From the NCBI GenBank assembly GCA_011620605.1, contig WOYW01000011.1, positions 175,229 through 239,228 of the forward strand: 64,000 bases of DNA. Direction: 5' to 3'. The stretch is from Bacteroidales bacterium (lineage in GTDB: Bacteria > Bacteroidota > Bacteroidia > Bacteroidales > UBA932). Positions 1 to 64,000 of the stretch are shown here, piece by piece. How positions within the stretch are numbered: position 1 is the stretch's first letter; the number at the start of each line of letters is the position of its first letter. The notes beneath the pieces are model-generated. The model was not told the origin of the DNA. It ran no database searches and worked only from the letters and a program-made list of their open reading frames with translations. The position numbers and the translations under genes are program-made.

Positions 1-391
1 AACTTATTGCGGCGATGTGCCCGTGTTTCTGATCCCTGAAATAAAGAAATGCAAAATTGATGAGCCGGACAAATCCCGTTATGTTTGTTGTCACAGTAAT
101 CATTTGCTGTTCCGGGTCCAGGTCTGGATTGATCATTCCGTATCCGGAACTGTGAAGGTAAAGGTCCATGCCTCCTGTTTTGGAGATCAATGATGCCAGG
201 CGATCAGGGGCATCTTCCCGGGTTACATCCAGCACTTCGTATTCAAATGACTTGGGATCAGACTCTTGCATTTGTCTCAGAAGTGCTTCACGTCTGCCGG
301 CTATTCCTACTTTCCAGCCTTTGGCTGCCAGCATCCTTGCCACCTCTTTTCCTATACCGGATGTTGCTCCGATTATGATAGCACGTTTCAT
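1..391 (-). CDS. Short-chain dehydrogenase/reductase, 3' part outside window
   Basis: The reverse strand from the ATG at 391 reads MKRAIIIGATSGIGKEVAR and continues open to the window edge, about 130 residues. The glycine-rich TGxxxGIG-type nucleotide motif (GATSGIG, residues 8-14), the following AGRR stretch that would select NADP, and an HSSG in place of the usual NNAG near residue 103 mark a classical SDR. The catalytic YxxxK lies beyond the edge. The stop of the Gfo/Idh/MocA gene is 7 bp upstream, so the two are probably cotranscribed. The substrate cannot be told. Confidence 0.85.
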   Translation of the reverse strand, partial: MKRAIIIGATSGIGKEVARMLAAKGWKVGIAGRREALLRQMQESDPKSFEYEVLDVTREDAPDRLASLISKTGGMDLYLHSSGYGMINPDLDPEQQMITVTTNITGFVRLINFAFLYFRDQKHGHIAAIS

Positions 392-398
392 ATACGAA

Positions 399-1493
399 TT
401 ATTGTGTTTTCTTTTTCTTTCTTAACAACCCGTAGCCTATTCGCTTGTTGTTGCGTCTTTCCCTGATCTCTTCCAGTGTTTGCAAGTCTCCCCTTACAGG
501 CATGCCGTTATTGGATGCATTGGATAGAAACTTCCATGCATACTCAGAGGCTATGACGGCATCTTCTACTTTTGGCAATGCAGGATCCGGTTTTCCGGAC
601 AGAACCGATTGTGCAAACTTGTGGCACAAAATGTCCAGATTCTTATCTCCGAAAGGTTTTTTAATTATCCGGGTCCGGGTGATCCCGTGCAATTCCACGG
701 TAGCCGTAACAAAATCATGATTCATGCGTGCAATTCCCTTTGTCCCAACTAGATCCACATATCCGTTGTGAGTCAGGTCCTTGGCCAGTTGTCCGTACAC
801 ATGACCCTGGGTCACATCAAAAACTATCCCGTTTTCAAAAGTACCGTGAGCCTGGAGCCACCATGGTTCCGGGTAGTTCCACATACGGATGGCCTGCGCA
901 TCCCAGGTTTTAAATTCACTTTGGGCATACCAGCGGGTAATGTCTACGTAATGCATGCCGCAATCATGAAAAAGCGGTCCTTCAGCCCAGTGTCCTTCAC
1001 CGGGAGCCAGGCCGGGCGTCATATGACATACCCTTACTATGGCCAGGTCACCTATCTCGCCGGTAGCTATGAAATCCTTAATGGTCTTATGATACCATGC
1101 CATACGCAAAGGCAGGTTTACTGTGATCATGATCCTGGAATCCCGGAGTTGTTCCAGGACGGCTTTTTCTTCTTCAATACTTGATCCCAGAGGTTTTTCG
1201 GTGATCACATGCTTTGACTGTTCCACCGCCTTAAAAATATGATCTTTCCGTGAGTCGGCCAGCGTGGCCAGTACAACCACTTCTATATCAGGATCTTCAA
1301 AAACCAGGTTTTCGTCAGAAGTCAGTACAGTTCCGGCAGGCGCCAGATTCCCGGCTATGGCCAGGGCTTCGGGATCGGTATCGCATATAGCGGCAATTTC
1401 CCATTGATGGCTTTTCAACATCTGAGTCAGGTACATTTCTCCCATACGGCCAAAGCCAATGATACCTGCTTTAATTCTGCGGTGTGAGGGCAT
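399..1493 (-). CDS. Gfo/Idh/MocA family oxidoreductase
   Basis: A 364-residue protein with the family layout: N-terminal Rossmann fold (GFGRMG, residues 13-18), the EKPLG signature at 99-103 with the conserved Lys, and a C-terminal alpha/beta substrate domain containing an HDCGMHYVD stretch whose aspartate and histidine sit where family members bind the sugar or polyol substrate. The family oxidises or reduces NAD(P)-linked sugars, inositols and related compounds; the substrate here is unknown. No signal peptide, so cytoplasmic. It overlaps the upstream DUF2461 gene by 23 bp and is followed closely by the SDR, so these three may form one operon. Confidence 0.9.
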   Translation of the reverse strand: MPSHRRIKAGIIGFGRMGEMYLTQMLKSHQWEIAAICDTDPEALAIAGNLAPAGTVLTSDENLVFEDPDIEVVVLATLADSRKDHIFKAVEQSKHVITEKPLGSSIEEEKAVLEQLRDSRIMITVNLPLRMAWYHKTIKDFIATGEIGDLAIVRVCHMTPGLAPGEGHWAEGPLFHDCGMHYVDITRWYAQSEFKTWDAQAIRMWNYPEPWWLQAHGTFENGIVFDVTQGHVYGQLAKDLTHNGYVDLVGTKGIARMNHDFVTATVELHGITRTRIIKKPFGDKNLDILCHKFAQSVLSGKPDPALPKVEDAVIASEYAWKFLSNASNNGMPVRGDLQTLEEIRERRNNKRIGYGLLRKKKKTQ

Positions 1494-2151
1494 AAGTAAC
1501 GGATCGGTTCAACAAAGCAACAAAGGTATGAGTCTTTTTAAATTCAGACAAGACATTTTTTAGCAGATCCTTGTCATAAACATAAGCATCGTCCATATTC
1601 CGTGCCAGAAGATGGTTTCTAAGGCGGAAAAGGTCTTCGTTCTGAGAATCCGCGGAGTAACCACGGGGAACCCTTTTCAGGGCTTCGTCGTAATCAATGA
1701 TCCATCCTTCCGCTCTACGAACGGATCCCAGGTAAGGTTGGGCGTCAAAGAGGATGTCGTCCCGCACGCTTTTTAATACATCAGGTGAGGGATGCCACAG
1801 GCCGGCGGCCATGAAATGATTTGATGATGTGTTTTTGGGTTGCGGTTCAAGGTGAAAATAATACCCTGCATAACCGGATTTTTTCCCTCCCGGACAAATA
1901 TATGCTCCCATATGGGTTTTATAAGGGGTTTTATCCGGGGAAAACCTAAGGTCCCTGTATATCCTGTACGTACAGTCCCTGACGGTCAGCTTAACAATAT
2001 CTTTGTCAAAGTAGGCAATTCCTGCTATCAATTTGTCCGTGAATAAGGTAAAATGCTCTAACGCTTTTATATATTGATCTTTATGGGAGTCAAACCATTC
2101 CTTGTTATTGTTCATGCTAAGCTCCACAAGAAAATCAATCACACATTTCAT
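1471..2151 (-). CDS. DUF2461 (TIGR02453) family protein
   Basis: The product (226 residues from the ATG at 2151) starts MKCVIDFLVEL and has the family hallmarks NNKEWFDSHK near the N terminus, IYRDLRFSPDKTPYKTH in the middle and YAGYYFHLEP with GLWHP further on. The family is widespread and uncharacterised. A longer start at 2172 is possible in frame, but a TATATTTG promoter box at 2170-2177 covers it, so the shorter start is preferred. The 3' end overlaps the start of the Gfo/Idh/MocA gene. Confidence 0.87.
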   Translation of the reverse strand: MKCVIDFLVELSMNNNKEWFDSHKDQYIKALEHFTLFTDKLIAGIAYFDKDIVKLTVRDCTYRIYRDLRFSPDKTPYKTHMGAYICPGGKKSGYAGYYFHLEPQPKNTSSNHFMAAGLWHPSPDVLKSVRDDILFDAQPYLGSVRRAEGWIIDYDEALKRVPRGYSADSQNEDLFRLRNHLLARNMDDAYVYDKDLLKNVLSEFKKTHTFVALLNRSVTYALTPQN

Positions 2152-2169
2152 GTTTTTTTGTATTTTTAA

Positions 2170-2177
2170 CAAATATA
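2170..2177 (-). promoter_or_regulatory. Minus-7 box (TATATTTG) for the DUF2461 gene
   Basis: On the minus strand TATATTTG matches the Bacteroidota housekeeping minus-7 consensus TAnnTTTG. It lies 18 bp before the chosen ATG, giving a short leader. No clear minus-33 TTTG was seen. Confidence 0.55.
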
Positions 2178-2189
2178 AAGATTTGAATC

Positions 2190-2726
2190 ATGAAAAGGCG
2201 ATTCTTTTTGGTTTTGTTTTTCTTCTTTTTGTATCCGGCATTATCCCCGGCCCGGGGTACCCGGATGTCAGACAGTCTGACATCACTTCAGAAGGATTCA
2301 CTTACCTTTGTTGAAGCACAATGGGAAAAAAAGCTCATGCATTTTGGCGGCATTATTCTAACGCAGTGTGCCTTTACAGACTGTTCCCTGTTTAACTCCA
2401 ATCAGTATGTGTCCGTATTAACTGTCAAAAATGCTTTTCGTTTTGATATTGTAGCAGATACAACACTGGTGCTGACCAAAGATTTTGTTGAATACGCAGA
2501 TGCCCTGGCCGGGATCAAAGGATCCTTTTTTGCCTGGGATGCGCCGTGGAACTCTGTTAATTACTTGCGCATAAATGGTACGGAATTAGCTCCCAACCGG
2601 CTGAATGAAAAAGGTTTGCGTTCTTATCATCAATCAGGCTGTTTGTCTGTTTCGGAAAAAGGCAGACTATCGGTTTACAAAGTCCCCGATTCTGTAGTGA
2701 AGAATATTGTTAAAAGTGTAGGGTAA
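2190..2726 (+). pseudogene. C-terminally truncated phosphodiester glycosidase-like (NAGPA/DUF2233) gene
   Basis: The 178-residue reading frame has a strong signal peptide (KRRFFLVLFFFFLYPALSPA) and then a segment (SLTFVEAQWEKK, LFNSNQYVSVLTV, GIKGSFFAWDA, NYLRINGTEL) that matches the N-terminal half of Bacteroidales phosphodiester glycosidase-type proteins as I know them. Those proteins run to roughly 300 residues and carry the conserved C-terminal half with the HPRTAIG-like motif, which is absent here. The frame ends 22 bp before the convergent acyltransferase gene, leaving no room for the rest. I read it as a truncated remnant, though a short secreted product could still be made. Confidence 0.6.
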
Positions 2727-2748
2727 ATAAAACGTGTCACGCGTGGTC

Positions 2749-3897
2749 TCATGATCCGGATTTTATTTTGTTTTTTAGCGGATTCGCATAAATATGCCTG
2801 AGCATATCGGTCATGGAGGCAAGTACATCCTCATTATCGTGAGGGAGCAGTAATTCACGCTGTGCAAGGAGCTTCTGGTCTTCTATGGTATAATATTCCT
2901 GAAACTTCTTGTGACCTGTGATCAGATCGTATGCTGCATAATTAATGCCGTAAAGTTTATACCCGTCGTATATGCGTTGGTCTATCAGGGCGGCAACCTT
3001 TTTTAAAAATTCGGAACGGGAAAAAAGAGCATAAGGGGCCAGGTCTTTTTCCGTAATAGGAGGACAAAAGGTTATGTGGACCCTGCCTTTGTATTGTGTA
3101 ATACCGGTAACGATGCTTACCAGGTCTTCTCCCGGGTTTTTAGAAAAAGTGCCTTCTGTTTTTTTTCTCCATGTTTCTTTGACTTTCAGTATATCGCACG
3201 GTTCGATCTCGTAGGATATGGCAACCGGTATAATGTTCATGAAAGACAGGGATTGTATGATATCTTTTCCGCCGCTAAGGGCTAGCATTTTAAGAAGGCC
3301 TGGATCAGTAATATCATTTCCGTCCTTACTTCTTCCGTCGTGCTGTGCTATCCATAAAGATATGCCCCGCGAGATACGATCTCTCATGTAATCAGACAAA
3401 TGCTCTGAATTTTTAACCAATTGTCGCATATTGTCCGATTTCCGGAAAACTTTGTACATTTTGTTTGATTTTCCCAGGTCCAGCAAGAGCGGATATTCCA
3501 TAAGGTTACTTCCAAATGAGATCTCAGCCGGAGTAATATTATTTTCATAAATGATAAGCTGCTGCAGGGAGGCATCCAGTACAATATCCCTGTGGTTGGA
3601 TATATAAACCGCTCCTTTGTCCGGATCTTTCTCGGGATTTCCATGATATGTGAGTCCGTTGGTAGTCTTATCAATGACACTCTTGAACACAGGATACATC
3701 ACCCGTTTCTGTAACTCACCGTTGGTTTTGACAGAACGCAACATATGGCGGAATTCTTCCGCGGGACGGTCAGGAAACAACCAGACACTTGCCTGATCCA
3801 ATAGGGGGTTGGCCGCCAGACGCTCCATTGCCTGTGGTATCTCGGAGTCATTATAAGGTCTTAAATCTTCAAATTGTTTATCCCGGGTTGTTTTCAC
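2749..3897 (-). CDS. PlsC-like 1-acylglycerol-3-phosphate acyltransferase family protein
   Basis: A 382-residue protein with an acyltransferase core: YISNHRDIVLD around residues 98-108 corresponds to the NHxxxxD motif, but with five residues between His and Asp. No predicted signal peptide. It is the last gene of the long pigment-type run, overlapping the PaaK-like ligase gene by 20 bp, so its expression should be coupled to it. A role in attaching the polyene or another acyl chain to a lipid anchor is an inference from context; a general phospholipid or lipid-A role is also possible. Confidence 0.75.
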   Translation of the reverse strand: MKTTRDKQFEDLRPYNDSEIPQAMERLAANPLLDQASVWLFPDRPAEEFRHMLRSVKTNGELQKRVMYPVFKSVIDKTTNGLTYHGNPEKDPDKGAVYISNHRDIVLDASLQQLIIYENNITPAEISFGSNLMEYPLLLDLGKSNKMYKVFRKSDNMRQLVKNSEHLSDYMRDRISRGISLWIAQHDGRSKDGNDITDPGLLKMLALSGGKDIIQSLSFMNIIPVAISYEIEPCDILKVKETWRKKTEGTFSKNPGEDLVSIVTGITQYKGRVHITFCPPITEKDLAPYALFSRSEFLKKVAALIDQRIYDGYKLYGINYAAYDLITGHKKFQEYYTIEDQKLLAQRELLLPHDNEDVLASMTDMLRHIYANPLKNKIKSGS

Positions 3898-5185
3898 GTT
3901 GATCCATTAGTTTTACTGCTTTACGCATCTTTTCGTTGTACACTTTCGCTTTTAGCTCAGGATCGGGTACAATTTCCACTTCCGGTGCAACGCGAACTTT
4001 GGCTCTGAATTTATCCTTGACGCCCTTGCAGATATCTTCCGGAATTTCCGGATGACCCTCTTTGAGCGAGATCTTCACATGTACATCATCAGTTCCCAGA
4101 GCGTTGCTGCGCAAGATCACCTGGTAGCAGCTAATATATGGAATATCTTCCAATACATCAAAAAGGGAAGAGGGATATAAGGTAGTTCCTTTGAATTTGA
4201 TCATCTGTTTTTTTCGTCCCAGTAACGGACTTATCCGCATTGTTTTCCGCCCGCACTCACAGGGTTCGTAGTGAAAGTGTGCCAGGTCTCCTGTACGGAA
4301 ACGCAGCAGGGGCATGCCTTCCAGCTTCAGGTTGGTGATCACCAGCTCTCCAGGTTCCCCCATGGACACCACACGGTCGTTATCATCTACCAATTCACAA
4401 ACAACCAGCTCGGGAAGGTGGTGTCCTCCTTTACCGTAGGGACATTCGCAGAATGTGGCTCCCAATTCGGTGGAAGCATAAGTGGAGATCAGTTGAATAT
4501 CCCATTTTTCACGAATGTGTTTTCCCAGGATATTCAGCGAGAAATCCTGATTTCGCAGGTTTTCGCCTATGCAGACGGCTTTCTTTATGCTGGAATTGCG
4601 GTAGTCTATCCCGTGTTCTTCCGCATATTCAATAAGTCTCAAAATAAACGAAGGAACACAGATAATGGTATTTGGTTTCATCCTCAGGATGGTATCCCAT
4701 TGCAATTCCGGAATGCCGTTGCCAACCCGGATGATCCCGGCGCCAAGGCTCCTGATTCCTAAGAAGTAAGCCAGTCCTGCCACAAAACGTTTGTCCATGG
4801 TAGTCATCAGCTGGACAATATCTCCCGGTTTTATACCGGCACATTCAAAAGAAACTTTTTCGTTGTAAGCCAGCCTGTCCAGGTCCCGGTCGGTTAAGGC
4901 GTAAGTTGCCGGATCGCTCAGTGTCCCGGATGTGGTAACGTAATCTATCAATTGATCTTTGGGGACACACAGGAAATTTTCGTTGTATTGCTGAAGATCG
5001 CTTTTATAAGTAAACGGAATGTATTGAAGATCTTCCAGTGTCCTGATCTTTCTGATGTCAATTCCTTCACGTTGAAACATATTCTTGTAAAAAGGAGATC
5101 TTTCGCTGAAATAGGACAATTCCCGACGAAGCAAATTCTCCTGGAACAGTTTGATCTCTTGGGTAGAAGTATATTTGATGTCCAT
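3878..5185 (-). CDS. PaaK/phenylacetate-CoA ligase-like adenylate-forming enzyme
   Basis: A 435-residue member of the ANL superfamily in the PaaK-like branch. TTSGTLSDPAT (residues 84-94) is the P-loop equivalent, STELGATF is the A5-like acyl-binding motif and LRFRTGDLAHF carries the ribose-binding Asp. The family adenylates aryl acids and forms CoA or ACP thioesters. In the same run as a tyrosine ammonia-lyase and two ACPs, the natural inference is that it activates the aryl starter (4-coumarate or cinnamate). A C-rich CECG segment after the A8-like motif is typical of PaaK relatives. Overlaps the acyltransferase gene downstream. Confidence 0.85.
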   Translation of the reverse strand: MDIKYTSTQEIKLFQENLLRRELSYFSERSPFYKNMFQREGIDIRKIRTLEDLQYIPFTYKSDLQQYNENFLCVPKDQLIDYVTTSGTLSDPATYALTDRDLDRLAYNEKVSFECAGIKPGDIVQLMTTMDKRFVAGLAYFLGIRSLGAGIIRVGNGIPELQWDTILRMKPNTIICVPSFILRLIEYAEEHGIDYRNSSIKKAVCIGENLRNQDFSLNILGKHIREKWDIQLISTYASTELGATFCECPYGKGGHHLPELVVCELVDDNDRVVSMGEPGELVITNLKLEGMPLLRFRTGDLAHFHYEPCECGRKTMRISPLLGRKKQMIKFKGTTLYPSSLFDVLEDIPYISCYQVILRSNALGTDDVHVKISLKEGHPEIPEDICKGVKDKFRAKVRVAPEVEIVPDPELKAKVYNEKMRKAVKLMDQRENNPG

Positions 5186-5196
5186 GTTTTTGGTGT

Positions 5197-6054
5197 TTAT
5201 TGGTTCATTTCATCTTCAAGCCACAGCAGGAATTCCTGCATCCACAACCGGGCCGTTTCATTGTTTCCATTTTCATCGTATCCGAACCCGTGACCTCCTT
5301 CCTGATAGATCAACAAACGATGGTTAATCTTCCTGTTTTCAAGAATAGCACTATAACGGAGGGTATTTTCAGGATTTACCACGGGATCATCCATACAGGT
5401 CATCAGGAACAGCGGGGGCATATCATCTCTCACGTTTTCCTCCAGGGACATTGTTTTTCTAAGGCTAACCGGATGATTGGCCGCTAGCAGATTCCTGCGT
5501 GATCTGATATGAGTGATCCCGTCTGCCATGGAAACTACGGGATAAATCATGGCAACGAATGCCGGTCGTAAAGAAACGGCAGGATGAAGTCCGTAGCGTG
5601 CCAGAAAGTTGGTATCGTAATACGTCCCCATCCATCCGGCCAGGTGTCCTCCTGCCGAGAAACCTAACAGTCCCACCTTGTCCGGGTTTATCCCGTACTC
5701 CGGGGCTTTTTCCTTAACCAGCATAACGGCCCTCTGGATATCTTCCATCATGGTGGGGTAGCTGTACCCGTACATGCTTGTGCTGTAACGTAATACAAAT
5801 GCCGAGTATCCTTCCCGGGCCAATGCTTTTGCTACCCGGTGTCCTTCGTTTTGAATGCCCAAGTGGTGGTAACTTCCTCCGGGGAGAATGATAACACCCG
5901 TTTTCAGGGAATGATCTGCCTGCGGAGAGTAGTACCACATCCGGACACGGCTTTTTTCCCTTATCCCTTCCCAGGGACGGAGTACTTCCTGAGCCTGTAT
6001 TGTAACACATAAGGTCAGGAAAAATAATAAGATAAAAGAACGCCTAGACTTCAT
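5197..6054 (-). CDS. Secreted alpha/beta hydrolase (BD-FAE/xylan-esterase-like)
   Basis: A 285-residue hydrolase with a signal peptide (RRSFILLFFLTLCVTIQAQ). VIILPGGSYHHLG is the oxyanion-type HGG region, GLLGFSAGGHLAG is the nucleophile elbow with Ser, and GGHGFGYDE near the end holds the catalytic His; an Asp in MTCMDDPVV completes the triad. Relatives deacylate sugars or small esters in the periplasm. It sits inside the pigment-type run, overlapping the small unknown gene upstream by 11 bp, so a role in trimming or releasing the aryl-polyene ester is conceivable but unproven. Confidence 0.8.
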   Translation of the reverse strand: MKSRRSFILLFFLTLCVTIQAQEVLRPWEGIREKSRVRMWYYSPQADHSLKTGVIILPGGSYHHLGIQNEGHRVAKALAREGYSAFVLRYSTSMYGYSYPTMMEDIQRAVMLVKEKAPEYGINPDKVGLLGFSAGGHLAGWMGTYYDTNFLARYGLHPAVSLRPAFVAMIYPVVSMADGITHIRSRRNLLAANHPVSLRKTMSLEENVRDDMPPLFLMTCMDDPVVNPENTLRYSAILENRKINHRLLIYQEGGHGFGYDENGNNETARLWMQEFLLWLEDEMNQ

Positions 6055-6424
6055 TAAAAATGAGCTCTTTTATTTCTTCATCTGTTAATTGTTTATACGT
6101 CGGGTTAATGAACTTCCCGTTTTCCAGGGAAAAATCCACCCGGTAATACTCTTCCGCATAGAAGGAAAGGCGTGATCTGGTGTCCGGATTGCATTCAATA
6201 TATATCACATTTTCCGGGTCCAGTCCCTTGGCGCTGCAAATTTGTTCAAACAACAATCCTCCAGCATAAGTGACGGAAGATCCGGGGTTATGCTGGTAGA
6301 TCTCAGTTGCAATGACAACGGATCTTCCGTTACGGTCCAGGATCTTCAGCCCACATTTTGAAGGAACATCCCATTTCCCTTTAAAATCAAAAATCTCATC
6401 AAAATGTTTACTCTGAACTTCCAT
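6044..6424 (-). CDS. Small protein of unknown function in pigment operon
   Basis: A 126-residue soluble protein with no signal peptide or membrane segment and no motif I recognise. It is acidic towards the C terminus (DEEIKELIFNEV) and has a mixed alpha/beta composition with SVVIATEIYQHNPGSSVTYAG in the middle. It starts 4 bp after the radical SAM gene stop and overlaps the hydrolase gene, so it is firmly embedded in the operon. A partner of the radical SAM enzyme is possible only by position. Confidence 0.7.
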   Translation of the reverse strand: MEVQSKHFDEIFDFKGKWDVPSKCGLKILDRNGRSVVIATEIYQHNPGSSVTYAGGLLFEQICSAKGLDPENVIYIECNPDTRSRLSFYAEEYYRVDFSLENGKFINPTYKQLTDEEIKELIFNEV

Positions 6425-6428
6425 GATC

Positions 6429-7721
6429 TTAATTGTTTCCTATTGTACGTTTGACTTCTTTCCCGAAAGATCTGTTCATCAGCCTTCTGTCACGGGGTTT
6501 CCACGTGCCGTCTTCCATTTCACGTTTCATGACACGGGTAAAGAGTTTGGTCATTTTCAATTCCTGGGATTCTTCCTTGTAGAAAGAACTCCAGGCATAG
6601 TCGTACAATTCCTGTAATTTTTCCGGAGTCACCTGGGCAGGCTCGTAGACCACCTGGCCGGCATTGTAATGATCCCAGTTGTAATCGGTGATCCTTCCCC
6701 GGCGCATCATATCGTCAAAGGCTTTGGTATGCGGGAAGGGGGTGAGGATGGTAAACTCTGCAAGGTCCAGATCGATCTCAAGAAGGAAATCTATCAGGCG
6801 ACGCATGTCGTCCTCGGATTGGTTGTCAAGGCCTAAAAGTATGGTTCCTTCCACGTCTATCCCGTAATCGTGATACCGTTTGATCCTCTCCTTGATGTAA
6901 TTGGAAGTGTCAAAAACAGCCTGGTAGACGTACCATGCACCGGCTTGTGCTGCCAGGTCCAGTATTTTGGGATCGTCTTCAATGGTATGGCTGACCCATT
7001 TCTTTTTCATAGGGATCATTTCCTTGAAAAGCTGCATTTCCCATTCTTTGTTCTGAGCCAGTGAGTTGTCCACTACAAACAAACGGTTGTTCTCTATGGT
7101 GGCCAATTCTTCCACCACTTTGTCAAACGGACGGGCCCTGAAATGACGGCCTCCTAAATAGGATACGGCGCAGGGATAACAATTGAAACGGCATCCGCGC
7201 GAGGCGTGGAACAGGTCCACCATCTGCACACCTTTGTGGTTGTACAGTTCCCTTTTGTAAAGATCACGTCTTGCGGGACCGACTAATTCAATAGGAGGCA
7301 ATTGCGCCATGTAATTGTATACTTTTTTCAACTGTCCTTTTTCCCAATCCCTTATGAGCTCTTCCATACGGCCTTCAGCTTCTCCCAGGAACACCGCATC
7401 TGCGTGTTCAATGGTTTCTTCTGCGTGGAGCATGGTGGATATCCCACCGAAGATCACTTTTTTACCTCTTTTTCTGAATTCGGCGGCAATGGTCCATCCG
7501 CGTCTTACCTGGGTGGATAACATCATGGAGATAGCCACCAGGTCACATGATTCTTCAAAATCTATCGTTTCAACGTTTTCATCGGTAAACGATACTTCTA
7601 CGTGTGGGGGCAGGGCGGCTGCAAATACTACGGGGCCGTGAGGCGGCAGGTTGAAAGTGGTTTGACCTTTGAGCTTCTCCCAACGGGGGTATATGAGTTT
7701 CAGTTTAATCGTTGTTGACAT
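6429..7721 (-). CDS. B12-binding-domain radical SAM protein
   Basis: A 430-residue protein. The N-terminal ~140 residues resemble a cobalamin-binding Rossmann domain (LIYPRWEKLKG, VVFAAALPPHVEV, DLVAISMM, VIFGGIS), and the second half is a radical SAM core with CRFNCYPC (CX3CX2C) near residue 180 for the 4Fe-4S cluster. The canonical DxHxxG cobalamin ligand motif is not visible, as in several BchE-like relatives. Such proteins catalyse methylations, cyclisations or oxidations. Located between the flavoenzyme and an unknown gene in the polyene operon; a tailoring step on the aryl head or chain is an inference. Confidence 0.82.
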   Translation of the reverse strand: MSTTIKLKLIYPRWEKLKGQTTFNLPPHGPVVFAAALPPHVEVSFTDENVETIDFEESCDLVAISMMLSTQVRRGWTIAAEFRKRGKKVIFGGISTMLHAEETIEHADAVFLGEAEGRMEELIRDWEKGQLKKVYNYMAQLPPIELVGPARRDLYKRELYNHKGVQMVDLFHASRGCRFNCYPCAVSYLGGRHFRARPFDKVVEELATIENNRLFVVDNSLAQNKEWEMQLFKEMIPMKKKWVSHTIEDDPKILDLAAQAGAWYVYQAVFDTSNYIKERIKRYHDYGIDVEGTILLGLDNQSEDDMRRLIDFLLEIDLDLAEFTILTPFPHTKAFDDMMRRGRITDYNWDHYNAGQVVYEPAQVTPEKLQELYDYAWSSFYKEESQELKMTKLFTRVMKREMEDGTWKPRDRRLMNRSFGKEVKRTIGNN

Positions 7722-7737
7722 ATTAAAGGATTAGTGG

Positions 7738-9204
7738 TTATACGTTTTTTATTTGTTTTATCAGATTATCAATTCCGGTAATGGCTCCGCATGTAAGAAC
7801 GGAACCTATTATAACACCCATGATACCGTGGGCATTGATGTTCTGTCCGGCCAGGAATAGGTTGGGAACTTTGGTCAAATGAGATATAAAGGATTCGGTG
7901 GGAGCATTTTTATCGCGGAGTATACCGTACATAGAGCCCTCCAGCGTTCCTGTATAATCCCTGTAAGTCAAGGGAGTGGAAGTCCAGAAATCTTCTATGT
8001 GACTGATGGTTCCCGGGAATTGTTTTTCCAGGTTTAAAAGCATTTGCTGTGCCTTGCGTGCCTTGAAGTCTTCGTATTCAGCGCCTCTTTCTCCCGGGGG
8101 AAGGTTTTTCCACGGAGCCACCTCTTCCCATCCCATACTTTCAAACAGAACGGCACTTTTGACGAATTTCTGGTTCTGCCTGTCACACATGTGCATGTAA
8201 AAGAAATGTCCGTCCCATACCGATTTCCCGGGGTAATGGTAATAATTGTAATTCAGGTAGGGAACTTTGTCTTCCCGGAATTTGATGTAGACGGTGAAAT
8301 TGGAAAGTGTCTGTTTAATACTGCGTATCCTTTTTTTGTATGCTTTACGTATCATCGGGGTGTCCACCATGTCCATCAGCAGGGCGGGATGAATATCCGA
8401 GATCACATGGGAGGCTTCTATGATTTCATTGTTAAGCAAAGTAACCCCTGTAGCCCCGTTATGGTCAAAGTTCACTTTATTTACAGGCATCCCGGTAATG
8501 ATCTCACCACCCATCTCACGTATGGAATCGCAAAGCAAGTGGACAATTATATCGCTTCCCCCGACAAAACGGAAGGCACTTTTATTGTAAAAATCGGTTA
8601 TAAGCGCGTGATAGTACAAAGGCGTCTTATCTGCCACACCGCCGTAAAGGGGCATAATTCCGGCTAGTACGTTCTGTAATTTCACGTCATCGGTCAGCGA
8701 ACGAATGTACTCGGCTACGCCGATCTGCATATTGGAACTGTCCATCCAGTATGGATTCTCCATATTCTTGAAGGAATAGAGGGGAGAACGTTCGGCAATG
8801 GCTTCCATACGTCGCATATACAAACCGATGGAATTCCTTTCCTTAGGGAAATGACGTGAAAGAATATCCGTAAAAGCTTCATGCCCGTTGGCATAAGCAT
8901 AACGGTCCCCCAGGTAGGAGACTACATCGTATCCCGCTTCATCAAGCCGGCTGAGTTCGATCTTATCTGTGAGGGACAGGTATTTGAAAAAACGTTGGAG
9001 CGACTGCCCTTCGTCCATACTGCCTATATAATGCATTCCGGTCTCAAATTTGACGCCTTTACGCAGGAACGTCTGCAAGCATCCGCCCGGTATGTCATGT
9101 TTTTCAACGATGGCAACTTTCAGGCCGTTTTTCGCCAGTATGTATCCGCACACCAGGCCACCCAACCCGCTTCCAATAATTACTACGTCGTATTTGCTAC
9201 TCAT
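7738..9204 (-). CDS. Phytoene dehydrogenase-like FAD-dependent oxidoreductase
   Basis: A 488-residue flavoenzyme. The N terminus has the FAD dinucleotide motif VVIIGSGLGGLVCGYILAKN followed by EKHDIPGG, and the C terminus has the LFLAGQNINAHGIMG second FAD motif. This is the CrtI/retinol saturase-like amine-oxidase superfamily. Overlaps the MMPL exporter gene by 8 bp. In flexirubin and aryl-polyene loci, related oxidoreductases occur as tailoring enzymes; the exact reaction (desaturation, saturation or ring oxidation) cannot be read from sequence. Confidence 0.85.
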   Translation of the reverse strand: MSSKYDVVIIGSGLGGLVCGYILAKNGLKVAIVEKHDIPGGCLQTFLRKGVKFETGMHYIGSMDEGQSLQRFFKYLSLTDKIELSRLDEAGYDVVSYLGDRYAYANGHEAFTDILSRHFPKERNSIGLYMRRMEAIAERSPLYSFKNMENPYWMDSSNMQIGVAEYIRSLTDDVKLQNVLAGIMPLYGGVADKTPLYYHALITDFYNKSAFRFVGGSDIIVHLLCDSIREMGGEIITGMPVNKVNFDHNGATGVTLLNNEIIEASHVISDIHPALLMDMVDTPMIRKAYKKRIRSIKQTLSNFTVYIKFREDKVPYLNYNYYHYPGKSVWDGHFFYMHMCDRQNQKFVKSAVLFESMGWEEVAPWKNLPPGERGAEYEDFKARKAQQMLLNLEKQFPGTISHIEDFWTSTPLTYRDYTGTLEGSMYGILRDKNAPTESFISHLTKVPNLFLAGQNINAHGIMGVIIGSVLTCGAITGIDNLIKQIKNV

Positions 9205-12200
9205 CCCTTTGCGGTTTTTCGGTATAAGTCAGGTTTTCCGGAACGCCTGTGCAATGGGCAGCCAGGGCTCTTTTTTCCGGGTCTGCAATATACGCTTTTA
9301 TCTTCAATTTTTTGCGAACAAGTGATGCTGTCAGGGCAAATTCTCCCTGTCCGGTATCTTCAAGGTAATACTCGCCGCTTTCAGGCAGGGCTTCTATGCG
9401 TTCGCTGAAATTGCCGTTCATGCGCATGATCCGACGAGCCGTCGCCCTGATCTCTTTTCCCTTGTACAGGTAATTTTTCAGCACTTTGTCCGCAAAGTAA
9501 TGCGCGTTTTCTATCCGGGCCGAGAGGGAGCTATACTCCCTTATAAAGAGCTTGCGAACGGATTTGCTCCGCTCCCGGTACGTCTCACCGAACGAAAGGT
9601 CGTCATGGCGTATCGTGGGCAGAATTTTTATGGTCATCCGTCCCTTTCGCAGCAAAAGATCTTCTTTGGGCAGCACGAATCCGAACCCGTGCAGCAGTAT
9701 TGGTGTGATGTCCAGTCCCAGTGTCTCGGCAAGGTGAAAGGCTCCTTTGTGAAAACGGAGAATGGAACAATCCGCGGAACGCGTTCCTTCCGGGAAGATC
9801 ATTACGGAATATCCGTTGGCTACACGGTCCCTGATATGATCCACATGGGTATGCATGCATTCTATGGGAAGGAAATCAGCAAAACGCAGGATCCCCTTGT
9901 AAAAAGGGGAATTCCACTCCCGGTTGTTTGTCATTATGATGATCTTTGGGTGGAGCATGATCACGGCCATCAGGTCCAGGTGACTCTGGTGGTTGGCCAC
10001 AATAACCGAAGGACGCGAAAAATCCGCATTTTCCCGGCCCAGGAGCTCTGTTTGGACACCGGGCACCCGGAAGACAACAAAACGGCAAATACGCTGCAGG
10101 ATCTTATGAAAACGCAGTTTATTCCGTTCGCTCCTACCTCCGAATACCAACAGGAACCTGCCTGCCAGGCTCAGGTATACAACGCCCAAAAGGAAAAACG
10201 TGAAGGATACGGCCGAATAGAAAAAATTCTTTAAGGTAAGCGGTTCGTCCCGGTATTTTCCCCGTTTTGTCACAAGCAGCCGGTACAGGAACGGAGGTAT
10301 CACATATGCCATTAAAACAACGGAGATCATTCCAATTATTGTTACCTGAGCCAAAGAGCGCATGGCCGGATGTTTGGCCAGTATGAGCGATCCAATGCCT
10401 GCCAGCATTATCAGGGCAGATAAAGCCACCGTATTTTTATATGTGCCCAGCATTTTTTTCCGGTAAGTATATTCGTAGATCATTCCTTCGGTAATGAAAA
10501 TGGTATAATCATCACCCAGACCGAATATGAAAGTGGCCAGTATGATATTAACTATGTTAAACTGGATATTGAAAAGGCTCATTATTCCCAGGATCCAGAT
10601 CCAGCTGACGGCAAGAGGGACAAATGCTATCAGGCTCAGCTCAAGACGCCCGAATGACAATGTCAGGAAAAGGAAGACGATGAATCCGCATATAAAGAGC
10701 ACAAAATCAAAATCGGAAGAAAGCGATGCGATCATCATCCGGGTAACGGAACCGACGTCAAAAGCAAACGTGCCGCTTCCGGATTCATTCAGTTCCTGTT
10801 CCGTTTTGGATGCATTTTCAGGATCAATGTGCAGCATGGTATAGACCATGCTTCTTTCCGGTCTTTCTACAATATAATTCCCTGCCAAATGGGTTACCAC
10901 GGGTCCGAAATCGTCCTTTTCCAAAGGAAAGTAAGTACGATCTAAAAGCGTTTCAAGTCCCTCAAAAGAACCTTCACGGAACCCGTTCTCCCGGGCAATG
11001 GTATTAAAATTATCCAGGAAAGGCCCCTTTCTTGTGCTCCAGAAATCGTTCCACCTGTTGATTCTTTCTTCCTGTTTTGCACGGGAAGGAAGAAAATTGC
11101 CTATCCCTGAATGACGGTAAGTCTCTATCCGGGGCTGTACGGCTTCATAATTTTCCAGTGCCTGGTCCAGTGTTGTCCCTTCGGCTACAAAATACATCAC
11201 ATGCTGCGATCCCTGTGTCTGATCCAGCATTTTATTCATACTGCTGCGCTGCTCAGGCGTCATGTAATTGATGGACTGCATATCGGCATTGAAAACCGCT
11301 CCTTTATTCATAACCAGGAAAAAGACAGTCACCAGCAACAGACTGAGCATGATCCACCGGTTCTTTTCCGGTGAAGAATAAGCCAGTTTACCGAAATGAA
11401 AATTTACGGGTGCCGGTTTTCGGGATGGGATCATGTGCGGAAGGAATACCAGGACAAACAATATGGTTCCCAAAAGCAACAGGGTGGCAAACAATCCGAA
11501 ACTGCGCATGGCCGGGGAACTTATAAAGAGCAGGCTCAGAAACGCTCCCATGGTAGTAATGTTTCCCGTGGTAAGGGGAGAAACAATATCTGATAAAGTA
11601 CGGCGGGGAGTGTAACCTTCCCGTATGTGTGAAAGAAAATGCAACGGATAATTCACCGCGATCCCCACGATAACGGAACCGGCGCCTATGGCGATCAGGG
11701 ACAGGGAAGAGGTCAATACTCCTGCCATGGCAAAAGCAAAGAGCGATCCTGCCAGAACGGAAACACCAATAAGCAGGATGTGCCTGTAATTTCTGAAATA
11801 AAAGGCCAGTAGTATGGCAATAACCACCAGGGCAACGGCTACGGATATCCATGTGTCCTGCCTTATCCGGTTTGCATTGGTCAGGGCTATGTAAGCTGCA
11901 CCAAACGGTTGGGCCTGTATGGTATGCCGGAATGCATCTTCGGTTTCCTCAATAGCCCTGTCAATGGCTGCTATCAGTTTCTTATTGTTACCTGTATCGG
12001 CAGTGGGATAACGGGAATCTATGGTTATAACGCTTTCTGTACCGTCACGGGTAAAAATATAATCCGAATGGATCTCAAACCGGTCTCCCATCCGGAATCC
12101 TTCCAGCTTTTCAAGAAGAGGTCCTGAAAACAGCATGGGGTCTTTGAGCAGGGTTTGTTTCAATACCATGCCGGCAGGGGAGAGTAATGTCTCCTTGACC

Positions 12201-12670
12201 TGTTCCAGGCGTTCCCGGATGACTTCCGGCCGTACGAGTGAATCCATGGCCTTATAATCTTCCTTTTCCAGAAAATAAGGCATGTTGTATATTACAAAGT
12301 TGCTGATCTCCAGCATTGTGGAGGGATCGATGCGCCAGGTTAGCCCGGAAATGTGTTCCCGGGCCGGTCCCTGTTCCAGCAATCCTCCCAGGTGGTCGGC
12401 AGCAGCCATTAACAGATCCTTATCCGGTATCGCTTCCGGTTCAGCCATAGCGATGTTTATAATGATCTTGCTTGCTCCTCCTATGTTCCGGTAAGCATAG
12501 TCAATGCGTTCATGTTCCTTGTCCGAGGTCAGAAAACCCGATATATCCTCATCAAAATCAAGCAGTAAAAGACCCCCGGCGCCAAGTGCTATGCAGCAGG
12601 CAAGTAAAATATACAGTTGCCGGGTGTGCTGGCGGAAATGATCGAATATTTTCAGGAACGTTTGAACCAT
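9197..12670 (-). CDS. MMPL/RND-type exporter fused to a PlsC-like acyltransferase
   Basis: A 1157-residue fusion. Residues 1 to about 830 form an RND/MMPL permease with two repeats, each a transmembrane helix, a large periplasmic loop and a bundle of helices (for example FGLGDDYTIFITEGM in the second half). From about 880 a cytoplasmic acyltransferase follows: NHQSHLD near 893 and FPEGTRS near 960. The last ~90 residues contain LEDTGQGEF and DPEKRALA, reminiscent of the start of a methyltransferase fold, apparently cut short. Predicted role: moving the pigment lipid across the inner membrane with coupled acylation. Overlaps the GT2 gene by 19 bp. Confidence 0.9.
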   Translation of the reverse strand: MVQTFLKIFDHFRQHTRQLYILLACCIALGAGGLLLLDFDEDISGFLTSDKEHERIDYAYRNIGGASKIIINIAMAEPEAIPDKDLLMAAADHLGGLLEQGPAREHISGLTWRIDPSTMLEISNFVIYNMPYFLEKEDYKAMDSLVRPEVIRERLEQVKETLLSPAGMVLKQTLLKDPMLFSGPLLEKLEGFRMGDRFEIHSDYIFTRDGTESVITIDSRYPTADTGNNKKLIAAIDRAIEETEDAFRHTIQAQPFGAAYIALTNANRIRQDTWISVAVALVVIAILLAFYFRNYRHILLIGVSVLAGSLFAFAMAGVLTSSLSLIAIGAGSVIVGIAVNYPLHFLSHIREGYTPRRTLSDIVSPLTTGNITTMGAFLSLLFISSPAMRSFGLFATLLLLGTILFVLVFLPHMIPSRKPAPVNFHFGKLAYSSPEKNRWIMLSLLLVTVFFLVMNKGAVFNADMQSINYMTPEQRSSMNKMLDQTQGSQHVMYFVAEGTTLDQALENYEAVQPRIETYRHSGIGNFLPSRAKQEERINRWNDFWSTRKGPFLDNFNTIARENGFREGSFEGLETLLDRTYFPLEKDDFGPVVTHLAGNYIVERPERSMVYTMLHIDPENASKTEQELNESGSGTFAFDVGSVTRMMIASLSSDFDFVLFICGFIVFLFLTLSFGRLELSLIAFVPLAVSWIWILGIMSLFNIQFNIVNIILATFIFGLGDDYTIFITEGMIYEYTYRKKMLGTYKNTVALSALIMLAGIGSLILAKHPAMRSLAQVTIIGMISVVLMAYVIPPFLYRLLVTKRGKYRDEPLTLKNFFYSAVSFTFFLLGVVYLSLAGRFLLVFGGRSERNKLRFHKILQRICRFVVFRVPGVQTELLGRENADFSRPSVIVANHQSHLDLMAVIMLHPKIIIMTNNREWNSPFYKGILRFADFLPIECMHTHVDHIRDRVANGYSVMIFPEGTRSADCSILRFHKGAFHLAETLGLDITPILLHGFGFVLPKEDLLLRKGRMTIKILPTIRHDDLSFGETYRERSKSVRKLFIREYSSLSARIENAHYFADKVLKNYLYKGKEIRATARRIMRMNGNFSERIEALPESGEYYLEDTGQGEFALTASLVRKKLKIKAYIADPEKRALAAHCTGVPENLTYTEKPQRDE

Positions 12671-13395
12671 GATCTGAAAAGCATTGAAGGATAACCGTAT
12701 AATAATGCGGAAATTGTCAGGATCGTGTTGAGTAAACTAATTCGAAGGAAATCCCTTCCTTTACGAAAATGTGTGACCCTCTCACCGGCAGGTGCATAAA
12801 CAACCTTTATGGGCAGGGGTACTATCGGGACCCGTTTCCATGCCAGTCTCACCAGGATCTCCAGCTCTGTTTCGTAACGGGTCGTGTACAAGCGCATTTT
12901 ATTCATCCGGTACAGGGGATACAGTCTGAATCCTGTCTGGGTATCGGGCAACCTTCTGAAAGTCTGCAATGTAAACCAAAAATTGGAAAAACGGTTGGCA
13001 AACGTATTTTTACCGGGCATGTTTTCCTGTTTTAAAAGACGGCTTCCAAGGATCACGGCTCCCGGATGCTTTTTCAGGGCTTCCAAAAAGCGGGGTATTT
13101 CTGAAGGATAATGCTGCCCGTCGGCGTCCAGGGTTATGGCATAATGATACCCCCTTGCCATTATAAAAGAAAAGGCCCGTTTCAGGGCATATCCTTTTCC
13201 CTTGTTTTCACTGTATGATATGATCTCCGTTTTATAGGACATGCTTCTGAGCAATTCCACGGTGTTGTCTGTAGAGCCGTCGTTAACCACTAACAAGTGG
13301 TTGCAATACCCCAGGGTTTCATCAATAATTCGGGGTAATGTGGACGCATTGTTGTACGTTGGAATAATTACGCAGATATCGTCTCTTTCAGGCAT
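12652..13395 (-). CDS. Family 2 glycosyltransferase (dolichyl-phosphate-mannose-synthase-like)
   Basis: A 247-residue GT-A enzyme. CVIIPTYNNASTLP opens the nucleotide-sugar fold, VVNDGSTDNT follows, and ITLDADGQHYPSEI holds the DxD-type metal site. RLPDTQTGFRLYP is the conserved acceptor-side motif of the DPM-like branch. One or two hydrophobic stretches near the C terminus suggest membrane association. Start overlaps the dehydratase gene by 28 bp. GT2 enzymes are regular members of aryl-polyene loci; a sugar added to the polyene or its lipid carrier is the likely role, by context. Confidence 0.88.
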   Translation of the reverse strand: MPERDDICVIIPTYNNASTLPRIIDETLGYCNHLLVVNDGSTDNTVELLRSMSYKTEIISYSENKGKGYALKRAFSFIMARGYHYAITLDADGQHYPSEIPRFLEALKKHPGAVILGSRLLKQENMPGKNTFANRFSNFWFTLQTFRRLPDTQTGFRLYPLYRMNKMRLYTTRYETELEILVRLAWKRVPIVPLPIKVVYAPAGERVTHFRKGRDFLRISLLNTILTISALLYGYPSMLFRSWFKRS

Positions 13396-13745
13396 AAATT
13401 CATTCGGGTCATTATTGTTTCCCCTTCCATGATCTCAGTCCTTACTTTCCAGTTCTGGTTGTCAAGTTCCGTTATATTCAACCTGAAAACTATAAGGGGA
13501 TTCTTTCCGGGGTGTATGCCTTTCAGGAACTTCACATTATCAGCCTTTTCCAGGAGGAGCTTCTTCTCCAGAACAACTGAGGCCAGTTCCCGGGCCATTT
13601 CAAGTAGACAGGCACCCGGAGTGATGGGATTCCCGGGGAAATGTGCACCGTATATCCTGTGTTCAGGATTCAGACGTACAGTGATAAGACATACTTCTTC
13701 CCGGGTTTCCGTTGAGATTATGTGGTACAGATCATTTAGAAACAT
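13368..13745 (-). CDS. Hotdog-fold 3-hydroxyacyl-ACP dehydratase-like protein (first of two)
   Basis: A 125-residue single-hotdog protein. HFPGNPITPGACLLEM (residues about 35-50) matches the FabA/FabZ active-site segment with His and the Gly-Pro-containing helix start. The other catalytic acid of FabZ is covered by a Glu in LLEM. In aryl-polyene systems two small dehydratases act as a heterodimer on the growing chain (ApeI and ApeP in Proteobacteria); this gene and the one at 19216-19659 may correspond. Overlaps both neighbours (14 bp with LolA-like, 28 bp with GT2). Confidence 0.8.
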   Translation of the reverse strand: MFLNDLYHIISTETREEVCLITVRLNPEHRIYGAHFPGNPITPGACLLEMARELASVVLEKKLLLEKADNVKFLKGIHPGKNPLIVFRLNITELDNQNWKVRTEIMEGETIMTRMNLCLKETISA

Positions 13746-14346
13746 ATGAACGAAACATTTTTTCTTCTATGGGAATATTTACACGTATATTACCCATCCG
13801 GACTGTGGTTTTATCTCCCGATACTTCATGAATGACCACTGTCTGGATCATGTAATCTTCCTTACGGAAATAGAGTTCGAGCTCTGAAAAAAGACGTTTT
13901 AGCCCTTGTTTTACGGGCTCCAGTTTTACATGCAGATAATCACCCCCGTTCACAATTTGAGGCTTGAAATCTTCATTTTCTTCCAGTATCTCTCCGTTCA
14001 GACCCATTAATACTATATTTCCAATTTGCCTGAATAATCCGCCTGCCCCGTTATCGTTTACCGGTTTTCCATCCCTGCCCAGTAATACCAATTCATTATT
14101 TCTGATCAGGAATCCGGAACGATCCGGCATGTTGTATTGCCACAAGAGGGCAACGTCTTTCTTGTAAACCAGACTGCCCCGGGAAATGCCCTTATCTGTC
14201 AAAACAGAGACTTCACGTTCCTGTTGAAAATCACACGTCAGCGTATTGACCTCCTTTAAAGCGCTACGCATATCCGGTGGAAAATCCTGTGTTCCGGGAA
14301 AGAATGCCGGTAGGCATAAAAGCAAGGAAATTAGTACGTTGAGCAT
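13732..14346 (-). CDS. LolA-like outer-membrane lipoprotein carrier
   Basis: A 204-residue protein with an N-terminal hydrophobic signal (MLNVLISLLLCLPAFFP) and a LolA-type half-barrel: TLTCDFQQEREV, SRGSLVYKKDVALLWQY and a repeated beta pattern to the end. LolA family proteins carry lipids across the periplasm. Such a carrier beside an MMPL exporter is standard in aryl-polyene loci, pointing to delivery of the pigment to the outer membrane. Starts 4 bp after the small multidrug-type transporter gene. Confidence 0.82.
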   Translation of the reverse strand: MLNVLISLLLCLPAFFPGTQDFPPDMRSALKEVNTLTCDFQQEREVSVLTDKGISRGSLVYKKDVALLWQYNMPDRSGFLIRNNELVLLGRDGKPVNDNGAGGLFRQIGNIVLMGLNGEILEENEDFKPQIVNGGDYLHVKLEPVKQGLKRLFSELELYFRKEDYMIQTVVIHEVSGDKTTVRMGNIRVNIPIEEKMFRSYVSK

Positions 14347-14349
14347 AAT

Positions 14350-14706
14350 TTATTGTTTTAATAGGAAAAATACTCCTGCAACAATCAAAGCTACTCCGAT
14401 CCAGCGTGTAGGTGGTATCGCTTCCTTAAAAATAAAAAAGGCCGCCAACATGCCGAATACATAGGCAAAACTGGTAATGGGGTATGCAATGGAGAAAGGA
14501 TAATGCTTTAAAATATACATCCACAAAATAGTGGCAGATGCAAAAAAAAGTCCAGTAAGGGCAAAATACCAGTTTGTAAACAGATGTTTAAAATAGGTCC
14601 GGGTAAAACTGAATTTTTCCATATGCTGCATGGAAATCTTCAGGCATACTTGTCCGGATGCCAGCAATATGGTTTGTGTAAGTGACAAAAGTATGAATTT
14701 CAGCAT
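14350..14706 (-). CDS. Small EamA/SMR-type membrane transporter
   Basis: A 118-residue protein with four predicted transmembrane helices (residues about 3-20, 45-65, 70-90, 98-116), a GQVCLK segment in the first helix and the YPITSFAYVFGMLAAFFIF pattern common to EmrE/ArnE-type half-transporters. It overlaps the chain-length-factor gene by 7 bp. A flippase-like role for a lipid-linked intermediate is plausible in this context, but drug or polyamine export cannot be excluded. Confidence 0.75.
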   Translation of the reverse strand: MLKFILLSLTQTILLASGQVCLKISMQHMEKFSFTRTYFKHLFTNWYFALTGLFFASATILWMYILKHYPFSIAYPITSFAYVFGMLAAFFIFKEAIPPTRWIGVALIVAGVFFLLKQ

Positions 14707-15593
14707 TTTGTCATAAATATCAATGAGGTTTCGGAATCCATGTAATTATTTACCAGCAATACATTGTCAGGTAACAGACTATGTTGCATTTTAACGGCGG
14801 CTGCGTATACATCGTAAGCATGGTTACTGAAGGATTCCCCGAATATTGGCTTCACGGATGGGGGCGTGCTCCAGTCTTCCCGTGATATGCCCAGCCGGTT
14901 GGTTGTTTCGTTTATGGCCTTTTCAATACGTTCTTTGGTTGGATCGTGCAGCAGTATGACTTCATTGATACAAGCCATGGGGTTTTTTCCCGGGGTATCC
15001 GCCAGCATAAAACTGACTGCGGTTTCCCCGGCCATTTTCCCTTTCCAGAATCCCACTTTGTCAAGCACGTGAAAATAATTGGGGATCATCTCGTCAAAAC
15101 CTCCCACCAATGCACTTTTGATCCTGCCCAGCTGAAATTGCATAAAAGCATCCAGTAAAGCACTTTCAAAAGAAACGCCCAAATGTACATAGGTACTGTT
15201 GTATCCGGTACATTTCAGATGAACTGCTATGTGCGAACTGATGGTGTTGTGAGTGGAATTGATAAAATTGGTGGGTTGTAGGAATTCTTCCCCTTCCTCC
15301 AGCATGGCCATTAGAAATTTTTCCGTGGTTTCCAGGCACCCCAGGCCCGTACCTACAATAATGGCATCCGGCTCCCTGATCCCAGTGGCTTCCACAACAG
15401 TCATGGAAGTGGTTATGGCCCTTTTCAGGATCTTTCCCATTCTCCTGGAGGTTACCGGATCCAGGAAACGTTTGTAATCGGCTTCAATGGAACGATGGAA
15501 AGGAACATCGTAGGAAATCGGGTTTTCCAGCCAGTCGTCACAGAGCGGATTTTGTACTGATATTTGTGCTGCTGCCTGTATGTATACGGCCAT
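14700..15593 (-). CDS. Beta-ketoacyl synthase chain-length-factor-like protein
   Basis: A 297-residue thiolase-fold protein, shorter than a full ketosynthase. It has GTGLGCLETTEKFL and FINSTHNTISSHIAVH, the N-terminal KS landmarks, but the active-site Cys position reads HLGVSFESAL with no Cys. That is the pattern of chain length factors, the non-catalytic partners of ketosynthases (ApeC-type in aryl-polyene systems). Ends 6 bp before, and reads together with, the ketosynthase at 15599-16798, its probable partner. Confidence 0.8.
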   Translation of the reverse strand: MAVYIQAAAQISVQNPLCDDWLENPISYDVPFHRSIEADYKRFLDPVTSRRMGKILKRAITTSMTVVEATGIREPDAIIVGTGLGCLETTEKFLMAMLEEGEEFLQPTNFINSTHNTISSHIAVHLKCTGYNSTYVHLGVSFESALLDAFMQFQLGRIKSALVGGFDEMIPNYFHVLDKVGFWKGKMAGETAVSFMLADTPGKNPMACINEVILLHDPTKERIEKAINETTNRLGISREDWSTPPSVKPIFGESFSNHAYDVYAAAVKMQHSLLPDNVLLVNNYMDSETSLIFMTKC

Positions 15594-15598
15594 AATGG

Positions 15599-16798
15599 TT
15601 AGAATTTAGAAAAAATGCATGTGGTGTCGTTCCCTCCGAACCCGAATGAATTGGTCATTACATGGCGAATGGGACGGGGAGGTTTTTCATCGGTAACCGG
15701 GCGGAAGGATAGCATTTCCATGGGATTCCTGTAATTCAGGTTAACCGGCAGAAAGTCGTTCAGCATGGCCAGTATGGAGATCACCGATTCCACACTTCCG
15801 GCCGCACTGGTGGTATGTCCTGTATACGATTTGGTAGAAGATACAGGAGGAACGCTGTTGGCCCCAAAGACACGCATCAGGGCTTTGCCCTCACTTTCAT
15901 CGTTGTTGGGAGTTCCTGTTCCGTGTGCGTTTACATAGTCAATATCTCCCGGCTTCAGTCCTGCTTCTTTCAGTGCTTTGGTCATGGAAAGTACGGCCCC
16001 GTCACCCTCAGGAGAGGATGCTGTCTGGTGGTATGCGTCACAGGCATTCCCGTATCCCGCTACCAGGCACAGGGGTTTAACACCCCGGGCTTTTACCGAT
16101 GCTTCCGATTCCAGTACCAGGTATGCGGCTCCTTCTCCCAGGTTAAGGCCGGCGCGTGTATCGTCAAAAGGCCTGCAGGGATCCTTATCAAGGATCTTGA
16201 GCGTATTGAATCCGTTCAGGTGGAATTTTGAGAGGCATTCACTACCACCAACAACCGCTATGGATGTTCTTTCGGTACGGATCATGTCGGCACCCATGAT
16301 CAATGCATTGGCTGCCGAAGAACAGGCCGTTGAAAGGGTGGAGAGCATATCAAAACCGCCGTAATGATCTGCGATCATTTGCGTACAGACCCCGCAATCG
16401 TGTGAGAGGATGTAATCGTCGTAGGTTTTGTCGGGGGTCAGCATCTTCAGAAAATACTTCTCGGTATTTTCCATACCTCCCACGGTAGTTCCGGATATCA
16501 GCACCGGTTTCAGGGAATTCCGTGTCCTGATCCCTGCCATTTCCAGGGCTTCTCCCAGGGCAATTATTCCCATCAGGGAGGTCCGTGTGGTCATTTGTTC
16601 CTTGGGTACCCCTGCCATACGACGCAATTCATCCGTATTGAAAGGTATCTCGGCACAGGGAAGGTGCGAATGCATGGATTCCAGCCAACGCAATTGCCCT
16701 ATGCCGCTTTTACGACGATGCAGGGATTCCAGGGTATCAGCCGTGCCGTTACCCAGGGAAGTTATAATCCCGAACCCCGTAACATATATTTTTTCCAT
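15599..16798 (-). CDS. Beta-ketoacyl-ACP synthase II-like (FabF family)
   Basis: A 399-residue condensing enzyme with the full triad: Cys in STACSSAANAL near residue 160, His in NAHGTGTPNND near 296, and His in SYTGHTTSAAGS near 330. FGFGGND ends the fold. It extends the polyketide chain with malonyl-ACP. Adjacent to the chain-length factor and to an ACP (8 bp upstream), suggesting the KS-CLF heterodimer that sets chain length in aryl polyenes. Confidence 0.92.
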   Translation of the reverse strand: MEKIYVTGFGIITSLGNGTADTLESLHRRKSGIGQLRWLESMHSHLPCAEIPFNTDELRRMAGVPKEQMTTRTSLMGIIALGEALEMAGIRTRNSLKPVLISGTTVGGMENTEKYFLKMLTPDKTYDDYILSHDCGVCTQMIADHYGGFDMLSTLSTACSSAANALIMGADMIRTERTSIAVVGGSECLSKFHLNGFNTLKILDKDPCRPFDDTRAGLNLGEGAAYLVLESEASVKARGVKPLCLVAGYGNACDAYHQTASSPEGDGAVLSMTKALKEAGLKPGDIDYVNAHGTGTPNNDESEGKALMRVFGANSVPPVSSTKSYTGHTTSAAGSVESVISILAMLNDFLPVNLNYRNPMEMLSFRPVTDEKPPRPIRHVMTNSFGFGGNDTTCIFSKF

Positions 16799-16806
16799 CC
16801 GGAAAA

Positions 16807-17064
16807 TTATTTTGTGCGGTGTTTCTGAATGTATTCGGCCATAGTAGCAACGGATTTAAATATCTCCTTGCTTTTTCCGGGATCTTCAAGTTTTATCCCG
16901 TAATTCTTTTCCATCAATACGATCAGTTCCAGTGCATCAATAGAATCAAGGCCCAGTCCTTCAACAAACAAAGGGGTATTCGTATCTATGTCATCGGGAG
17001 TAATGTCTTCCAGGTTCAACGCTTCGATGATCTGTTTTTTTAGTTCCAAAATCAACTCTTCCAT
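16807..17064 (-). CDS. Acyl carrier protein (first of two)
   Basis: An 85-residue ACP. LGLDSIDALELIVLMEK carries the Ser that takes the phosphopantetheine arm (about residue 40), within an acidic four-helix protein. It is flanked by two ketosynthase-type genes. One of the two ACPs probably carries the aryl starter and the other the extending chain; which is which is not visible. Confidence 0.92.
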   Translation of the reverse strand: MEELILELKKQIIEALNLEDITPDDIDTNTPLFVEGLGLDSIDALELIVLMEKNYGIKLEDPGKSKEIFKSVATMAEYIQKHRTK

Positions 17065-17071
17065 GTAAATT

Positions 17072-17683
17072 TTAATAAAGTTGGTTAATATTTAATATGT
17101 TATAATCCATTCCATTGGAGCTTTCTTTTTCCATCATCATAACCAACACGTCACAATGACCGTCCAGGTATTCCGTCCATCCGCACAAAACACGGCTGAT
17201 ACCGGGAGATGAAAAAGCCCATTCAATAAATATATGCATTTTTTCCGCATCAAAATCCTCCAGGATAAAAAAAGATGTCTCTCCCAGGATCTTGTTCCGG
17301 ATGGCGACTTCGCCCGTTACTATATTGGGAAGTGTGTATACGAAAACAGCAGGGCTGGGATAATAATTGTCCGGTTTAATGGTCTCCTGGAAACGTTTGT
17401 CGTCGTCCAGTGAGGCACTTTTATTGGCAAATACCACGGAGGTAGATCCGTCAGGGGTTTCTCTGTCGTAATTCAGGGACCCCAACACCATTTCTGAGGC
17501 CAGGAAACCGGCTTTGGACAGGTTGTCCATCTTGTGGAACTTGGGGTATCCCACATCCAGGTACCGGTATATTTCCGTCAGACGGGAAGATCCCGGATCT
17601 CCGGAAAAAGCGATCTCGAGCTTCTTACCGTTCAGGATGACCTGATGGTCTGTAATGCGGCAATATGAGGTTATTTTCTTCAT
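17072..17683 (-). CDS. Half-length ketosynthase-like protein of unknown role
   Basis: A 203-residue protein resembling only the N-terminal half of a ketosynthase: HKMDNLSKAGFLASEMVLG, VVFANKSASLDDD and SPAVFVYTLPNIVTGEVAIR match KS segments around the substrate pocket. No catalytic Cys-His-His set is seen. It overlaps the ketosynthase upstream by ATGA, so it is translationally coupled to it. Similar short KS-like genes occur in Bacteroidota flexirubin-type clusters as I recall. It may be a scaffold or partner for a full ketosynthase. Confidence 0.65.
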   Translation of the reverse strand: MKKITSYCRITDHQVILNGKKLEIAFSGDPGSSRLTEIYRYLDVGYPKFHKMDNLSKAGFLASEMVLGSLNYDRETPDGSTSVVFANKSASLDDDKRFQETIKPDNYYPSPAVFVYTLPNIVTGEVAIRNKILGETSFFILEDFDAEKMHIFIEWAFSSPGISRVLCGWTEYLDGHCDVLVMMMEKESSNGMDYNILNINQLY

Positions 17684-18804
17684 AAGGCATTCTCGAATAA
17701 CAGGACGGCATTACAGCCGCCGAATCCCGACAAGGTTTTCAAACAGAATCTTTTATCTGTTTTTGAAAGGGTAGTGGAGACGTTAATTGCTCCCTCGATC
17801 CCGGGTTCCTCATAGCCTGCAGAAGGCAAAACCAATCCCTGTTCCAGGGCCTTAGTAGCAATAACCGATTCCAGTATTCCCGCTGCTCCCAGTGTATGTC
17901 CAAACTGTGCCTTCAGGCTGAAAACAGGAGTGGATCCCAGTCCTGCCCGGGAAAAGGCAACGGCTTCCATCTGGTCGTTATAAGGCGTTGCTGTACCGTG
18001 TGCACTTATAAAACCAATATCACTGGCAGGCACGTTTCCCAAAGTTGTTTGCAGAGCCCTGTAAAGCCCTTCACCGGTCCGCGAAGGTCCGGAAATATGG
18101 TTTGCATCGTTGCGGATGCTTCCACTGATCAGCGAGATGCCCTTTCTCTTTTCTTTTCCGTAAACGATCGTGGCAGCCGCCTCGCCAAGATTCAGTCCTT
18201 TTCTGCGGGCATCAAAGGGGCGGCAACGTTCCTCGTCAAGGGATTTAAAAGATTGAAAGCCCGAGACAATAAAGTCTGGGGCCAGATCCATCCCCGTCAC
18301 TACTACGTGATCGTATGTGTCCTGCTCCAGTAAATGGATGGCTGCGATCTGTGCACATGCCCCCGATATGCAGGCATTGGAAACGGTTACGGGTATGTTT
18401 GGATTCCCGAAAAAACCTGCCAGTAATCCGGCCGTATGCCACAGATGGATCCTGTTCTCCCCAAAATCATGTGAGGAAAGTCCCAGTAAATGGATATTTC
18501 CTTTTGTAGAAGAAAGTACAAAGCATGTACGCTCCGATGAAGCCTTGATCCCTGCCTCTTTCATGGCAATATGTGCCGAGAGCAGCATGGCCTGTTCCGG
18601 AAGTGTATAAATCTTCTTAGTTTTGAAAGTATTCCGGAAATTTTCCTCCATTTTATCCGGATCTATGCGGGAAACCGCTATTGCATTCCCGGTTGCATCT
18701 TTCCCGGGGGCTATGCCGCTTTTTCCCTCAAGAACCGCATTGTAATTGGCGTTAGTGGTAAAACCCAGGGAAGATATTATGTTATCTGAAAGTTTAAAGA
18801 TCAT
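17680..18804 (-). CDS. Beta-ketoacyl-ACP synthase (second full ketosynthase)
   Basis: From the ATG at 18804 (ATGA overlap with the thioesterase stop, which decides the start over a longer one at 18828) the protein has about 374 residues. Catalytic Cys lies in VSNACISGACAQIA, the first His in SAHGTATPYNDQ and the second in QFGHTLGAAGILE; SGFGGCNAV ends it. The Cys region is ACISGA rather than the FabF ACSSG, suggesting a specialised subfamily, perhaps for the starter condensation (ApeR-like in other systems). Confidence 0.88.
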   Translation of the reverse strand: MIFKLSDNIISSLGFTTNANYNAVLEGKSGIAPGKDATGNAIAVSRIDPDKMEENFRNTFKTKKIYTLPEQAMLLSAHIAMKEAGIKASSERTCFVLSSTKGNIHLLGLSSHDFGENRIHLWHTAGLLAGFFGNPNIPVTVSNACISGACAQIAAIHLLEQDTYDHVVVTGMDLAPDFIVSGFQSFKSLDEERCRPFDARRKGLNLGEAAATIVYGKEKRKGISLISGSIRNDANHISGPSRTGEGLYRALQTTLGNVPASDIGFISAHGTATPYNDQMEAVAFSRAGLGSTPVFSLKAQFGHTLGAAGILESVIATKALEQGLVLPSAGYEEPGIEGAINVSTTLSKTDKRFCLKTLSGFGGCNAVLLFENAL

Positions 18805-19229
18805 ATAACGTTGTGTCTCTTTTTCCACTCGGTATAGAAATCGGGACTGTACAATACCAGTTTGTAATCGCTGTCAAGAAATACCTGTGTAGTACTTCCG
18901 GTGGCAGCCAGTGCGTTGTCTTTTTCCCTGAATATTCTGTATTTGAAAACCACTTTGGCGGCTTCTACCGGTACGTATTCAATTTCTATGCGGGCCGTAT
19001 CCCCGTATTGCAACGGATTTTTGAACTCAAGCTGCATATCTACCAGCGGCGCATAAAACCCGTTGTCAAAATAGTTCTGGTAGGTCAGTCCGTATTTTCT
19101 GCCGAAAGCTTCACGTGCGTCTTCAAAGTAAAGAACGTAGGACCCGTGCCATACAATGTTCATGGAATCCACCTCGCTGAAGCGTATCAGGATCTGTTTT
19201 GTTTCCTTAAGTAAATCAAGCTTCTTCAT
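18801..19229 (-). CDS. 4-hydroxybenzoyl-CoA thioesterase-like hotdog protein
   Basis: A 142-residue hotdog protein. RFSEVDSMNIVWHGSYVLYFEDAREAFG matches the YbgC/4HBT pattern, where the Asp (here in EVDSM) and the downstream His-Gly act in hydrolysis; shown in two parts this is EVDSMNIVWHGSY plus LYFEDAREAF. It probably releases or edits acyl thioesters in the polyene pathway. Overlaps the dehydratase (14 bp) and ketosynthase (ATGA). Confidence 0.85.
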   Translation of the reverse strand: MKKLDLLKETKQILIRFSEVDSMNIVWHGSYVLYFEDAREAFGRKYGLTYQNYFDNGFYAPLVDMQLEFKNPLQYGDTARIEIEYVPVEAAKVVFKYRIFREKDNALAATGSTTQVFLDSDYKLVLYSPDFYTEWKKRHNVI

Positions 19230-19659
19230 AGGGCTGACTTTCTGTGTCGGTCAAAAAGAGTTTCATGTGGGCAGTTGCAGCGGTTCTGCCGTTGCAACGG
19301 ATCTCGGCTTTCAGCAAGATCGCATTGAATACCTCATGCTCTATAAGTATGCTGGTTTTAAGGCGATCTCCCGGCAAGGGCCTGAAAAACACATTGAAAT
19401 CCTTAACTGCACCAATAATACCCAGTTTAACGGAAAGATCGTTGTCAAGGCTTTTATATCCCAGCCTTGCCGCACAGGTCTGGGCCATGTTTTCCATCAT
19501 TCCGGCTTCTGAAAAGTACCCGTTCAAACAAAAAATGTTGTCTTCCGTAATGGTCATTTCCGTAGCGGCATAATACCCTTCAAACTCGGTAAGTCGGTCC
19601 ACCATAACAAAAGGAGGTCTGTGTGGTATCAATTCCAGGATGTTGTAAGGCTTGATCAT
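19216..19659 (-). CDS. FabZ-like 3-hydroxyacyl-ACP dehydratase (second)
   Basis: A 147-residue hotdog protein opening with ILELIPHRPPFVMVDRLTEF, a clear FabZ-type N terminus. The central segment GYFSEAGMMENMAQTCAARL replaces the classical HFPxxPxxPG: the catalytic His is absent there, while the Glu in MMENMAQ is kept. This mirrors the ApeP-type partner of the aryl-polyene dehydratase pair, in which one subunit is catalytically altered. ATGA overlap with the acyltransferase upstream. Confidence 0.82.
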   Translation of the reverse strand: MIKPYNILELIPHRPPFVMVDRLTEFEGYYAATEMTITEDNIFCLNGYFSEAGMMENMAQTCAARLGYKSLDNDLSVKLGIIGAVKDFNVFFRPLPGDRLKTSILIEHEVFNAILLKAEIRCNGRTAATAHMKLFLTDTESQPYEEA

Positions 19660-20558
19660 ATATTACCGTTATTCCAGAATTTGTAAAAATTGAACCATTG
19701 GTGCGGATACGCTTTCACCACTTCTTCCAGTTGACTGACGTAGTTTTGGCAAAGCGCCCTTGCGATCTCCCTGGAAGTCTTGTATTGTGAACGATCTACT
19801 TCAACTGTTTTACAGATAGTGTGGTACATAAGACCACGTTCTTTCATCACGTAAAGAGAGACCATGGGAACATTCAGTTGGGCAGCCATCATAAAGGCTC
19901 CCATAGGGAATTGTGCCGGACTTCCCAAAAAAGGAACCGTGAAAGATTTTGTACTCCCGAAAAGACGGTCGCACGGCATGCTTACAATATCCCCGTTCTC
20001 CAGGGCCGATTTGATCACAAAAAGATGGGACATATCTGCAGAAACCGGGATCAGATTCGCCATGTTCCCTGAAAGTGCCCTGGCCCTGTTGGCCTGGATG
20101 AAAGCCGATTCGCCTCCGAATACAACGGCATTAAGCTTCTTCAGATCCTGCTGCATAAAATACCCGCAGATCTCAAAATTCCCTACGTGCGCTCCGGAGA
20201 TGATAAAGCCGCCCGGTCCGTTGAGTAAGCAGGTAAATTCATCCCAGTTCGTGATCCGGGATTTGAAAATGTTTTTCTTCCGGGCGAAAATGTAAAACCT
20301 GTCCATCATCATCTGCCCGAACAGGAAATGGTTTTTGTAGACATGATACACAAGATTGCGCTTGAATCCGTTATGTTTCAGGTAGTCTTTTATAGCCAGG
20401 AAAGCTTTGCGGCTGAACAAAAGGTAAAAGGGTATGATAAATGCCAGGATGGCATAACCCACCCGTATATTTACACAGCGGAATAAAAAGAACAATGCTT
20501 TTTGTCCGAAATTTCCCCCGCCGGTAGTTCCCTTCCACGCCGGTTTCTTTTCTGCCAT
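19656..20558 (-). CDS. LpxL/HtrB-type lysophospholipid acyltransferase
   Basis: A 300-residue membrane-associated acyltransferase. ISGAHVGNFEICGYF carries the HxxxxE catalytic motif of lipid A late acyltransferases (near residue 123), with a hydrophobic segment at residues 35-55 as a membrane anchor. In an aryl-polyene operon the probable job is transferring the polyene acyl chain from ACP to a lipid. Shares the TAATG junction with the ACP upstream and ATGA with the dehydratase. Confidence 0.85.
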   Translation of the reverse strand: MAEKKPAWKGTTGGGNFGQKALFFLFRCVNIRVGYAILAFIIPFYLLFSRKAFLAIKDYLKHNGFKRNLVYHVYKNHFLFGQMMMDRFYIFARKKNIFKSRITNWDEFTCLLNGPGGFIISGAHVGNFEICGYFMQQDLKKLNAVVFGGESAFIQANRARALSGNMANLIPVSADMSHLFVIKSALENGDIVSMPCDRLFGSTKSFTVPFLGSPAQFPMGAFMMAAQLNVPMVSLYVMKERGLMYHTICKTVEVDRSQYKTSREIARALCQNYVSQLEEVVKAYPHQWFNFYKFWNNGNI

Positions 20559-20806
20559 TACGTTGCTTTGATCCTTCCTTCTATATAGTCGTAAAACTGG
20601 GATAATGTTTTGACGTTGGTCATTTCCTCGGGTTTGATCTTAAATCCGAAATTTTGTTCAACCACTACCACTATGTCAACAAAATCAAGGCTGTCTATGC
20701 CCAGGTCTTCTTTCAGAAAGGCTTCGTCTTTCAGGGCATCTTCCTCCACCTCAATATCTTCGATTAAAAAGTTGTTTACAAGTTCTTTGATTTCGTTCCT
20801 GTTCAT
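20558..20806 (-). CDS. Acyl carrier protein (second)
   Basis: An 82-residue ACP: LGIDSLDFVDIVVVVEQ holds the phosphopantetheinylated Ser at about residue 39, in an acidic context (IEDIEVEEDALKDE). Its last base overlaps the start of the acyltransferase gene (TAATG). It stands immediately after the third ketosynthase. Confidence 0.92.
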   Translation of the reverse strand: MNRNEIKELVNNFLIEDIEVEEDALKDEAFLKEDLGIDSLDFVDIVVVVEQNFGFKIKPEEMTNVKTLSQFYDYIEGRIKAT

Positions 20807-20825
20807 GATCTGTATGTTGTGCGTA

Positions 20826-22043
20826 CTAAATTTTTTTTAATATCAACGCGCTGTTGGTCCCTCCGAATCCAAAGGAATTTGACAGGCAAATATCCAGCTT
20901 CTTATCTAAAGTTTTGGCAATTATATTCAAATTTTTTGACATATCATCTGGTTCTTCCAGATTGATATTCGGCGCGATGAAGGAATGCTTCATCATAAGC
21001 AGGGTATAGACGATCTCGCTGGCACCGGCCATCCAGCATTCATGACCTGTCATTCCTTTAGTGGAACTTACGGGAGTTTTATGAGCACCAAAGAGCCTGT
21101 CAATGGCCATAGCTTCGTAGCCGTCTCCTATAACGGTAGAAGTGGCATGTGCATTAATGTAATCTATATCGCCCGATTTCAGCCCGGCATCTTCCAAAGC
21201 CCTTTTCATGGCTACAAAGGATCCTTCATCACTCGGCTGGGATATGTGGGCTCCGTTGGAAGAAAACCCGTAACCCAAAATTTCTCCGTAAATGGTGGCA
21301 CCACGTTTGACGGCATGTTCGTATTCTTCCAGGATCACCGTGGCGGCACCTCCACTGGGCACCAGACCGTCCCGGTTCTTATCAAAAGGACGGGAGGACT
21401 TCAGGGGTTCATCCACCCTGGTGGAAAAAGCATTTAATCCGTCAAAACTGGCCATGCTCAGGTAATTGGTTTCCTGGGCTCCCCCGCAAACGATCATGTC
21501 CTGCAATCCCTGGCGGATGAACATGGTCCCCAGCCCAATGGTGTGAGAACCGCTGGAACAAGCGGCACTGATGGTCATATTGATACCCCGGAGCCTGAAA
21601 ATAGTAGATAAATTCATGGTAACGGTAGAATTCATGGACTGGAAGATTGCTCCGGAACCCAGCAGGGTGGTGTCTTTTTTCTCCACACAGATCTCATGCG
21701 ATTCAATAACCGCCTTACTTGACGAATCGTTCCCGTACAGGATGCCTGTCTCGTTTTTCTCCAGGTAATCCGTATCTATTCCGGCATCCCTGAGTGCCTT
21801 TTCCGTTGCCACATAGGCGTATTCACCCTCTTCCGGAAGGCATATACGCTGGCGGCGGCTCAGAACCCCTTTTAGATCGGGCCGCGGTACAATGCCCGTC
21901 AGCGGGGAGCGGTAGCCGTATTCGGTCCGCGCCGGATCAATGCCTATACCGCATTTCCCGGCATAGAGGCTTTCCCGTACTTCTTCCACGTTGGCACCAA
22001 TGCATGAATGGATCCCGATCCCTGTTATTACAACTCTTTTCAT
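20826..22043 (-). CDS. Beta-ketoacyl-ACP synthase (third full ketosynthase)
   Basis: A 405-residue FabF-like enzyme. Catalytic Cys in ISAACSSGSHTIGLG near residue 160, His in NAHATSTVIGDGY and His in GMTGHECWMAGASE; the C terminus has SNSFGFGGTNSALI. The AACSSGSH form and HATST in place of HGTST resemble FabB-like enzymes. Lies between ACP and ketoreductase, 7 bp from the latter, forming the core elongation module. Confidence 0.92.
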   Translation of the reverse strand: MKRVVITGIGIHSCIGANVEEVRESLYAGKCGIGIDPARTEYGYRSPLTGIVPRPDLKGVLSRRQRICLPEEGEYAYVATEKALRDAGIDTDYLEKNETGILYGNDSSSKAVIESHEICVEKKDTTLLGSGAIFQSMNSTVTMNLSTIFRLRGINMTISAACSSGSHTIGLGTMFIRQGLQDMIVCGGAQETNYLSMASFDGLNAFSTRVDEPLKSSRPFDKNRDGLVPSGGAATVILEEYEHAVKRGATIYGEILGYGFSSNGAHISQPSDEGSFVAMKRALEDAGLKSGDIDYINAHATSTVIGDGYEAMAIDRLFGAHKTPVSSTKGMTGHECWMAGASEIVYTLLMMKHSFIAPNINLEEPDDMSKNLNIIAKTLDKKLDICLSNSFGFGGTNSALILKKI

Positions 22044-22050
22044 AAGTTTG

Positions 22051-22779
22051 CTATGTATGTAATCCTCCGTTTACAGACAAAACCTGCCCGGTAATATACG
22101 ATGCCTCGGGACTTGCAAAGAATGCAACGGCAGCTGCAACTTCTGAGGGCTGCCCGAAACGCCCGGCCGGAATACGTCCTTTGTGGTCATCCTGGTTGAT
22201 ATCGCTTGTCATATCTGTTTCTATGAATCCGGGGGCCACACAATTGACCGTTATCTTACGCGGAGCTACCTCCATGGCGAGTGATCGGGTAGCGCCTATG
22301 ATGCCCGCTTTGGAGGCCGAATAATTCGTCTGGCCGGCCATACCGGTCAGGCCCGACAGGGAAGTGACATTGATGATCCTTCCGTTACGTTTTGTAAGCA
22401 TGTTCTTGAGCACACGACGGGTAACGAAGAAAAACCCAAACAAATTTGTTTCCAATACATTATTCCATTGTTCATCCTGCATGAAGATCATCAGGTTGTC
22501 TTCCCGTATCCCGGCATTGTTAACCAGAACGCTTATGTATTCTCCCGGATGGGCTTCTTCCCATTTTGCCAGGGCTTCATCCACCTCATGACGGAAAGCC
22601 ACATTAAAAGGCATTATCTCTGCAGACCCGCCGGCTTCTTCCACCAGACGTACGGTTTCCAGGGCGGTTGTACGGTTGGATGCATAATTGACAAGTATCG
22701 AGTACCCTTCGCGGGCCAGGGCCACGCATACAGCCCTTCCGATACCCCTTGATCCTCCCGTTACCAATGCATATTTCAT
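22051..22779 (-). CDS. 3-oxoacyl-ACP reductase (FabG-like ketoreductase)
   Basis: A 242-residue SDR: TGGSRGIGRAVC is the NADP motif (residues 7-18), NNAGIRED the stabilising motif near 88, Ser in TSLSGLTG and YSASKAG the catalytic Tyr-Lys. CVAPGFIETDM and VLSVNGG complete a typical FabG. It reduces the beta-keto group of the growing polyene, before dehydration. No enoyl reductase exists in the run, so double bonds should accumulate. Confidence 0.93.
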   Translation of the reverse strand: MKYALVTGGSRGIGRAVCVALAREGYSILVNYASNRTTALETVRLVEEAGGSAEIMPFNVAFRHEVDEALAKWEEAHPGEYISVLVNNAGIREDNLMIFMQDEQWNNVLETNLFGFFFVTRRVLKNMLTKRNGRIINVTSLSGLTGMAGQTNYSASKAGIIGATRSLAMEVAPRKITVNCVAPGFIETDMTSDINQDDHKGRIPAGRFGQPSEVAAAVAFFASPEASYITGQVLSVNGGLHT

Positions 22780-22783
22780 GATT

Positions 22784-24313
22784 TTACGGCTTATTGTTTA
22801 AGATATATTCAACAGTTTTGGCAATATAGGGATACAATGCTTCATCTTCCTTCACGGCGGGGAAGAATGACCGTATCTGATCATAAACACCACGGGTGTC
22901 GGGGGACAGTTTTTCTTCTATTCCCAGGCAGTCCACTCCCTGCATCAGGGCCATCAAATGGATCGCGGTCACCTGGAAGGCATTCTCTATGACCCTGGCC
23001 GTGATCAGTGCCGAGTTGGTGCCCATGCTTACCACATCCTGGTTATCGTTGTTGTTGGGGATGGAATGGATGTAATTGGGCATGCACAGTGTCTGGCATT
23101 CCGCCGTGGTGGAAGTAGCCGTAAACTGGGCTGCCTGCATCCCGTAATTCAGTCCCGGAACGCCCAGGTTGACGAAAGCAGGCAATATCTGGTTTATCTT
23201 ATCATGGCAGATGTAATTCAACTGCCTTTCCATGAGCATGGTCAGCTTGGTTACCGCAATTTTCATTTTGTCCATTTCCAGGGAAATGTAATCCCCGTGG
23301 AAATTTCCCCCGTGGTATACATTTTCGCTGTCCGGATCCACTACCGGGTTGTCGCACGATGAATTCAGTTCATCCAAAAGCACTTTCATGGACTGGTCCA
23401 GGGTATCGGCTACCGGCCCGAGTATCTGCGGTACGCATCGCAGCGAATAAAAAGGCTGAACCTTGTCCCGGAAAACTTTGTCTCCGTTCACCTCTTTGTT
23501 ATACAGGTAAGATTGTCTTCTTTTTAGACACCGGCTTCCGGACAATATTTCGGACATTTTTTCGGCAATGAAAATTTGTCCTTTATGGCGTTTTTTCCGG
23601 TTTAATTCAGGGGCCAGAAAATCGTCGTAAGACCCTGCAATCTCATTGACCAAAGCCGAGGCGGTCACAGCCCATTGCATAAGCCTTCCTGCCTGCAGCA
23701 GATTGATGAGCCCGATCCCTGTCATCACCGAAGTGCCGTTGCTCATTGAAAGGCCTTCGCGGATATGGATCTGCAGCGGTTCCAGATCGTTTTCCTTCAG
23801 CACATCAAGCGTGTTCCTGTATTGCCCTTTGAAACGGACCCTGCCTTCACCTATCAGGGCCAGGCCCATGTGGGCCAGCTGCACCAGGTCTCCGCTGGCA
23901 CCAACTCCGCCGTGTTGCGGGATCATCGGGTAGATCCCACGGTTTATAAACTCGGTAAGCAGCCGCGGCAGAGAAGGGTGGACTCCGGAATATCCCTGGA
24001 CAAAAGTAGCCAGGCGGGCGATCATGGCTGCCTTGACCTGTGTGTCGGTAAGCAGATATCCAGTACCGCATGCATGAGAACGGATCAGATTCAACTGTAG
24101 TTGTTTAAGGTCTTTGTCATCCACCCGGAACTGGGACATGGGGCCAAAGCCCGTATTGATCCCGTATATTACTTTTTCTTTTGAAAATTCCTTCAGAAAG
24201 TTGTAAGAACGTTCTATCCGTTCGAAAGCTTCCTTACCAGGGGTAAGCGTCTCCCCTCCATATAAAAGATCCTCTATATTTTTGAGATTCAGCTCTTTAT
24301 CGTAAATCAGCAT
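22784..24313 (-). CDS. Tyrosine ammonia-lyase-like aromatic amino acid ammonia-lyase
   Basis: A 509-residue MIO enzyme: GGVGASGDLVQL with the Ala-Ser-Gly (139-141) that cyclises to the MIO cofactor, Tyr50 in VIYGINTGFGPM and SIPNNNDNQDVVSMG near the C terminus. The sequence around the active site (IRSHACGTG, residues 77-85, and GVHPSLPRLL) strongly resembles the Flavobacterium johnsoniae tyrosine ammonia-lyase of its flexirubin cluster, as I remember it. It would make 4-coumarate as the aryl starter. Histidine ammonia-lyase is the alternative; no histidine-degradation genes are nearby. First gene of the operon. Confidence 0.87.
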   Translation of the reverse strand: MLIYDKELNLKNIEDLLYGGETLTPGKEAFERIERSYNFLKEFSKEKVIYGINTGFGPMSQFRVDDKDLKQLQLNLIRSHACGTGYLLTDTQVKAAMIARLATFVQGYSGVHPSLPRLLTEFINRGIYPMIPQHGGVGASGDLVQLAHMGLALIGEGRVRFKGQYRNTLDVLKENDLEPLQIHIREGLSMSNGTSVMTGIGLINLLQAGRLMQWAVTASALVNEIAGSYDDFLAPELNRKKRHKGQIFIAEKMSEILSGSRCLKRRQSYLYNKEVNGDKVFRDKVQPFYSLRCVPQILGPVADTLDQSMKVLLDELNSSCDNPVVDPDSENVYHGGNFHGDYISLEMDKMKIAVTKLTMLMERQLNYICHDKINQILPAFVNLGVPGLNYGMQAAQFTATSTTAECQTLCMPNYIHSIPNNNDNQDVVSMGTNSALITARVIENAFQVTAIHLMALMQGVDCLGIEEKLSPDTRGVYDQIRSFFPAVKEDEALYPYIAKTVEYILNNKP

Positions 24314-24345
24314 GTTGTAGTAATGCGGCAGGGTTTATAAATTTT

Positions 24346-24353
24346 CAAAGATA
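24346..24353 (-). promoter_or_regulatory. Minus-7 box (TATCTTTG) ahead of the pigment operon
   Basis: TATCTTTG on the minus strand matches TAnnTTTG and lies 33 bp before the ammonia-lyase ATG, between the GH3 stop and the operon start. No good minus-33 element was found. If real, transcription of the whole 23-gene run starts here. Confidence 0.5.
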
Positions 24354-24359
24354 CAAATT

Positions 24360-26546
24360 TTAAAACAATCGCGTAGACCCCTTTAATTTAATATCTGCAG
24401 AAGAGGATCCTACCAGCAAATTCACCGGTCCTTCTTCGGTAACAAACGCATCTTTGTCAGTGTTCCAGTATGCCAGGTTTTCTGCTTTCAGGCACAAACT
24501 TACTTTTTTTGACGACCCCGCCGGTACGAATACGCGTGCAAATCCCACCAGTTGTCTGCCGGGTCTTTCCACTTTGGAAGCGGGGTATTCAACATATAAC
24601 TGTACAACTTCTTCACCGTCAAGTTTTCCCGTATTTTTCAGCACAAATTCAACGTTTACCGAATCCCGGAACGCTTTTTCCACTTTCAGAGAACTGTATT
24701 CAAAGTCGGTATAACTCAGCCCGTATCCAAAGGGATACAGCGGATCGCCTTTGAAATACATGTATGTTCTTCCGTTACGGATGTTGTAGTCCATAATGGG
24801 CGGCAGATCCGTGATATCCCGTACCCAGGTCTGGGTGGTTCTTCCGGCTGGATTGACTTTCCCGAACAAGATATCGGCAAGGCCATTGCCCAGTTCCTGG
24901 GAATTGTTGGTTATATGTACGATGGACGGAATGTGTTCATCAGACCAGTTAATGGCAAAAGGAAAACTACTCACCAGGGCCAGCACGGTCCTGGGGTTGG
25001 CCTGCAATACCAGTTTGGCCAGGTCTTCCTGCTCCAGCGTGAGAGCTTTCCGGTCTACGGCTTCGCGTCCGTCGCTGGGAACAGGCGAATAGAACCAACG
25101 GGCATCGGTGCCATATGGATGGTTGCCAATGCATACCACGGCCACATCGGCTTTCGATGCCGCAATGACTGCCTTGTCCATGGTATTTGATGGTTCGTAG
25201 AAGACTTCCACATCCGGCCCGACAGCATTGTGGATCCCATCCAGGATGGTTACCGCGTACGCCGGAGTTCCGCTGTACCAGTCATAAATGACCTCATTGG
25301 CCCGTGGTCCGATGACGGCTATAGACCGGATCTTTCCTGCATCCAGGGGAAGCAACGGTGCTTTTTCTCCGCTGGCAGGTTTGTTTTTCAGCAGAACCGC
25401 CGATTTTGCAGTGACCAAACGTGCGAAATCCTTGATTTCCTGCTGCTCCCAAGACTTTTGGGTGTCCGTCACCCCAATTCCGGTATAGGGTTGTTTTTCA
25501 TAATCCTGCGGACTGTCCAGCAGACCGAGTTTCAAGGCCACGTAAAGATTTCCGCGGATAGCACGGTCAATTTCCTCCTCGGTCAGGATCCCGTATGTAA
25601 TCGCCTGGTTGATAGCCAGCAGGTAATCATCCAGGAACTGCCCTACGGTGGCTTTTACCACGGCAGCTGCACCTTCCCACAACGTGGGAAATGCTTTATG
25701 TGCAGTGATCAGAAGCCGCAGGGCACCGCCGTCGGTACAAATGATCCCGTTGTTGCCCCATTCCCTTCGGGTGATGCTCTCCAGGATGGGGTGTATGGTC
25801 ATGGGGATCCCGTTCCAGGCGTTGTAGGAAGCCATAAAGGCACGGGAGCCGCCTTCAGTGATGCCTTTGAAAAAAGGATAGGAATAATATTCCCGGAAAA
25901 GCCTTTCGTCAAAATCGGAAGAGGTGGAATCACGGCCATCCTCATTGCTGTTGGCCATAAAATGCTTCATCAGGGAAGCGCTCTTCCAGTACTCGGGATG
26001 ATCTCCCTGCAATCCTTTGACAAAAGCCACGGTCAGGCGGGAAGCCAGGTAAGCGTCCTCACCATAACTTTCCTCGGTCCTTCCCCAACGGGGATCCCTT
26101 GCCAGGTCGGCATTCGGGGCGCGCATGACCATGCCTCCCCGGGGATTTTCAGGACGCTGGGTGTAATACCTTATTTCGTGAGCTTCAATTGCTGCCACTT
26201 TCCTTACCAGGGCGGTATCCCATGTGGATCCCAGTCCGTAGGCCTGCGGGAAAGTGGTAGTAGGCTGGTCCTGGCGGCCTCCCCAATGGGCGGGGCCTCC
26301 CAGTGCCATACCGTGCAGGCCTTCAGAATGTCCCGTGTTGCGGATACCTAGTCGGGGTACCCCAAGATTAGTGGATAAGAGATTGATCTTTTCTTCTATG
26401 GTGAGCATATCCAACAGGGCGTCAATGCGTTGCTCGTCAGAAAGGTCTCTGTTGTGAAAAGGATGGTCTTGTCCCTGACTTTCAATGGAAAAGACAAGAC
26501 AAAAAGTAAAAAAAACAAAAAATGTGAAGGGCTTTATATGTTTCAT
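24360..26546 (-). CDS. Glycoside hydrolase family 3 beta-glucosidase/xylosidase
   Basis: A 728-residue secreted enzyme with a signal peptide (IKPFTFFVFFTFCLVFSIESQ). It has the GH3 N-terminal barrel (LLDMLTIEEKINLLS, RDPRWGRTEESYGED, SLMKHFMANSNEDGRD), nucleophile Asp in GIICTDGGALR near residue 272, the second alpha/beta domain (IAVIGPRANEVIYDWYSG) and a C-terminal fibronectin III-like domain. It cleaves terminal beta-linked sugars in the periplasm. The substrate is not readable. It reads towards the pigment operon but appears separate from it, the operon having its own promoter. Confidence 0.9.
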   Translation of the reverse strand: MKHIKPFTFFVFFTFCLVFSIESQGQDHPFHNRDLSDEQRIDALLDMLTIEEKINLLSTNLGVPRLGIRNTGHSEGLHGMALGGPAHWGGRQDQPTTTFPQAYGLGSTWDTALVRKVAAIEAHEIRYYTQRPENPRGGMVMRAPNADLARDPRWGRTEESYGEDAYLASRLTVAFVKGLQGDHPEYWKSASLMKHFMANSNEDGRDSTSSDFDERLFREYYSYPFFKGITEGGSRAFMASYNAWNGIPMTIHPILESITRREWGNNGIICTDGGALRLLITAHKAFPTLWEGAAAVVKATVGQFLDDYLLAINQAITYGILTEEEIDRAIRGNLYVALKLGLLDSPQDYEKQPYTGIGVTDTQKSWEQQEIKDFARLVTAKSAVLLKNKPASGEKAPLLPLDAGKIRSIAVIGPRANEVIYDWYSGTPAYAVTILDGIHNAVGPDVEVFYEPSNTMDKAVIAASKADVAVVCIGNHPYGTDARWFYSPVPSDGREAVDRKALTLEQEDLAKLVLQANPRTVLALVSSFPFAINWSDEHIPSIVHITNNSQELGNGLADILFGKVNPAGRTTQTWVRDITDLPPIMDYNIRNGRTYMYFKGDPLYPFGYGLSYTDFEYSSLKVEKAFRDSVNVEFVLKNTGKLDGEEVVQLYVEYPASKVERPGRQLVGFARVFVPAGSSKKVSLCLKAENLAYWNTDKDAFVTEEGPVNLLVGSSSADIKLKGSTRLF

Positions 26547-26563
26547 GGTGTCTGTTTTGTATA

Positions 26564-26571
26564 CAAAAATA
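26564..26571 (-). promoter_or_regulatory. Minus-7 box (TATTTTTG) for the GH3 gene
   Basis: TATTTTTG on the minus strand lies 18 bp before the GH3 ATG. It is back to back with the plus-strand box at 26576-26583, so the two divergent genes share a 40-bp control region and could be regulated together. Confidence 0.5.
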
Positions 26572-26575
26572 CGAT

Positions 26576-26583
26576 TATATTTG
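26576..26583 (+). promoter_or_regulatory. Minus-7 box (TATATTTG) for the aldo/keto reductase gene
   Basis: TATATTTG lies only 6 bp before the ATG at 26590. A TTTG at 26556-26559 could be the minus-33 element but the 16-bp gap is shorter than usual. Transcription would begin at or next to the start codon, giving a leaderless message. Confidence 0.5.
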
Positions 26584-26589
26584 CATATT

Positions 26590-27570
26590 ATGAGTTATAT
26601 ACCCAATGAAAACAGATACGGTAAAATGATTTACCTTCGCTGCGGCCGGAGCGGTTTGCAGCTACCCTCCATATCTCTCGGTTTGTGGCACAATTTCGGA
26701 GATGTGGATGATTATGCCAATGGCCGGAAAGTCATATTAAAAGCATTTGACAGCGGGATTACGCATTTTGATTTTGCCAACAATTACGGACCCCCGTACG
26801 GATCTGCCGAGCGCAATTTCGGCAAACTTTTGCGGGAAGACCTGTCGGCATACCGGGACCAGCTGATCATATCCACTAAAGCCGGTTACGATATGTGGCC
26901 GGGACCCTACGGGAACTGGGGATCCCGCAAATACTTGCTTGCCAGCCTGGACCAGAGCCTGCATCGCATGGGCCTTCCTTATGTGGATATTTTCTATTCA
27001 CACCGCCCGGATCCCGACACGCCCCTGGAAGAAACCATGGGGGCCCTGGCCCATGCCGTTCGCAGCGGCAAAGCCCTTTATGCCGGGATATCCAATTATC
27101 CGGCCGACAAGGCACGCAGGGCATTCAGTATCCTGCGGGAACTGGGAACTCCATGCCTGATCCATCAGCCCAAATATTCCCTTCTGGAACGTTGGGTGGA
27201 AGCGGAACTTCTGGATCTGCTGGAAAAAGAAGGGGTGGGTTGCATAGCTTTTTCGCCGTTGGCGCAAGGAATGCTTACGGGCAAATACCTGAAAGGCATA
27301 CCCGTTGGTTCAAGGGCCCAAAGGGCTGACGGTGCCCTGCAGGCAGAAAACATCACTCCGGAAATTTTGGATAAGATCAACCGGTGGAACGTTGTTGCCC
27401 AAAAACGCGGTCAGACTTTGGCCCAAATGGCCATTTCCTGGCTATTGAAAGATCCCCGGGTAACCTCGGTACTCATAGGCGCGCGGACCGTAGAACAACT
27501 GGAAGAAAACCTTAAAGCCGCTTATTCTACGTCATTTACGCAGGAAGAGCTGAAAGATTTGAATTTGTAA
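26590..27570 (+). CDS. Aldo/keto reductase (YghZ/L-glyceraldehyde-3-phosphate reductase-like)
   Basis: A 326-residue NADPH-dependent AKR starting MSYIPNENRYGKMIYLRCG, the usual N terminus of the YghZ branch, which favours this ATG over in-frame starts upstream. Asp in THFDFANNYGPPYGSAE, Tyr in the same stretch, Lys in IISTKAGYDMWPGPYG and His in FYSHRPD form the catalytic tetrad. SVLIGARTVEQLEENLKA is the C-terminal cofactor site. Reduces aldehydes such as glyceraldehyde-3-phosphate or methylglyoxal. Diverges from the GH3 gene and is followed by pirin. Confidence 0.9.
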   Translation: MSYIPNENRYGKMIYLRCGRSGLQLPSISLGLWHNFGDVDDYANGRKVILKAFDSGITHFDFANNYGPPYGSAERNFGKLLREDLSAYRDQLIISTKAGYDMWPGPYGNWGSRKYLLASLDQSLHRMGLPYVDIFYSHRPDPDTPLEETMGALAHAVRSGKALYAGISNYPADKARRAFSILRELGTPCLIHQPKYSLLERWVEAELLDLLEKEGVGCIAFSPLAQGMLTGKYLKGIPVGSRAQRADGALQAENITPEILDKINRWNVVAQKRGQTLAQMAISWLLKDPRVTSVLIGARTVEQLEENLKAAYSTSFTQEELKDLNL

Positions 27571-27583
27571 GATTTTTCGAATT

Positions 27584-28471
27584 ATGGGAAATAGAATATG
27601 TATCCGCACAGATCGTGGCAAAGAGGCTGTGGACGGAGCCGGAGTAAGGTTGCGCCGGGTTTTGGGATTGAAGACCGTGCAGGCTTACGATCCTTTTTTA
27701 ATGCTGGATGGATTTGATTCAGAAAATCCTGACGATTACATCAGGGGATTTCCATTTCATCCCCACCGGGGGATTGAAACGGTGACTTACCTTGTGGAAG
27801 GCCTCATTGAGCATATGGACAGTCTTGGTAACAAAGGCATCATAGGCGATCTTCAATGCCAGTGGATGACTGCAGGTTCCGGGATCATTCACCAGGAAAT
27901 GCCTAAGGAATCGCCCCGGATGCTGGGTTGTCAGCTATGGGTAAATCTCCCTGCCAAAGAAAAAATGACGGTCCCCACTTACAGGGATATTTTGCAGGAA
28001 GATGTACCCCTTATACGTGAGAAAGGAGCCGTAGTGCGCTTGTTGTCCGGTGCGTACAAAGGAAATGATGGGCCCATGGACGGGGGGTATCAGGATGTTC
28101 AATACCTTGACATTACCATGGAACCGGACAGGGAGTGGCTTTACGACCAGACTCCCAACGACCATACCTTGTTCCTGTACCTTCTGGAGGGAACCCTCAT
28201 GCCGTCCGGAGCGGAGGATTATCAAGAAAAGGGTTGTGCCATGCTTATGGCGGCAAACGGGAAACCCGGCGAAGGAAACGACACGGTTTCGGTGCGATCG
28301 GGAAGCAAAGGGGCCCGTTTTCTGCTCGTTGCAGCCAGACCACTGAATGAACCCGTTTCCTGGGGAGGCCCCATTGTCATGAATACAAAAGAAGAACTTG
28401 AACTGGCTTTCAGGGAACTGGAGGAAGGAACATTTATCAGGCACAAAGATCCCACATTCCTGATCCTATAG
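27584..28471 (+). CDS. Pirin family protein
   Basis: A 295-residue bicupin. FHPHRGIETVTYLVEG and WMTAGSGIIHQEMP hold the metal-binding His-His-His-Glu set of the N-terminal cupin, and the second half has a further cupin without all ligands. Bacterial pirins bind iron and some oxidise flavonols such as quercetin (quercetinase activity); others regulate enzymes. It follows the AKR gene by 13 bp, so they are probably cotranscribed. Confidence 0.9.
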   Translation: MGNRICIRTDRGKEAVDGAGVRLRRVLGLKTVQAYDPFLMLDGFDSENPDDYIRGFPFHPHRGIETVTYLVEGLIEHMDSLGNKGIIGDLQCQWMTAGSGIIHQEMPKESPRMLGCQLWVNLPAKEKMTVPTYRDILQEDVPLIREKGAVVRLLSGAYKGNDGPMDGGYQDVQYLDITMEPDREWLYDQTPNDHTLFLYLLEGTLMPSGAEDYQEKGCAMLMAANGKPGEGNDTVSVRSGSKGARFLLVAARPLNEPVSWGGPIVMNTKEELELAFRELEEGTFIRHKDPTFLIL

Positions 28472-28482
28472 GGCACCTGATC

Positions 28483-29559
28483 CTAAAGGGCGATCAGGCA
28501 TACCGGCTGGTCTACGGGGATGCGTTTACCGGTATCTTCAGGAAGACCGTTTTGTGTGTTCCGCCTGAATATTTCTATATGGTTTTCGTTTTTACATGAA
28601 ACCAGGATCCAGCGGTCATCCGGGGTGATCAAAAAATGCCTGGGATGACTGCCGGTTGGCTGAAAACCTTTTTTGGTGAGCATACCGGTTTCCCTGTCAA
28701 TGCTGAATGTAACCAGACCATCGCCTTTCAGACGCGTAGAAGCATACAGGCAATCACCGTCCCCAGAAAGAGCAATGTGGGCACTTCCGCGTGCCTCCAG
28801 TGTATCGGCTGTAATGGACTGGATACGTTCCAATTTCCCGTTGTTGTGCGTGAAAACGGTAATCGTACCCGAAAGTTCATTGATCAGGTATGCCATGTCA
28901 CCTTTTTTATTGAAGACCAGATGCCTGGGACCACTTCCAGGATCCAGGACAACGGTGTCTGAAAGTATCGGTGCATCCGGTCCGTTGTTGCTGAAAACAT
29001 AAATGTGGTCGGTGCCCAGGTCTGTGGCAAATAAATGACCGCCATCCGGTGAAAAAACCACACAGTGGATATGAGGCGCTTTTTGCCTGAGCGTATCGGG
29101 GCCCGAACCCGTAAATTCCCAACGGTGCCTGATGGTTTCCGCTCCTGGGGAAAAAACGGTAACCGTACTCGAGGAATAATCGGCTGTCACCACATATTTT
29201 CCGGAAGGTTCCACGGCTACATGGCAGGGATCTGCCCCAGGGTTTTCCAGAACCCTGACAGGCTCTAGTTTTCCGTTTTTTCTGTCGGCAACAAAAACGG
29301 CTAAGCCCGATGCCGGGCCGCTTTCGTTGACCGCATAAATCATGTTGTCTGCCGCCGACACGGCCAGGAAAGAAGGATTACGGGAAGCTGTACTGTCCAG
29401 CTGTTGAAATTCACCCGTAGCAGGATCAAAGCGGTAAGCATAGATCCCGTGGCTGTTGCCCGTTGTATAGGTGCCGGCCAGCAATGTCAGATCCGGGCTG
29501 CCGGAAGTGCATGCGTTTAATGAACCCATTGTCATAATGAGGAATATCAGGTTTTTCAC
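28483..29559 (-). CDS. Lactonase/6-phosphogluconolactonase-like beta-propeller lipoprotein
   Basis: A beta-propeller protein of about 360 residues with YTTGNSHGIYAYRFDP, VNESGPASGLAV, CHVAVEPSGKYVVTADY and SGDGDCLYASTR repeats typical of the 7-bladed lactonase family. A lipobox (SLNAC) lies near the N terminus. The longest frame starts at 29613 but runs through a terminator hairpin, so a GTG at 29559 (or TTG at 29565, both giving a lipoprotein signal) is preferred over the ATG at 29535, whose signal would be too short. Probable function: sugar lactone hydrolysis in the periplasm, unproven. Confidence 0.75.
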   Translation of the reverse strand: MKNLIFLIMTMGSLNACTSGSPDLTLLAGTYTTGNSHGIYAYRFDPATGEFQQLDSTASRNPSFLAVSAADNMIYAVNESGPASGLAVFVADRKNGKLEPVRVLENPGADPCHVAVEPSGKYVVTADYSSSTVTVFSPGAETIRHRWEFTGSGPDTLRQKAPHIHCVVFSPDGGHLFATDLGTDHIYVFSNNGPDAPILSDTVVLDPGSGPRHLVFNKKGDMAYLINELSGTITVFTHNNGKLERIQSITADTLEARGSAHIALSGDGDCLYASTRLKGDGLVTFSIDRETGMLTKKGFQPTGSHPRHFLITPDDRWILVSCKNENHIEIFRRNTQNGLPEDTGKRIPVDQPVCLIAL

Positions 29560-29573
29560 GATCAATTTTTTTA

Positions 29574-29605
29574 CAAAAATAAAAAAACCCCGTTGAAAAA
29601 CGGGG
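29574..29605 (-). terminator. Intrinsic terminator after the NigD-like gene
   Basis: On the minus strand a 7-bp perfect stem (CCCCGTT, loop TTTC, AACGGGG) is followed at once by a run of Ts. It lies 32 bp after the NigD-like stop. Its T-run overlaps a TATTTTTG box (29574-29581) that could start transcription of the lactonase gene. Confidence 0.85.
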
Positions 29606-29636
29606 TGGCGCATTAATTCATTTAACCGTAAACAAA

Positions 29637-30371
29637 TTAATAATCCAGAGTAAAAACTTTAATGCCCTGGTTAATGGTATTCACTTTGATCTTAAGGCCT
29701 TTTACACCTTCTTCAATACATTCACCCTCCAGGGGGTACGACATCATAGTGGAATAACTAGTGTAAAGGGGATCGTTGTTGGATTTATGGCGCAATTCCA
29801 CGCAGTAATATCCTTCATCCAGGGGATTTTCACGATTCATATCGTAAATAAGGCTGAATGAATGTTTTGTGGGATCCATGGCCTGTATGGATATCTGCAA
29901 ATTCAGATATCTTTTTGATCCGAAGCCTCCTCCTGCAAACCATAAATACTGCGGTTCAACCCTGTCCGTACCCAGTGTATCGGGCTGACCGGTGTAAATG
30001 AAATCTTCCGTATCGACAAGGTGCATCTGTACAATATCGATGTATTTTACGGGGGATCCATCCGTTTGGGCTTCTTCTCCTTCCTGGTCATCACCATGGA
30101 GCGTATAATACAATATCATCCGGTCTCCGTCTATAGGTTCAAATTCATTATTGATAGAGGTATGGTTCACGGGACAAAACAGCAGGGTATCGTCGGTAAT
30201 GACATAAAAAGGGTAGTTTCCCTCAACTTCCTGTTGGTGTGTGTCTGTGGTTATGGTTCCCCAGGTGACTTTTGTTTCATCGCCCGGATCCAGCCATTTG
30301 GCGCAGGAATTGACGGTAAGGAGCAGGGTAGCCGCAGAGATCAAAAAAAAGAGGTTACTTATTCTTTTCAT
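29637..30371 (-). CDS. NigD-like lipoprotein
   Basis: A 244-residue lipoprotein: start at the ATG at 30371 gives MKRISNLFFLISAATLLLTVNSC with a clean lipobox. The rest is a beta-rich secreted domain: GDRMILYYTLHGDDQEG, DIVQMHLVDTEDFIYTG and YLNLQISIQAMDPTKHSFSL look like the NigD family (NigD_N plus NigD_C) found in Bacteroidales. NigD was named from a bacteriocin locus of Bacteroides; here no bacteriocin gene is visible. Exposed on the outer membrane or in periplasm. Confidence 0.7.
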   Translation of the reverse strand: MKRISNLFFLISAATLLLTVNSCAKWLDPGDETKVTWGTITTDTHQQEVEGNYPFYVITDDTLLFCPVNHTSINNEFEPIDGDRMILYYTLHGDDQEGEEAQTDGSPVKYIDIVQMHLVDTEDFIYTGQPDTLGTDRVEPQYLWFAGGGFGSKRYLNLQISIQAMDPTKHSFSLIYDMNRENPLDEGYYCVELRHKSNNDPLYTSYSTMMSYPLEGECIEEGVKGLKIKVNTINQGIKVFTLDY

Positions 30372-30506
30372 TATTTTAGTATTTTCGTTGATGTTTCTGT
30401 TTACTAATTGCAGCAATTATCCAATTACTGCATCAATGAAAGAAAAAATATTTGTCAATGCAGTATTATGGATCCCTTTGCATTTAATTGATGACCGTAA
30501 ACACAG

Positions 30507-31025
30507 ATGAAAGACCGGGAGCTTTGGAAAGAGATATATAAGAAGTACGCGAAGCGCATGTTGACGGTCTGCATGCGGTATTCCCCGGGCAGGGAACAGG
30601 CAGAGGATATGATGCATGACGGATTCATGCAGGTGTTCCGGTCTTTGGATAAATTTACCGACCGGGGAGAAGGTTCTTTGAGAGCCTGGATGGAACGGAT
30701 CATGATCAATACATGTTTGCAACAGATCCGGAAAAAAGACCTGCTTAGGGACAGCTGTCCGGTGGAAACGTACAGGGAACCGGCCGATGATGCCTCACTG
30801 GAAGCGGCTGCCGAGAGTATTCCGGCTCCTGTTTTACTTCGTTTCATACAGGAACTTCCACCAGGGTACAGAACTGTTTTTAATCTTTATGTGTTTGAAG
30901 GGATGAACCATAAAGAGATTGCCCAAAAACTGAACATTAAAGAAAAAACATCCTCATCACAATTATACAGGGCTAAATGTTTGCTTGCCTCGCAAATAAA
31001 AGAATATGAAAGAAAGCAACAATAA
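30507..31025 (+). CDS. ECF-type RNA polymerase sigma factor
   Basis: A 172-residue sigma-70 relative. Region 2: YAKRMLTVCMRYSPGREQAEDMMHDGFMQVFRSL with the core-binding and minus-10 contact parts; region 4: ELPPGYRTVFNLYVFEGMNHKEIAQKLNIKEKT, the HTH for the minus-35 element. No region 1 or 3. Overlaps the next gene by 20 bp, the typical arrangement of an ECF sigma with its regulator. Confidence 0.92.
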   Translation: MKDRELWKEIYKKYAKRMLTVCMRYSPGREQAEDMMHDGFMQVFRSLDKFTDRGEGSLRAWMERIMINTCLQQIRKKDLLRDSCPVETYREPADDASLEAAAESIPAPVLLRFIQELPPGYRTVFNLYVFEGMNHKEIAQKLNIKEKTSSSQLYRAKCLLASQIKEYERKQQ

Positions 31026-32220
31026 ATGGACGGATATCGTCCGGGATAAAGTGAACGGACTTCCGGAAGTATTGGATACCGATGCTTCCTGGGGACGTAT
31101 GGAACGTAAGATCCTTGCTTTCTACCGGATCCGGTTTTTCAAATGGACAGGGCTGGCGGCAGCCTGTGTTGCTGCCATACTGGTTCCCGTACTCTTTTTG
31201 AACAGTGGAGGAGCCGGAATCACGGAACAGCCGGTCCACATAGTGAAACTGCTTTACGACGGGGCCGGATTGACATGTAAAGCCGAACGGCCGGTAAATA
31301 CTATATATATACTTCCCGGATCCCGTTCCAGATTTATTGCCACGCAACCGGCAGCGGATCCCGAACCTGAACCTGCTCCTGCGCAAGCACTTGCACAGGA
31401 ACAAGCTCCGGTAGCGGTTTCAGAAGCTCAAGCCGGGCCCGCCGGCGAGATTACCAAAACCCTGCCCGTTTATAATGCCGATCCTTTCGCACAGTCCGCC
31501 CAACAAACACGAACCCGGGGAAAATTCATGGTATCCGCCTCGGGCCTGTTGAACGTAAGCCGGGGAGGAGCGGCAGGTGCCCTGCCCATGAACGATCTTT
31601 TAATGTCTGACAACCGTTTGGCTACCTACGGGATCACGCATAAGGAAGCCGAGCTGAATGCCGACCAGGCTTCGTTCGCCCCGATCTCATTCGTTCTATA
31701 CGAATACAAACACAAAATGCCCGTTTCCTTTGGAGTTTACGCTTCTCTGCCTCTATCGGAGTACTGGTTCGTGGAAAGCGGGCTTTTTGCCACCCGTCTT
31801 GCCACCTCCATTTATTCCAAATCTTATGTGCAACTCAAGCCGGACAATACCGAACCTGTTTTTATTACAGACCGGGTTTTATGGTATTTGGGCGTTCCTT
31901 TAAAGGTCAGGTGGAACTTTGTGCAAAAAAAGTTTTTTACCTCTTATGCCTCAGTCGGAGGCATGCTGGAGAAATGCGTTTCGTTTGATTATACGGGATA
32001 CATGGACGATGAGAACATGCAGTTTACGACCGGTCAGATCCCTTTGCAATGGTCTGTAAATGCCACATTGGGAGCACAATACAACATCATTAGCGTACTT
32101 GGACTTTTCTTGGAACCGGGGGTCTCATTTTTCTTTGATAGTCACAACCCGGTACATACCATCCGGGGGGAAAGGCCTCTGTATTTTAACCTGAATGCAG
32201 GGATCCGTTTTAAGTTTTAA
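31006..32220 (+). CDS. Anti-sigma-like protein with C-terminal outer-membrane beta-barrel
   Basis: A 404-residue protein in three parts. Residues 1-45 (KESNNKWTDIVRDKVNGLPE) are cytoplasmic and resemble the short sigma-binding N termini of anti-sigma factors; 46-64 (WTGLAAACVAAILVPVLFL) form one transmembrane helix; 105-165 are a Pro/Ala/Glu/Gln-rich linker; about 240-404 form a beta-barrel ending GIRFKF with aromatic C-terminal Phe, the outer-membrane barrel signature. The protein should span both membranes, like dual-membrane-spanning anti-sigma factors (Dma) described in Bacteroides thetaiotaomicron. It overlaps the sigma gene, its likely partner. Confidence 0.82.
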   Translation: MKESNNKWTDIVRDKVNGLPEVLDTDASWGRMERKILAFYRIRFFKWTGLAAACVAAILVPVLFLNSGGAGITEQPVHIVKLLYDGAGLTCKAERPVNTIYILPGSRSRFIATQPAADPEPEPAPAQALAQEQAPVAVSEAQAGPAGEITKTLPVYNADPFAQSAQQTRTRGKFMVSASGLLNVSRGGAAGALPMNDLLMSDNRLATYGITHKEAELNADQASFAPISFVLYEYKHKMPVSFGVYASLPLSEYWFVESGLFATRLATSIYSKSYVQLKPDNTEPVFITDRVLWYLGVPLKVRWNFVQKKFFTSYASVGGMLEKCVSFDYTGYMDDENMQFTTGQIPLQWSVNATLGAQYNIISVLGLFLEPGVSFFFDSHNPVHTIRGERPLYFNLNAGIRFKF

Positions 32221-32265
32221 TAATTTATTTTCAAAGAATCCTGCAATTTATCCGATTTATTATCA

Positions 32266-32273
32266 TACATTTG
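32266..32273 (+). promoter_or_regulatory. Minus-7 box (TACATTTG) for the cold-shock gene
   Basis: TACATTTG matches TAnnTTTG and lies 41 bp before the cold-shock ATG. The leader is T-rich (TTTTTTTATTTTTTTTATTT), a feature of cold-shock mRNAs that helps translation initiation. Confidence 0.5.
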
Positions 32274-32314
32274 CAACTCATATAATTTTTTTATTTTTTT
32301 TATTTTTTATTTCA

Positions 32315-32506
32315 ATGAATAACGGAACCGTTAAATTTTACGATGAGATCAAAGGTTTTGGTTTTATCAAGGACGCAAACTCGTCCAAAGAGTATTTTGT
32401 ACATTCATCAGGTCTTATTGACAGGATCAGGGACAACGATGAAGTAACTTTCGACTTACAGGAAGGAAGAAAAGGATTAAATGCCGTAAATGTAAGACGC
32501 AGCTAA
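32315..32506 (+). CDS. Cold-shock domain protein
   Basis: A 63-residue CspA-type OB-fold protein: NGTVKFYDEIKGFGFIK with the RNP1-like KGFGFI, and KEYFVHSSGL with RNP2-like FVHSS. The ATG at 32315 is chosen because the upstream frame adds a T-rich non-homologous segment. It binds single-stranded nucleic acids and chaperones RNA. A strong terminator follows, so it is probably monocistronic. Confidence 0.92.
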   Translation: MNNGTVKFYDEIKGFGFIKDANSSKEYFVHSSGLIDRIRDNDEVTFDLQEGRKGLNAVNVRRS

Positions 32507-32527
32507 TCCTGCAACATACCATTTGCA

Positions 32528-32558
32528 ATCCCGCCGCTTAGCGACGGGATTTTTTTTT
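32528..32558 (+). terminator. Intrinsic terminator after the cold-shock gene
   Basis: ATCCCG-CCGCTTAGCGA-CGGGAT forms a stem of six GC-rich pairs, extended by an inner CGC/GCG, followed by TTTTTTTT. It separates the cold-shock gene from the PPTase-NRPS operon. Confidence 0.85.
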
Positions 32559-32559
32559 A

Positions 32560-32567
32560 TACTTTTG
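32560..32567 (+). promoter_or_regulatory. Minus-7 box (TACTTTTG) for the PPTase-NRPS operon
   Basis: TACTTTTG matches TAnnTTTG and starts 2 bp after the terminator T-run, 5 bp before the PPTase ATG. AAGG stands directly before the ATG, too close to act as a usual ribosome binding site. The message would be leaderless or nearly so. Confidence 0.5.
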
Positions 32568-32572
32568 TAAGG

Positions 32573-33160
32573 ATGATATACCTTTTGGCCCATGTGAATG
32601 CTTTACCGGACAATTTCCCTGAAATTTGCCGCACTTTCATGCCCCCGGAACGGAGCCGGCAAATGACGGGCTATGCCAGGATAACAGACCGTAAATTATG
32701 TGCAGCTGCTTATGTGTTACTGGTTTACGCCCTTAATAAGGAAAACCTGTTTACACGGCTGCCTGTTTTCGGCTACGGCCCCAACAACAAACCTTACCTG
32801 GCCAATTATCCCGGAATACACTTTAACATAAGCCATTGCGACGGGGCTGTGGTATGTGCCCTGTCCAAAGATCCGTTGGGCATAGATATTGAAAAAGTGG
32901 AGGACTACGATGACCAGATGGCCCGCTACATCTGCAACCCCATGGAATACGAGTGGGTTACGGCAATGCCTGGGATGGAAGAGCAACGGTTTACGGAAAT
33001 GTGGACACGCAAGGAAAGTTACGTCAAATCATTGGGAACCGGCATAGACTGCCACCCGCAAAAAATGGAAAGCGGGGAAAGCCGGGTGTTTTACACAAGC
33101 AACAATAACGATCAATACATAATAAGTCTCAGACAATGCAGCAAAAAACCTACCCCCTGA
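32573..33160 (+). CDS. Sfp-type 4'-phosphopantetheinyl transferase
   Basis: A 195-residue PPTase: NKPYLANYPGIHFNISHC in the middle, DPLGIDIEKVEDYD with the metal-binding Asp/Glu pair and FTEMWTRKESYVKSLGTG with the WxxKEA-like motif (here WTRKES). It transfers the 4'-phosphopantetheine arm from CoA to carrier domains. Its 3' end overlaps the NRPS start by 25 bp, so it is the dedicated activator of the NRPS, and perhaps of the two ACPs in the pigment operon. Confidence 0.92.
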   Translation: MIYLLAHVNALPDNFPEICRTFMPPERSRQMTGYARITDRKLCAAAYVLLVYALNKENLFTRLPVFGYGPNNKPYLANYPGIHFNISHCDGAVVCALSKDPLGIDIEKVEDYDDQMARYICNPMEYEWVTAMPGMEEQRFTEMWTRKESYVKSLGTGIDCHPQKMESGESRVFYTSNNNDQYIISLRQCSKKPTP

Positions 33161-36100
33161 CAAATGCACAGAAGGGCATGTATTACGAATGGCAGAAAGA
33201 CAAGGAACTGACCCAGTACAACAATCCCTTTCTTTATGAATTTCCCGACAAGATAAAGGCACAACAACTCAAAGAAGCCTTTCTCAAAGTAGTTCAGGCA
33301 CACCCTTTCCTGAAGCTTAAACTGAAATTGCCGGGCAACGGGGAAGTGGTCCAGTATTTTGTCAAAGAAGACCCTGTAACCATTCCCGTATACGAAACAA
33401 ATGAAGACGGGATCAGGGAACGCCTCCTTAAAACCATAAAGCCGTTTGACTTGTTGTCCGGAGAACCCCTCTATCGGATAGACATCTATAAAACCCCGCG
33501 AAAGATCTATGTCTTGCTGGACATACACCACATAGCTTACGACGGATCTTCCAGTACGGTATTTCACAGGGACCTGGTTAAAGCTTATAACGGGGAGGAA
33601 CTTCAGGAAGAAACTTTTACCTGTGGTGATTTTGCATTGTTGGAAACGGAACGCATGCAGGGAGAAGAATACAAACACGATGAAGTCTATTTTAACGAAA
33701 AACTTTCAGGAGTCACCCCGGCAAAGCTTCCTATACTGAACCGGTCCGAACAGGCTGCAGGGACGTTGGACAAAGTGTCTGAATATATTGATTATCAAGA
33801 AATAAGTGATTTTTGCAAACGCCTGGCTATTTCCCCCAACAACCTGTTCGCAGGAGCCCTGGGTATTTGTTTGAACCGTTATACACGTGAAAACAAGCTC
33901 TGTTTCTGTACGGCACACAACGGCCGCATAGACGAAAGGGTGCGGGACAGCGTGGGAATGTTTGTCAAAACACTGCCCGTGGTGGTGGAAACGGACCCCG
34001 GACAAAAGCTGGAAGATTACCTGAAAGGAATCCGTACCGGTATGAAAGAACTCTGGACACACCAAACGTATCCGTTTTCGGATATGGTAACCAATTTCGG
34101 GATCGCCATGGACCTGACCTACACCTATCAAAAAGGGATCCTGGAATATTTTCAAATGCCCCAGGGACAAGTCAAAATGGAATACATGCACGAAGGGTCC
34201 ACTCATGACAAACTAAGCATTTACATATACCAGTTCCCCGATAATTTTGAAATTCGTTGCGAATACAACAACGAACTTTACGACAGGGAATACATGGAGG
34301 TATTTGCCGCTTCCCTGAAAAACACGCTGGAAGAGATACTGGCTGCCGACCCTTCAAAAACCGCCTGCTCGGCAATCACGATTGTCAATCCCGGGGAAAG
34401 GGAAAAAGTGCTGAAATTTGCACAGGGCAACGAACTGGCCTACGACAACACCAAATCCTTCCCCGACCTTTTCCGGGAACAGGTGGCCAAAATTCCCAAA
34501 AACCCCGCAGTAAAAGACATATCCGGAACTTTGACTTATGAGGAACTGGACCGCCAGTCAGATGTGATGGCCCGCAAACTGATATACATGGGCGTCAAAC
34601 CCGACGATTTTGTGGCCGTGGTGTTATCCCGTCGGAAAGAATACGTGGTTACCGTGCTGGGGATCCAGAAAGCCAAAGCCGCTTACATACCCATGGATAG
34701 TGAATACCCCATTGACCGTTTGCTTTACATGATGGACAACAGCCGTTCCGCGGTATTGGTCACCGAAAAGGAACTCTACTCCAAAAAGCAGGAAGAAGGG
34801 GATTTTCAACACCGCAACGTACTTTTCCTGGAAGACATAAAACTGGATGTTCCGGTAGAAAAAGTGACCGATCTGCCCGGACCGGATAACCTGGCCTATA
34901 TGATCTACACATCCGGGTCCACCGGGAAACCCAAAGGTGTGATGATCAGCCACCGGGGACTGGTGGCCATGAGCACGGCACATGCCACTGACATGGGCAT
35001 CATTCCGGGGGACAGCAATATATGCCATGCCAGTTTCAGTTTTGACGCATCGGTACACGATATCTTCCCGCCTTTGTCTGCCGGGGCCTGCATACACGTG
35101 ATCCCTGCGGAAATGCGCCAGGACATGGTCATGCTTTACGAGTACATGATCAAGAACCGGATTACCGGGGGAACATTCAGCACCCAGTTTGGCCTGGAAA
35201 TGATCAACCAGTTTGAACTTCCCATGAAATACATGCTGGTGGGCGGGGAGAAAATGTTTCCCGTTAAAAAAAGAAACCTGAAGATCATCAACGGGTACGG
35301 ACCTACGGAATTCACCGTGTGTTCTGATTACCACATAGTGGACCAGGACAAAGATACCGGGAACATTCCCATAGGCCGTCCCGTTCCCAATTCCTGGTCG
35401 TACGTATTGGATGACAAACAGCAACTGCTGTCGGCCGGGGTGGCCGGCGAATTGTGCCTGGCCGGACCACAGATAGCCCTGGGTTACTGGCTGCGGGAAG
35501 ACCTGACTGCAGAACGCTTCATTGCGAATCCCTACAGTACGGGGGCTATAAACGACAAGATATACCGTACCGGGGACCTGGTACGCTGGCGCAGCGACGG
35601 ACTGATAGAGTACCTGGGCCGGATCGATACCCAGGTCAAATTGCGCGGATTCCGCATAGAACTTGGAGAGATCGAGACCGTTCTGTCCAAATTCCCGGGG
35701 ATCGTCTCGGCAGTGGCCGATGTGAAGGAATTCGGAGGTGCGCAGCAACTCTGCGCCTATTACCAGACAGAAGGGAACACGGATATTTCCGAGGACGCCC
35801 TCCTTGAGCACTTACGCGCCAGCCTGACCGACTATATGGTCCCCTCGGCCTTGCTCAAATTGAAGGCCTTTCCCATGACGCCCAACGGCAAAGTGGACCG
35901 TAAAAAACTGCCCATACCGCACCTTACCCTGAAAGAGATCATCCCTCCGCAAACCATCATGGAAAAAGACCTCTTTGGAATCGTAGCGGAAATCCTGCAG
36001 ACCAATGAGTTTGGCGTTACCACCAACCTGTTGTCCATAGGGCTGACCTCGTTGCTGGCCATCCGTTTTTCCGTGGTGGTCAAGCAGAAACTGGATATCA

Positions 36101-39100
36101 ACTTGCCCACCAAAGACATCCTGAAACTCAAAACCATACGGTTGCTGGCCCGTTTGCTGACAGCAGAAAGTGAAGAACCTGCCGCTGCCGAGATCAAGAC
36201 GTATCCCCCGCAGGAATATTACCCCCTTACCGAAACACAGAAAGGCATCTATTACGACTGGGAAAAAGCCCGGGAAGCCCTGCAGTACAACATACCTGTA
36301 GCTATCCGCAGCGGGGATCCCAAAACGTTGGATCCTGCCCGGTTGAAAGATGCCCTTACTAAAGTCATGAAAACGCACCGCTACCTGAAGACACGCCTGG
36401 TATTGCAAAAGGGCGAAGTCATGCAGCAGCGCCGGGACGAACAGGCTCCTGAGATCCTGGTCAAAAATGGTGAAGAAGGCAAAATGAAGTCGGTAATGAC
36501 GGAATTTGTGCAGCCTTTTGACCTGTTCAACGACAACCTGTACCGCTTTGAAATCTACACCACCCAATCTTCCGTCTACCTGCTGATGGATTTCCATCAC
36601 ATTGCCTTTGACGGTGCCTCCATGGGTATTTTCCTGCAGGATCTGCAAAACGCTCTGGGAGAGAAGGAGCTTCTTGCCGAGTCGGTCACTGCCTTTGATG
36701 TTTCCCTGTACGAACAGGAAGCCCTGCAATCCCCCGCTTACCGGCAGGCTGAGGAATACTTCGATGCCCTGACCGGAGGCGAGTGCACCATGTCCGTGAT
36801 ACCGCCTTCGCCCAAAGTTCCGGAAGGAAAGGAAACTGGGGATTACAGCCAGACCGTTCCTGGAAAGGCCATTGATGCTTTCTGCCGGGATTACGGCCTG
36901 ACAGCCAATACATTTTTCCTGTCGGCCCTGTCACAGGCCGTACAGCGTTATACACGCGAAGAACAAGTAGTATTGACGGTCTCTTCAGGTGGCAGGGCAG
37001 ATCCGCAACTGGCCCGGACAGTGGGTATGTTTGTCAAGACGCTGCCAATTAAAACGGACATGAAACCCCAACCTTTCATGGAATTTGCCAAAGCTGCCCA
37101 GGAACAGATGTTCAGCACCATGGAGCACGAGATCTTTCCCTTCACCAAAATGGTGGATAAATACGGTATCGTGCCGCAGATCAATTACGTATATGAGGGG
37201 GGGTTGGGCATTGAAATGAGCGTGGACAACAAGCTCCTGGATATTATTTACCTGGACCTGGAAGCCGCAAAATTCCCCTTTGGAGTGGTCGTTGAACCAC
37301 AAGGGAACGGTTACGAGGTTTCCATACAATACGATGCCACCAAATACGCACGGGAAGACGTGGTGCGTTTTGTGGAGCTTTATAAAAACATAGCCAATCA
37401 CGCTGCCCTCCGGCCCGATACACTGACTACTGAACTCACGTTGATGGAACCGGCTGTCCGGCAACAGGTACTGGAATTTTCGCAAGGTGTCCGGTTGCCT
37501 TACGACACCTCCAAAACCTTCATAGACCTGTTCCGTGAAAATGCGCTCAAATATCCCGGGAACAAAGCCGTTGCCGATAAGTGCGGAGCCCTTACCTTCA
37601 GCACCCTGGACCTGTATTCAGACCGTCTGGCGGCGGAACTGGCACTGCAGGGCGTGGTACCGGGTACCTTTGTGGCCGTGATGATGTCCCGGCGCAAAGA
37701 ATACGTGATCAGCATAGTAGCCATTCAGAAAGCCGGCGGGGCATACGTCCCTATGGACAGCGAATACCCCAACGACCGCCTGTTGTACATGCTGGAAAAC
37801 AGCGAATCCAAAGTCTTGATCATTGAAAGGAACATCTACGAAACCAAAAAGAAAGAAGGTAATTTTTACGTGGACAGCGTCCTTTTTGTGGATGAATTTG
37901 ACTTTGAAAAGGAACGATCCTTAAACGTGCAACCTCCTAAGCCGAAAGATCTTGCCTACATGATCTACACTTCCGGTTCAACCGGAAAACCCAAGGGCGT
38001 GATGATCCGTCACCTCTCGTTGGCGGCCAAAGTAAACTGGCAGGTGCACGATCTGGAGATCACCCCTCAGGACGCCAACGTCTGTCACCCCAGTTTCAGC
38101 TTTGATGCCTCGGTAGATGACCTGTTCGGACCGCTTGCCGGGGGAGCGTCGGTACATATTCTTTCCGAAGACATGCGCCAGAATATGGTGGAATTGTATC
38201 AATACACCGTGGACAACCACATCACCGGGGGATCGTTCAGCACCCAGTTTGGACTTGAAATGGTCAACCAGTTTGAACTGCCCCTGAGGTACATCATCAT
38301 GGGTGGCGAAAAAATGGTTCCGGTTAAGAAACGTAACGTACAAATAATCAACGGATACGGACCTACTGAATTTACTGTCTGCTCCAGCTACCACAAAGTG
38401 GACCAGGAAAAAGACACGGAAAACATACCCATCGGGAAACCCGTTCCCAATTCCTGGTCTTACGTACTGGACGACAAACAGCAATTGCTTCCGGCCGGTG
38501 TGGCCGGGGAATTGTGCCTGGCCGGACGGCAGACGGCACTGGGATACTGGAAGCGGGAAGACCTGACAGGGGAACGATTCATCACAAATCCTTACGCCCG
38601 ATCGGAAGACGACGCGATCCTTTACCGTACCGGGGACCTGGTGCGCTGGAATGCAAAAGGAGAGCTGGAATACATGGGCAGGATCGACAGCCAGATCAAA
38701 CTGCGGGGATTCCGCATTGAACTGGGCGAAATTGAGACCATGATGGCCAAGTACAAAGGCATTGCCGCGGCCGTTGCCGATGTCAGGGAATTCGGGGGAG
38801 CACAGCAGCTGGTGGGGTATTACGTGGTGGAACCGTTCGGGAAAGTAGATCCGGCGGCACTCGAGGCCTACCTGCGCTCAGGACTGACAGAATACATGGT
38901 CCCCTCGGCCTTTATGGAAATGAAGACCTTCCCCATGACACCCAACGGCAAGGTAAACCGCAAACTGCTGCCCCTGCCTGAAATGGTCCGGGAACAGCCT
39001 TATGTGGCTCCGGGCACCAGGCTGGAAGAAGATTTGTGTAGAATCTATGCCGATATTCTGCAACTTGAAAAAGTGGGCATCCTGGATAATTTCTTCCACA

Positions 39101-40449
39101 TCGGAGGCACTTCCATGTCTGCCATCAAGGCCATAATACGCATCATCAACCTGGGCTACGACATTAAATACGGAGATCTGTTTGAACGCAAGACTTCCAA
39201 AGCCATTGCGGAGTTCCTGACCGAATCCGCCTCGGCAAAAGAAAAAGAAAAAGAAAGTGCGGCCAGGAAAGGGATCGGGGATTACGATTATTCGGCCATT
39301 GACAACCTGCTGAGTAAGGCTCGGCCGGAACTCTGGGACGGCTACACCCCGCGCAACGTTGGGGACGTGCTCCTGACAGGGGCTACCGGATACCTGGGGA
39401 TGCACCTGTTAAAACAGCTTATAGAAGAGGAAGATAACATCATTTATTGCATGGTTCGCGCCAAAGGAATCCTGACTTCCGAAAGGCGGTTGAAATCGCA
39501 ATTAATGTATTATTTCTCCAATACCCATGAAGACCTGTTTGGCAAACGCATCATTCCCGTTGACGGGGACATAACCAATCCCGGTACGCTGGAATCCCTT
39601 AAAGGTATGGGCATTGGGACCGTATACAATTGTGCTGCGGTAGTTAAGCATTATGCTGCCGGGGATGAACTGGAAAAGATCAATGTACAGGGAGTTTCCA
39701 ACCTGGTGGATTTCTGCCGCAGCGACAACGCACGGTTGATCCACGTTTCCACGGTCAGTGTGAGCGGTATGCGTCCAAAAGACTCGGCAAACACGGGCGT
39801 TCTGGACGAAAGTGTGTTGTATATGGGGCAGGATATCGACAACCAGTACGTTCGAAGTAAATTCCTTTCGGAAAGGGTGGTGCTCCAGGCGGTTGCAGAA
39901 GGTATGGACGGGAAGGTCATGCGGGTTGGAAACCTCATGGGACGCCAGTCCGACGGTGAATTCCAGATCAATTTCCGCAGCAACGCGTTCATCAATACCC
40001 TGAAATCCTACAAGGTCCTGGGCATGTTCCCGCTGAGCGGGCTGATTGCCCCTGCCGAGGTGTCTCCCATTGACTGCGTGGCCCGTGCCGTACATGTGCT
40101 TTCCAAAACGCCTTCCGATGTAGTGGTGCTGCACGCCTACAACAACTACCGGCTGAACATGGCCAACCTGGTGTATGCCATGAAGGATTACGGCTTTGAT
40201 ATTGAACTGGTTTCCGACGAACGTTTCAACAAGCACTTTAAGAAAATGATGCAGGACCCGTCCAGGAGCGAATACCTGGGAGGCTTGCTCCATTATGGTA
40301 CAGACACAGAAAAAGTACCCGTTCCGGATGACAACAGCTACACCACGTTGTTGCTTTACCGCAATGATGTACGCTGGCCGCTTGCCGATGAAGGGTACTC
40401 TTTGAAGCTGATTGAAATGCTGGACGGAATGGGATTCTTTGACCAATGA
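33136..40449 (+). CDS. Two-module NRPS with terminal reductase (C-A-T-C-A-T-R)
   Basis: A 2437-residue megaenzyme. Domains by residue: C1 with HHIAYDG (~130), A1 with YTSGSTGKPKG (~590), T1 with LSIGLTSL (~970), C2 with HHIAFDG (~1153), A2 with the same YTSGSTGKPKG (~1610), T2 with HIGGTSMSA (~1991), reductase with LLTGATGYLG (~2080) and YVRSK (~2237). The leading C domain suggests an acyl-cap or starter role; the reductase releases the peptide as an aldehyde, which may cyclise to a pyrazinone. By eye the A-domain codes read D-A-H-Q-L-G-G-V-C-K and D-A-D-Q-I-G-G-V-C-K; no substrate can be assigned. Same architecture as gut dipeptide-aldehyde synthetases I know. Confidence 0.93.
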   Translation: MQQKTYPLTNAQKGMYYEWQKDKELTQYNNPFLYEFPDKIKAQQLKEAFLKVVQAHPFLKLKLKLPGNGEVVQYFVKEDPVTIPVYETNEDGIRERLLKTIKPFDLLSGEPLYRIDIYKTPRKIYVLLDIHHIAYDGSSSTVFHRDLVKAYNGEELQEETFTCGDFALLETERMQGEEYKHDEVYFNEKLSGVTPAKLPILNRSEQAAGTLDKVSEYIDYQEISDFCKRLAISPNNLFAGALGICLNRYTRENKLCFCTAHNGRIDERVRDSVGMFVKTLPVVVETDPGQKLEDYLKGIRTGMKELWTHQTYPFSDMVTNFGIAMDLTYTYQKGILEYFQMPQGQVKMEYMHEGSTHDKLSIYIYQFPDNFEIRCEYNNELYDREYMEVFAASLKNTLEEILAADPSKTACSAITIVNPGEREKVLKFAQGNELAYDNTKSFPDLFREQVAKIPKNPAVKDISGTLTYEELDRQSDVMARKLIYMGVKPDDFVAVVLSRRKEYVVTVLGIQKAKAAYIPMDSEYPIDRLLYMMDNSRSAVLVTEKELYSKKQEEGDFQHRNVLFLEDIKLDVPVEKVTDLPGPDNLAYMIYTSGSTGKPKGVMISHRGLVAMSTAHATDMGIIPGDSNICHASFSFDASVHDIFPPLSAGACIHVIPAEMRQDMVMLYEYMIKNRITGGTFSTQFGLEMINQFELPMKYMLVGGEKMFPVKKRNLKIINGYGPTEFTVCSDYHIVDQDKDTGNIPIGRPVPNSWSYVLDDKQQLLSAGVAGELCLAGPQIALGYWLREDLTAERFIANPYSTGAINDKIYRTGDLVRWRSDGLIEYLGRIDTQVKLRGFRIELGEIETVLSKFPGIVSAVADVKEFGGAQQLCAYYQTEGNTDISEDALLEHLRASLTDYMVPSALLKLKAFPMTPNGKVDRKKLPIPHLTLKEIIPPQTIMEKDLFGIVAEILQTNEFGVTTNLLSIGLTSLLAIRFSVVVKQKLDINLPTKDILKLKTIRLLARLLTAESEEPAAAEIKTYPPQEYYPLTETQKGIYYDWEKAREALQYNIPVAIRSGDPKTLDPARLKDALTKVMKTHRYLKTRLVLQKGEVMQQRRDEQAPEILVKNGEEGKMKSVMTEFVQPFDLFNDNLYRFEIYTTQSSVYLLMDFHHIAFDGASMGIFLQDLQNALGEKELLAESVTAFDVSLYEQEALQSPAYRQAEEYFDALTGGECTMSVIPPSPKVPEGKETGDYSQTVPGKAIDAFCRDYGLTANTFFLSALSQAVQRYTREEQVVLTVSSGGRADPQLARTVGMFVKTLPIKTDMKPQPFMEFAKAAQEQMFSTMEHEIFPFTKMVDKYGIVPQINYVYEGGLGIEMSVDNKLLDIIYLDLEAAKFPFGVVVEPQGNGYEVSIQYDATKYAREDVVRFVELYKNIANHAALRPDTLTTELTLMEPAVRQQVLEFSQGVRLPYDTSKTFIDLFRENALKYPGNKAVADKCGALTFSTLDLYSDRLAAELALQGVVPGTFVAVMMSRRKEYVISIVAIQKAGGAYVPMDSEYPNDRLLYMLENSESKVLIIERNIYETKKKEGNFYVDSVLFVDEFDFEKERSLNVQPPKPKDLAYMIYTSGSTGKPKGVMIRHLSLAAKVNWQVHDLEITPQDANVCHPSFSFDASVDDLFGPLAGGASVHILSEDMRQNMVELYQYTVDNHITGGSFSTQFGLEMVNQFELPLRYIIMGGEKMVPVKKRNVQIINGYGPTEFTVCSSYHKVDQEKDTENIPIGKPVPNSWSYVLDDKQQLLPAGVAGELCLAGRQTALGYWKREDLTGERFITNPYARSEDDAILYRTGDLVRWNAKGELEYMGRIDSQIKLRGFRIELGEIETMMAKYKGIAAAVADVREFGGAQQLVGYYVVEPFGKVDPAALEAYLRSGLTEYMVPSAFMEMKTFPMTPNGKVNRKLLPLPEMVREQPYVAPGTRLEEDLCRIYADILQLEKVGILDNFFHIGGTSMSAIKAIIRIINLGYDIKYGDLFERKTSKAIAEFLTESASAKEKEKESAARKGIGDYDYSAIDNLLSKARPELWDGYTPRNVGDVLLTGATGYLGMHLLKQLIEEEDNIIYCMVRAKGILTSERRLKSQLMYYFSNTHEDLFGKRIIPVDGDITNPGTLESLKGMGIGTVYNCAAVVKHYAAGDELEKINVQGVSNLVDFCRSDNARLIHVSTVSVSGMRPKDSANTGVLDESVLYMGQDIDNQYVRSKFLSERVVLQAVAEGMDGKVMRVGNLMGRQSDGEFQINFRSNAFINTLKSYKVLGMFPLSGLIAPAEVSPIDCVARAVHVLSKTPSDVVVLHAYNNYRLNMANLVYAMKDYGFDIELVSDERFNKHFKKMMQDPSRSEYLGGLLHYGTDTEKVPVPDDNSYTTLLLYRNDVRWPLADEGYSLKLIEMLDGMGFFDQ

Positions 40450-40506
40450 TCAAAGAATCCTATTTGTCCGCGGATATTCTGAAGAGATTTCCGATGGTAT
40501 GCTTTT

Positions 40507-41646
40507 TTATTTGAAAAGCAGTTTTCCGAAGATGGTCAGGTAGGTCCTCCAGTTGGGCCATGTGTGACCTCCTCCGCTTACGTAATAGGTGTGTTCCAGT
40601 CCGTTGCGTTCCAGTGCCTGGTGTAATGCATTAGCGGATTCAAACAGGAAGTCCTCCTTTCCGCAGCCTACCCAGTAGAGTTTGTAGCCTGCCTTTTTAA
40701 TGGCCTTCAATTCCGCGTCAATTTCCTGCCCGTCACGGATCCCCATGCTCAAGGGACAGATGTAGCCGAACATGCCCGGGTAGAGGTTGCTTACAGACAT
40801 GGTGTGTCCGCCGCCCATGGACAATCCGGCCACGGCGCGGCTTTCCGGTTTGGCAATTACCCTGAAATGCTTTTCTACGTAAGGAATGATGTCTTTTACC
40901 AGGGAATTCACGTAGAGGTTGGCAGTGGCCGGATCACCCCACTGGAATTCCTTTTCAGGCAACATGAGCGTTTTGGCGGCCTGTTGCCAGGGATTCCCGT
41001 TGGGCATGACCACGATCATGGGCTCGGCTTCTCCTTTTTCAATCATATTGTCCAGGATCTGGCGGGCGCGTCCCATACTGCTCCAGGCCTCTTCATCACC
41101 GCCTGCTCCATGCAATAAGTACAATACCGGGTATTTCTTCCGGGGATTGGCCTCGTAACCGTAAGGTGTGTAGACGGTTATCCGGCGCTGGAACCCGATA
41201 GTGGGGGAATCGTACCAGACGGATTTCAGGTTGCCGCGTTGGGTGGCTTCCTTGTAGTATTCGGATATGCCGCCTTCAACAAGCAACATACTCAAATAGC
41301 GCGTTCCGTCGCGTTGCATGTGTACGTTGGACGGGTCGTTCATACTTACACCGTCCACAACGAAACTGTAGGTGTAGATCTCGGGATCCGGCAGCGGAAT
41401 GGTGGCGGACCAGACGCCCGAAGTATCCCTTGACATGGCCAGGGTAGAGCGGAAATCAGCCATCCAGGATCCGTACAGACGGACTTCGTAAGCCCGGGGG
41501 GCCAGCAAGCGGAAAGTTACCTGGCTTTCGGTGATCTCGGGGGAGACAATGGGCTCGCGGCCAAAATTGAAATTACGCAATTCCTGCGCAGAAGATGTGG
41601 TGACCAGGGCGGTCAATAGAAATAACAATACTGAATATTTTTTCAT
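40507..41646 (-). CDS. Secreted esterase with N-terminal Ig-like domain (CE1-type)
   Basis: A 379-residue protein with a signal peptide (KKYSVLLFLLTALVTTSSAQ). Residues ~30-125 form an early-set/CBM48-like domain (VTFRLLAPRAYEVRLYGSW); then an esterase D/CE1 domain: VLYLLHGAGGDEEAWSSMG, nucleophile in VAGLSMGGGHTM, and His in GGGHTWPNWR. Related to feruloyl and xylan esterases of polysaccharide loci. It runs convergent to the NRPS. Its possible action on the NRPS product is speculation. Confidence 0.85.
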   Translation of the reverse strand: MKKYSVLLFLLTALVTTSSAQELRNFNFGREPIVSPEITESQVTFRLLAPRAYEVRLYGSWMADFRSTLAMSRDTSGVWSATIPLPDPEIYTYSFVVDGVSMNDPSNVHMQRDGTRYLSMLLVEGGISEYYKEATQRGNLKSVWYDSPTIGFQRRITVYTPYGYEANPRKKYPVLYLLHGAGGDEEAWSSMGRARQILDNMIEKGEAEPMIVVMPNGNPWQQAAKTLMLPEKEFQWGDPATANLYVNSLVKDIIPYVEKHFRVIAKPESRAVAGLSMGGGHTMSVSNLYPGMFGYICPLSMGIRDGQEIDAELKAIKKAGYKLYWVGCGKEDFLFESANALHQALERNGLEHTYYVSGGGHTWPNWRTYLTIFGKLLFK

Positions 41647-41777
41647 ACAATCGTGTATAATGGTTTTACATATACAAATATGACTCTAAAAAGCCGGAAA
41701 AGTTTATGTATACGTTCACCATTGTTTTCAATTTGTGCGAAAAGTTATACCTTTAATCCTCAAACTTGATTTTCACC

Positions 41778-42311
41778 ATGAAAGTACATAATCCCTGGCA
41801 CAGCGTTGAGCCCGATCTTGAAGGGTTCCAGGTAAACGCTATCATTGAGATCAGCAACGGAGGCCGCGCTAAGTACGAAATGGACAAGGAAACCGGGCTG
41901 TTGCGCCTGGACCGCGTGTTGTACTCGGCCGTGTATTATCCCGCCAATTACGGTTTCATCCCGCGAACTTACGCCAAAGACGACGACCCGCTGGATGTGC
42001 TGGTCCTGTCACAGATAGCCATCCAGCCGCTTTGTATTGTTCGTGTAAAGATCATAGGGGTGATGCAGATGGTGGACCAGGGCAAGCCCGATGACAAGTT
42101 GATTGCCGTGGCCAGTCACGATAAAAGCGTGAGCCACATAGACAAGATCAAGGACATGCCGCCCATCTTTGATTCCGAACTCAAGCAATTCTTTGAGGAA
42201 TACAAACGCCTGGAAGAAAAAGACGTACTGGTGGAAGATTTTTCAGACAGGTCCAAAGCCATGAAGATCCTGGAAGATGCCCTGTTGCGGTATAAGGAGC
42301 TGTATCATTAA
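41778..42311 (+). CDS. ppa: Inorganic pyrophosphatase (family I)
   Basis: A 177-residue enzyme. Start at the ATG at 41778 (MKVHNPWHSVEP) over a TTG frame start at 41766. YPANYGFIPRTYAKDDDPLDVLVL holds the metal-binding Asp triad (DDDPLDVL), with Glu in IIEISNGGRAKYEMDK. It hydrolyses pyrophosphate released by biosynthetic reactions, including NRPS adenylation. A TACCTTTA box at 41748-41755 is a possible promoter. Confidence 0.93.
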   Translation: MKVHNPWHSVEPDLEGFQVNAIIEISNGGRAKYEMDKETGLLRLDRVLYSAVYYPANYGFIPRTYAKDDDPLDVLVLSQIAIQPLCIVRVKIIGVMQMVDQGKPDDKLIAVASHDKSVSHIDKIKDMPPIFDSELKQFFEEYKRLEEKDVLVEDFSDRSKAMKILEDALLRYKELYH

Positions 42312-42323
42312 AGAGCGCTTACA

Positions 42324-42413
42324 GCAACTATTGCTTTAGACACAATTGTTGCAGTTGATGCGATAGCTGCAGTAGATACAATTATTGCAGTTTCTGCGAT
42401 TGCTGCAGTGTAC
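42324..42413. repeat. Five degenerate 18-bp tandem repeats
   Basis: Five 18-bp units, for example ACAATTGTTGCAGTTGAT and ACAATTATTGCAGTTTCT, alternate with GCGATAGCTGCAGTAGAT and GCGATTGCTGCAGTGTAC, giving also a 36-bp higher-order period. The first unit is the most divergent. The array stands in the 490-bp gene-free stretch after the pyrophosphatase and has no clear coding or RNA reading. Confidence 0.7.
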
Positions 42414-42635
42414 CCATAAAATACTTTTGCGCCTCTTGCAGGTCGCTGCACCACAAACAAAAAAGGGCGCTTTTTGGTACGCCGAGGCTCCCTTTTATTT
42501 GTGCTGCCACAACAGGTGGCTGTCTACCGCAATCGCTTTCATTTGCCGCAACAGGTTTCTGTCTGAAACGGCTTTAATCTGCCGATACACTCTCACCTGT
42601 TTACCTACCTATACTGCATTCAGTATTTCTGCCAT

Positions 42636-42730
42636 TCATCCACGTATAGGGCCGTTTTTGTGGATGGAATTGGGATTTTCTGGCTTCCATCCACATATAA
42701 GGTCGTTTTTGTGGATGGATCTGGGATTTT
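42636..42730. repeat. Two direct copies of a 44-bp hairpin repeat
   Basis: Each copy holds TCCATCCAC or TTCATCCAC, a spacer with CGTTTTT, then GTGGATGGA, so each folds into a hairpin. Copies lie at 42636-42679 and 42687-42730 and end in GGGATTTT. Between the pyrophosphatase and HAD genes; another weaker pair (GCCACAACAGGTGGCTGTCT and GCCGCAACAGGTTTCTGTCT) lies at about 42505-42580. Confidence 0.65.
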
Positions 42731-42800
42731 TACTAATACGTTCTCAACAAGGTACCACGATTCAGAGTTGTGCAGTGAAATTGTAATACAGTTTAGTACA

Positions 42801-43454
42801 TCATAAGTGGGTGGTGCTTATTTTTTCAATACACCGGATGATTTCCTGCGGTGTATACGCCATCTGGTCCGGATTCAGGGTAGAGAGGATTTCCCTGTTG
42901 TTCATGCCCCAGGTGACTGATATGATGGGAATGCCCACTTGTTTACAAGCCTCAATATCCTGGGTTTCGTCCCCGATGTAGATCGCTTCTGCGGGGGAAA
43001 TGTTCTTTTTACGGAACATTCGTTTAAAGACTTTGTCTTTACCAAAAATGCTCTTCCCGCTGTATACGAAATCAAATTCCTGATCCATTCCGTTGTTCTT
43101 CAGAAACAGGTTGACGTTGGACCGGGAATTGGATGTGATGATGGCAAGGCGGTAGCTGTTGTTTTTTATCTTCTGAACCGCTTCAGGGATACCCTCAAAG
43201 GGGTGCATTTGCGGCATGAGCTCATGGATCTCCTTTTTTATACGGAGCATTATCATACCCAGTTTCTGGGGCGACATGTTAAATTGTTTGAGCAGGTCCT
43301 GGGGCCTGCCGGCGGCAATGATCTTTGTTTCTTCCGGTGTAAGGGGCTTGCGGTCGTATTCCGGGGCGATCCGGTTGTATATACTGATGGCCAGATCAAT
43401 AGTATCGGCCAGCGTGCCGTCAAAGTCAAAAAGGATGTATCTGATGGGTTGCAC
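42801..43454 (-). CDS. HAD-superfamily phosphatase (phosphoglycolate phosphatase-like)
   Basis: A 217-residue HAD hydrolase: motif I FDFDGTLADT with the nucleophile Asp, motif II Thr/Ser in LAIITSNSR, motif III Lys in GKDKVFKRMFRK and motif IV IYIGDETQDIEA. Alpha-helical cap after motif I as in PGP/beta-phosphoglucomutase relatives. Substrate unknown. It starts right after the DUF4932 pseudogene end. Confidence 0.85.
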   Translation of the reverse strand: MQPIRYILFDFDGTLADTIDLAISIYNRIAPEYDRKPLTPEETKIIAAGRPQDLLKQFNMSPQKLGMIMLRIKKEIHELMPQMHPFEGIPEAVQKIKNNSYRLAIITSNSRSNVNLFLKNNGMDQEFDFVYSGKSIFGKDKVFKRMFRKKNISPAEAIYIGDETQDIEACKQVGIPIISVTWGMNNREILSTLNPDQMAYTPQEIIRCIEKISTTHL

Positions 43455-43459
43455 AGTAT

Positions 43460-44683
43460 CTATTTTGGTGACAAATTTACAACATTGTGGCCGGAAGGTT
43501 CCACCTCTTGGCCAGTCGCGAAGCTGAGCGTGTAATTCTCCAGGGGGATGCCGTCGGTGCTTTTGAAGGACAGGCCCAGTAAGACCATTTCGTATTTTTT
43601 GGCGGGTTCCAGTTCCCGGTCAAAATGCACCGTAATGGTTTTGGTGGCAGGATCCACGTTTTGCGCGTCGTTGGAAAACTCGGCAAAGGAAACTATGTGG
43701 GGTCTTTTGGCGTCGAAGGTTCCCTTGTATTTTTCTATGTTTTGGGCGTAGTGTTCAAAGGCTTTGGCCATTTGCGGCATGTAGCTTTCCAAAGTGGGGT
43801 AGACGACTCTCTGTTGTGTGTAGTGGTCCAGTTCTTCTACCAGGTCCTCGATCCAGTAAAAACCGCGTGCCAATTGGTTCATGGTTTCATTGGCAATCTC
43901 TGTGGGTGTAAAATCATGGTCTTTCATGTATCTGATGACCGCGGCACGTACCAGAGATTCCTTGAATACCATATGCCACGCGCCATAGGCCTGGTTTTGC
44001 ATTACGGTTCCCACGATCTCAAATATTGTCTCACCGCTTGCCTCAAAAAGTTCCCGGTTATTGTCTATGAGGTAGTTGATGAAAGAATGGTTGAACTCGT
44101 GGACCAGGGTAGGAAAATATTCTTCCGTTTCCCAGTGCGTTTATGATGATGAACTGTTCTCTTGGGGGCCTGCTCGTAAAATGCCGGGTACCATGCTATA
44201 TCCAGCTTTTCATAGACCGGGGCAAACCGTTCGGAGGCCAGTTGGTAGTCTTCCTTTAGTTGGCGGAAGAATTCAATGCTGTTGGTCTCCCGGTAGAAAT
44301 CTTTGAGCAAACGTACGAATTCCAGGGCGTTTTTCCGTCCCCAGCGGGTTTCCGGAATTCTGTCCGAGAAGGGAACCAGCGGATCCAGGTTATCGTCCAG
44401 GGATATGGCCATAAACATGGCCGCATCGTAAGCCACCCCGTTTGTTTCACGCAATTGTTTCACAAATTCAATGATCTTGTGACCCTTGAAAGGCTCGTAA
44501 TGCGCCCGTATCTTAGTAGGACGCATACATGTTGTGGTTGTACTCCGGGGCACCTGCCAGCCGGAAGACAATGCTTACTAACTCAACCCGCTGATCTACA
44601 TGGTTTTTTTTCAGGTACGCATTTTGGGCAAAAAGTGCTGTCCCCAGCGTAAGAGCTACGGTTAACAAAGAAAAACGTTTCAT
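43460..44683 (-). pseudogene. DUF4932 gene broken by several frameshifts
   Basis: The intact start at 44683 reads MKRFSLLTVALTLGTALFAQ, a signal peptide, and continues to HNMYASY followed by a stop at about 44518; homology resumes one base out of frame (TKIRAHYEPFKGHKIIEF) to about 44165, where a further shift leads through FIIIN, then another into FPTLVHEFNHSF near 44110, which holds an HExxH metal site. The last part from about 44110 to 43460 is open. Three shifts and an apparent internal deletion mean no full product. Confidence 0.85.
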
Positions 44684-44797
44684 GAAGTAAAACTACTGTT
44701 TTTTTTGATTTTCTGTTTTGAATTCGTGTTATAGACGAATGAAAAGCTAATAAGTTACATTAAATACCTAATAAGTTACTTAGTTTACTGATTCCTC

Positions 44798-45226
44798 CTA
44801 CATCCTGTCCATATACCAGGTGAGCTGTTTTTTTAGTTTTTTTGTTTCGAAGAGGCCGGTAAGGATCTTTTGCAAACGTAGAAAAGCTGTTTCGCTCTTC
44901 ACCACATAATCATAGGCGTCGTGATGCATACATTCAACGGCTACATCAATTTTATCCTGTTCCGAAAGTATGATAACCGGTATTTCGGGATCGTATGCCT
45001 TTATTTTGTCCAATGTCTGGATGCCGTTCATCGCCTCCTTCCTGAAATGGTCAAACAAATAATCCAGAATGATGACATCCGTATTATGTGAAAGATTTTC
45101 TATACAAAGTTCCCCGGAAGTGTATGTTTCAATTTCAAAATCACCATGATCCAGAAACTGGATCTCGAGCAAACGGAGAAAGACAACATCGTCATCTACC
45201 AGAAAAAGCTTTATTTTGTTTTGCAT
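44798..45226 (-). CDS. CheY-like response regulator without output domain
   Basis: A 142-residue receiver domain: LFLVDDDVVF with the acidic pocket, phosphoacceptor Asp in VIILDYLFDHF near residue 55 and Lys in DYVVKSETAF. No DNA-binding domain. Starts at the base after the hybrid kinase stop, so it is coupled to that kinase and probably accepts its phosphate through the HPt domain. Confidence 0.9.
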   Translation of the reverse strand: MQNKIKLFLVDDDVVFLRLLEIQFLDHGDFEIETYTSGELCIENLSHNTDVIILDYLFDHFRKEAMNGIQTLDKIKAYDPEIPVIILSEQDKIDVAVECMHHDAYDYVVKSETAFLRLQKILTGLFETKKLKKQLTWYMDRM

Positions 45227-47236
45227 TCAATTATTCTTTATGTTTTTAAAAACATTGTATTCAACTTCAAGTTCCTTACAAGCCTGTCTACAAACATTTT
45301 CAAGCTGAAGAACCAGTTCAGCAATCTCCCCGGATTGTTGTTGTGTGGTGGCAAATTCCTGCACTTTTTTTGCCATAACCTCAAAATCGTGACTAATCCC
45401 CATAATGGCAAAACTGGGTATCATTTTATGTACAGCCGAATAAAGTGCATCCCAGTCTTTGTTTTTCAGACTTTGTTTCATTGTATCTATCAGAGGAGGC
45501 GTTTGTTCCAGGTAAAGCGCAATCATCTCCATCATCAGTGCCGGGTTTGATTTTGTTCGTTGCATGAGATACACCAGGTCAGTGCATTTCTCATTAGTTT
45601 TTATGTGTTCTTCTTCAATAATCTGTTCGCCGGGTGTCACGGACTGTTTCACCAACTTTACTATTTTATTGTACAATTGGCGTTCGTCTACAGGTTTGGC
45701 TATGTAATCATTCATTCCCACTGCAGTGCATTTATCCAGATCTACGGTGGTGACATCAGCAGTGAGCGCAATAATCGGTATCTTCATTTGCAACCGTTTG
45801 CGGATATATTCCGTTGCCTCAAAACCATTCATTTTGGGCATTTGCAAATCCATCAATATTGCATCGTAGAGGTTCACTTTCAATTTTTCAACGGCAATTT
45901 TCCCATTCTCGGCAATATCACATTCAAAACCAAATTCTTCGAGTATGGTTTTCATCAGAAGCTGGTTCAGCGGCACATCTTCTGCCACAAGTATTTTTAT
46001 TTTCTTTAGGTCGCCGTTCTGTTCAATTATCTCAATTTCAGCATCTGGTTTTTTGTCAGTTTTCAAAAAATCAAGGATGAAACTGAAAGTTGATCCTTTA
46101 TTTTTCTCACTCTCTACATGAATCTCTCCTCCCTGAGAAACAACAAGCTTCTTGGCAATAGCAAGTCCCAGACCTGTTCCTCCGTAAAGTCTTGAACTAT
46201 CGCTGGAACCCTGCTGAAAATTTTCAAAAACCTTTCCGAGTTTTGCTTTTTCAATGCCAATTCCTGAATCTGAAACTGAAAACCGGAGGGTAACTGTAGT
46301 TTTAGTTTCTTTAACTTTTTGAACGAATACTCCAATGAATCCGTTGTTGGTAAATTTAATGGCATTGCTTATCAGGTTCAGAATGATCTGATGCAATCGC
46401 ACCGGATCTCCAAGCAGTACCTCGGGTATATCTTTATCGTATTCCACCTCCAGCCTCAGGTTTTTCTCCTGGATCTTTTGTCTAAACAGATGCAACATGG
46501 ACGAAAGGGATAACTCGGGTTTGAAAGGTATTTGTTCGAATGTCATTTTCCCGGCATCCACTTTTGCCAGGTCAAGAATATCGTTTATAAGTACAATAAG
46601 TGCATCCCCACTCATTTTAATTGCCGTGAGGTATTCTTTCTGTCTGGAATTCAGTTCGGTTTTCAGCAACACTTTTGTAAATCCGATTATGGCGTGCATG
46701 GGAGTTCGGATCTCGTGGCTCATATTCGATAGAAATTGTTGCTTGGCTTTGACAGCATCCTCGGCTTTTTGTGTGGCAAGCAGCGCATTTTGTTTCGCTA
46801 TCTGTGCCAGTTCGTTTGCCTTCTCGGCAAATTCCTTGGCTTCTGTCAGCTCTTTTGCTTTGAGTTTCTGTTCGGTAACATCACGGGCCACAATAACGAC
46901 GCCCAAAACTTTTCCGTTCTCATCTCGGAAAACAGAGCCATTGAAAAGCACATCGGTCAGCTTGCCCGATATATGCTGCAAGGTGAGAGGATAATCTGTT
47001 ACGGAACCTTTCTCAAAAACCGCCTGATACACTTCCCGTGCTTTTTGGGGTTCTGTAAAATAATCGAAAAAATCGCTGCCAATAATCTTTTCTCGTGACA
47101 GACCAATGATTTTCTCTGTAGCCTTGTTGATATCCATAATTTTCCCTTCACCACTAATGGTAAGTAGTGGATCCAGACTGGCTTCTATCAGGCTACGGGC
47201 ATAATGTGAAGCATATTGTTTCATTGTAAGTTGCAT
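45227..47236 (-). CDS. Hybrid histidine kinase PAS-HisKA-HATPase-REC-HPt
   Basis: A 669-residue cytoplasmic sensor. PAS domain at residues 10-130 (ARSLIEASLDPLLTISGEG, ending VIVARDVTEQK); a coiled coil; H box FLSNMSHEIRTPMHAIIGF near 175; ATPase with NAIKFTNNGFIG and GTGLGLAIAKK; receiver with DAILMDLQMPKMNG near 460; and HPt with His in AVHKMIPSFAIMG near 600. No transmembrane helix. Lies 6 bp after an AraC-type regulator gene, with a receiver gene downstream: a complete phosphorelay. Confidence 0.92.
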   Translation of the reverse strand: MQLTMKQYASHYARSLIEASLDPLLTISGEGKIMDINKATEKIIGLSREKIIGSDFFDYFTEPQKAREVYQAVFEKGSVTDYPLTLQHISGKLTDVLFNGSVFRDENGKVLGVVIVARDVTEQKLKAKELTEAKEFAEKANELAQIAKQNALLATQKAEDAVKAKQQFLSNMSHEIRTPMHAIIGFTKVLLKTELNSRQKEYLTAIKMSGDALIVLINDILDLAKVDAGKMTFEQIPFKPELSLSSMLHLFRQKIQEKNLRLEVEYDKDIPEVLLGDPVRLHQIILNLISNAIKFTNNGFIGVFVQKVKETKTTVTLRFSVSDSGIGIEKAKLGKVFENFQQGSSDSSRLYGGTGLGLAIAKKLVVSQGGEIHVESEKNKGSTFSFILDFLKTDKKPDAEIEIIEQNGDLKKIKILVAEDVPLNQLLMKTILEEFGFECDIAENGKIAVEKLKVNLYDAILMDLQMPKMNGFEATEYIRKRLQMKIPIIALTADVTTVDLDKCTAVGMNDYIAKPVDERQLYNKIVKLVKQSVTPGEQIIEEEHIKTNEKCTDLVYLMQRTKSNPALMMEMIALYLEQTPPLIDTMKQSLKNKDWDALYSAVHKMIPSFAIMGISHDFEVMAKKVQEFATTQQQSGEIAELVLQLENVCRQACKELEVEYNVFKNIKNN

Positions 47237-47242
47237 GTATTG

Positions 47243-47803
47243 CTAAATATCTTCAATAGGTTTTCGATGTTTGTACTTGAGCAATTTAAATTGCGAGGGA
47301 GTCATTCCGGTAATTTTCTTAAACTGGTTGGATAAATGTGCTACGCTGCTGTATTGCAACTGGTAAGATATTTCTGTAAGAGTTAACTCTTCGTACAATA
47401 ACAATTCTTTTACCCTTTCAATTTTATGTAAAATGATAAACTGCTGAATGGTCATACCTTTCACTTCTGAGAACAAATTGGAGAGATAGGTATAGTCATA
47501 ATGTAATTTCTCGCTTATGTAATCGGAAAAATTTATTTTCGGCAATTCATCAGCGTAATGCACCATTTCTACTACAACATTTTTAATTTTTTCAATCAGC
47601 ACAGACCGTTTATCGTCCATCAATTCAAGGCCTGATCTCAGTAAAGCTTCTTTCAGGATATCGTGTTGAGTCTGGGTCAGATCTTCCATGACTTCAACTT
47701 CACCCAAATCAACTACAATGAAGTGAAGTCCGAGTTTTTTAAGCTCATCTTTTACCACCATTTTGCAGCGAAGGCTGACCATGTATTTGATATATAATTT
47801 CAA
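47243..47803 (-). CDS. AraC-family regulator with small N-terminal domain
   Basis: A 186-residue protein. The C-terminal AraC HTH is clear (LTLTEISYQLQYSSVAHLSNQFKKITGMTP shown as two helices, SPQFKLLK-like end). The N terminus IKYMVSLRCKMVVKDELKKLG resembles a ferredoxin-like HMA domain whose usual CxxC is reduced to a single Cys. No periplasmic sensing domain. It is the first gene of the regulatory set with the hybrid kinase. Confidence 0.85.
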   Translation of the reverse strand: MKLYIKYMVSLRCKMVVKDELKKLGLHFIVVDLGEVEVMEDLTQTQHDILKEALLRSGLELMDDKRSVLIEKIKNVVVEMVHYADELPKINFSDYISEKLHYDYTYLSNLFSEVKGMTIQQFIILHKIERVKELLLYEELTLTEISYQLQYSSVAHLSNQFKKITGMTPSQFKLLKYKHRKPIEDI

Positions 47804-47844
47804 GATCCTTAGATTCTTAAAACTTAAATTATTTCAAAGTTAAA

Positions 47845-50124
47845 CTAAAAATGGACAAGCTCTACCTTTCGTGGTTTCATTTGACTTTTGAGTGAGGCTT
47901 CAACAGTTCTGTATTTTTCAATTGAAAGACGTGCCATAAGGTAACTTACAGTGGATTCGGCACCCTGATTGAGATTGACATTGTGCTCTTCCAATCCATC
48001 GTAACACCCTCCTGTACACGGATTGTAAATTATTTGATTTAAACGGTTTTTTCCCAAAAACCAATTGAATGCTGTTTCCATTTTCGTTCGGTATTCATCG
48101 CGTTGAAATACATCGTAAAATTGGCTCAATGTCAAAATGGTATATGCCACATCAATAGGCTGTTCACCAAATGGCTCTGTTTCACGGCCTTTCTGCAACC
48201 ATTTTTTATTTGAAATAACTTCAATTCCGTTTTTCTTGAAAATTTTTGACAATAAAAAATCAAACGATTCAATTGCGATATCTTTATATATGGGATCGCC
48301 GGTAAAAAGCCAGGCATTTAACATGGCCTCGGGCAAAAGGCTGTTTGCATAGGTAAGATAGCTTTCAAACCATTCCCAAGTTTCACTGGCTTCATGTTTG
48401 TACATCTGAACTAATCGGTTGGCGAATGTTTTCAGAAGTCTAAGATTTTCTGGAGAGCTGGCTGCACTTTGAGAAAAACAAATACCTTTTATAGCAAATG
48501 CCATTGATCTGGTCGAATGTACCTTTTTGAAATAACGCAACGATCTTTGGAGAATACTTTCTGCTTCAGAGGTAATTGTTTGTGGTAGCAGTCCTGATAA
48601 TGAAACTACGTATCCTAATGCCCATATTGCCCGTCCATTGGAATCGTCAAGGTTTGTTTTCCTGTTTTGCCCGGTAAAAGCTCGATTCTTATCTACGTAA
48701 TTCTGGAAATAGCCCGAGGGTTTCAAGCAGTACTTTATAAAATTGAAATATCGTCGTATATATGGTAAATCGTCACTATTGGCAGTCAATTCTAAGTGCA
48801 TACACATTACAATCAGGGCCCGGGCATTATCATCGAGCGTGTACCCGGTACTAAGATCGGGTTGATTAATTTTTGAAAACTGAATGATCCCAAATTCATC
48901 TGTCATTTTTTTGAGATGGTCCAGGGTGATTGGCGGCAGGCTATACCTGGGTATTATTTTTTTGTCTGAAATTCTTTCAAACACCTTCGCATGTGCAATA
49001 GCCGAATTTTCCCACGCCGTGGAAATGATCTTTTGGAATGTGTTCAAACTGATGTTTTTACGTAAGATATCGTTATCTAGCAAGCGCTTAACGCTCGCTG
49101 CAAGTTGTTGTGAGTTTTTGAAATCGAAAATAATCCCGGTATCCTCGGTTAAAAATTCTTTTGCATGGGGAATAGGGGTAGAAATGATAGGGCAGGCGCA
49201 ACTCATAGCATAAGCAAAAGTCCCGCTGACAGCCTGGTTGGGATCGTTTGTAGTAAACAAATATATGTCTGTCAATTGCAAATATTCCAGTAAATGGGGC
49301 AAGGCTAAATAACTGTTAATAAACCTTACGTGATGCTGAAGTCCAAATGTTTTTACAGTATCTTCAAGCATTTTTCTGTATTTTTCCCCGTCTTTTTTAA
49401 CCACTTGGGGATGGGTTATGCCAATGATCAGAAAGATCACGTGGGGGCTTGTTTTAATAATGTCAGGTAGTGCGTACAATGTAGTCTCAATGCTTTTACC
49501 AGAGCTTAACAAACCAAAAGTAGTTAATACTTTACGGTTTGCTAACCCATATTTTTTCTTGAGAAAATCTTTATCCACAGGGGCTATTAAGTGCGTCCCG
49601 TGAGCGATAACTGAAATTTTATCCGGAATTATACCGTAATCTGTCACTAAAATTTCCAATGAGTGATTTGTCATCACAATTATCGAATCACATGCGTTTG
49701 ATATTTTCCGGACTTTTGCTCTAAGCATTTTATCGGGATGGGGCAACACTGAATGAAAGACAATTGAAATGGGTTTTTTAACCGCAACTATAAATTGAAT
49801 AAATGATTTTTCCTGGTCATGAAAAAAACCAAACTCATGCTGGATCAATACAATTTTAATCTGGTTGTTTTGATTAATAATGTCAGCCAATTCTGAAAAT
49901 TCATTAGCAATAGTGGTATCGAGGATATACTGAACTTCTTCGGGATAAATATACGCTGCGTGACCCGCCTCCAGGGCACATACTTTTATAGTGAATGAAG
50001 AACTGAATTGATTTTTTAGCACCTTTATCAAGTCTTGTGAATAGGTTGCAATACCACATTCACGTGGAGGATATGAAGTGATAACAAGTATTTCTGGAAG
50101 ATCGGCTTTGGCACTATTTTTCAT
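47845..50124 (-). CDS. Glycosyltransferase family 4 enzyme with C-terminal helical domain
   Basis: A 759-residue fusion. Residues 1-390 are a GT-B glycosyltransferase: SYPPRECGIATYSQDL, HEFGFFHDQEK and the donor-site segment around FAYAMSCACPIISTPIPHAKE. Residues ~410-740 form a helical repeat domain (LDDNARALIVMCMHLEL, NLDDSNGRAIWALGYVVS, LTYANSLLPEAML) like an (alpha/alpha)6 glycosidase. The start overlaps GH130 by 11 bp. Together these may make or trim a mannose-type glycan under stress control. Confidence 0.85.
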   Translation of the reverse strand: MKNSAKADLPEILVITSYPPRECGIATYSQDLIKVLKNQFSSSFTIKVCALEAGHAAYIYPEEVQYILDTTIANEFSELADIINQNNQIKIVLIQHEFGFFHDQEKSFIQFIVAVKKPISIVFHSVLPHPDKMLRAKVRKISNACDSIIVMTNHSLEILVTDYGIIPDKISVIAHGTHLIAPVDKDFLKKKYGLANRKVLTTFGLLSSGKSIETTLYALPDIIKTSPHVIFLIIGITHPQVVKKDGEKYRKMLEDTVKTFGLQHHVRFINSYLALPHLLEYLQLTDIYLFTTNDPNQAVSGTFAYAMSCACPIISTPIPHAKEFLTEDTGIIFDFKNSQQLAASVKRLLDNDILRKNISLNTFQKIISTAWENSAIAHAKVFERISDKKIIPRYSLPPITLDHLKKMTDEFGIIQFSKINQPDLSTGYTLDDNARALIVMCMHLELTANSDDLPYIRRYFNFIKYCLKPSGYFQNYVDKNRAFTGQNRKTNLDDSNGRAIWALGYVVSLSGLLPQTITSEAESILQRSLRYFKKVHSTRSMAFAIKGICFSQSAASSPENLRLLKTFANRLVQMYKHEASETWEWFESYLTYANSLLPEAMLNAWLFTGDPIYKDIAIESFDFLLSKIFKKNGIEVISNKKWLQKGRETEPFGEQPIDVAYTILTLSQFYDVFQRDEYRTKMETAFNWFLGKNRLNQIIYNPCTGGCYDGLEEHNVNLNQGAESTVSYLMARLSIEKYRTVEASLKSQMKPRKVELVHF

Positions 50125-51160
50125 TGGAAGATGAATTAGATAACAATTCGGTTAAAAGATCTGATAAACTGACCGATGCTACTGCAATTCGCTCGTCAGC
50201 AGCACCATAGTATATGAACAGTGTGTCACCAAACAGAGACGTACCTGTAGGGAAAACCACGTTGTTTACTTCTCCCTTTCTTTCCCATTCCAATTCTGGT
50301 GAAAAAAGTGCGTAAGGTAACCTGGCAATAACCTTGCCCGGGTCATCAATGTCTAGCAATGCCGCAGCACATGCTGAATAAACAATCCCATGATCGGTCT
50401 CTTCTGCACCATGATAAATTAAAAGCCATCCATATTTCGTTTCAATAGGGGGGCAGCCACTTCCAACATAACTTGACTCGTGCTGGTATACAGGATCGAG
50501 AATTATGTGGTCCTGAAAATCCAGGAAATAATTATCCCAAAAATCTTTATCAAGATCTTCCGGTTTATTTACATATACAATTTGAATACCCGGTCTGATC
50601 CTATGCAGGAAAACTAAATGGCCTTTTATTCGTCTTGGAAAGAAAACTACATTTTTGTCCCACAACAGGATCTTTTTTTCCGGGTCAGACTCCTGGTTGT
50701 AGAATTGCTGGTCCCGGTAATACTTCTCGTTAACTTTACCTGCGGTTTCGGCACGATACACAAATTCGGCGTAAGCCATGGACGGGACAATAACTCCTTG
50801 TTTTTTAAAATGTTTTAAATCTTTTGAAGTAGCTAATGCACCGCGGGCATTCATTCCATCGTAAGCAGTATAGGTCAAATAATACAGATCCTCAATTTTT
50901 ACAATTCGGGCATCTTCAACCCCATGCGATTCATAAATGAACTCAGGTACGATTATGGGTTTATCCCACCGTTCTGAGACCGTCATCGGACCGTCGAGTT
51001 TACAATAACCTATGGTAGAGTGATTCCCTGTTTGTACAGCTCTGTAAAAAACATGAATGCTTTCACCTTCCTGATATACAGCTGGATTCAAAACTCCTTC
51101 ATTCTCAAAATCGTGTCTGGTTTTCTCCAGTATTATACCCTCTTTTTTTACTTTGATCAT
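50114..51160 (-). CDS. Glycoside hydrolase family 130 protein
   Basis: A 348-residue 5-bladed beta-propeller enzyme (ATG at 51160 giving MIKVKKEGIILE). GVLNPAVYQEGE, SHGVEDARIVKIEDLYYLTYTAYDG and GCPPIETKYGWLLIYHGAEE match the GH130 fold, with a catalytic Asp in GVEDARI. The family phosphorolyses or hydrolyses beta-mannosides. No signal peptide. The GT partner and GH130 often occur together in Bacteroidota, suggesting a turnover pair for a mannose-containing glycan. Confidence 0.85.
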   Translation of the reverse strand: MIKVKKEGIILEKTRHDFENEGVLNPAVYQEGESIHVFYRAVQTGNHSTIGYCKLDGPMTVSERWDKPIIVPEFIYESHGVEDARIVKIEDLYYLTYTAYDGMNARGALATSKDLKHFKKQGVIVPSMAYAEFVYRAETAGKVNEKYYRDQQFYNQESDPEKKILLWDKNVVFFPRRIKGHLVFLHRIRPGIQIVYVNKPEDLDKDFWDNYFLDFQDHIILDPVYQHESSYVGSGCPPIETKYGWLLIYHGAEETDHGIVYSACAAALLDIDDPGKVIARLPYALFSPELEWERKGEVNNVVFPTGTSLFGDTLFIYYGAADERIAVASVSLSDLLTELLSNSSSNEK

Positions 51161-51194
51161 ATCTTTATCATAAAAGCATTCATATTGACTATGT

Positions 51195-51809
51195 TTAGAA
51201 CAGGAATGCCACTGAAAGCTCAAATCCTTTCAAGTGGGAATCGTCCAATTGCCAATCTTCAGAATCAATATCAATCCCATTTTTATCAAACGGTTTTCCA
51301 AAGCCCCAGCTGTATTTTCCAGAAATCTGCAATTTCCAGAGCTCAATACCTAAGCCTAAACCCACGCCGTAATCAAAACGGTTTAGATTGTCCCACTCAA
51401 TATTTTCAAGAAGTTCGCCTTTGGCAATGGCATAGCTGATATAAGGAGCTACAAAGACATAAGGACGAATGGCCTTAAGATCAATACCCCATTGTAAATT
51501 CAAAGGGACATTTATATAGTCAATCCGGAAATTATAGGCATGATCTGTAACGGGTCGGTGAAAATTTGTACGCATACGGCTGTATAGTACTTCAGGCTGG
51601 AAAGAGATCCCAATTTTTGGGATCTTGTATTGTGCGCCAATACCTGCATGAAATCCTGTCTGAGCATTCCAGGATTGTTCCAGATTTCCCAGTTTGATAT
51701 CACTCATTTTACTGAAGTTCAAACCGGCTTTAACGACAAAACTTACCTGGGCATTAGCATACATGCTAACACACAAGAGAAGGGCCAGTGTAATAAAAAT
51801 TTTTTTCAT
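51195..51809 (-). CDS. Outer-membrane beta-barrel protein (PorT-like)
   Basis: A 204-residue protein with a signal peptide (KKIFITLALLLCVSMYANAQ). Alternating strands such as VSFVVKAGLNFSKMSD, FHAGIGAQYKIP, GISFQPEVLYSR, FRIDYINVPLNLQW and the C-terminal AFLF with terminal Phe fit an eight-stranded barrel (outer membrane protein beta-barrel family). Function unknown. Upstream of the GH130 gene. Confidence 0.85.
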   Translation of the reverse strand: MKKIFITLALLLCVSMYANAQVSFVVKAGLNFSKMSDIKLGNLEQSWNAQTGFHAGIGAQYKIPKIGISFQPEVLYSRMRTNFHRPVTDHAYNFRIDYINVPLNLQWGIDLKAIRPYVFVAPYISYAIAKGELLENIEWDNLNRFDYGVGLGLGIELWKLQISGKYSWGFGKPFDKNGIDIDSEDWQLDDSHLKGFELSVAFLF

Positions 51810-51839
51810 TTCAATTTGTTTTAATATTGTTTACGTTTT

Positions 51840-52052
51840 TTATTTTTTTCTGTAACCCAGCCACAAAACAATTCCCCCTGCACCCATAACGACAATTCCA
51901 ATAATGGGAGACCAATTTACTTTGTGAGGTTTCTGGGCCATAAGCTCGACTTTACCCAAATCAATTACTTTCTCTTTTGTGAAAAATTTGAACGAGGTAA
52001 AAATGGTTAACAGTAAACCAACGATCAGGAGTATGATACCTGTTGTTTTCAT
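51840..52052 (-). CDS. Small two-TM membrane protein
   Basis: A 70-residue protein with two hydrophobic helices (residues 3-20 and 48-66) separated by a charged loop KVIDLGKVELMAQKPHK. Similar small proteins occur in Bacteroidota stress loci beside CsbD and coiled-coil lipoproteins. No known function. Confidence 0.7.
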   Translation of the reverse strand: MKTTGIILLIVGLLLTIFTSFKFFTKEKVIDLGKVELMAQKPHKVNWSPIIGIVVMGAGGIVLWLGYRKK

Positions 52053-52057
52053 ATTTC

Positions 52058-52519
52058 TTATTTTACGTTTTCAACTGTGAAATCTTTGAAAGATTTGCCC
52101 AATTCATTCATGTCACTGTTGAACTCATCTCTAAAAACAATCCATTTGTCTTGTCCTTCTTCTTTGAAGTCTAACAGTTTTGTTTTCAATTCCCTGTTCT
52201 TGTTTTCCATAACAACCAGTCTTTCATTGTGTTCGGCATCAATATCTTTTTTTTCACTTACTAACCATGCTTTAAAATCAGCAATGTTTTTTTCCTGAGC
52301 AATAATGATTTTTTCTGCCTCAATTTTGAATTGATCGTAGTTACTGATTGTATCAAGTCTGATCATATACAAGTCAGTTTTGGCTTCTGCCAGATCTGTT
52401 TTGGCTTCTTGTACTTTATCTTCTGCATTTTTTATTTTAGAGGATCTCGTCTGACAGCCGGAGAATAATGTTATAGCAAGGAATAGCGCACTTCCTAGGA
52501 TTAAAAAAAAATTTTTCAT
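52058..52519 (-). CDS. Coiled-coil lipoprotein
   Basis: A 153-residue protein with a lipoprotein signal (FLAITLFSGC, lipobox LFSGC) followed by a strongly helical, charged region (KNAEDKVQEAKTDLAEAKTDL) with heptads to the end. It probably lines the inner face of the outer membrane or the periplasm. It is flanked by a CsbD-like remnant and a small membrane protein. Confidence 0.75.
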   Translation of the reverse strand: MKNFFLILGSALFLAITLFSGCQTRSSKIKNAEDKVQEAKTDLAEAKTDLYMIRLDTISNYDQFKIEAEKIIIAQEKNIADFKAWLVSEKKDIDAEHNERLVVMENKNRELKTKLLDFKEEGQDKWIVFRDEFNSDMNELGKSFKDFTVENVK

Positions 52520-52713
52520 TTTAATAATTTTTTATAGTTAATATTACGTGCTAAATAAAATGGCTTGTTAGCCCCTTGATTATGTCGTGCAATTCTTCTT
52601 TGGTCTTGGGTCTTGCCCAACTTAATCTGCAGTTTACCATACATTTCTTCTTCTTGACCTTTTACATACATCAGGTCGTTGTCAGTAAGAAATGCATATT
52701 CCTGTTTGTTCAT
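52516..52713 (-). CDS. Degenerate CsbD-like stress protein
   Basis: From the ATG at 52713 the 65-residue product reads MNKQEYAFLTDNDLMYVKG, then EEEMYGKLQIKLGKTQDQ, which is the C-terminal two thirds of a CsbD-family protein (TDDDL, GKEEE, GRLQxKLGKT). The N-terminal part containing the GNWNELKGKLKQ motif is missing, and the last 25 residues are unlike the family, as after a frameshift. Possibly non-functional. CsbD proteins are stress-induced. Confidence 0.55.
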   Translation of the reverse strand: MNKQEYAFLTDNDLMYVKGQEEEMYGKLQIKLGKTQDQRRIARHNQGANKPFYLARNINYKKLLK

Positions 52714-52972
52714 GATTATATATTTATTGTTAATTATACAAAGGTGGTTTATAAGGTGCAGGAATTCATTGCATAACTTTGATAATAAGTTACATAATTC
52801 ACACTTTAACCGGATGTGGAATACCAGTCTTGGAGTAAGTGCCCTCACGCTCCAGCTATTGATCCCGCAGGTACTTATCAAACCGTCTTTTACTCAAAAG
52901 CTGAAAATCCTAAAATAAATTGAATAGAGAACAGCGGGTCAATTAATTACATACATTTACAACAAAAAAGTC

Positions 52973-53850
52973 ATGAAAAAGTCTCTGATTTTCGTTTTAT
53001 CGGTGTTGACTCTGTTTTCATGCGAAAGATTGCTGTGCCCGCATGGGAACAGGAAGATCGAGGTTATCATTAATGATATCCCCTTTTAGACCGAGGTAAA
53101 TTACAGGATCCCCTACACGCTGAAAGCCTGGGAGTGGGAGAAGGAAGGGCTCAAACTTCAGCAAATTGAGATCCTGGATCACAACAAAAGGAAAGTGCTG
53201 CAAACTATTGAGAAAGAGGACTTGCCATTTGTGCACAAAGACCCGATTCCGTTTATTCCAGTATTTACCTCCGATAACTGGATCTTCATAAACCAGTCCA
53301 CAAATGCTTATCACTTTTACACGATCTTTTTTGTTGACGGGAATCTTTGGAGGGGAGAGAGATTCGCCTTTGACAACCTTCAGTTGAATGACCAGATGAC
53401 CGATTTTTTCGAAGGAGATCCCAAGTTGAATGAGTCCTATTTTACTACAGGGACACCCTGTACGCAGTCGCTGACGGGACTGTAGTGAAAGTGACTGACG
53501 GCCGGCCAGAGAACAGGGGAGACGCCCAGGACCTGGTATTTACCACTATGGACGAGTATGGCGGAAACTATGTGGTTCTGAATATCGGCAACGGCCTTTA
53601 TGCCTTTTATGCGCATTGTGTGCCGAACGAATTCTTTGTTTCCAAGGGAGAGGTCCTTAAGGAGGGTGACGCTATCGGGCTTTTGGGTAATTCCACCGCC
53701 CCTCACTTGCATTTTCAAATAACTGACGGTACCAATTTGTTGTTCTCCAACGGACAGCCGTTTGTAATAAAAAGTTACACAAAAGTCGGCAACTTTGAGA
53801 CCGACCCGATCACACCCGCCACCTACACAAACGCTATGATGAAAGTGCGC
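52973..53850 (+). pseudogene. M23 peptidase (LytM-type) pseudogene
   Basis: The gene starts MKKSLIFVLSVLTLFSCERL (lipoprotein signal), but codon 39 is TAG (53087-53089). Homology continues (TEVNYRIPYTLKAWEWEKE), shifts frame near 53450 (DTLYAVADGTVVKV resumes), and ends with the M23 zinc-site region YAFYAHC and GNSTAPHLHFQI at about 53600-53720. The true stop is lost near the convergent amidase gene. Two breaks make it non-functional. Confidence 0.85.
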
Positions 53851-53874
53851 CTCAAATGGAGTTTGACTGCGCCA

Positions 53875-55473
53875 TTATTCCGGCAGCTTACGGGCCCTGG
53901 TGGCTTGTTCAAAGGCGTAGGCGATCTGCAGAAGGAAGGCTTCCCGGTGGGGTTTTGCTATGAAGGTGATGCCAGTAGGCCCGGACTGGTTGTATCCCAT
54001 GGGGACGGTGATACAGGGGTATTTTGCTACGGCGGCCTGGCCGGCGGTCAGATTGTCGATGGAGAGGATCGCATCCAGCCGGTGTTCGTCCATGGGCGTG
54101 TTAAAAAACCGCCTTCCTTCGCTTTGCAATCGTTCCCTGAGCGAGTCAAGCCCCGCAGCCGAAAGACTAACCTGCGCCATCTCTTCAAAAATGGCCTGCC
54201 CGTAGGGGATCCTGAGCAGCGAATCTTCCCGGTTGTAGGCAATGATCTCCCCGATACTCCGCGCCACAACGTGAGCCTCGGCAAATTCCTGCAGGTACCG
54301 GGGCAGGTCGGCCTTCATATCGGCACTCAGCAGATCGCCAAACCCGCTCAGGTCCACGGATATCGGCTCAATTTCCACCACAACCCCGCCCAGCGCCACG
54401 ATCTTCTCCCCGGCAAGCCTGTAAAGGGAATCGGCCAAAAAAGGCTTGATCACTCCAAAGCGCAATCCCTCCAAAGACGCGTTTCCCAATGCCTCAAGGT
54501 CCGGATCGCCGCCACCCATTGCAGAAAGGAGGATTGCGTTGTCCACCACGCAGCGGGTCATGGGGCCGGGGGTGTCCAGGGTGCTGGAAAGCGGAATGAT
54601 GCCGCTGGTGCTCAGCAGGCCCACAGTGGGTTTGAGGCCCACCAGCGAGCTTTTCCCGGAAGGGGAGAGGATGGAGCCCGAGGTCTCGGTGCCGATGGCC
54701 GCCATGGCAAAATTGGTCGCCATGGCCACGCCGCTGCCCGAGCTGGAGCCTCCGGTGTCGTAGATCCTGTGTCCGTAAGCATTGAGCGTCTGCCCGCCCA
54801 CTGCGCTGAACCCGTTGGGCCCGCCTGTAAAGAGGTAATTGGCCCATTCGCTCAGGTTGGTTTTTCCCAGGATGATTCCCCCGTTCGCTTTGATATTCTG
54901 AATGATAGCGGCATCGGGCGCCATGTTGTCCTTCAGCAGATAGGATCCTGCCGAGGTGGGCATTCCCGTCACGTTCACATTATCCTTGACCAGGACCGGC
55001 ATCCCATAGATGAGGTGATCCTTACGGGAACGCTTTTTGTCCCTTTGGCGGGCTTCCTGCATCGCATCGGGATTGATGGCGATGACCGCATTGAGCATGG
55101 TGTTCCGGTCGTTCTCGTATAGGGCAATTCTGTATAAAAACCACTGTGTGAGCTCTTTGTACGTGAGTTCCCCCTCGCGGATATGTCCCTGCACCACCGG
55201 AATGCTCTGCTCCAGGATCAGCGGGGTGAGCCTTTGATAGTCTTCCGGTGAAAAGTCTTTCAATTGGGCCGAGATGGTCTCCAGCATCCGGTTCTTATCG
55301 CGCACCTGTGACTGGATGAGCCTAAAGCGCATCCTTGCCGAGTTGTGGTCCGCGTTTTCGGCCAGCTCTGCGGATTCGTCGTACGGAACCCACGGGGCGA
55401 TCTGGGTCTGCGGCTTCTGCGTGCAGCTATTGGTTGCTATCAGGAGGGTGAGGATTAGGAGGGTTTTTTTCAT
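53875..55473 (-). CDS. Amidase signature family enzyme (secreted lipoprotein)
   Basis: A 532-residue amidase from the ATG at 55473: MKKTLLILTLLIATNSCTQ, with lipobox ATNSC. The catalytic Lys is in PVLVKDNVNVTG, the cis-Ser and nucleophile Ser in GGSSSGSGVAMA and GTETSGSILSPS. C-terminal part includes TVPMGYNQSGPTGITFIA. It hydrolyses C-N bonds; the substrate is unknown. This gene seems richer in GC than its neighbours, which fits acquisition by transfer. Confidence 0.9.
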   Translation of the reverse strand: MKKTLLILTLLIATNSCTQKPQTQIAPWVPYDESAELAENADHNSARMRFRLIQSQVRDKNRMLETISAQLKDFSPEDYQRLTPLILEQSIPVVQGHIREGELTYKELTQWFLYRIALYENDRNTMLNAVIAINPDAMQEARQRDKKRSRKDHLIYGMPVLVKDNVNVTGMPTSAGSYLLKDNMAPDAAIIQNIKANGGIILGKTNLSEWANYLFTGGPNGFSAVGGQTLNAYGHRIYDTGGSSSGSGVAMATNFAMAAIGTETSGSILSPSGKSSLVGLKPTVGLLSTSGIIPLSSTLDTPGPMTRCVVDNAILLSAMGGGDPDLEALGNASLEGLRFGVIKPFLADSLYRLAGEKIVALGGVVVEIEPISVDLSGFGDLLSADMKADLPRYLQEFAEAHVVARSIGEIIAYNREDSLLRIPYGQAIFEEMAQVSLSAAGLDSLRERLQSEGRRFFNTPMDEHRLDAILSIDNLTAGQAAVAKYPCITVPMGYNQSGPTGITFIAKPHREAFLLQIAYAFEQATRARKLPE

Positions 55474-55499
55474 GGGAGTTATGAAGGTCTTTTTCATGA

Positions 55500-55595
55500 G
55501 TGTTAGGTTTTGTGTGAGGGGAAGGGGCGAGTGGGTGTGTGGGTAAGTGGGTTAGCGGTTTAGCAGGTTAGCGGGTTAATGGGCAAGCGGGCAAC
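55500..55595. repeat. Short tandem G-rich tract in the amidase leader
   Basis: Plus-strand units such as GGGTAAGTGGGTTAGCGG and TTAGCAGGTTAGCGGGTT form imperfect 8-10 bp repeats. On the amidase message they read as C-rich AACCCGCT units within a leader of roughly 100 bases. Confidence 0.6.
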
Positions 55596-55604
55596 TTTGT
55601 CCCT

Positions 55605-55612
55605 CAAATATA
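55605..55612 (-). promoter_or_regulatory. Minus-7 box (TATATTTG) for the amidase gene
   Basis: TATATTTG on the minus strand matches TAnnTTTG, about 130 bp before the amidase start. The leader would contain the C-rich tandem tract at 55500-55595. Confidence 0.5.
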
Positions 55613-55737
55613 AGTAAAACCTTTTATGATACTATCGTTTGACACTGCGGTCCTGACCTATGCCACTGAAAACAATGCCATGCTTCAATTCCGTAGACGT
55701 TGGTTTGATATTTGACTTTGCTGCGGCTTTGATCATA

Positions 55738-55930
55738 CCCACCAGGCGCATTTTACCCCTGTTTATGCACCTGGTCAGGTTAATAGTTGGTTAAAAGGTG
55801 ATTATTTGAGAGGACCAGCCCCGTTTTTTTAGGTAGGCAGACTGGATCACAATGTAAACCTCAGGGCAGATAGAACGGGAAACATAGAAATGCGCCGAGG
55901 TTTCCCTTTTGCTATCTGCCCCAGAGGTTT
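55738..55930. repeat. Decayed copy of the interspersed hairpin repeat
   Basis: It begins with CCCACCAGGCGCATTTTACC, passes through GTCAGGTTAATAGTTGG and ends in an inverted repeat from 55856 to 55930: AAACCTC...GGCAGATAG...ACGGGAAAC paired with GTTTCCCTTTTGCTATCTGCC...GAGGTTT. It matches the copies at 61087 and 62416. No gene in 55498-56150 besides this and the leader tract. Confidence 0.75.
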
Positions 55931-56150
55931 TTTTATTGTGTCAATTTTTTTTGAGGTGGATTTTTGGCCTATATCCAAGTTTAAGCCTGTTTTTTTTGGA
56001 CGAAATGTTGATTATCAACAACTCAACACAGGGTTAGTTTAATAAAACAATTAATTTTACTGCTTATTGAGATAGTAAGAAACACAAGGCTGCCTTCAAC
56101 ACCATCTGGCCATATAAACAAATTGTTAACTGTCGTAAAATGAAATTCGT

Positions 56151-57163
56151 ATGAAAAGACTACTATTTTCCCTGATCACGATTCTGATTACAACTAGTTT
56201 ATTAGCCCAGACGGATAATTACAAAATGGCAATTGACAGTTTCCAGGCGAATTACAACGCAGAGAAGTTTGATGAAATTTTCAACAGTTTTTCATCGGAA
56301 ATGAAACAGGCATTGCCTCTGGAAGACACCAGAGAGTTTTTTAAAGGTCTGAAAAGTCAGGTTGGCAATATTGAGAGCAAAGAATTTTTCAGTTTTCAGA
56401 AAGGAACTTATGCATCTTACAAAACGCAATTTGAAAATGCTGTTTTATCGGTAAACATATCTCTGGACAACGAAAACCAGATAAACGGACTTTTCATCAA
56501 ATCCTATGAAGAACCAAAAGTATCAGAGAAAATTACTGTAAATGCTTTATACAGCTATCCGGAAGGTATTGCCGGGATCATTTTTTCAAAAACCAAAGAT
56601 CTGCCGGACAATACGCAGCTTTCCATTGCCTTGACCCGGGATGGTAATACAGATGGCTTGTCTCAAAAGACAAGTTATCAGAAATTGCTTCAGAAGCCAA
56701 TCTTCAATAAATACAAGATGACCAGTTCATTTACAAGTTCCCGGGATCTGGGGGACAGACTCGTAAAAGGACAAAACACGAATGAGAACCCCTATCCAAT
56801 TGGGGATTTGACGTTTTGTGCGGAGCCGGTGGAATTGTATCCATAACAGAAGATCTGTCAAAGTTTGCATATGCACAGTTCGATCCCAAAAACAAAGAAT
56901 TGGCCTTGACAAGAAAACCCACTTTCCGGATCAACGAAGACACGGCTATAGGCATGTGCTGGCACATTATTAAATCCCGCAACGGCAAGGATCTCTATTG
57001 GCATAACGGCGGGACAGGCGGGTATTCTTCTTCAATGGCTGTCAATGTTGAAGAAAAAACGGCCGTCATTATCTTGTCAAATGTTGCATCCATAAATGAC
57101 CTTATTGATGGTTTGTGTTTTGAACTGATGAATGAAATGGAAAATAACCGGCTTCAGCAATAA
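56151..57163 (+). pseudogene. Serine hydrolase (beta-lactamase-like) with DUF3887-like N terminus, broken
   Basis: Signal peptide KRLLFSLITILITTSLLAQ, then a DUF3887-like domain (EKFDEIFNSFSSEMKQALP). The reading frame jumps from LPDNTQLSIALTRDGNTD to GLSQKTSYQKLLQKPIF, skipping the catalytic core where SxxK and YxN would lie, about 130 residues by comparison with family members. A frameshift near 56800 then separates PIGD from NWGFDVLCGAGG; the end WHNGGTGGYSSSMAVN is recognisable. Non-functional. Confidence 0.85.
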
Positions 57164-57173
57164 TGGTTTAATT

Positions 57174-58046
57174 ATGAAAATATTACACATCGTCAGAAAA
57201 TTGATTGAAAGAAACCATGATGTGACCCTAATTTCCAGAGATCCTGATCATGAAATGCCTTTTGATAAAACAAAAGTCAAGTTCATAAAAGGAGATATTT
57301 TACAGTTTGACAGGATTGAAATCTCCGGAAAATTCGATGTCCTGGTTTATACTGCAATGGTCCCGTTTAAGCCGGGTCGAATTTCAAACAAAAAATTCAA
57401 GGAACCCGAAATTATTACCAGACAATATTTCCAAAACACCATTGAACTTGCACGGAAACTCTCCTGTCCGTTGATCCTGACTTCGGGAGCAAGTTTTGAA
57501 ACAAAAGGCCATGAAGTGGCGGACGAGATCTGCCCCATTGCAAGAAAAGGAATGGCAGCACTTGGAAAGTGTTACGATGAAATGGTCTCGGATAGTAAGA
57601 CCCGGAATTCGATTCCTCTCATAGAGATGCTGCCTGCTTAGATCTATGGAAACGGAGGTCTGTTCAACAAAATGATATCAATGGCAAAAAAAGGGAAAGT
57701 TGTAATACTTGGCGGAGGGAAAAATCACTTGCCCCGAATTCATGTTAATGATTGTGCAGATGCCTATGTCTTAGCCATTGAAAAATTACCATACGGTAAA
57801 AGGTTCATAATATGCGATGATGTAAATGTCAGCGTAAAAGACTTCATGTTATATTTAGCTAAGATATTCGATGCTGGTAAAGTTGTGAAGATCCCCGGGT
57901 TTATATTGAGACTTGTCATAGGAAAACATGTATTCCGTACACTTAACATGAATACAAAGGTTTCCAATGAATTGATCAAGAAAGAACTCGGCTGGGAACC
58001 CAACTATCCGTCGTACAGAGAAGGACTAAGATCATTAATAGAATAA
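57174..58046 (+). pseudogene. NAD-dependent epimerase/dehydratase pseudogene
   Basis: Start at 57174 gives MKILHIVRKLIERNHDVTLIS, in which the GxxGxxG nucleotide motif expected between MKILH and VRKL is missing. An in-frame TAG after IEMLPA (57639-57641) interrupts LPA-IYGNGG. The rest, to GWEPNYPSYREGLRSL at the end, is a clear extended-SDR C terminus. Deletion plus nonsense codon argue against activity. Confidence 0.85.
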
Positions 58047-58052
58047 AAAAAC

Positions 58053-58610
58053 ATGACCCAATATACCGACATAGGAAAGCAATTAAAAAACACGTTTGAT
58101 CCCTATATTAATGTTGATCTAAAATTATGGGAGGCTTTTGCTTCCAAACTGCAATTGAGACAATTCAAGAAAAACGAGATTATAAAGGAAACGGGTCAAA
58201 CAGAGCATTATATCAATTTCATTGCTTCGGGATCCATTGGCAATTTCATTGCAGGCAAAGGTTCTGAAACATGCATCAGCCTTTCTGTTGCAAACAGTTT
58301 CAGCTCCGATTATTATTCGTTTTTAAACCAAAAGCCGAGTATCATATATTCCAGGGCGTTAGAAAATTCCGAGTTGTACTCAAGATCCGCCATGGGTGTC
58401 TGGATCGGCAAAGCCATAGCGGAACAATTGTTTATGCAGCGGCAACAGATACAAATAGACCTGCTGACATTGACTGCAGAAGAAAGGTACCTGAAGTTGC
58501 TATCGGAAAAGCCCGAGATTTTTCAAAGAGTATCCTTAAAGCACATCGCATCCTACATAGGAGTCACTGCAGAAAGCTTAAGCCGGTTGCGAAAAAACAT
58601 CTCGTTGTAG
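58053..58610 (+). CDS. Crp/Fnr-type transcriptional regulator, short form
   Basis: A 185-residue protein: cNMP-like domain (FKKNEIIKETGQTEHYINFIASGS) and a C-terminal helix-turn-helix LKHIASYIGVTAESLSRLRK. Compared with relatives as I know them, about ten residues are missing between ENSELYSRS and MGVWIGKAIAEQLF, in the region of the dimer helix. It directly follows the epimerase pseudogene. Possibly slightly shortened but open throughout. Confidence 0.8.
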   Translation: MTQYTDIGKQLKNTFDPYINVDLKLWEAFASKLQLRQFKKNEIIKETGQTEHYINFIASGSIGNFIAGKGSETCISLSVANSFSSDYYSFLNQKPSIIYSRALENSELYSRSAMGVWIGKAIAEQLFMQRQQIQIDLLTLTAEERYLKLLSEKPEIFQRVSLKHIASYIGVTAESLSRLRKNISL

Positions 58611-58684
58611 CATTTCTTACCATAGGTCAATATTTTTACCGGATGGTTTTCTCATTCTTGCACTGACATTTAGATTAAAGGAAC

Positions 58685-59425
58685 ATGAAATCATCTGAGG
58701 GATCAACTAAAAAAAGAATTTTTGCGATCATTCTGTTTTATACCATTGCTGTTCTGATACGTTATCTGACCAATAAAACGGGATTGTTGGATCACATAGA
58801 CAATGCTTTCCTGAAAATATGCTTACAAGGTGTCGGACCTGCAATTGGAGCATTTATCGCGTTTAAGGCATTTGGCCTGAAACTTACCTACAGTTTTGCG
58901 GGGAAGCTGAAACCCTTGCTTTTAAGCGCTTTTGTTTTTGTGGTTATTCCTGTCGTAGGTTTTGCCATAATCGGAGTTACAGAAAGTGAACATGTAATCG
59001 TTACGAGCAATGTATTTCTGGCCGGAGCTAAGCTGTCCCTCTATTTTCTGATTTACGCAATTCTGGAAGAGATCGGTTGGAGGGCGTTTTTGCAGGAACA
59101 ACTCGGCTTTCTAAACAAATACCTCAAATATGCGATCATTGGGATCCTGTGGTTCATATGGCATTTGAATTTTGGATTGACAGTTTCAAATCTGATCTTC
59201 CTTCTTGTGTTGATCTTTGCGAGTTGGGGGATCGGCACAGTGGGGGATAAAACAAAGTCCATCCTAGCCGTGGGAGCCTTTCACGCGTTGTACAATCTTT
59301 TCACGGCAGGTCATTTTGATCCCAAAGGCAAGATCATTGTGTTAACAGTATGTTCAGGGATCTGGATTTTGTATGTTGTGTTTTACAATAAAATCGCAAA
59401 GCGAGTGTTGAAAGGGGATCAATGA
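58685..59425 (+). CDS. CPBP family intramembrane metalloprotease
   Basis: A 246-residue protein with about seven hydrophobic helices. ILEEIGWRAFLQEQL carries the EExxxR motif, LWFIWHLNFG the FxxxH motif and GAFHALYNL the HxxxN motif, the three metal-site motifs of the CPBP (Abi/CAAX protease) family. Roles in this family include prenylated-protein processing and self-immunity; none can be picked here. Confidence 0.88.
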   Translation: MKSSEGSTKKRIFAIILFYTIAVLIRYLTNKTGLLDHIDNAFLKICLQGVGPAIGAFIAFKAFGLKLTYSFAGKLKPLLLSAFVFVVIPVVGFAIIGVTESEHVIVTSNVFLAGAKLSLYFLIYAILEEIGWRAFLQEQLGFLNKYLKYAIIGILWFIWHLNFGLTVSNLIFLLVLIFASWGIGTVGDKTKSILAVGAFHALYNLFTAGHFDPKGKIIVLTVCSGIWILYVVFYNKIAKRVLKGDQ

Positions 59426-59489
59426 AGGCCTCGATATGACCTCACGGGCAGCTTGAACGTGGAACACGGGATTTAGCATTAAAAATTAA

Positions 59490-59518
59490 TTGGTATTCCG
59501 TAATAAGTTTTACTTTTG
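59490..59518 (+). promoter_or_regulatory. Promoter (TTG, 18 bp, TACTTTTG) before the broken acetyltransferase
   Basis: TACTTTTG at 59511-59518 matches TAnnTTTG, with TTG at 59490-59492 eighteen bases upstream. It lies 64 bp before the acetyltransferase ATG. Confidence 0.55.
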
Positions 59519-59582
59519 CATGCGCTTGTTCCAGAAACAGTTACACCAATAACAGTTTTCTCTCAAACTAATAACTTAACGA

Positions 59583-60133
59583 ATGAGACTTGAATCTGAA
59601 CGATTAATTCTTAGAACGATAGATATTAACGATAAGACCGAAATATATGCATATCGTTCCGACAAGAAAACCAATAAATACCAAGGTTGGATCCCCAAAA
59701 CTATAGAAGACGTTGAAACCTTTATTGGCAAGATTGCAAAACACATTAATGAACCGGGATCTTGGTTTCAATTCTCAATAATTGAGAAAGAAAGTCAAAA
59801 AATTGTAGGCGATTTAGGTGTTCACTTTTGGTATAAGGAAAACAAACAGGTTGAGATTGGATGTACCTTGAACAAGAAGTATCAGAAAAAGGGTATGCGA
59901 CAGAATCGTTAAGAACAGTTATAACCTATTTATTTGCTGAGCTCAATAAACATCGAATTTTTGCATCCATAGACCCAGGCAATGAAAACTCCATCCGGCT
60001 TGTTGAAAGACTCGGTTTTAGAAAAGAAGCTAACCTTGTTGAAAGTTTATTCGTAAATGGAAAATGGGAAGATGACTTGATCTATTCTTTGATTGAAAAA
60101 GATTGGGAAAAGATAAATCTGATGCAAAAATAG
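59583..60133 (+). pseudogene. RimJ/RimL-type GNAT acetyltransferase with one frameshift
   Basis: The first frame reads MRLESERLILRTIDIND through GDLGVHFWYKENKQVEIGCT to KKYQKKGMRQNR and stops; the second frame continues EKGYATESLRTVITYLF to VERLGFRKEANLVESLFVNG. The break falls at an A5G3 tract near 59887, where one base gained or lost would restore a full 183-residue acetyltransferase. It may be a recent mutation or an assembly error. Confidence 0.8.
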
Positions 60134-60139
60134 AAACAG

Positions 60140-60625
60140 GTGAGAATTGATAGAATTATAGATAATAAAAAACAGTTTCTTGATTTGTTGTTGTTGGCAG
60201 ACGAGCAGGAAGACATGATCGACAAGTACTTGCCGGGCGGAGACATGTTTGCTTTATATGACGATGATCTGAAAAATGATAATGATCTGAAAAGTGTTTG
60301 CGTTGTTGCGCCTATAGATAGCGATACCTGCGAGTTGAAGAACATAGCGACATACCCTGAATACCAGGGCAAAGGGTACGGTAGGGCATTGATCAACTTC
60401 ATTTCTGATTTCTACAAGAACGACTACAAAACAATGCTTGTGGGGACCGGCGAAACACCCACGATCCTTTCGTTTTATGAAAGTTGCGGATTTGAACAAT
60501 CCCATCGGGTAAAGAATTTCTTTACCGACAATTACGACCATCCTATGTTCGAGGGCGACATACAATTGGTTGATATGATCTATCTTAAAAAGGATTTGAC
60601 TGTTTCGCCCATCAACTTTGCGTAA
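60140..60625 (+). CDS. GNAT acetyltransferase
   Basis: A 161-residue protein starting at a GTG (60140). [23 protein letters not shown] contains the V/I-x-P-x-x-x-GxG-x-G-x/A acetyl-CoA motif and [14 protein letters not shown] the C-terminal part of the fold. Six bases separate it from the broken acetyltransferase, so they may be cotranscribed. Substrate unknown. Confidence 0.85.
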
Positions 60626-60664
60626 CGATTGATTGTCAGTATCCAATTCGAATCATAACCCGGG

Positions 60665-60738
60665 CCTCCCTCCGGGACAGATAGAACGGGAAACATGGGA
60701 ATTTGCCGAGTTTTCCTTTTTGCGATCTGACCGGGAGG
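60665..60738. repeat. Hairpin repeat copy
   Basis: CCTCCGGGACAGATAGAACGGGAAA pairs with TTTTCCTTTTTGCGATCTGACCGGGAGG, given here as two arms of a 74-bp inverted repeat. It shares CAGATAG-ACGGGAAA and GCCGAG with the copies at 55856, 61164 and 62526. Confidence 0.75.
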
Positions 60739-60770
60739 TGTTTATCTGTCTGGTCCGGCTGAAAACCTTC

Positions 60771-60913
60771 CCACCAGGGGCAGTTTTGCCGGGTTTTTGC
60801 CCCTGGTCAGCCCAAAAACGGACCCACCAGGGGCAGTTTTGTGGGGATTTTGCCCCTGGTCAGGCCAAAAACGGACCCACCAGGGGCAGTTTTGCCGGGT
60901 TTTTGCCCCTGGT
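60771..60913. repeat. Three tandem 53-bp hairpin units
   Basis: Units start at 60771, 60824 and 60877 with CCACCAGGGGCAG and are 53 bp apart. Each contains the inverted repeat CAGGGGCA...TGCCCCTG, so each can fold, and units are joined by CAGCCCAAAAACGGAC. The units are nearly identical, so this is a recent array. Confidence 0.85.
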
Positions 60914-60994
60914 ACTTCCGGCTGAGATAAGGAATATTTTGTAAAATGCTTTGTATGAGATGTTTGGAAAAATTCAAAATTTTTGAATAAAGTG

Positions 60995-61086
60995 ACCAGG
61001 GGCAGTTTTACCGGATATTTGCCCCTGGTCAGCCCCAAAACCCACCCACCAAGGGCGCTTTTACGGGGTTTTTGCCTCTGGTCAGG
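60995..61086. repeat. Two further 51-52 bp hairpin units, more diverged
   Basis: Units begin at 60995 (ACCAGGGGCAGTTTTACCGG) and 61046 (CCACCAAGGGCGCTTTTACG), continuing the 53-bp array after an AT-rich interruption. Each has CAGGGGC.../...GCCCCTG-type arms. Confidence 0.75.
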
Positions 61087-61238
61087 TGAATAGTTGGTAA
61101 AGGTGATCATTGGGGATAACCGGACCCGTTTTTGTGAACGGACATTCCCGATCTTAAGACATGCCTCCGAACCAGATAGCAACTGGAAATTGAAGAACAC
61201 GCCGAGATTTCCCTTATGCTATCTGCCCCTGAGGCCAC
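61087..61238. repeat. Interspersed hairpin repeat copy
   Basis: Follows the tandem units directly: TGAATAGTTGGTAAAGGTGATC, then ACCGGACCCGTTTTTGTGAACGG, then the inverted repeat with CCAGATAGCAACTGG and GAGATTTCCCTTATGCTATCTG. The order matches the copy at 62416-62595. Confidence 0.8.
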
Positions 61239-61250
61239 TTTATCTGACCG

Positions 61251-61892
61251 TTAGGCCTCTTTTCCCAGATCATCAACGAAGTCTTTCATCATTTTGTACT
61301 TGTCTTCATCAGGTTCTGCCATCATGAATTTTATCGAGTGTTCCGCGATCACATCGAACTTCTGTTTCAGGTCAGATTTGCGGGAAGATACTTTATGACC
61401 AAGGCCCAGAGTATCGGCATCGGCAAAATTCTTCAGATCGGCCCCAAGGTAGATGAACTGCCAGTTTTTGCTTTGCTCCAATTTCCGGATCATCTCTTTG
61501 ACTTTTCGGGAATCGAATTCGACCGATGCATTTTCCTGCCCGTCGGTAATCACGACCATAATCACCATGGATGCCTGATGTGCCGGATCCGTATAATGCG
61601 TTTGGTTTTGAATATCCAGGATGGCGTTCCCGATGGTGTCATACAGAGCAGTGAGTCCGCCGGGAGTATAGTCGTCGCCTGTCAACGGCCGGATTTCATC
61701 TATCGGGAGATCGTTCATAACTCTGCTCCATTGGCTGTTGAATTTGTACAGCGAGACGGTGATCTTTCCAAATTCCGCCTTCTTTTGTTGTTCAACAAAA
61801 TGGTTGAAACCCCCGACAACATCGGTTTCCGTACCTTGCATGGATCCGCTCTCATCAATGACAAAAATAATTTTCAGATAATTCTCATTCAT
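61251..61892 (-). CDS. VWA domain protein
   Basis: A 213-residue von Willebrand A-type protein. The MIDAS motif is IIFVIDESGSMQG (DxSxS) near residue 13, Thr in YTPGGLTALYDT and Asp in VVITDGQENAS complete the metal site. No signal peptide, so cytoplasmic, as in TerY/ABC-associated VWA proteins. Its neighbour upstream is an unknown gene. Bounded by repeat copies on both sides. Confidence 0.9.
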   Translation of the reverse strand: MNENYLKIIFVIDESGSMQGTETDVVGGFNHFVEQQKKAEFGKITVSLYKFNSQWSRVMNDLPIDEIRPLTGDDYTPGGLTALYDTIGNAILDIQNQTHYTDPAHQASMVIMVVITDGQENASVEFDSRKVKEMIRKLEQSKNWQFIYLGADLKNFADADTLGLGHKVSSRKSDLKQKFDVIAEHSIKFMMAEPDEDKYKMMKDFVDDLGKEA

Positions 61893-61991
61893 AGTAGTAA
61901 CCCTTTAATTGTTAGTGACACAAAATTAGGGTTCCACGGAATGTTAAGAGAAGATTCACAAGCCTTGCGGCCTGGATCACCGGGTCCCGGA

Positions 61992-62369
61992 TCACTGTTC
62001 CTGTATCACCAGCTCTCTGTTCAGGAGAATTCTTTTTGGTTCTCCCCGATAACCGGTTATATAATATTTCCCGGCAAGATCATCGGCAATCACTTTCAGG
62101 AACGCTGCCCTGATCATGGAACATTTCTCATTTACCGAATTATCGTAAGGATCGGTCATCCTTCTGATGCTTTCCCCGGCTTCATCGGGATTCTCACGCA
62201 TGGATATCTGTCGGTATATGTTCATCAGCTCCGTGCGGTAACGGGGCAGCTCTTTAAACAGGATCCCCTCCGGGTGATTCAGAAATAACAGATACAATGT
62301 GTTGTTGGGGTTCTCGTTGCCGGGTGAAATGTAAATGACAGCTTCCGGTTGGTTTTGGTACATGGCCAT
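61992..62369 (-). CDS. Conserved hypothetical protein
   Basis: A 125-residue protein without signal or membrane segment. The first half has a beta-type segment (AVIYISPGNENPNNTLYLLFL) and the second is helical (TELMNIYRQISMRENPDEAG). I do not recognise the family. Located 99 bp upstream of the VWA gene on the same strand, possibly its partner. A hairpin repeat copy lies just before it. Confidence 0.6.
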   Translation of the reverse strand: MAMYQNQPEAVIYISPGNENPNNTLYLLFLNHPEGILFKELPRYRTELMNIYRQISMRENPDEAGESIRRMTDPYDNSVNEKCSMIRAAFLKVIADDLAGKYYITGYRGEPKRILLNRELVIQEQ

Positions 62370-62415
62370 AGGAATAAATGTATAGATAAAGATAGGGGTT
62401 TTTGCCGAGTTTGGG

Positions 62416-62595
62416 GCCGGGCAGGGGACATTTTTGCCCCTGGTCAGGTTTATCGTTGGTAAAGGTGATCATTGGGTATGAGCTGGCCCGTTTTTGTGGA
62501 CGGACTGACCGGACAACAAGGTATGCCTCCGGAGCAGATAGCAACGGGAAAAAGGGGGAGCGCCGAGATTTCCCTTTTGCTATCTGTCCCGGAGG
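62416..62595. repeat. Most complete interspersed hairpin repeat copy
   Basis: Starts GGCCGGGCAGGGGACATTTT, then GTCAGGTTTATCGTTGGTAA, GCTGGCCCGTTTTTGTGGACGG and an inverted repeat at 62526-62595 with arms CCTCCGGAGCAGATAGCAAC and GCTATCTGTCCCGGAGG, followed by TGTTTTTTTT. The T-run makes it terminator-like for plus-strand transcription. Confidence 0.8.
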
Positions 62596-62654
62596 TGTTT
62601 TTTTGTTCGTTACGTCATTTTTTGACGTTCCACGTACTTGTTTTTCATCCATAC

Positions 62655-62752
62655 AATCGTGCAACAAATAATTCGTCTAAACAATGCAAAATATGCAACG
62701 ATTATTTGATTTGCAACGAATAATATGTATATTTGTTGCAAATAATACAACG
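62655..62752 (+). promoter_or_regulatory. Fic promoter with iterated GCAAC-type operator motifs
   Basis: TTTG at 62705-62708 and TATATTTG at 62728-62735 are 19 bp apart, a good Bacteroidota promoter. Around it, GCAACAAATAAT, GCAACGATTATTTG, GCAACGAATAATATG and GCAAATAATACAACG recur, some overlapping the minus-7 box. This looks like an operator array for self-control by the wHTH part of the Fic protein. Confidence 0.55.
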
Positions 62753-62753
62753 A

Positions 62754-63857
62754 ATGAAGGTTTTTATTCATCAAAATGACAATTGGCCCAATTTCACCTG
62801 GAAAAATGATGAAATAGTAAATTTATTGAGTGAAGCCAGACATTTACAGGGAAGGCTCATTGGAAAAATGGAATCTTTGGGATTCGACCTCAGGAATGAA
62901 GCCCAGCTAGGTACATTGACGCTGGATGTATTAAAATCCTCAGAAATCGAAGGTGAATATTTAAATTCGGAACAAGTTCGCTCCTCAATAGCCCGCAAAT
63001 TGGGCATGGAAATCGCTGCTACAGTAGAATCGGATAGAAATGTTGACGGTGTAGTGGAAATGATGCTGGATGCCACACAAAACTGTTTTACACCGTTAAC
63101 AGCCCAACGACTTTTTGATTGGCATGCATCATTGTTTCCGACAGGAAGAAGTGGCATGTACAAAATAACTGTTGCTGATTGGCGAAAGGACACTACCGGA
63201 CCCATGCAAGTTGTATCCGGAGCCATGGGAAAAGAAAAGGTACATTTTCAGGCTCCTGATTGGTCATTGGTTGACAAGGAAATGAACCTTTTTCTGGAGT
63301 GGTTTAACAACAGCTCAAACTTAGATTTGGTTATAAAAGCGGCTATTGCTCATTTATGGTTTGTTACCATTCATCCGTTTGAGGATGGTAATGGGATGAT
63401 AGCCAGAGCTTTAACAGATATGTTATTGGCTCAATCAGATAAGACCAATCAGCGTTTTTATAGTATGTCTGCACAAATTCGAGTAGAAAGAAAGGTTTAC
63501 TATGAAATACTGGAAAAAACCCAAAAAGGGAACCTCGATATTACCGCATGGATTATATGGTTTTTAAATTGTTTGATAAACACTTTAAAATCAACAGATT
63601 CACTATTAATTAAAGTCTTGTTAAAAGCTGAATTCTGTTCTAAATACGTTAAAACATCTATAAATGAAAGACAGCGGGTCATGTTAAATAAATTGCTAGA
63701 TGGATTTGAAGGGAAACTGACTTCGTCAAAATGGTCTAAGATCGCCAAGTGCTCAAAAGATACTGCGATTAGGGACATTAATGACTTGATAGAAAAAGAC
63801 ATTCTGCAAAAAGATACTGCTGGGGGACGAAGTACAAGTTATGAATTAAGGACATGA
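62754..63857 (+). CDS. Fic family protein with N-terminal DUF4172 and C-terminal wHTH
   Basis: A 367-residue protein from the ATG at 62754. N-terminal DUF4172 (FTWKNDEIVNLLSEARHLQG); inhibitory helix motif SSEIEG near residue 64; Fic motif HPFEDGNGMIAR near 206, in which the first Arg of HxFx(D/E)GNGRxxR is replaced by Met; C-terminal winged helix (KWSKIAKCSKDTAIRDINDL). Family members AMPylate target proteins. The Met change may lower activity. Ends 143 bp before the window edge, in which I see no gene. Confidence 0.9.
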   Translation: MKVFIHQNDNWPNFTWKNDEIVNLLSEARHLQGRLIGKMESLGFDLRNEAQLGTLTLDVLKSSEIEGEYLNSEQVRSSIARKLGMEIAATVESDRNVDGVVEMMLDATQNCFTPLTAQRLFDWHASLFPTGRSGMYKITVADWRKDTTGPMQVVSGAMGKEKVHFQAPDWSLVDKEMNLFLEWFNNSSNLDLVIKAAIAHLWFVTIHPFEDGNGMIARALTDMLLAQSDKTNQRFYSMSAQIRVERKVYYEILEKTQKGNLDITAWIIWFLNCLINTLKSTDSLLIKVLLKAEFCSKYVKTSINERQRVMLNKLLDGFEGKLTSSKWSKIAKCSKDTAIRDINDLIEKDILQKDTAGGRSTSYELRT

Positions 63858-64000
63858 CCTGCACAGATATTCAAAGCAAGCATGCCGGAATTTTGTCATG
63901 GTTTGTGAGCAGATGCCAGCCAAATAAAATGCACAACACAATCAACAATGGTTCGTTAAAAATTTAATATTTAAATAATTTTCAATCACTTACAATACAA

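Follow-up and report, generated by a model that had tools for sequence, protein, structure and literature searches.

The synthetase family described here poses a question: what is the role of a leading condensation (C) domain in an enzyme that has no upstream module? It arises at a locus in a 64,000-nucleotide stretch of Bacteroidales DNA (the window), in which a 4'-phosphopantetheinyl transferase (PPTase) gene runs into a non-ribosomal peptide synthetase (NRPS) gene. A sequence-only reading had already described a two-module, reductase-ending NRPS with its own PPTase, and as a whole that observation is confirmed below, except for the specificity codes. Our preferred reading, to which we give a probability of about 0.47, is that the NRPS would couple two amino acids and let the product go as a dipeptide aldehyde, with an acyl unit likely placed on the first amino group by the leading C domain.

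Domain organisation of the synthetase

The NRPS frame is open and complete. Pfam finds two Condensation, two AMP-binding, one PP-binding and one NAD_binding_4 domain in it, and the second carrier domain (T2), which falls below the Pfam threshold by itself, was recovered by phmmer dissection and through its match to a solved PCP-R didomain. These three lines of evidence bear out the C-A-T-C-A-T-R order that had been claimed (Table 1). On inspection the catalytic motifs of the C, T and R domains are all intact, with TGATGYLG, Y2238 and K2242 kept in the reductase, and the protein combines two features expected of a C-A-T-C-A-T-R dipeptide-aldehyde synthetase, namely this domain order with a terminal thioester reductase and intact motifs. 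The frame is conserved at 60-90% identity in other genomes and has a per-domain dN/dS of 0.07-0.18 (NG86) against three orthologues (L003, L005 and L006; in the comparison with a fourth, L008, synonymous sites are saturated in every domain except T1), which argues that it is more than a chance reading frame. By phmmer dissection the two A domains are 62% identical, against 31% for C1/C2 and 34% for T1/T2. Recent duplication of a whole module was discarded on these figures, which suggest instead that the A domain only was exchanged or copied.

The predicted neighbouring PPTase is also present, the end of its frame overlapping the start of the NRPS by 25 bases. From its family and position it would arm T1 and T2. 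It scores 57 bits against the NCBIfam AusB model (cut-off 225). PPTase matches of at least 55% identity occur in seven of the 13 same-genus genomes, all seven of them NRPS carriers; in G012, also an NRPS carrier, the contig starts within the NRPS gene.

Table 1. Coordinates of the cassette, its borders and the synthetase domains within the window.
Feature	Position	Strand	Basis or remark
Cold-shock-domain (CSD) gene, left neighbour, outside the cassette	32315..32506	+	PF00313; adjoins pyrophosphatase in three empty sites
Intrinsic-terminator-like inverted repeat then T run, downstream of the CSD gene	32527..32558	+	Sequence; 10/10 loci
TACTTTTG, fits TAxxTTTG	32560..32567	+	Same place in 10/10 loci
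4'-Phosphopantetheinyl transferase	32573..33160	+	PF01648, 2.2e-14
NRPS, C-A-T-C-A-T-R, 2437 aa	33136..40449	+	ORF, Pfam, phmmer dissection
C1, leading condensation domain, HHIAYDG	33136..34410	+	
A1, code DAHGLGGVCK	34468..35910	+	
T1, Ser in GLTS	35938..36171	+	
C2, elongation, HHIAFDG	36205..37455	+	
A2, code DADGIGGVCK	37531..38979	+	
T2, Ser in GGTS	38992..39231	+	Alignment to solved PCP-R didomain
Thioester reductase domain (R)	39355..40446	+	NAD_binding_4, 3.1e-35; 6vtj, 330 bits; 4f6l, 168 bits
Inorganic pyrophosphatase, right-hand border gene, outside the cassette	41766..42311	+	PF00719

The cassette is likely its own transcription unit

The terminator-like repeat and the TAxxTTTG motif, which we take to be the Bacteroidota -7 promoter motif, align in all ten loci compared (seven with the NRPS and three without). 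They lie directly 5' of a start codon, which belongs to the PPTase in loci with the cassette and to the pyrophosphatase in loci that lack it. The motif (within 32560-32575 in the window, and at the same place in nine other loci) stands 4-8 bases before the start codon in every case, which would imply a very short or absent leader; TAxxTTTG occurs 50 times in the window when both strands are counted, and the repeat is absent from the sites listed by a consensus scan. Since a terminator-like repeat and a promoter-like motif precede the PPTase, the PPTase-NRPS cassette is likely to be transcribed as a unit of its own.

The gene order NigD, ECF sigma factor, 404-aa frame, CSD, PPTase, NRPS is shared by the window, L003, L006, L009 and L010, by L008, which is more distant, and by L005 from the sigma gene onward, where its contig begins. 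G007, G008 and G009 have empty sites, with the CSD and pyrophosphatase genes adjoining (64-74 bases between the matches) and neither the PPTase nor the NRPS matched. When two flanking proteins were used for a small tree, these three sites separated from the remaining eight loci (support 1.000), consistent with a single gain or a single loss. The ECF sigma, 404-aa and CSD genes precede the PPTase in all six other loci with an upstream flank (L003, L005, L006, L008, L009 and L010); they were nevertheless rejected as members of the cluster, being present without the NRPS in three genomes and separated from the cassette by the terminator-like repeat. An esterase gene at 40507-41646 was likewise rejected, since its orthologue adjoins the NRPS in L006 and not in L003 or L005.

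Two other features of the surroundings were observed. The 404-aa frame (31006-32220, + strand), which lies right after the ECF sigma gene and occurs both with and without the NRPS, is fast-evolving and has no Pfam match; by eye, an N-terminal segment and a single membrane helix precede a C-terminal half that looks barrel-like and ends in Phe, and the protein is perhaps a fusion of an anti-sigma factor with an outer-membrane barrel. The second feature, some 8 kb upstream of the cassette, is a tightly packed series of genes (3878-24313, - strand) that encodes three ketoacyl synthases, an SDR, a thioesterase, an LpxL-type acyltransferase, an MMPL/acyltransferase fusion, LolA, a glycosyltransferase, an AMP-binding enzyme and an aromatic amino acid lyase, and looks like an aryl polyene/flexirubin-type pigment cluster.

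Specificity codes of the adenylation domains

The codes in Table 1 come from aligning A1 and A2 with the linear gramicidin synthase A domains and from a separate MAFFT alignment of 352 A domains, with columns assigned to the ten code positions by what we take to be the GrsA numbering, in alignments that do not contain GrsA itself. The earlier by-eye codes, DAHQLGGVCK and DADQIGGVCK, were right except at position 278, which is Gly in both domains, the Q having been read from five residues downstream. The accompanying statement that the codes match no familiar substrate is supported by a search of the accessible literature with six codes, both of these included, which returned no paper. No substrate could be assigned from solved A domains, among which the top matches include the linear gramicidin, tyrocidine 1 and gramicidin S synthetases. 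In the close relatives P0002-P0010, A1 position 278 is G or S and A2 position 299 is I or V, and P0012 (60% identical) has the codes DAQGMGGVCK and DADGMGGVCK; Asp is found at A2 position 239 in all of these proteins. A1 and A2 would each load a residue that cannot be named from its code, and C2 would form the peptide bond between the two. The product is possibly new.

Reductive release

The sequence-only reading depended on the terminal domain being a thioester reductase, and it is one: T2-R matches the 6vtj PCP-R didomain with 330 bits, the AusA reductase (4f6l) with 168 and MxaA with 77. With a thioester reductase as the last domain, a dipeptide aldehyde is the predicted product, and by analogy with AusA we infer release by a two-electron reduction of the thioester with NAD(P)H. 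MxaA-type reductases perform a four-electron release, giving an alcohol or, after transamination, an amine, and the NRPS also matches the model of the myxochelin enzyme MxcG (748 bits, cut-off 2300), as might be expected if a dipeptide alcohol or amine were formed here. However, the reductase scores higher against AusA than against MxaA, and the two-gene cassette contains no aminotransferase, so that we consider such a product very improbable.

Cap or pyrazinone: the role of the leading C domain

Several observations indicate that C1 is probably used. Its dN/dS is 0.096, 0.118 and 0.102 against L003, L005 and L006 respectively, compared with 0.132, 0.179 and 0.132 for C2 (NG86), and its HHxxxDG motif is kept in the ten closest proteins examined (P0001-P0009 and P0012). 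We built a tree from 201 C domains of reductase-ending proteins (40 N-terminal and 161 internal, with no characterised starter included), in which a clade with support 0.957 contains 27 of the 40 N-terminal domains, C1 among them, together with one internal domain. The other 13 N-terminal domains fall outside it, C2 groups with the internal ones, and the node linking the clade to its neighbours is weak (support 0.201). C1 is therefore both first in line and apart from the internal C domains in the tree, as a starter domain would be, and it is on account of its intactness, its constraint (dN/dS about 0.1) and this grouping, mostly with other N-terminal C domains, that we regard it as probably in use.

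While dN/dS and the tree favour use of C1, that view is tempered by the decay of the motif in relatives and by elongation-type matches. HHxxxDG is kept in all 161 internal C domains but in 35 of the 40 N-terminal ones, indicating that the leading C domain decays in some relatives; in four of the five exceptions both the second His and the Asp remain, while the motif of the fifth is broken. Two proteins as recorded, P0063 and P0083, begin with Met and have no leading C domain altogether. The nearest solved relatives of C1, among 19 listed, are from the tyrocidine, linear gramicidin and bacitracin synthetases, whose C domains we take to be elongation-type, and we recognise no lipo-starter among the 19. 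Finally, C1 alone matches only the internal C domain of the AusA model, as one stretch, leaving the N-terminal region of the model unmatched.

The leading C domain had been read as implying an N-cap, and the product as possibly cyclising to a pyrazinone. Neither step follows so simply: pyrazinones are said to be made typically by enzymes of C-A-T-C-A-T-R layout, so that the domain by itself does not imply a cap, and cyclisation to a pyrazinone requires a free amine (both from the accessible part of PMC10979478), which makes cap and pyrazinone mutually exclusive alternatives. If C1 does not acylate, a free dipeptide aldehyde would close to a cyclic imine (dihydropyrazinone) and, on oxidation, give a pyrazinone, as in the aureusimines. 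This outcome, which we consider a substantial possibility, draws on the typical layout, on the AusA precedent (as outlined in the accessible text of PMC12153313), on the resemblance of C1 to elongation C domains in the structure matches and on the relatives with an altered or missing leading domain, and has to contend with the motif kept in the closest proteins, a constraint on C1 equal to that on other domains, the lineage formed by 27 of the 40 N-terminal C domains and the match of C1 to just the internal C domain of the AusA model.

N-terminal elongation-type C domains usually receive their chain in trans, and the elongation-type look of C1 in the structure matches would also suit a donor supplied by a partner NRPS, giving a product longer than a dipeptide. 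Against this, the genome (94.5% complete) contains no Condensation match beyond the two in the NRPS, and we rate a partner in trans as very improbable. As the genome yielded no second NRPS that could supply C1, the acyl donor for the preferred capped product would be an acyl-CoA or acyl-ACP of primary metabolism. Capping by C1 is the least sure step of the scheme; a capped aldehyde would be unable to close into a ring and would inhibit proteases. Counted against the cap are the typical pyrazinone layout, the structure matches, the 13 N-terminal domains outside the clade, motif decay, P0063 and P0083, and the missing acyl genes (neither an acyl-CoA ligase nor an ACP gene is found within the two-gene cassette). 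On balance we lean slightly towards the cap over the uncapped product.

Distribution and habitat

The NRPS is found, whole or cut, in eight of the 13 same-genus genomes (G000, G001, G002, G004, G005, G010, G011 and G012). Of the remainder, G007-G009 have the empty site, the G003 contig ends before the site and G006 (82% complete) has no close match to the 404-aa frame. At L010 (G001:C42) there are two TAA codons in the NRPS match and one TGA in the PPTase match, reflecting decay or assembly error. In a sample of 344 genomes from the order, a T2-R match at 1e-60 or better occurs in five, from four of 195 genera including its own. In G027, of the same family, a frame of 2409 aa is about 31% identical along its length, and G054:C186 and G037:C10, from other families of the order, have other NRPS frames (4598 and 1925 aa) about 30% identical. 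A protein search with the NRPS gave 2674 matches; when the best 120 of these were dissected together with the query, 22 of the set proved to be C-A-T-C-A-T-R, others having three or four modules, no leading C domain or no R domain.

Named carriers are eight Bacteroidales MAG records (e.g. DTU002, ADurb.Bin139 and UBA5326), and from matching coordinates and identities we infer that seven are same-genus genomes. The gut setting originally proposed is not supported by these records: a literature search for six of the eight names returned papers on just two, DTU002 and UBA5326, and both are reported from biogas digesters. DTU002 comes from manure-fed biogas reactors and is called dominant under mesophilic conditions (accessible parts of PMC4736482 and PMC5985405, respectively), and UBA5326, which carries the 60% homologue, made up on average 19.5% of the prokaryotes enumerated in four poultry-litter digesters at week 23, and 7.7% at week 42 (PMC10535533, accessible part).

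A small peptide aldehyde of the kind predicted from the cassette is likely to block proteases. A role for dipeptide aldehydes of gut bacteria in inhibiting host proteases has been discussed; if Bacteroidales that can be abundant in biogas digesters keep such a cassette intact and under selection, the function would need no host. We also entertain, as a rather unlikely generalisation, that the leading C domains of reductase-ending enzymes form a distinct starter lineage borrowing acyl groups from primary metabolism, and that a branch of two- and three-module enzymes, mostly apparently from Bacteroidota, makes N-acyl peptide aldehydes on unassigned residues, which in digesters would serve outside any animal host as protease inhibitors against competing protein degraders. 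The cassette lends itself to testing: its two genes should be enough for expression, and related genomes with naturally empty sites are ready controls.

Comparison with known systems

A search of titles and abstract openings, with subscription papers largely outside its scope, found no description of this PPTase-NRPS cassette. The aureusimine (phevalin, tyrvalin) synthetase AusA/AusB of staphylococci shares its two modules, terminal reductase and adjoining PPTase. The AusA model NF047350 is the best NCBIfam match to the NRPS, at 1185.5 bits; this is under half of the cut-off of 2500, and membership of the aureusimine equivalog was rejected. An aureusimine synthetase would be expected to have a second A domain specific for Tyr/Phe. 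AusA is described, in the accessible text of PMC12153313, as A1-T1-C-A2-T2-R with an A1 that takes Val, whereas the NRPS here adds an intact leading C domain. The closest solved structure to T2-R, over nearly its full length, is the PCP-R didomain 6vtj/6vtz, and the comparison covers these two domains only. We take that didomain to be archaeal.

With the gut dipeptide-aldehyde/pyrazinone synthetases (Guo 2017; ruminopeptin), to which the C-A-T-C-A-T-R layout is ascribed (accessible parts of PMC10979478 and PMC12327764), the enzyme shares the logic of a two-residue aldehyde, a likeness drawn from their description; the two digester carriers set it apart from them. Starter condensation (lipoinitiation) domains resemble C1 in being first-position C domains set apart from internal ones (Rausch 2007; PMC1894796, accessible part). 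C1 differs from them in its elongation-type best solved matches and in a cassette with no acyl-activating gene, an absence that is not decisive, since the RzmA and HolA clusters also have none (PMC7804268, accessible part). The cassette is thus ordinary in kind and useful as a test case: the kind of enzyme is already known, and what is new is its unassigned codes, its intact leading C domain and its digester setting.
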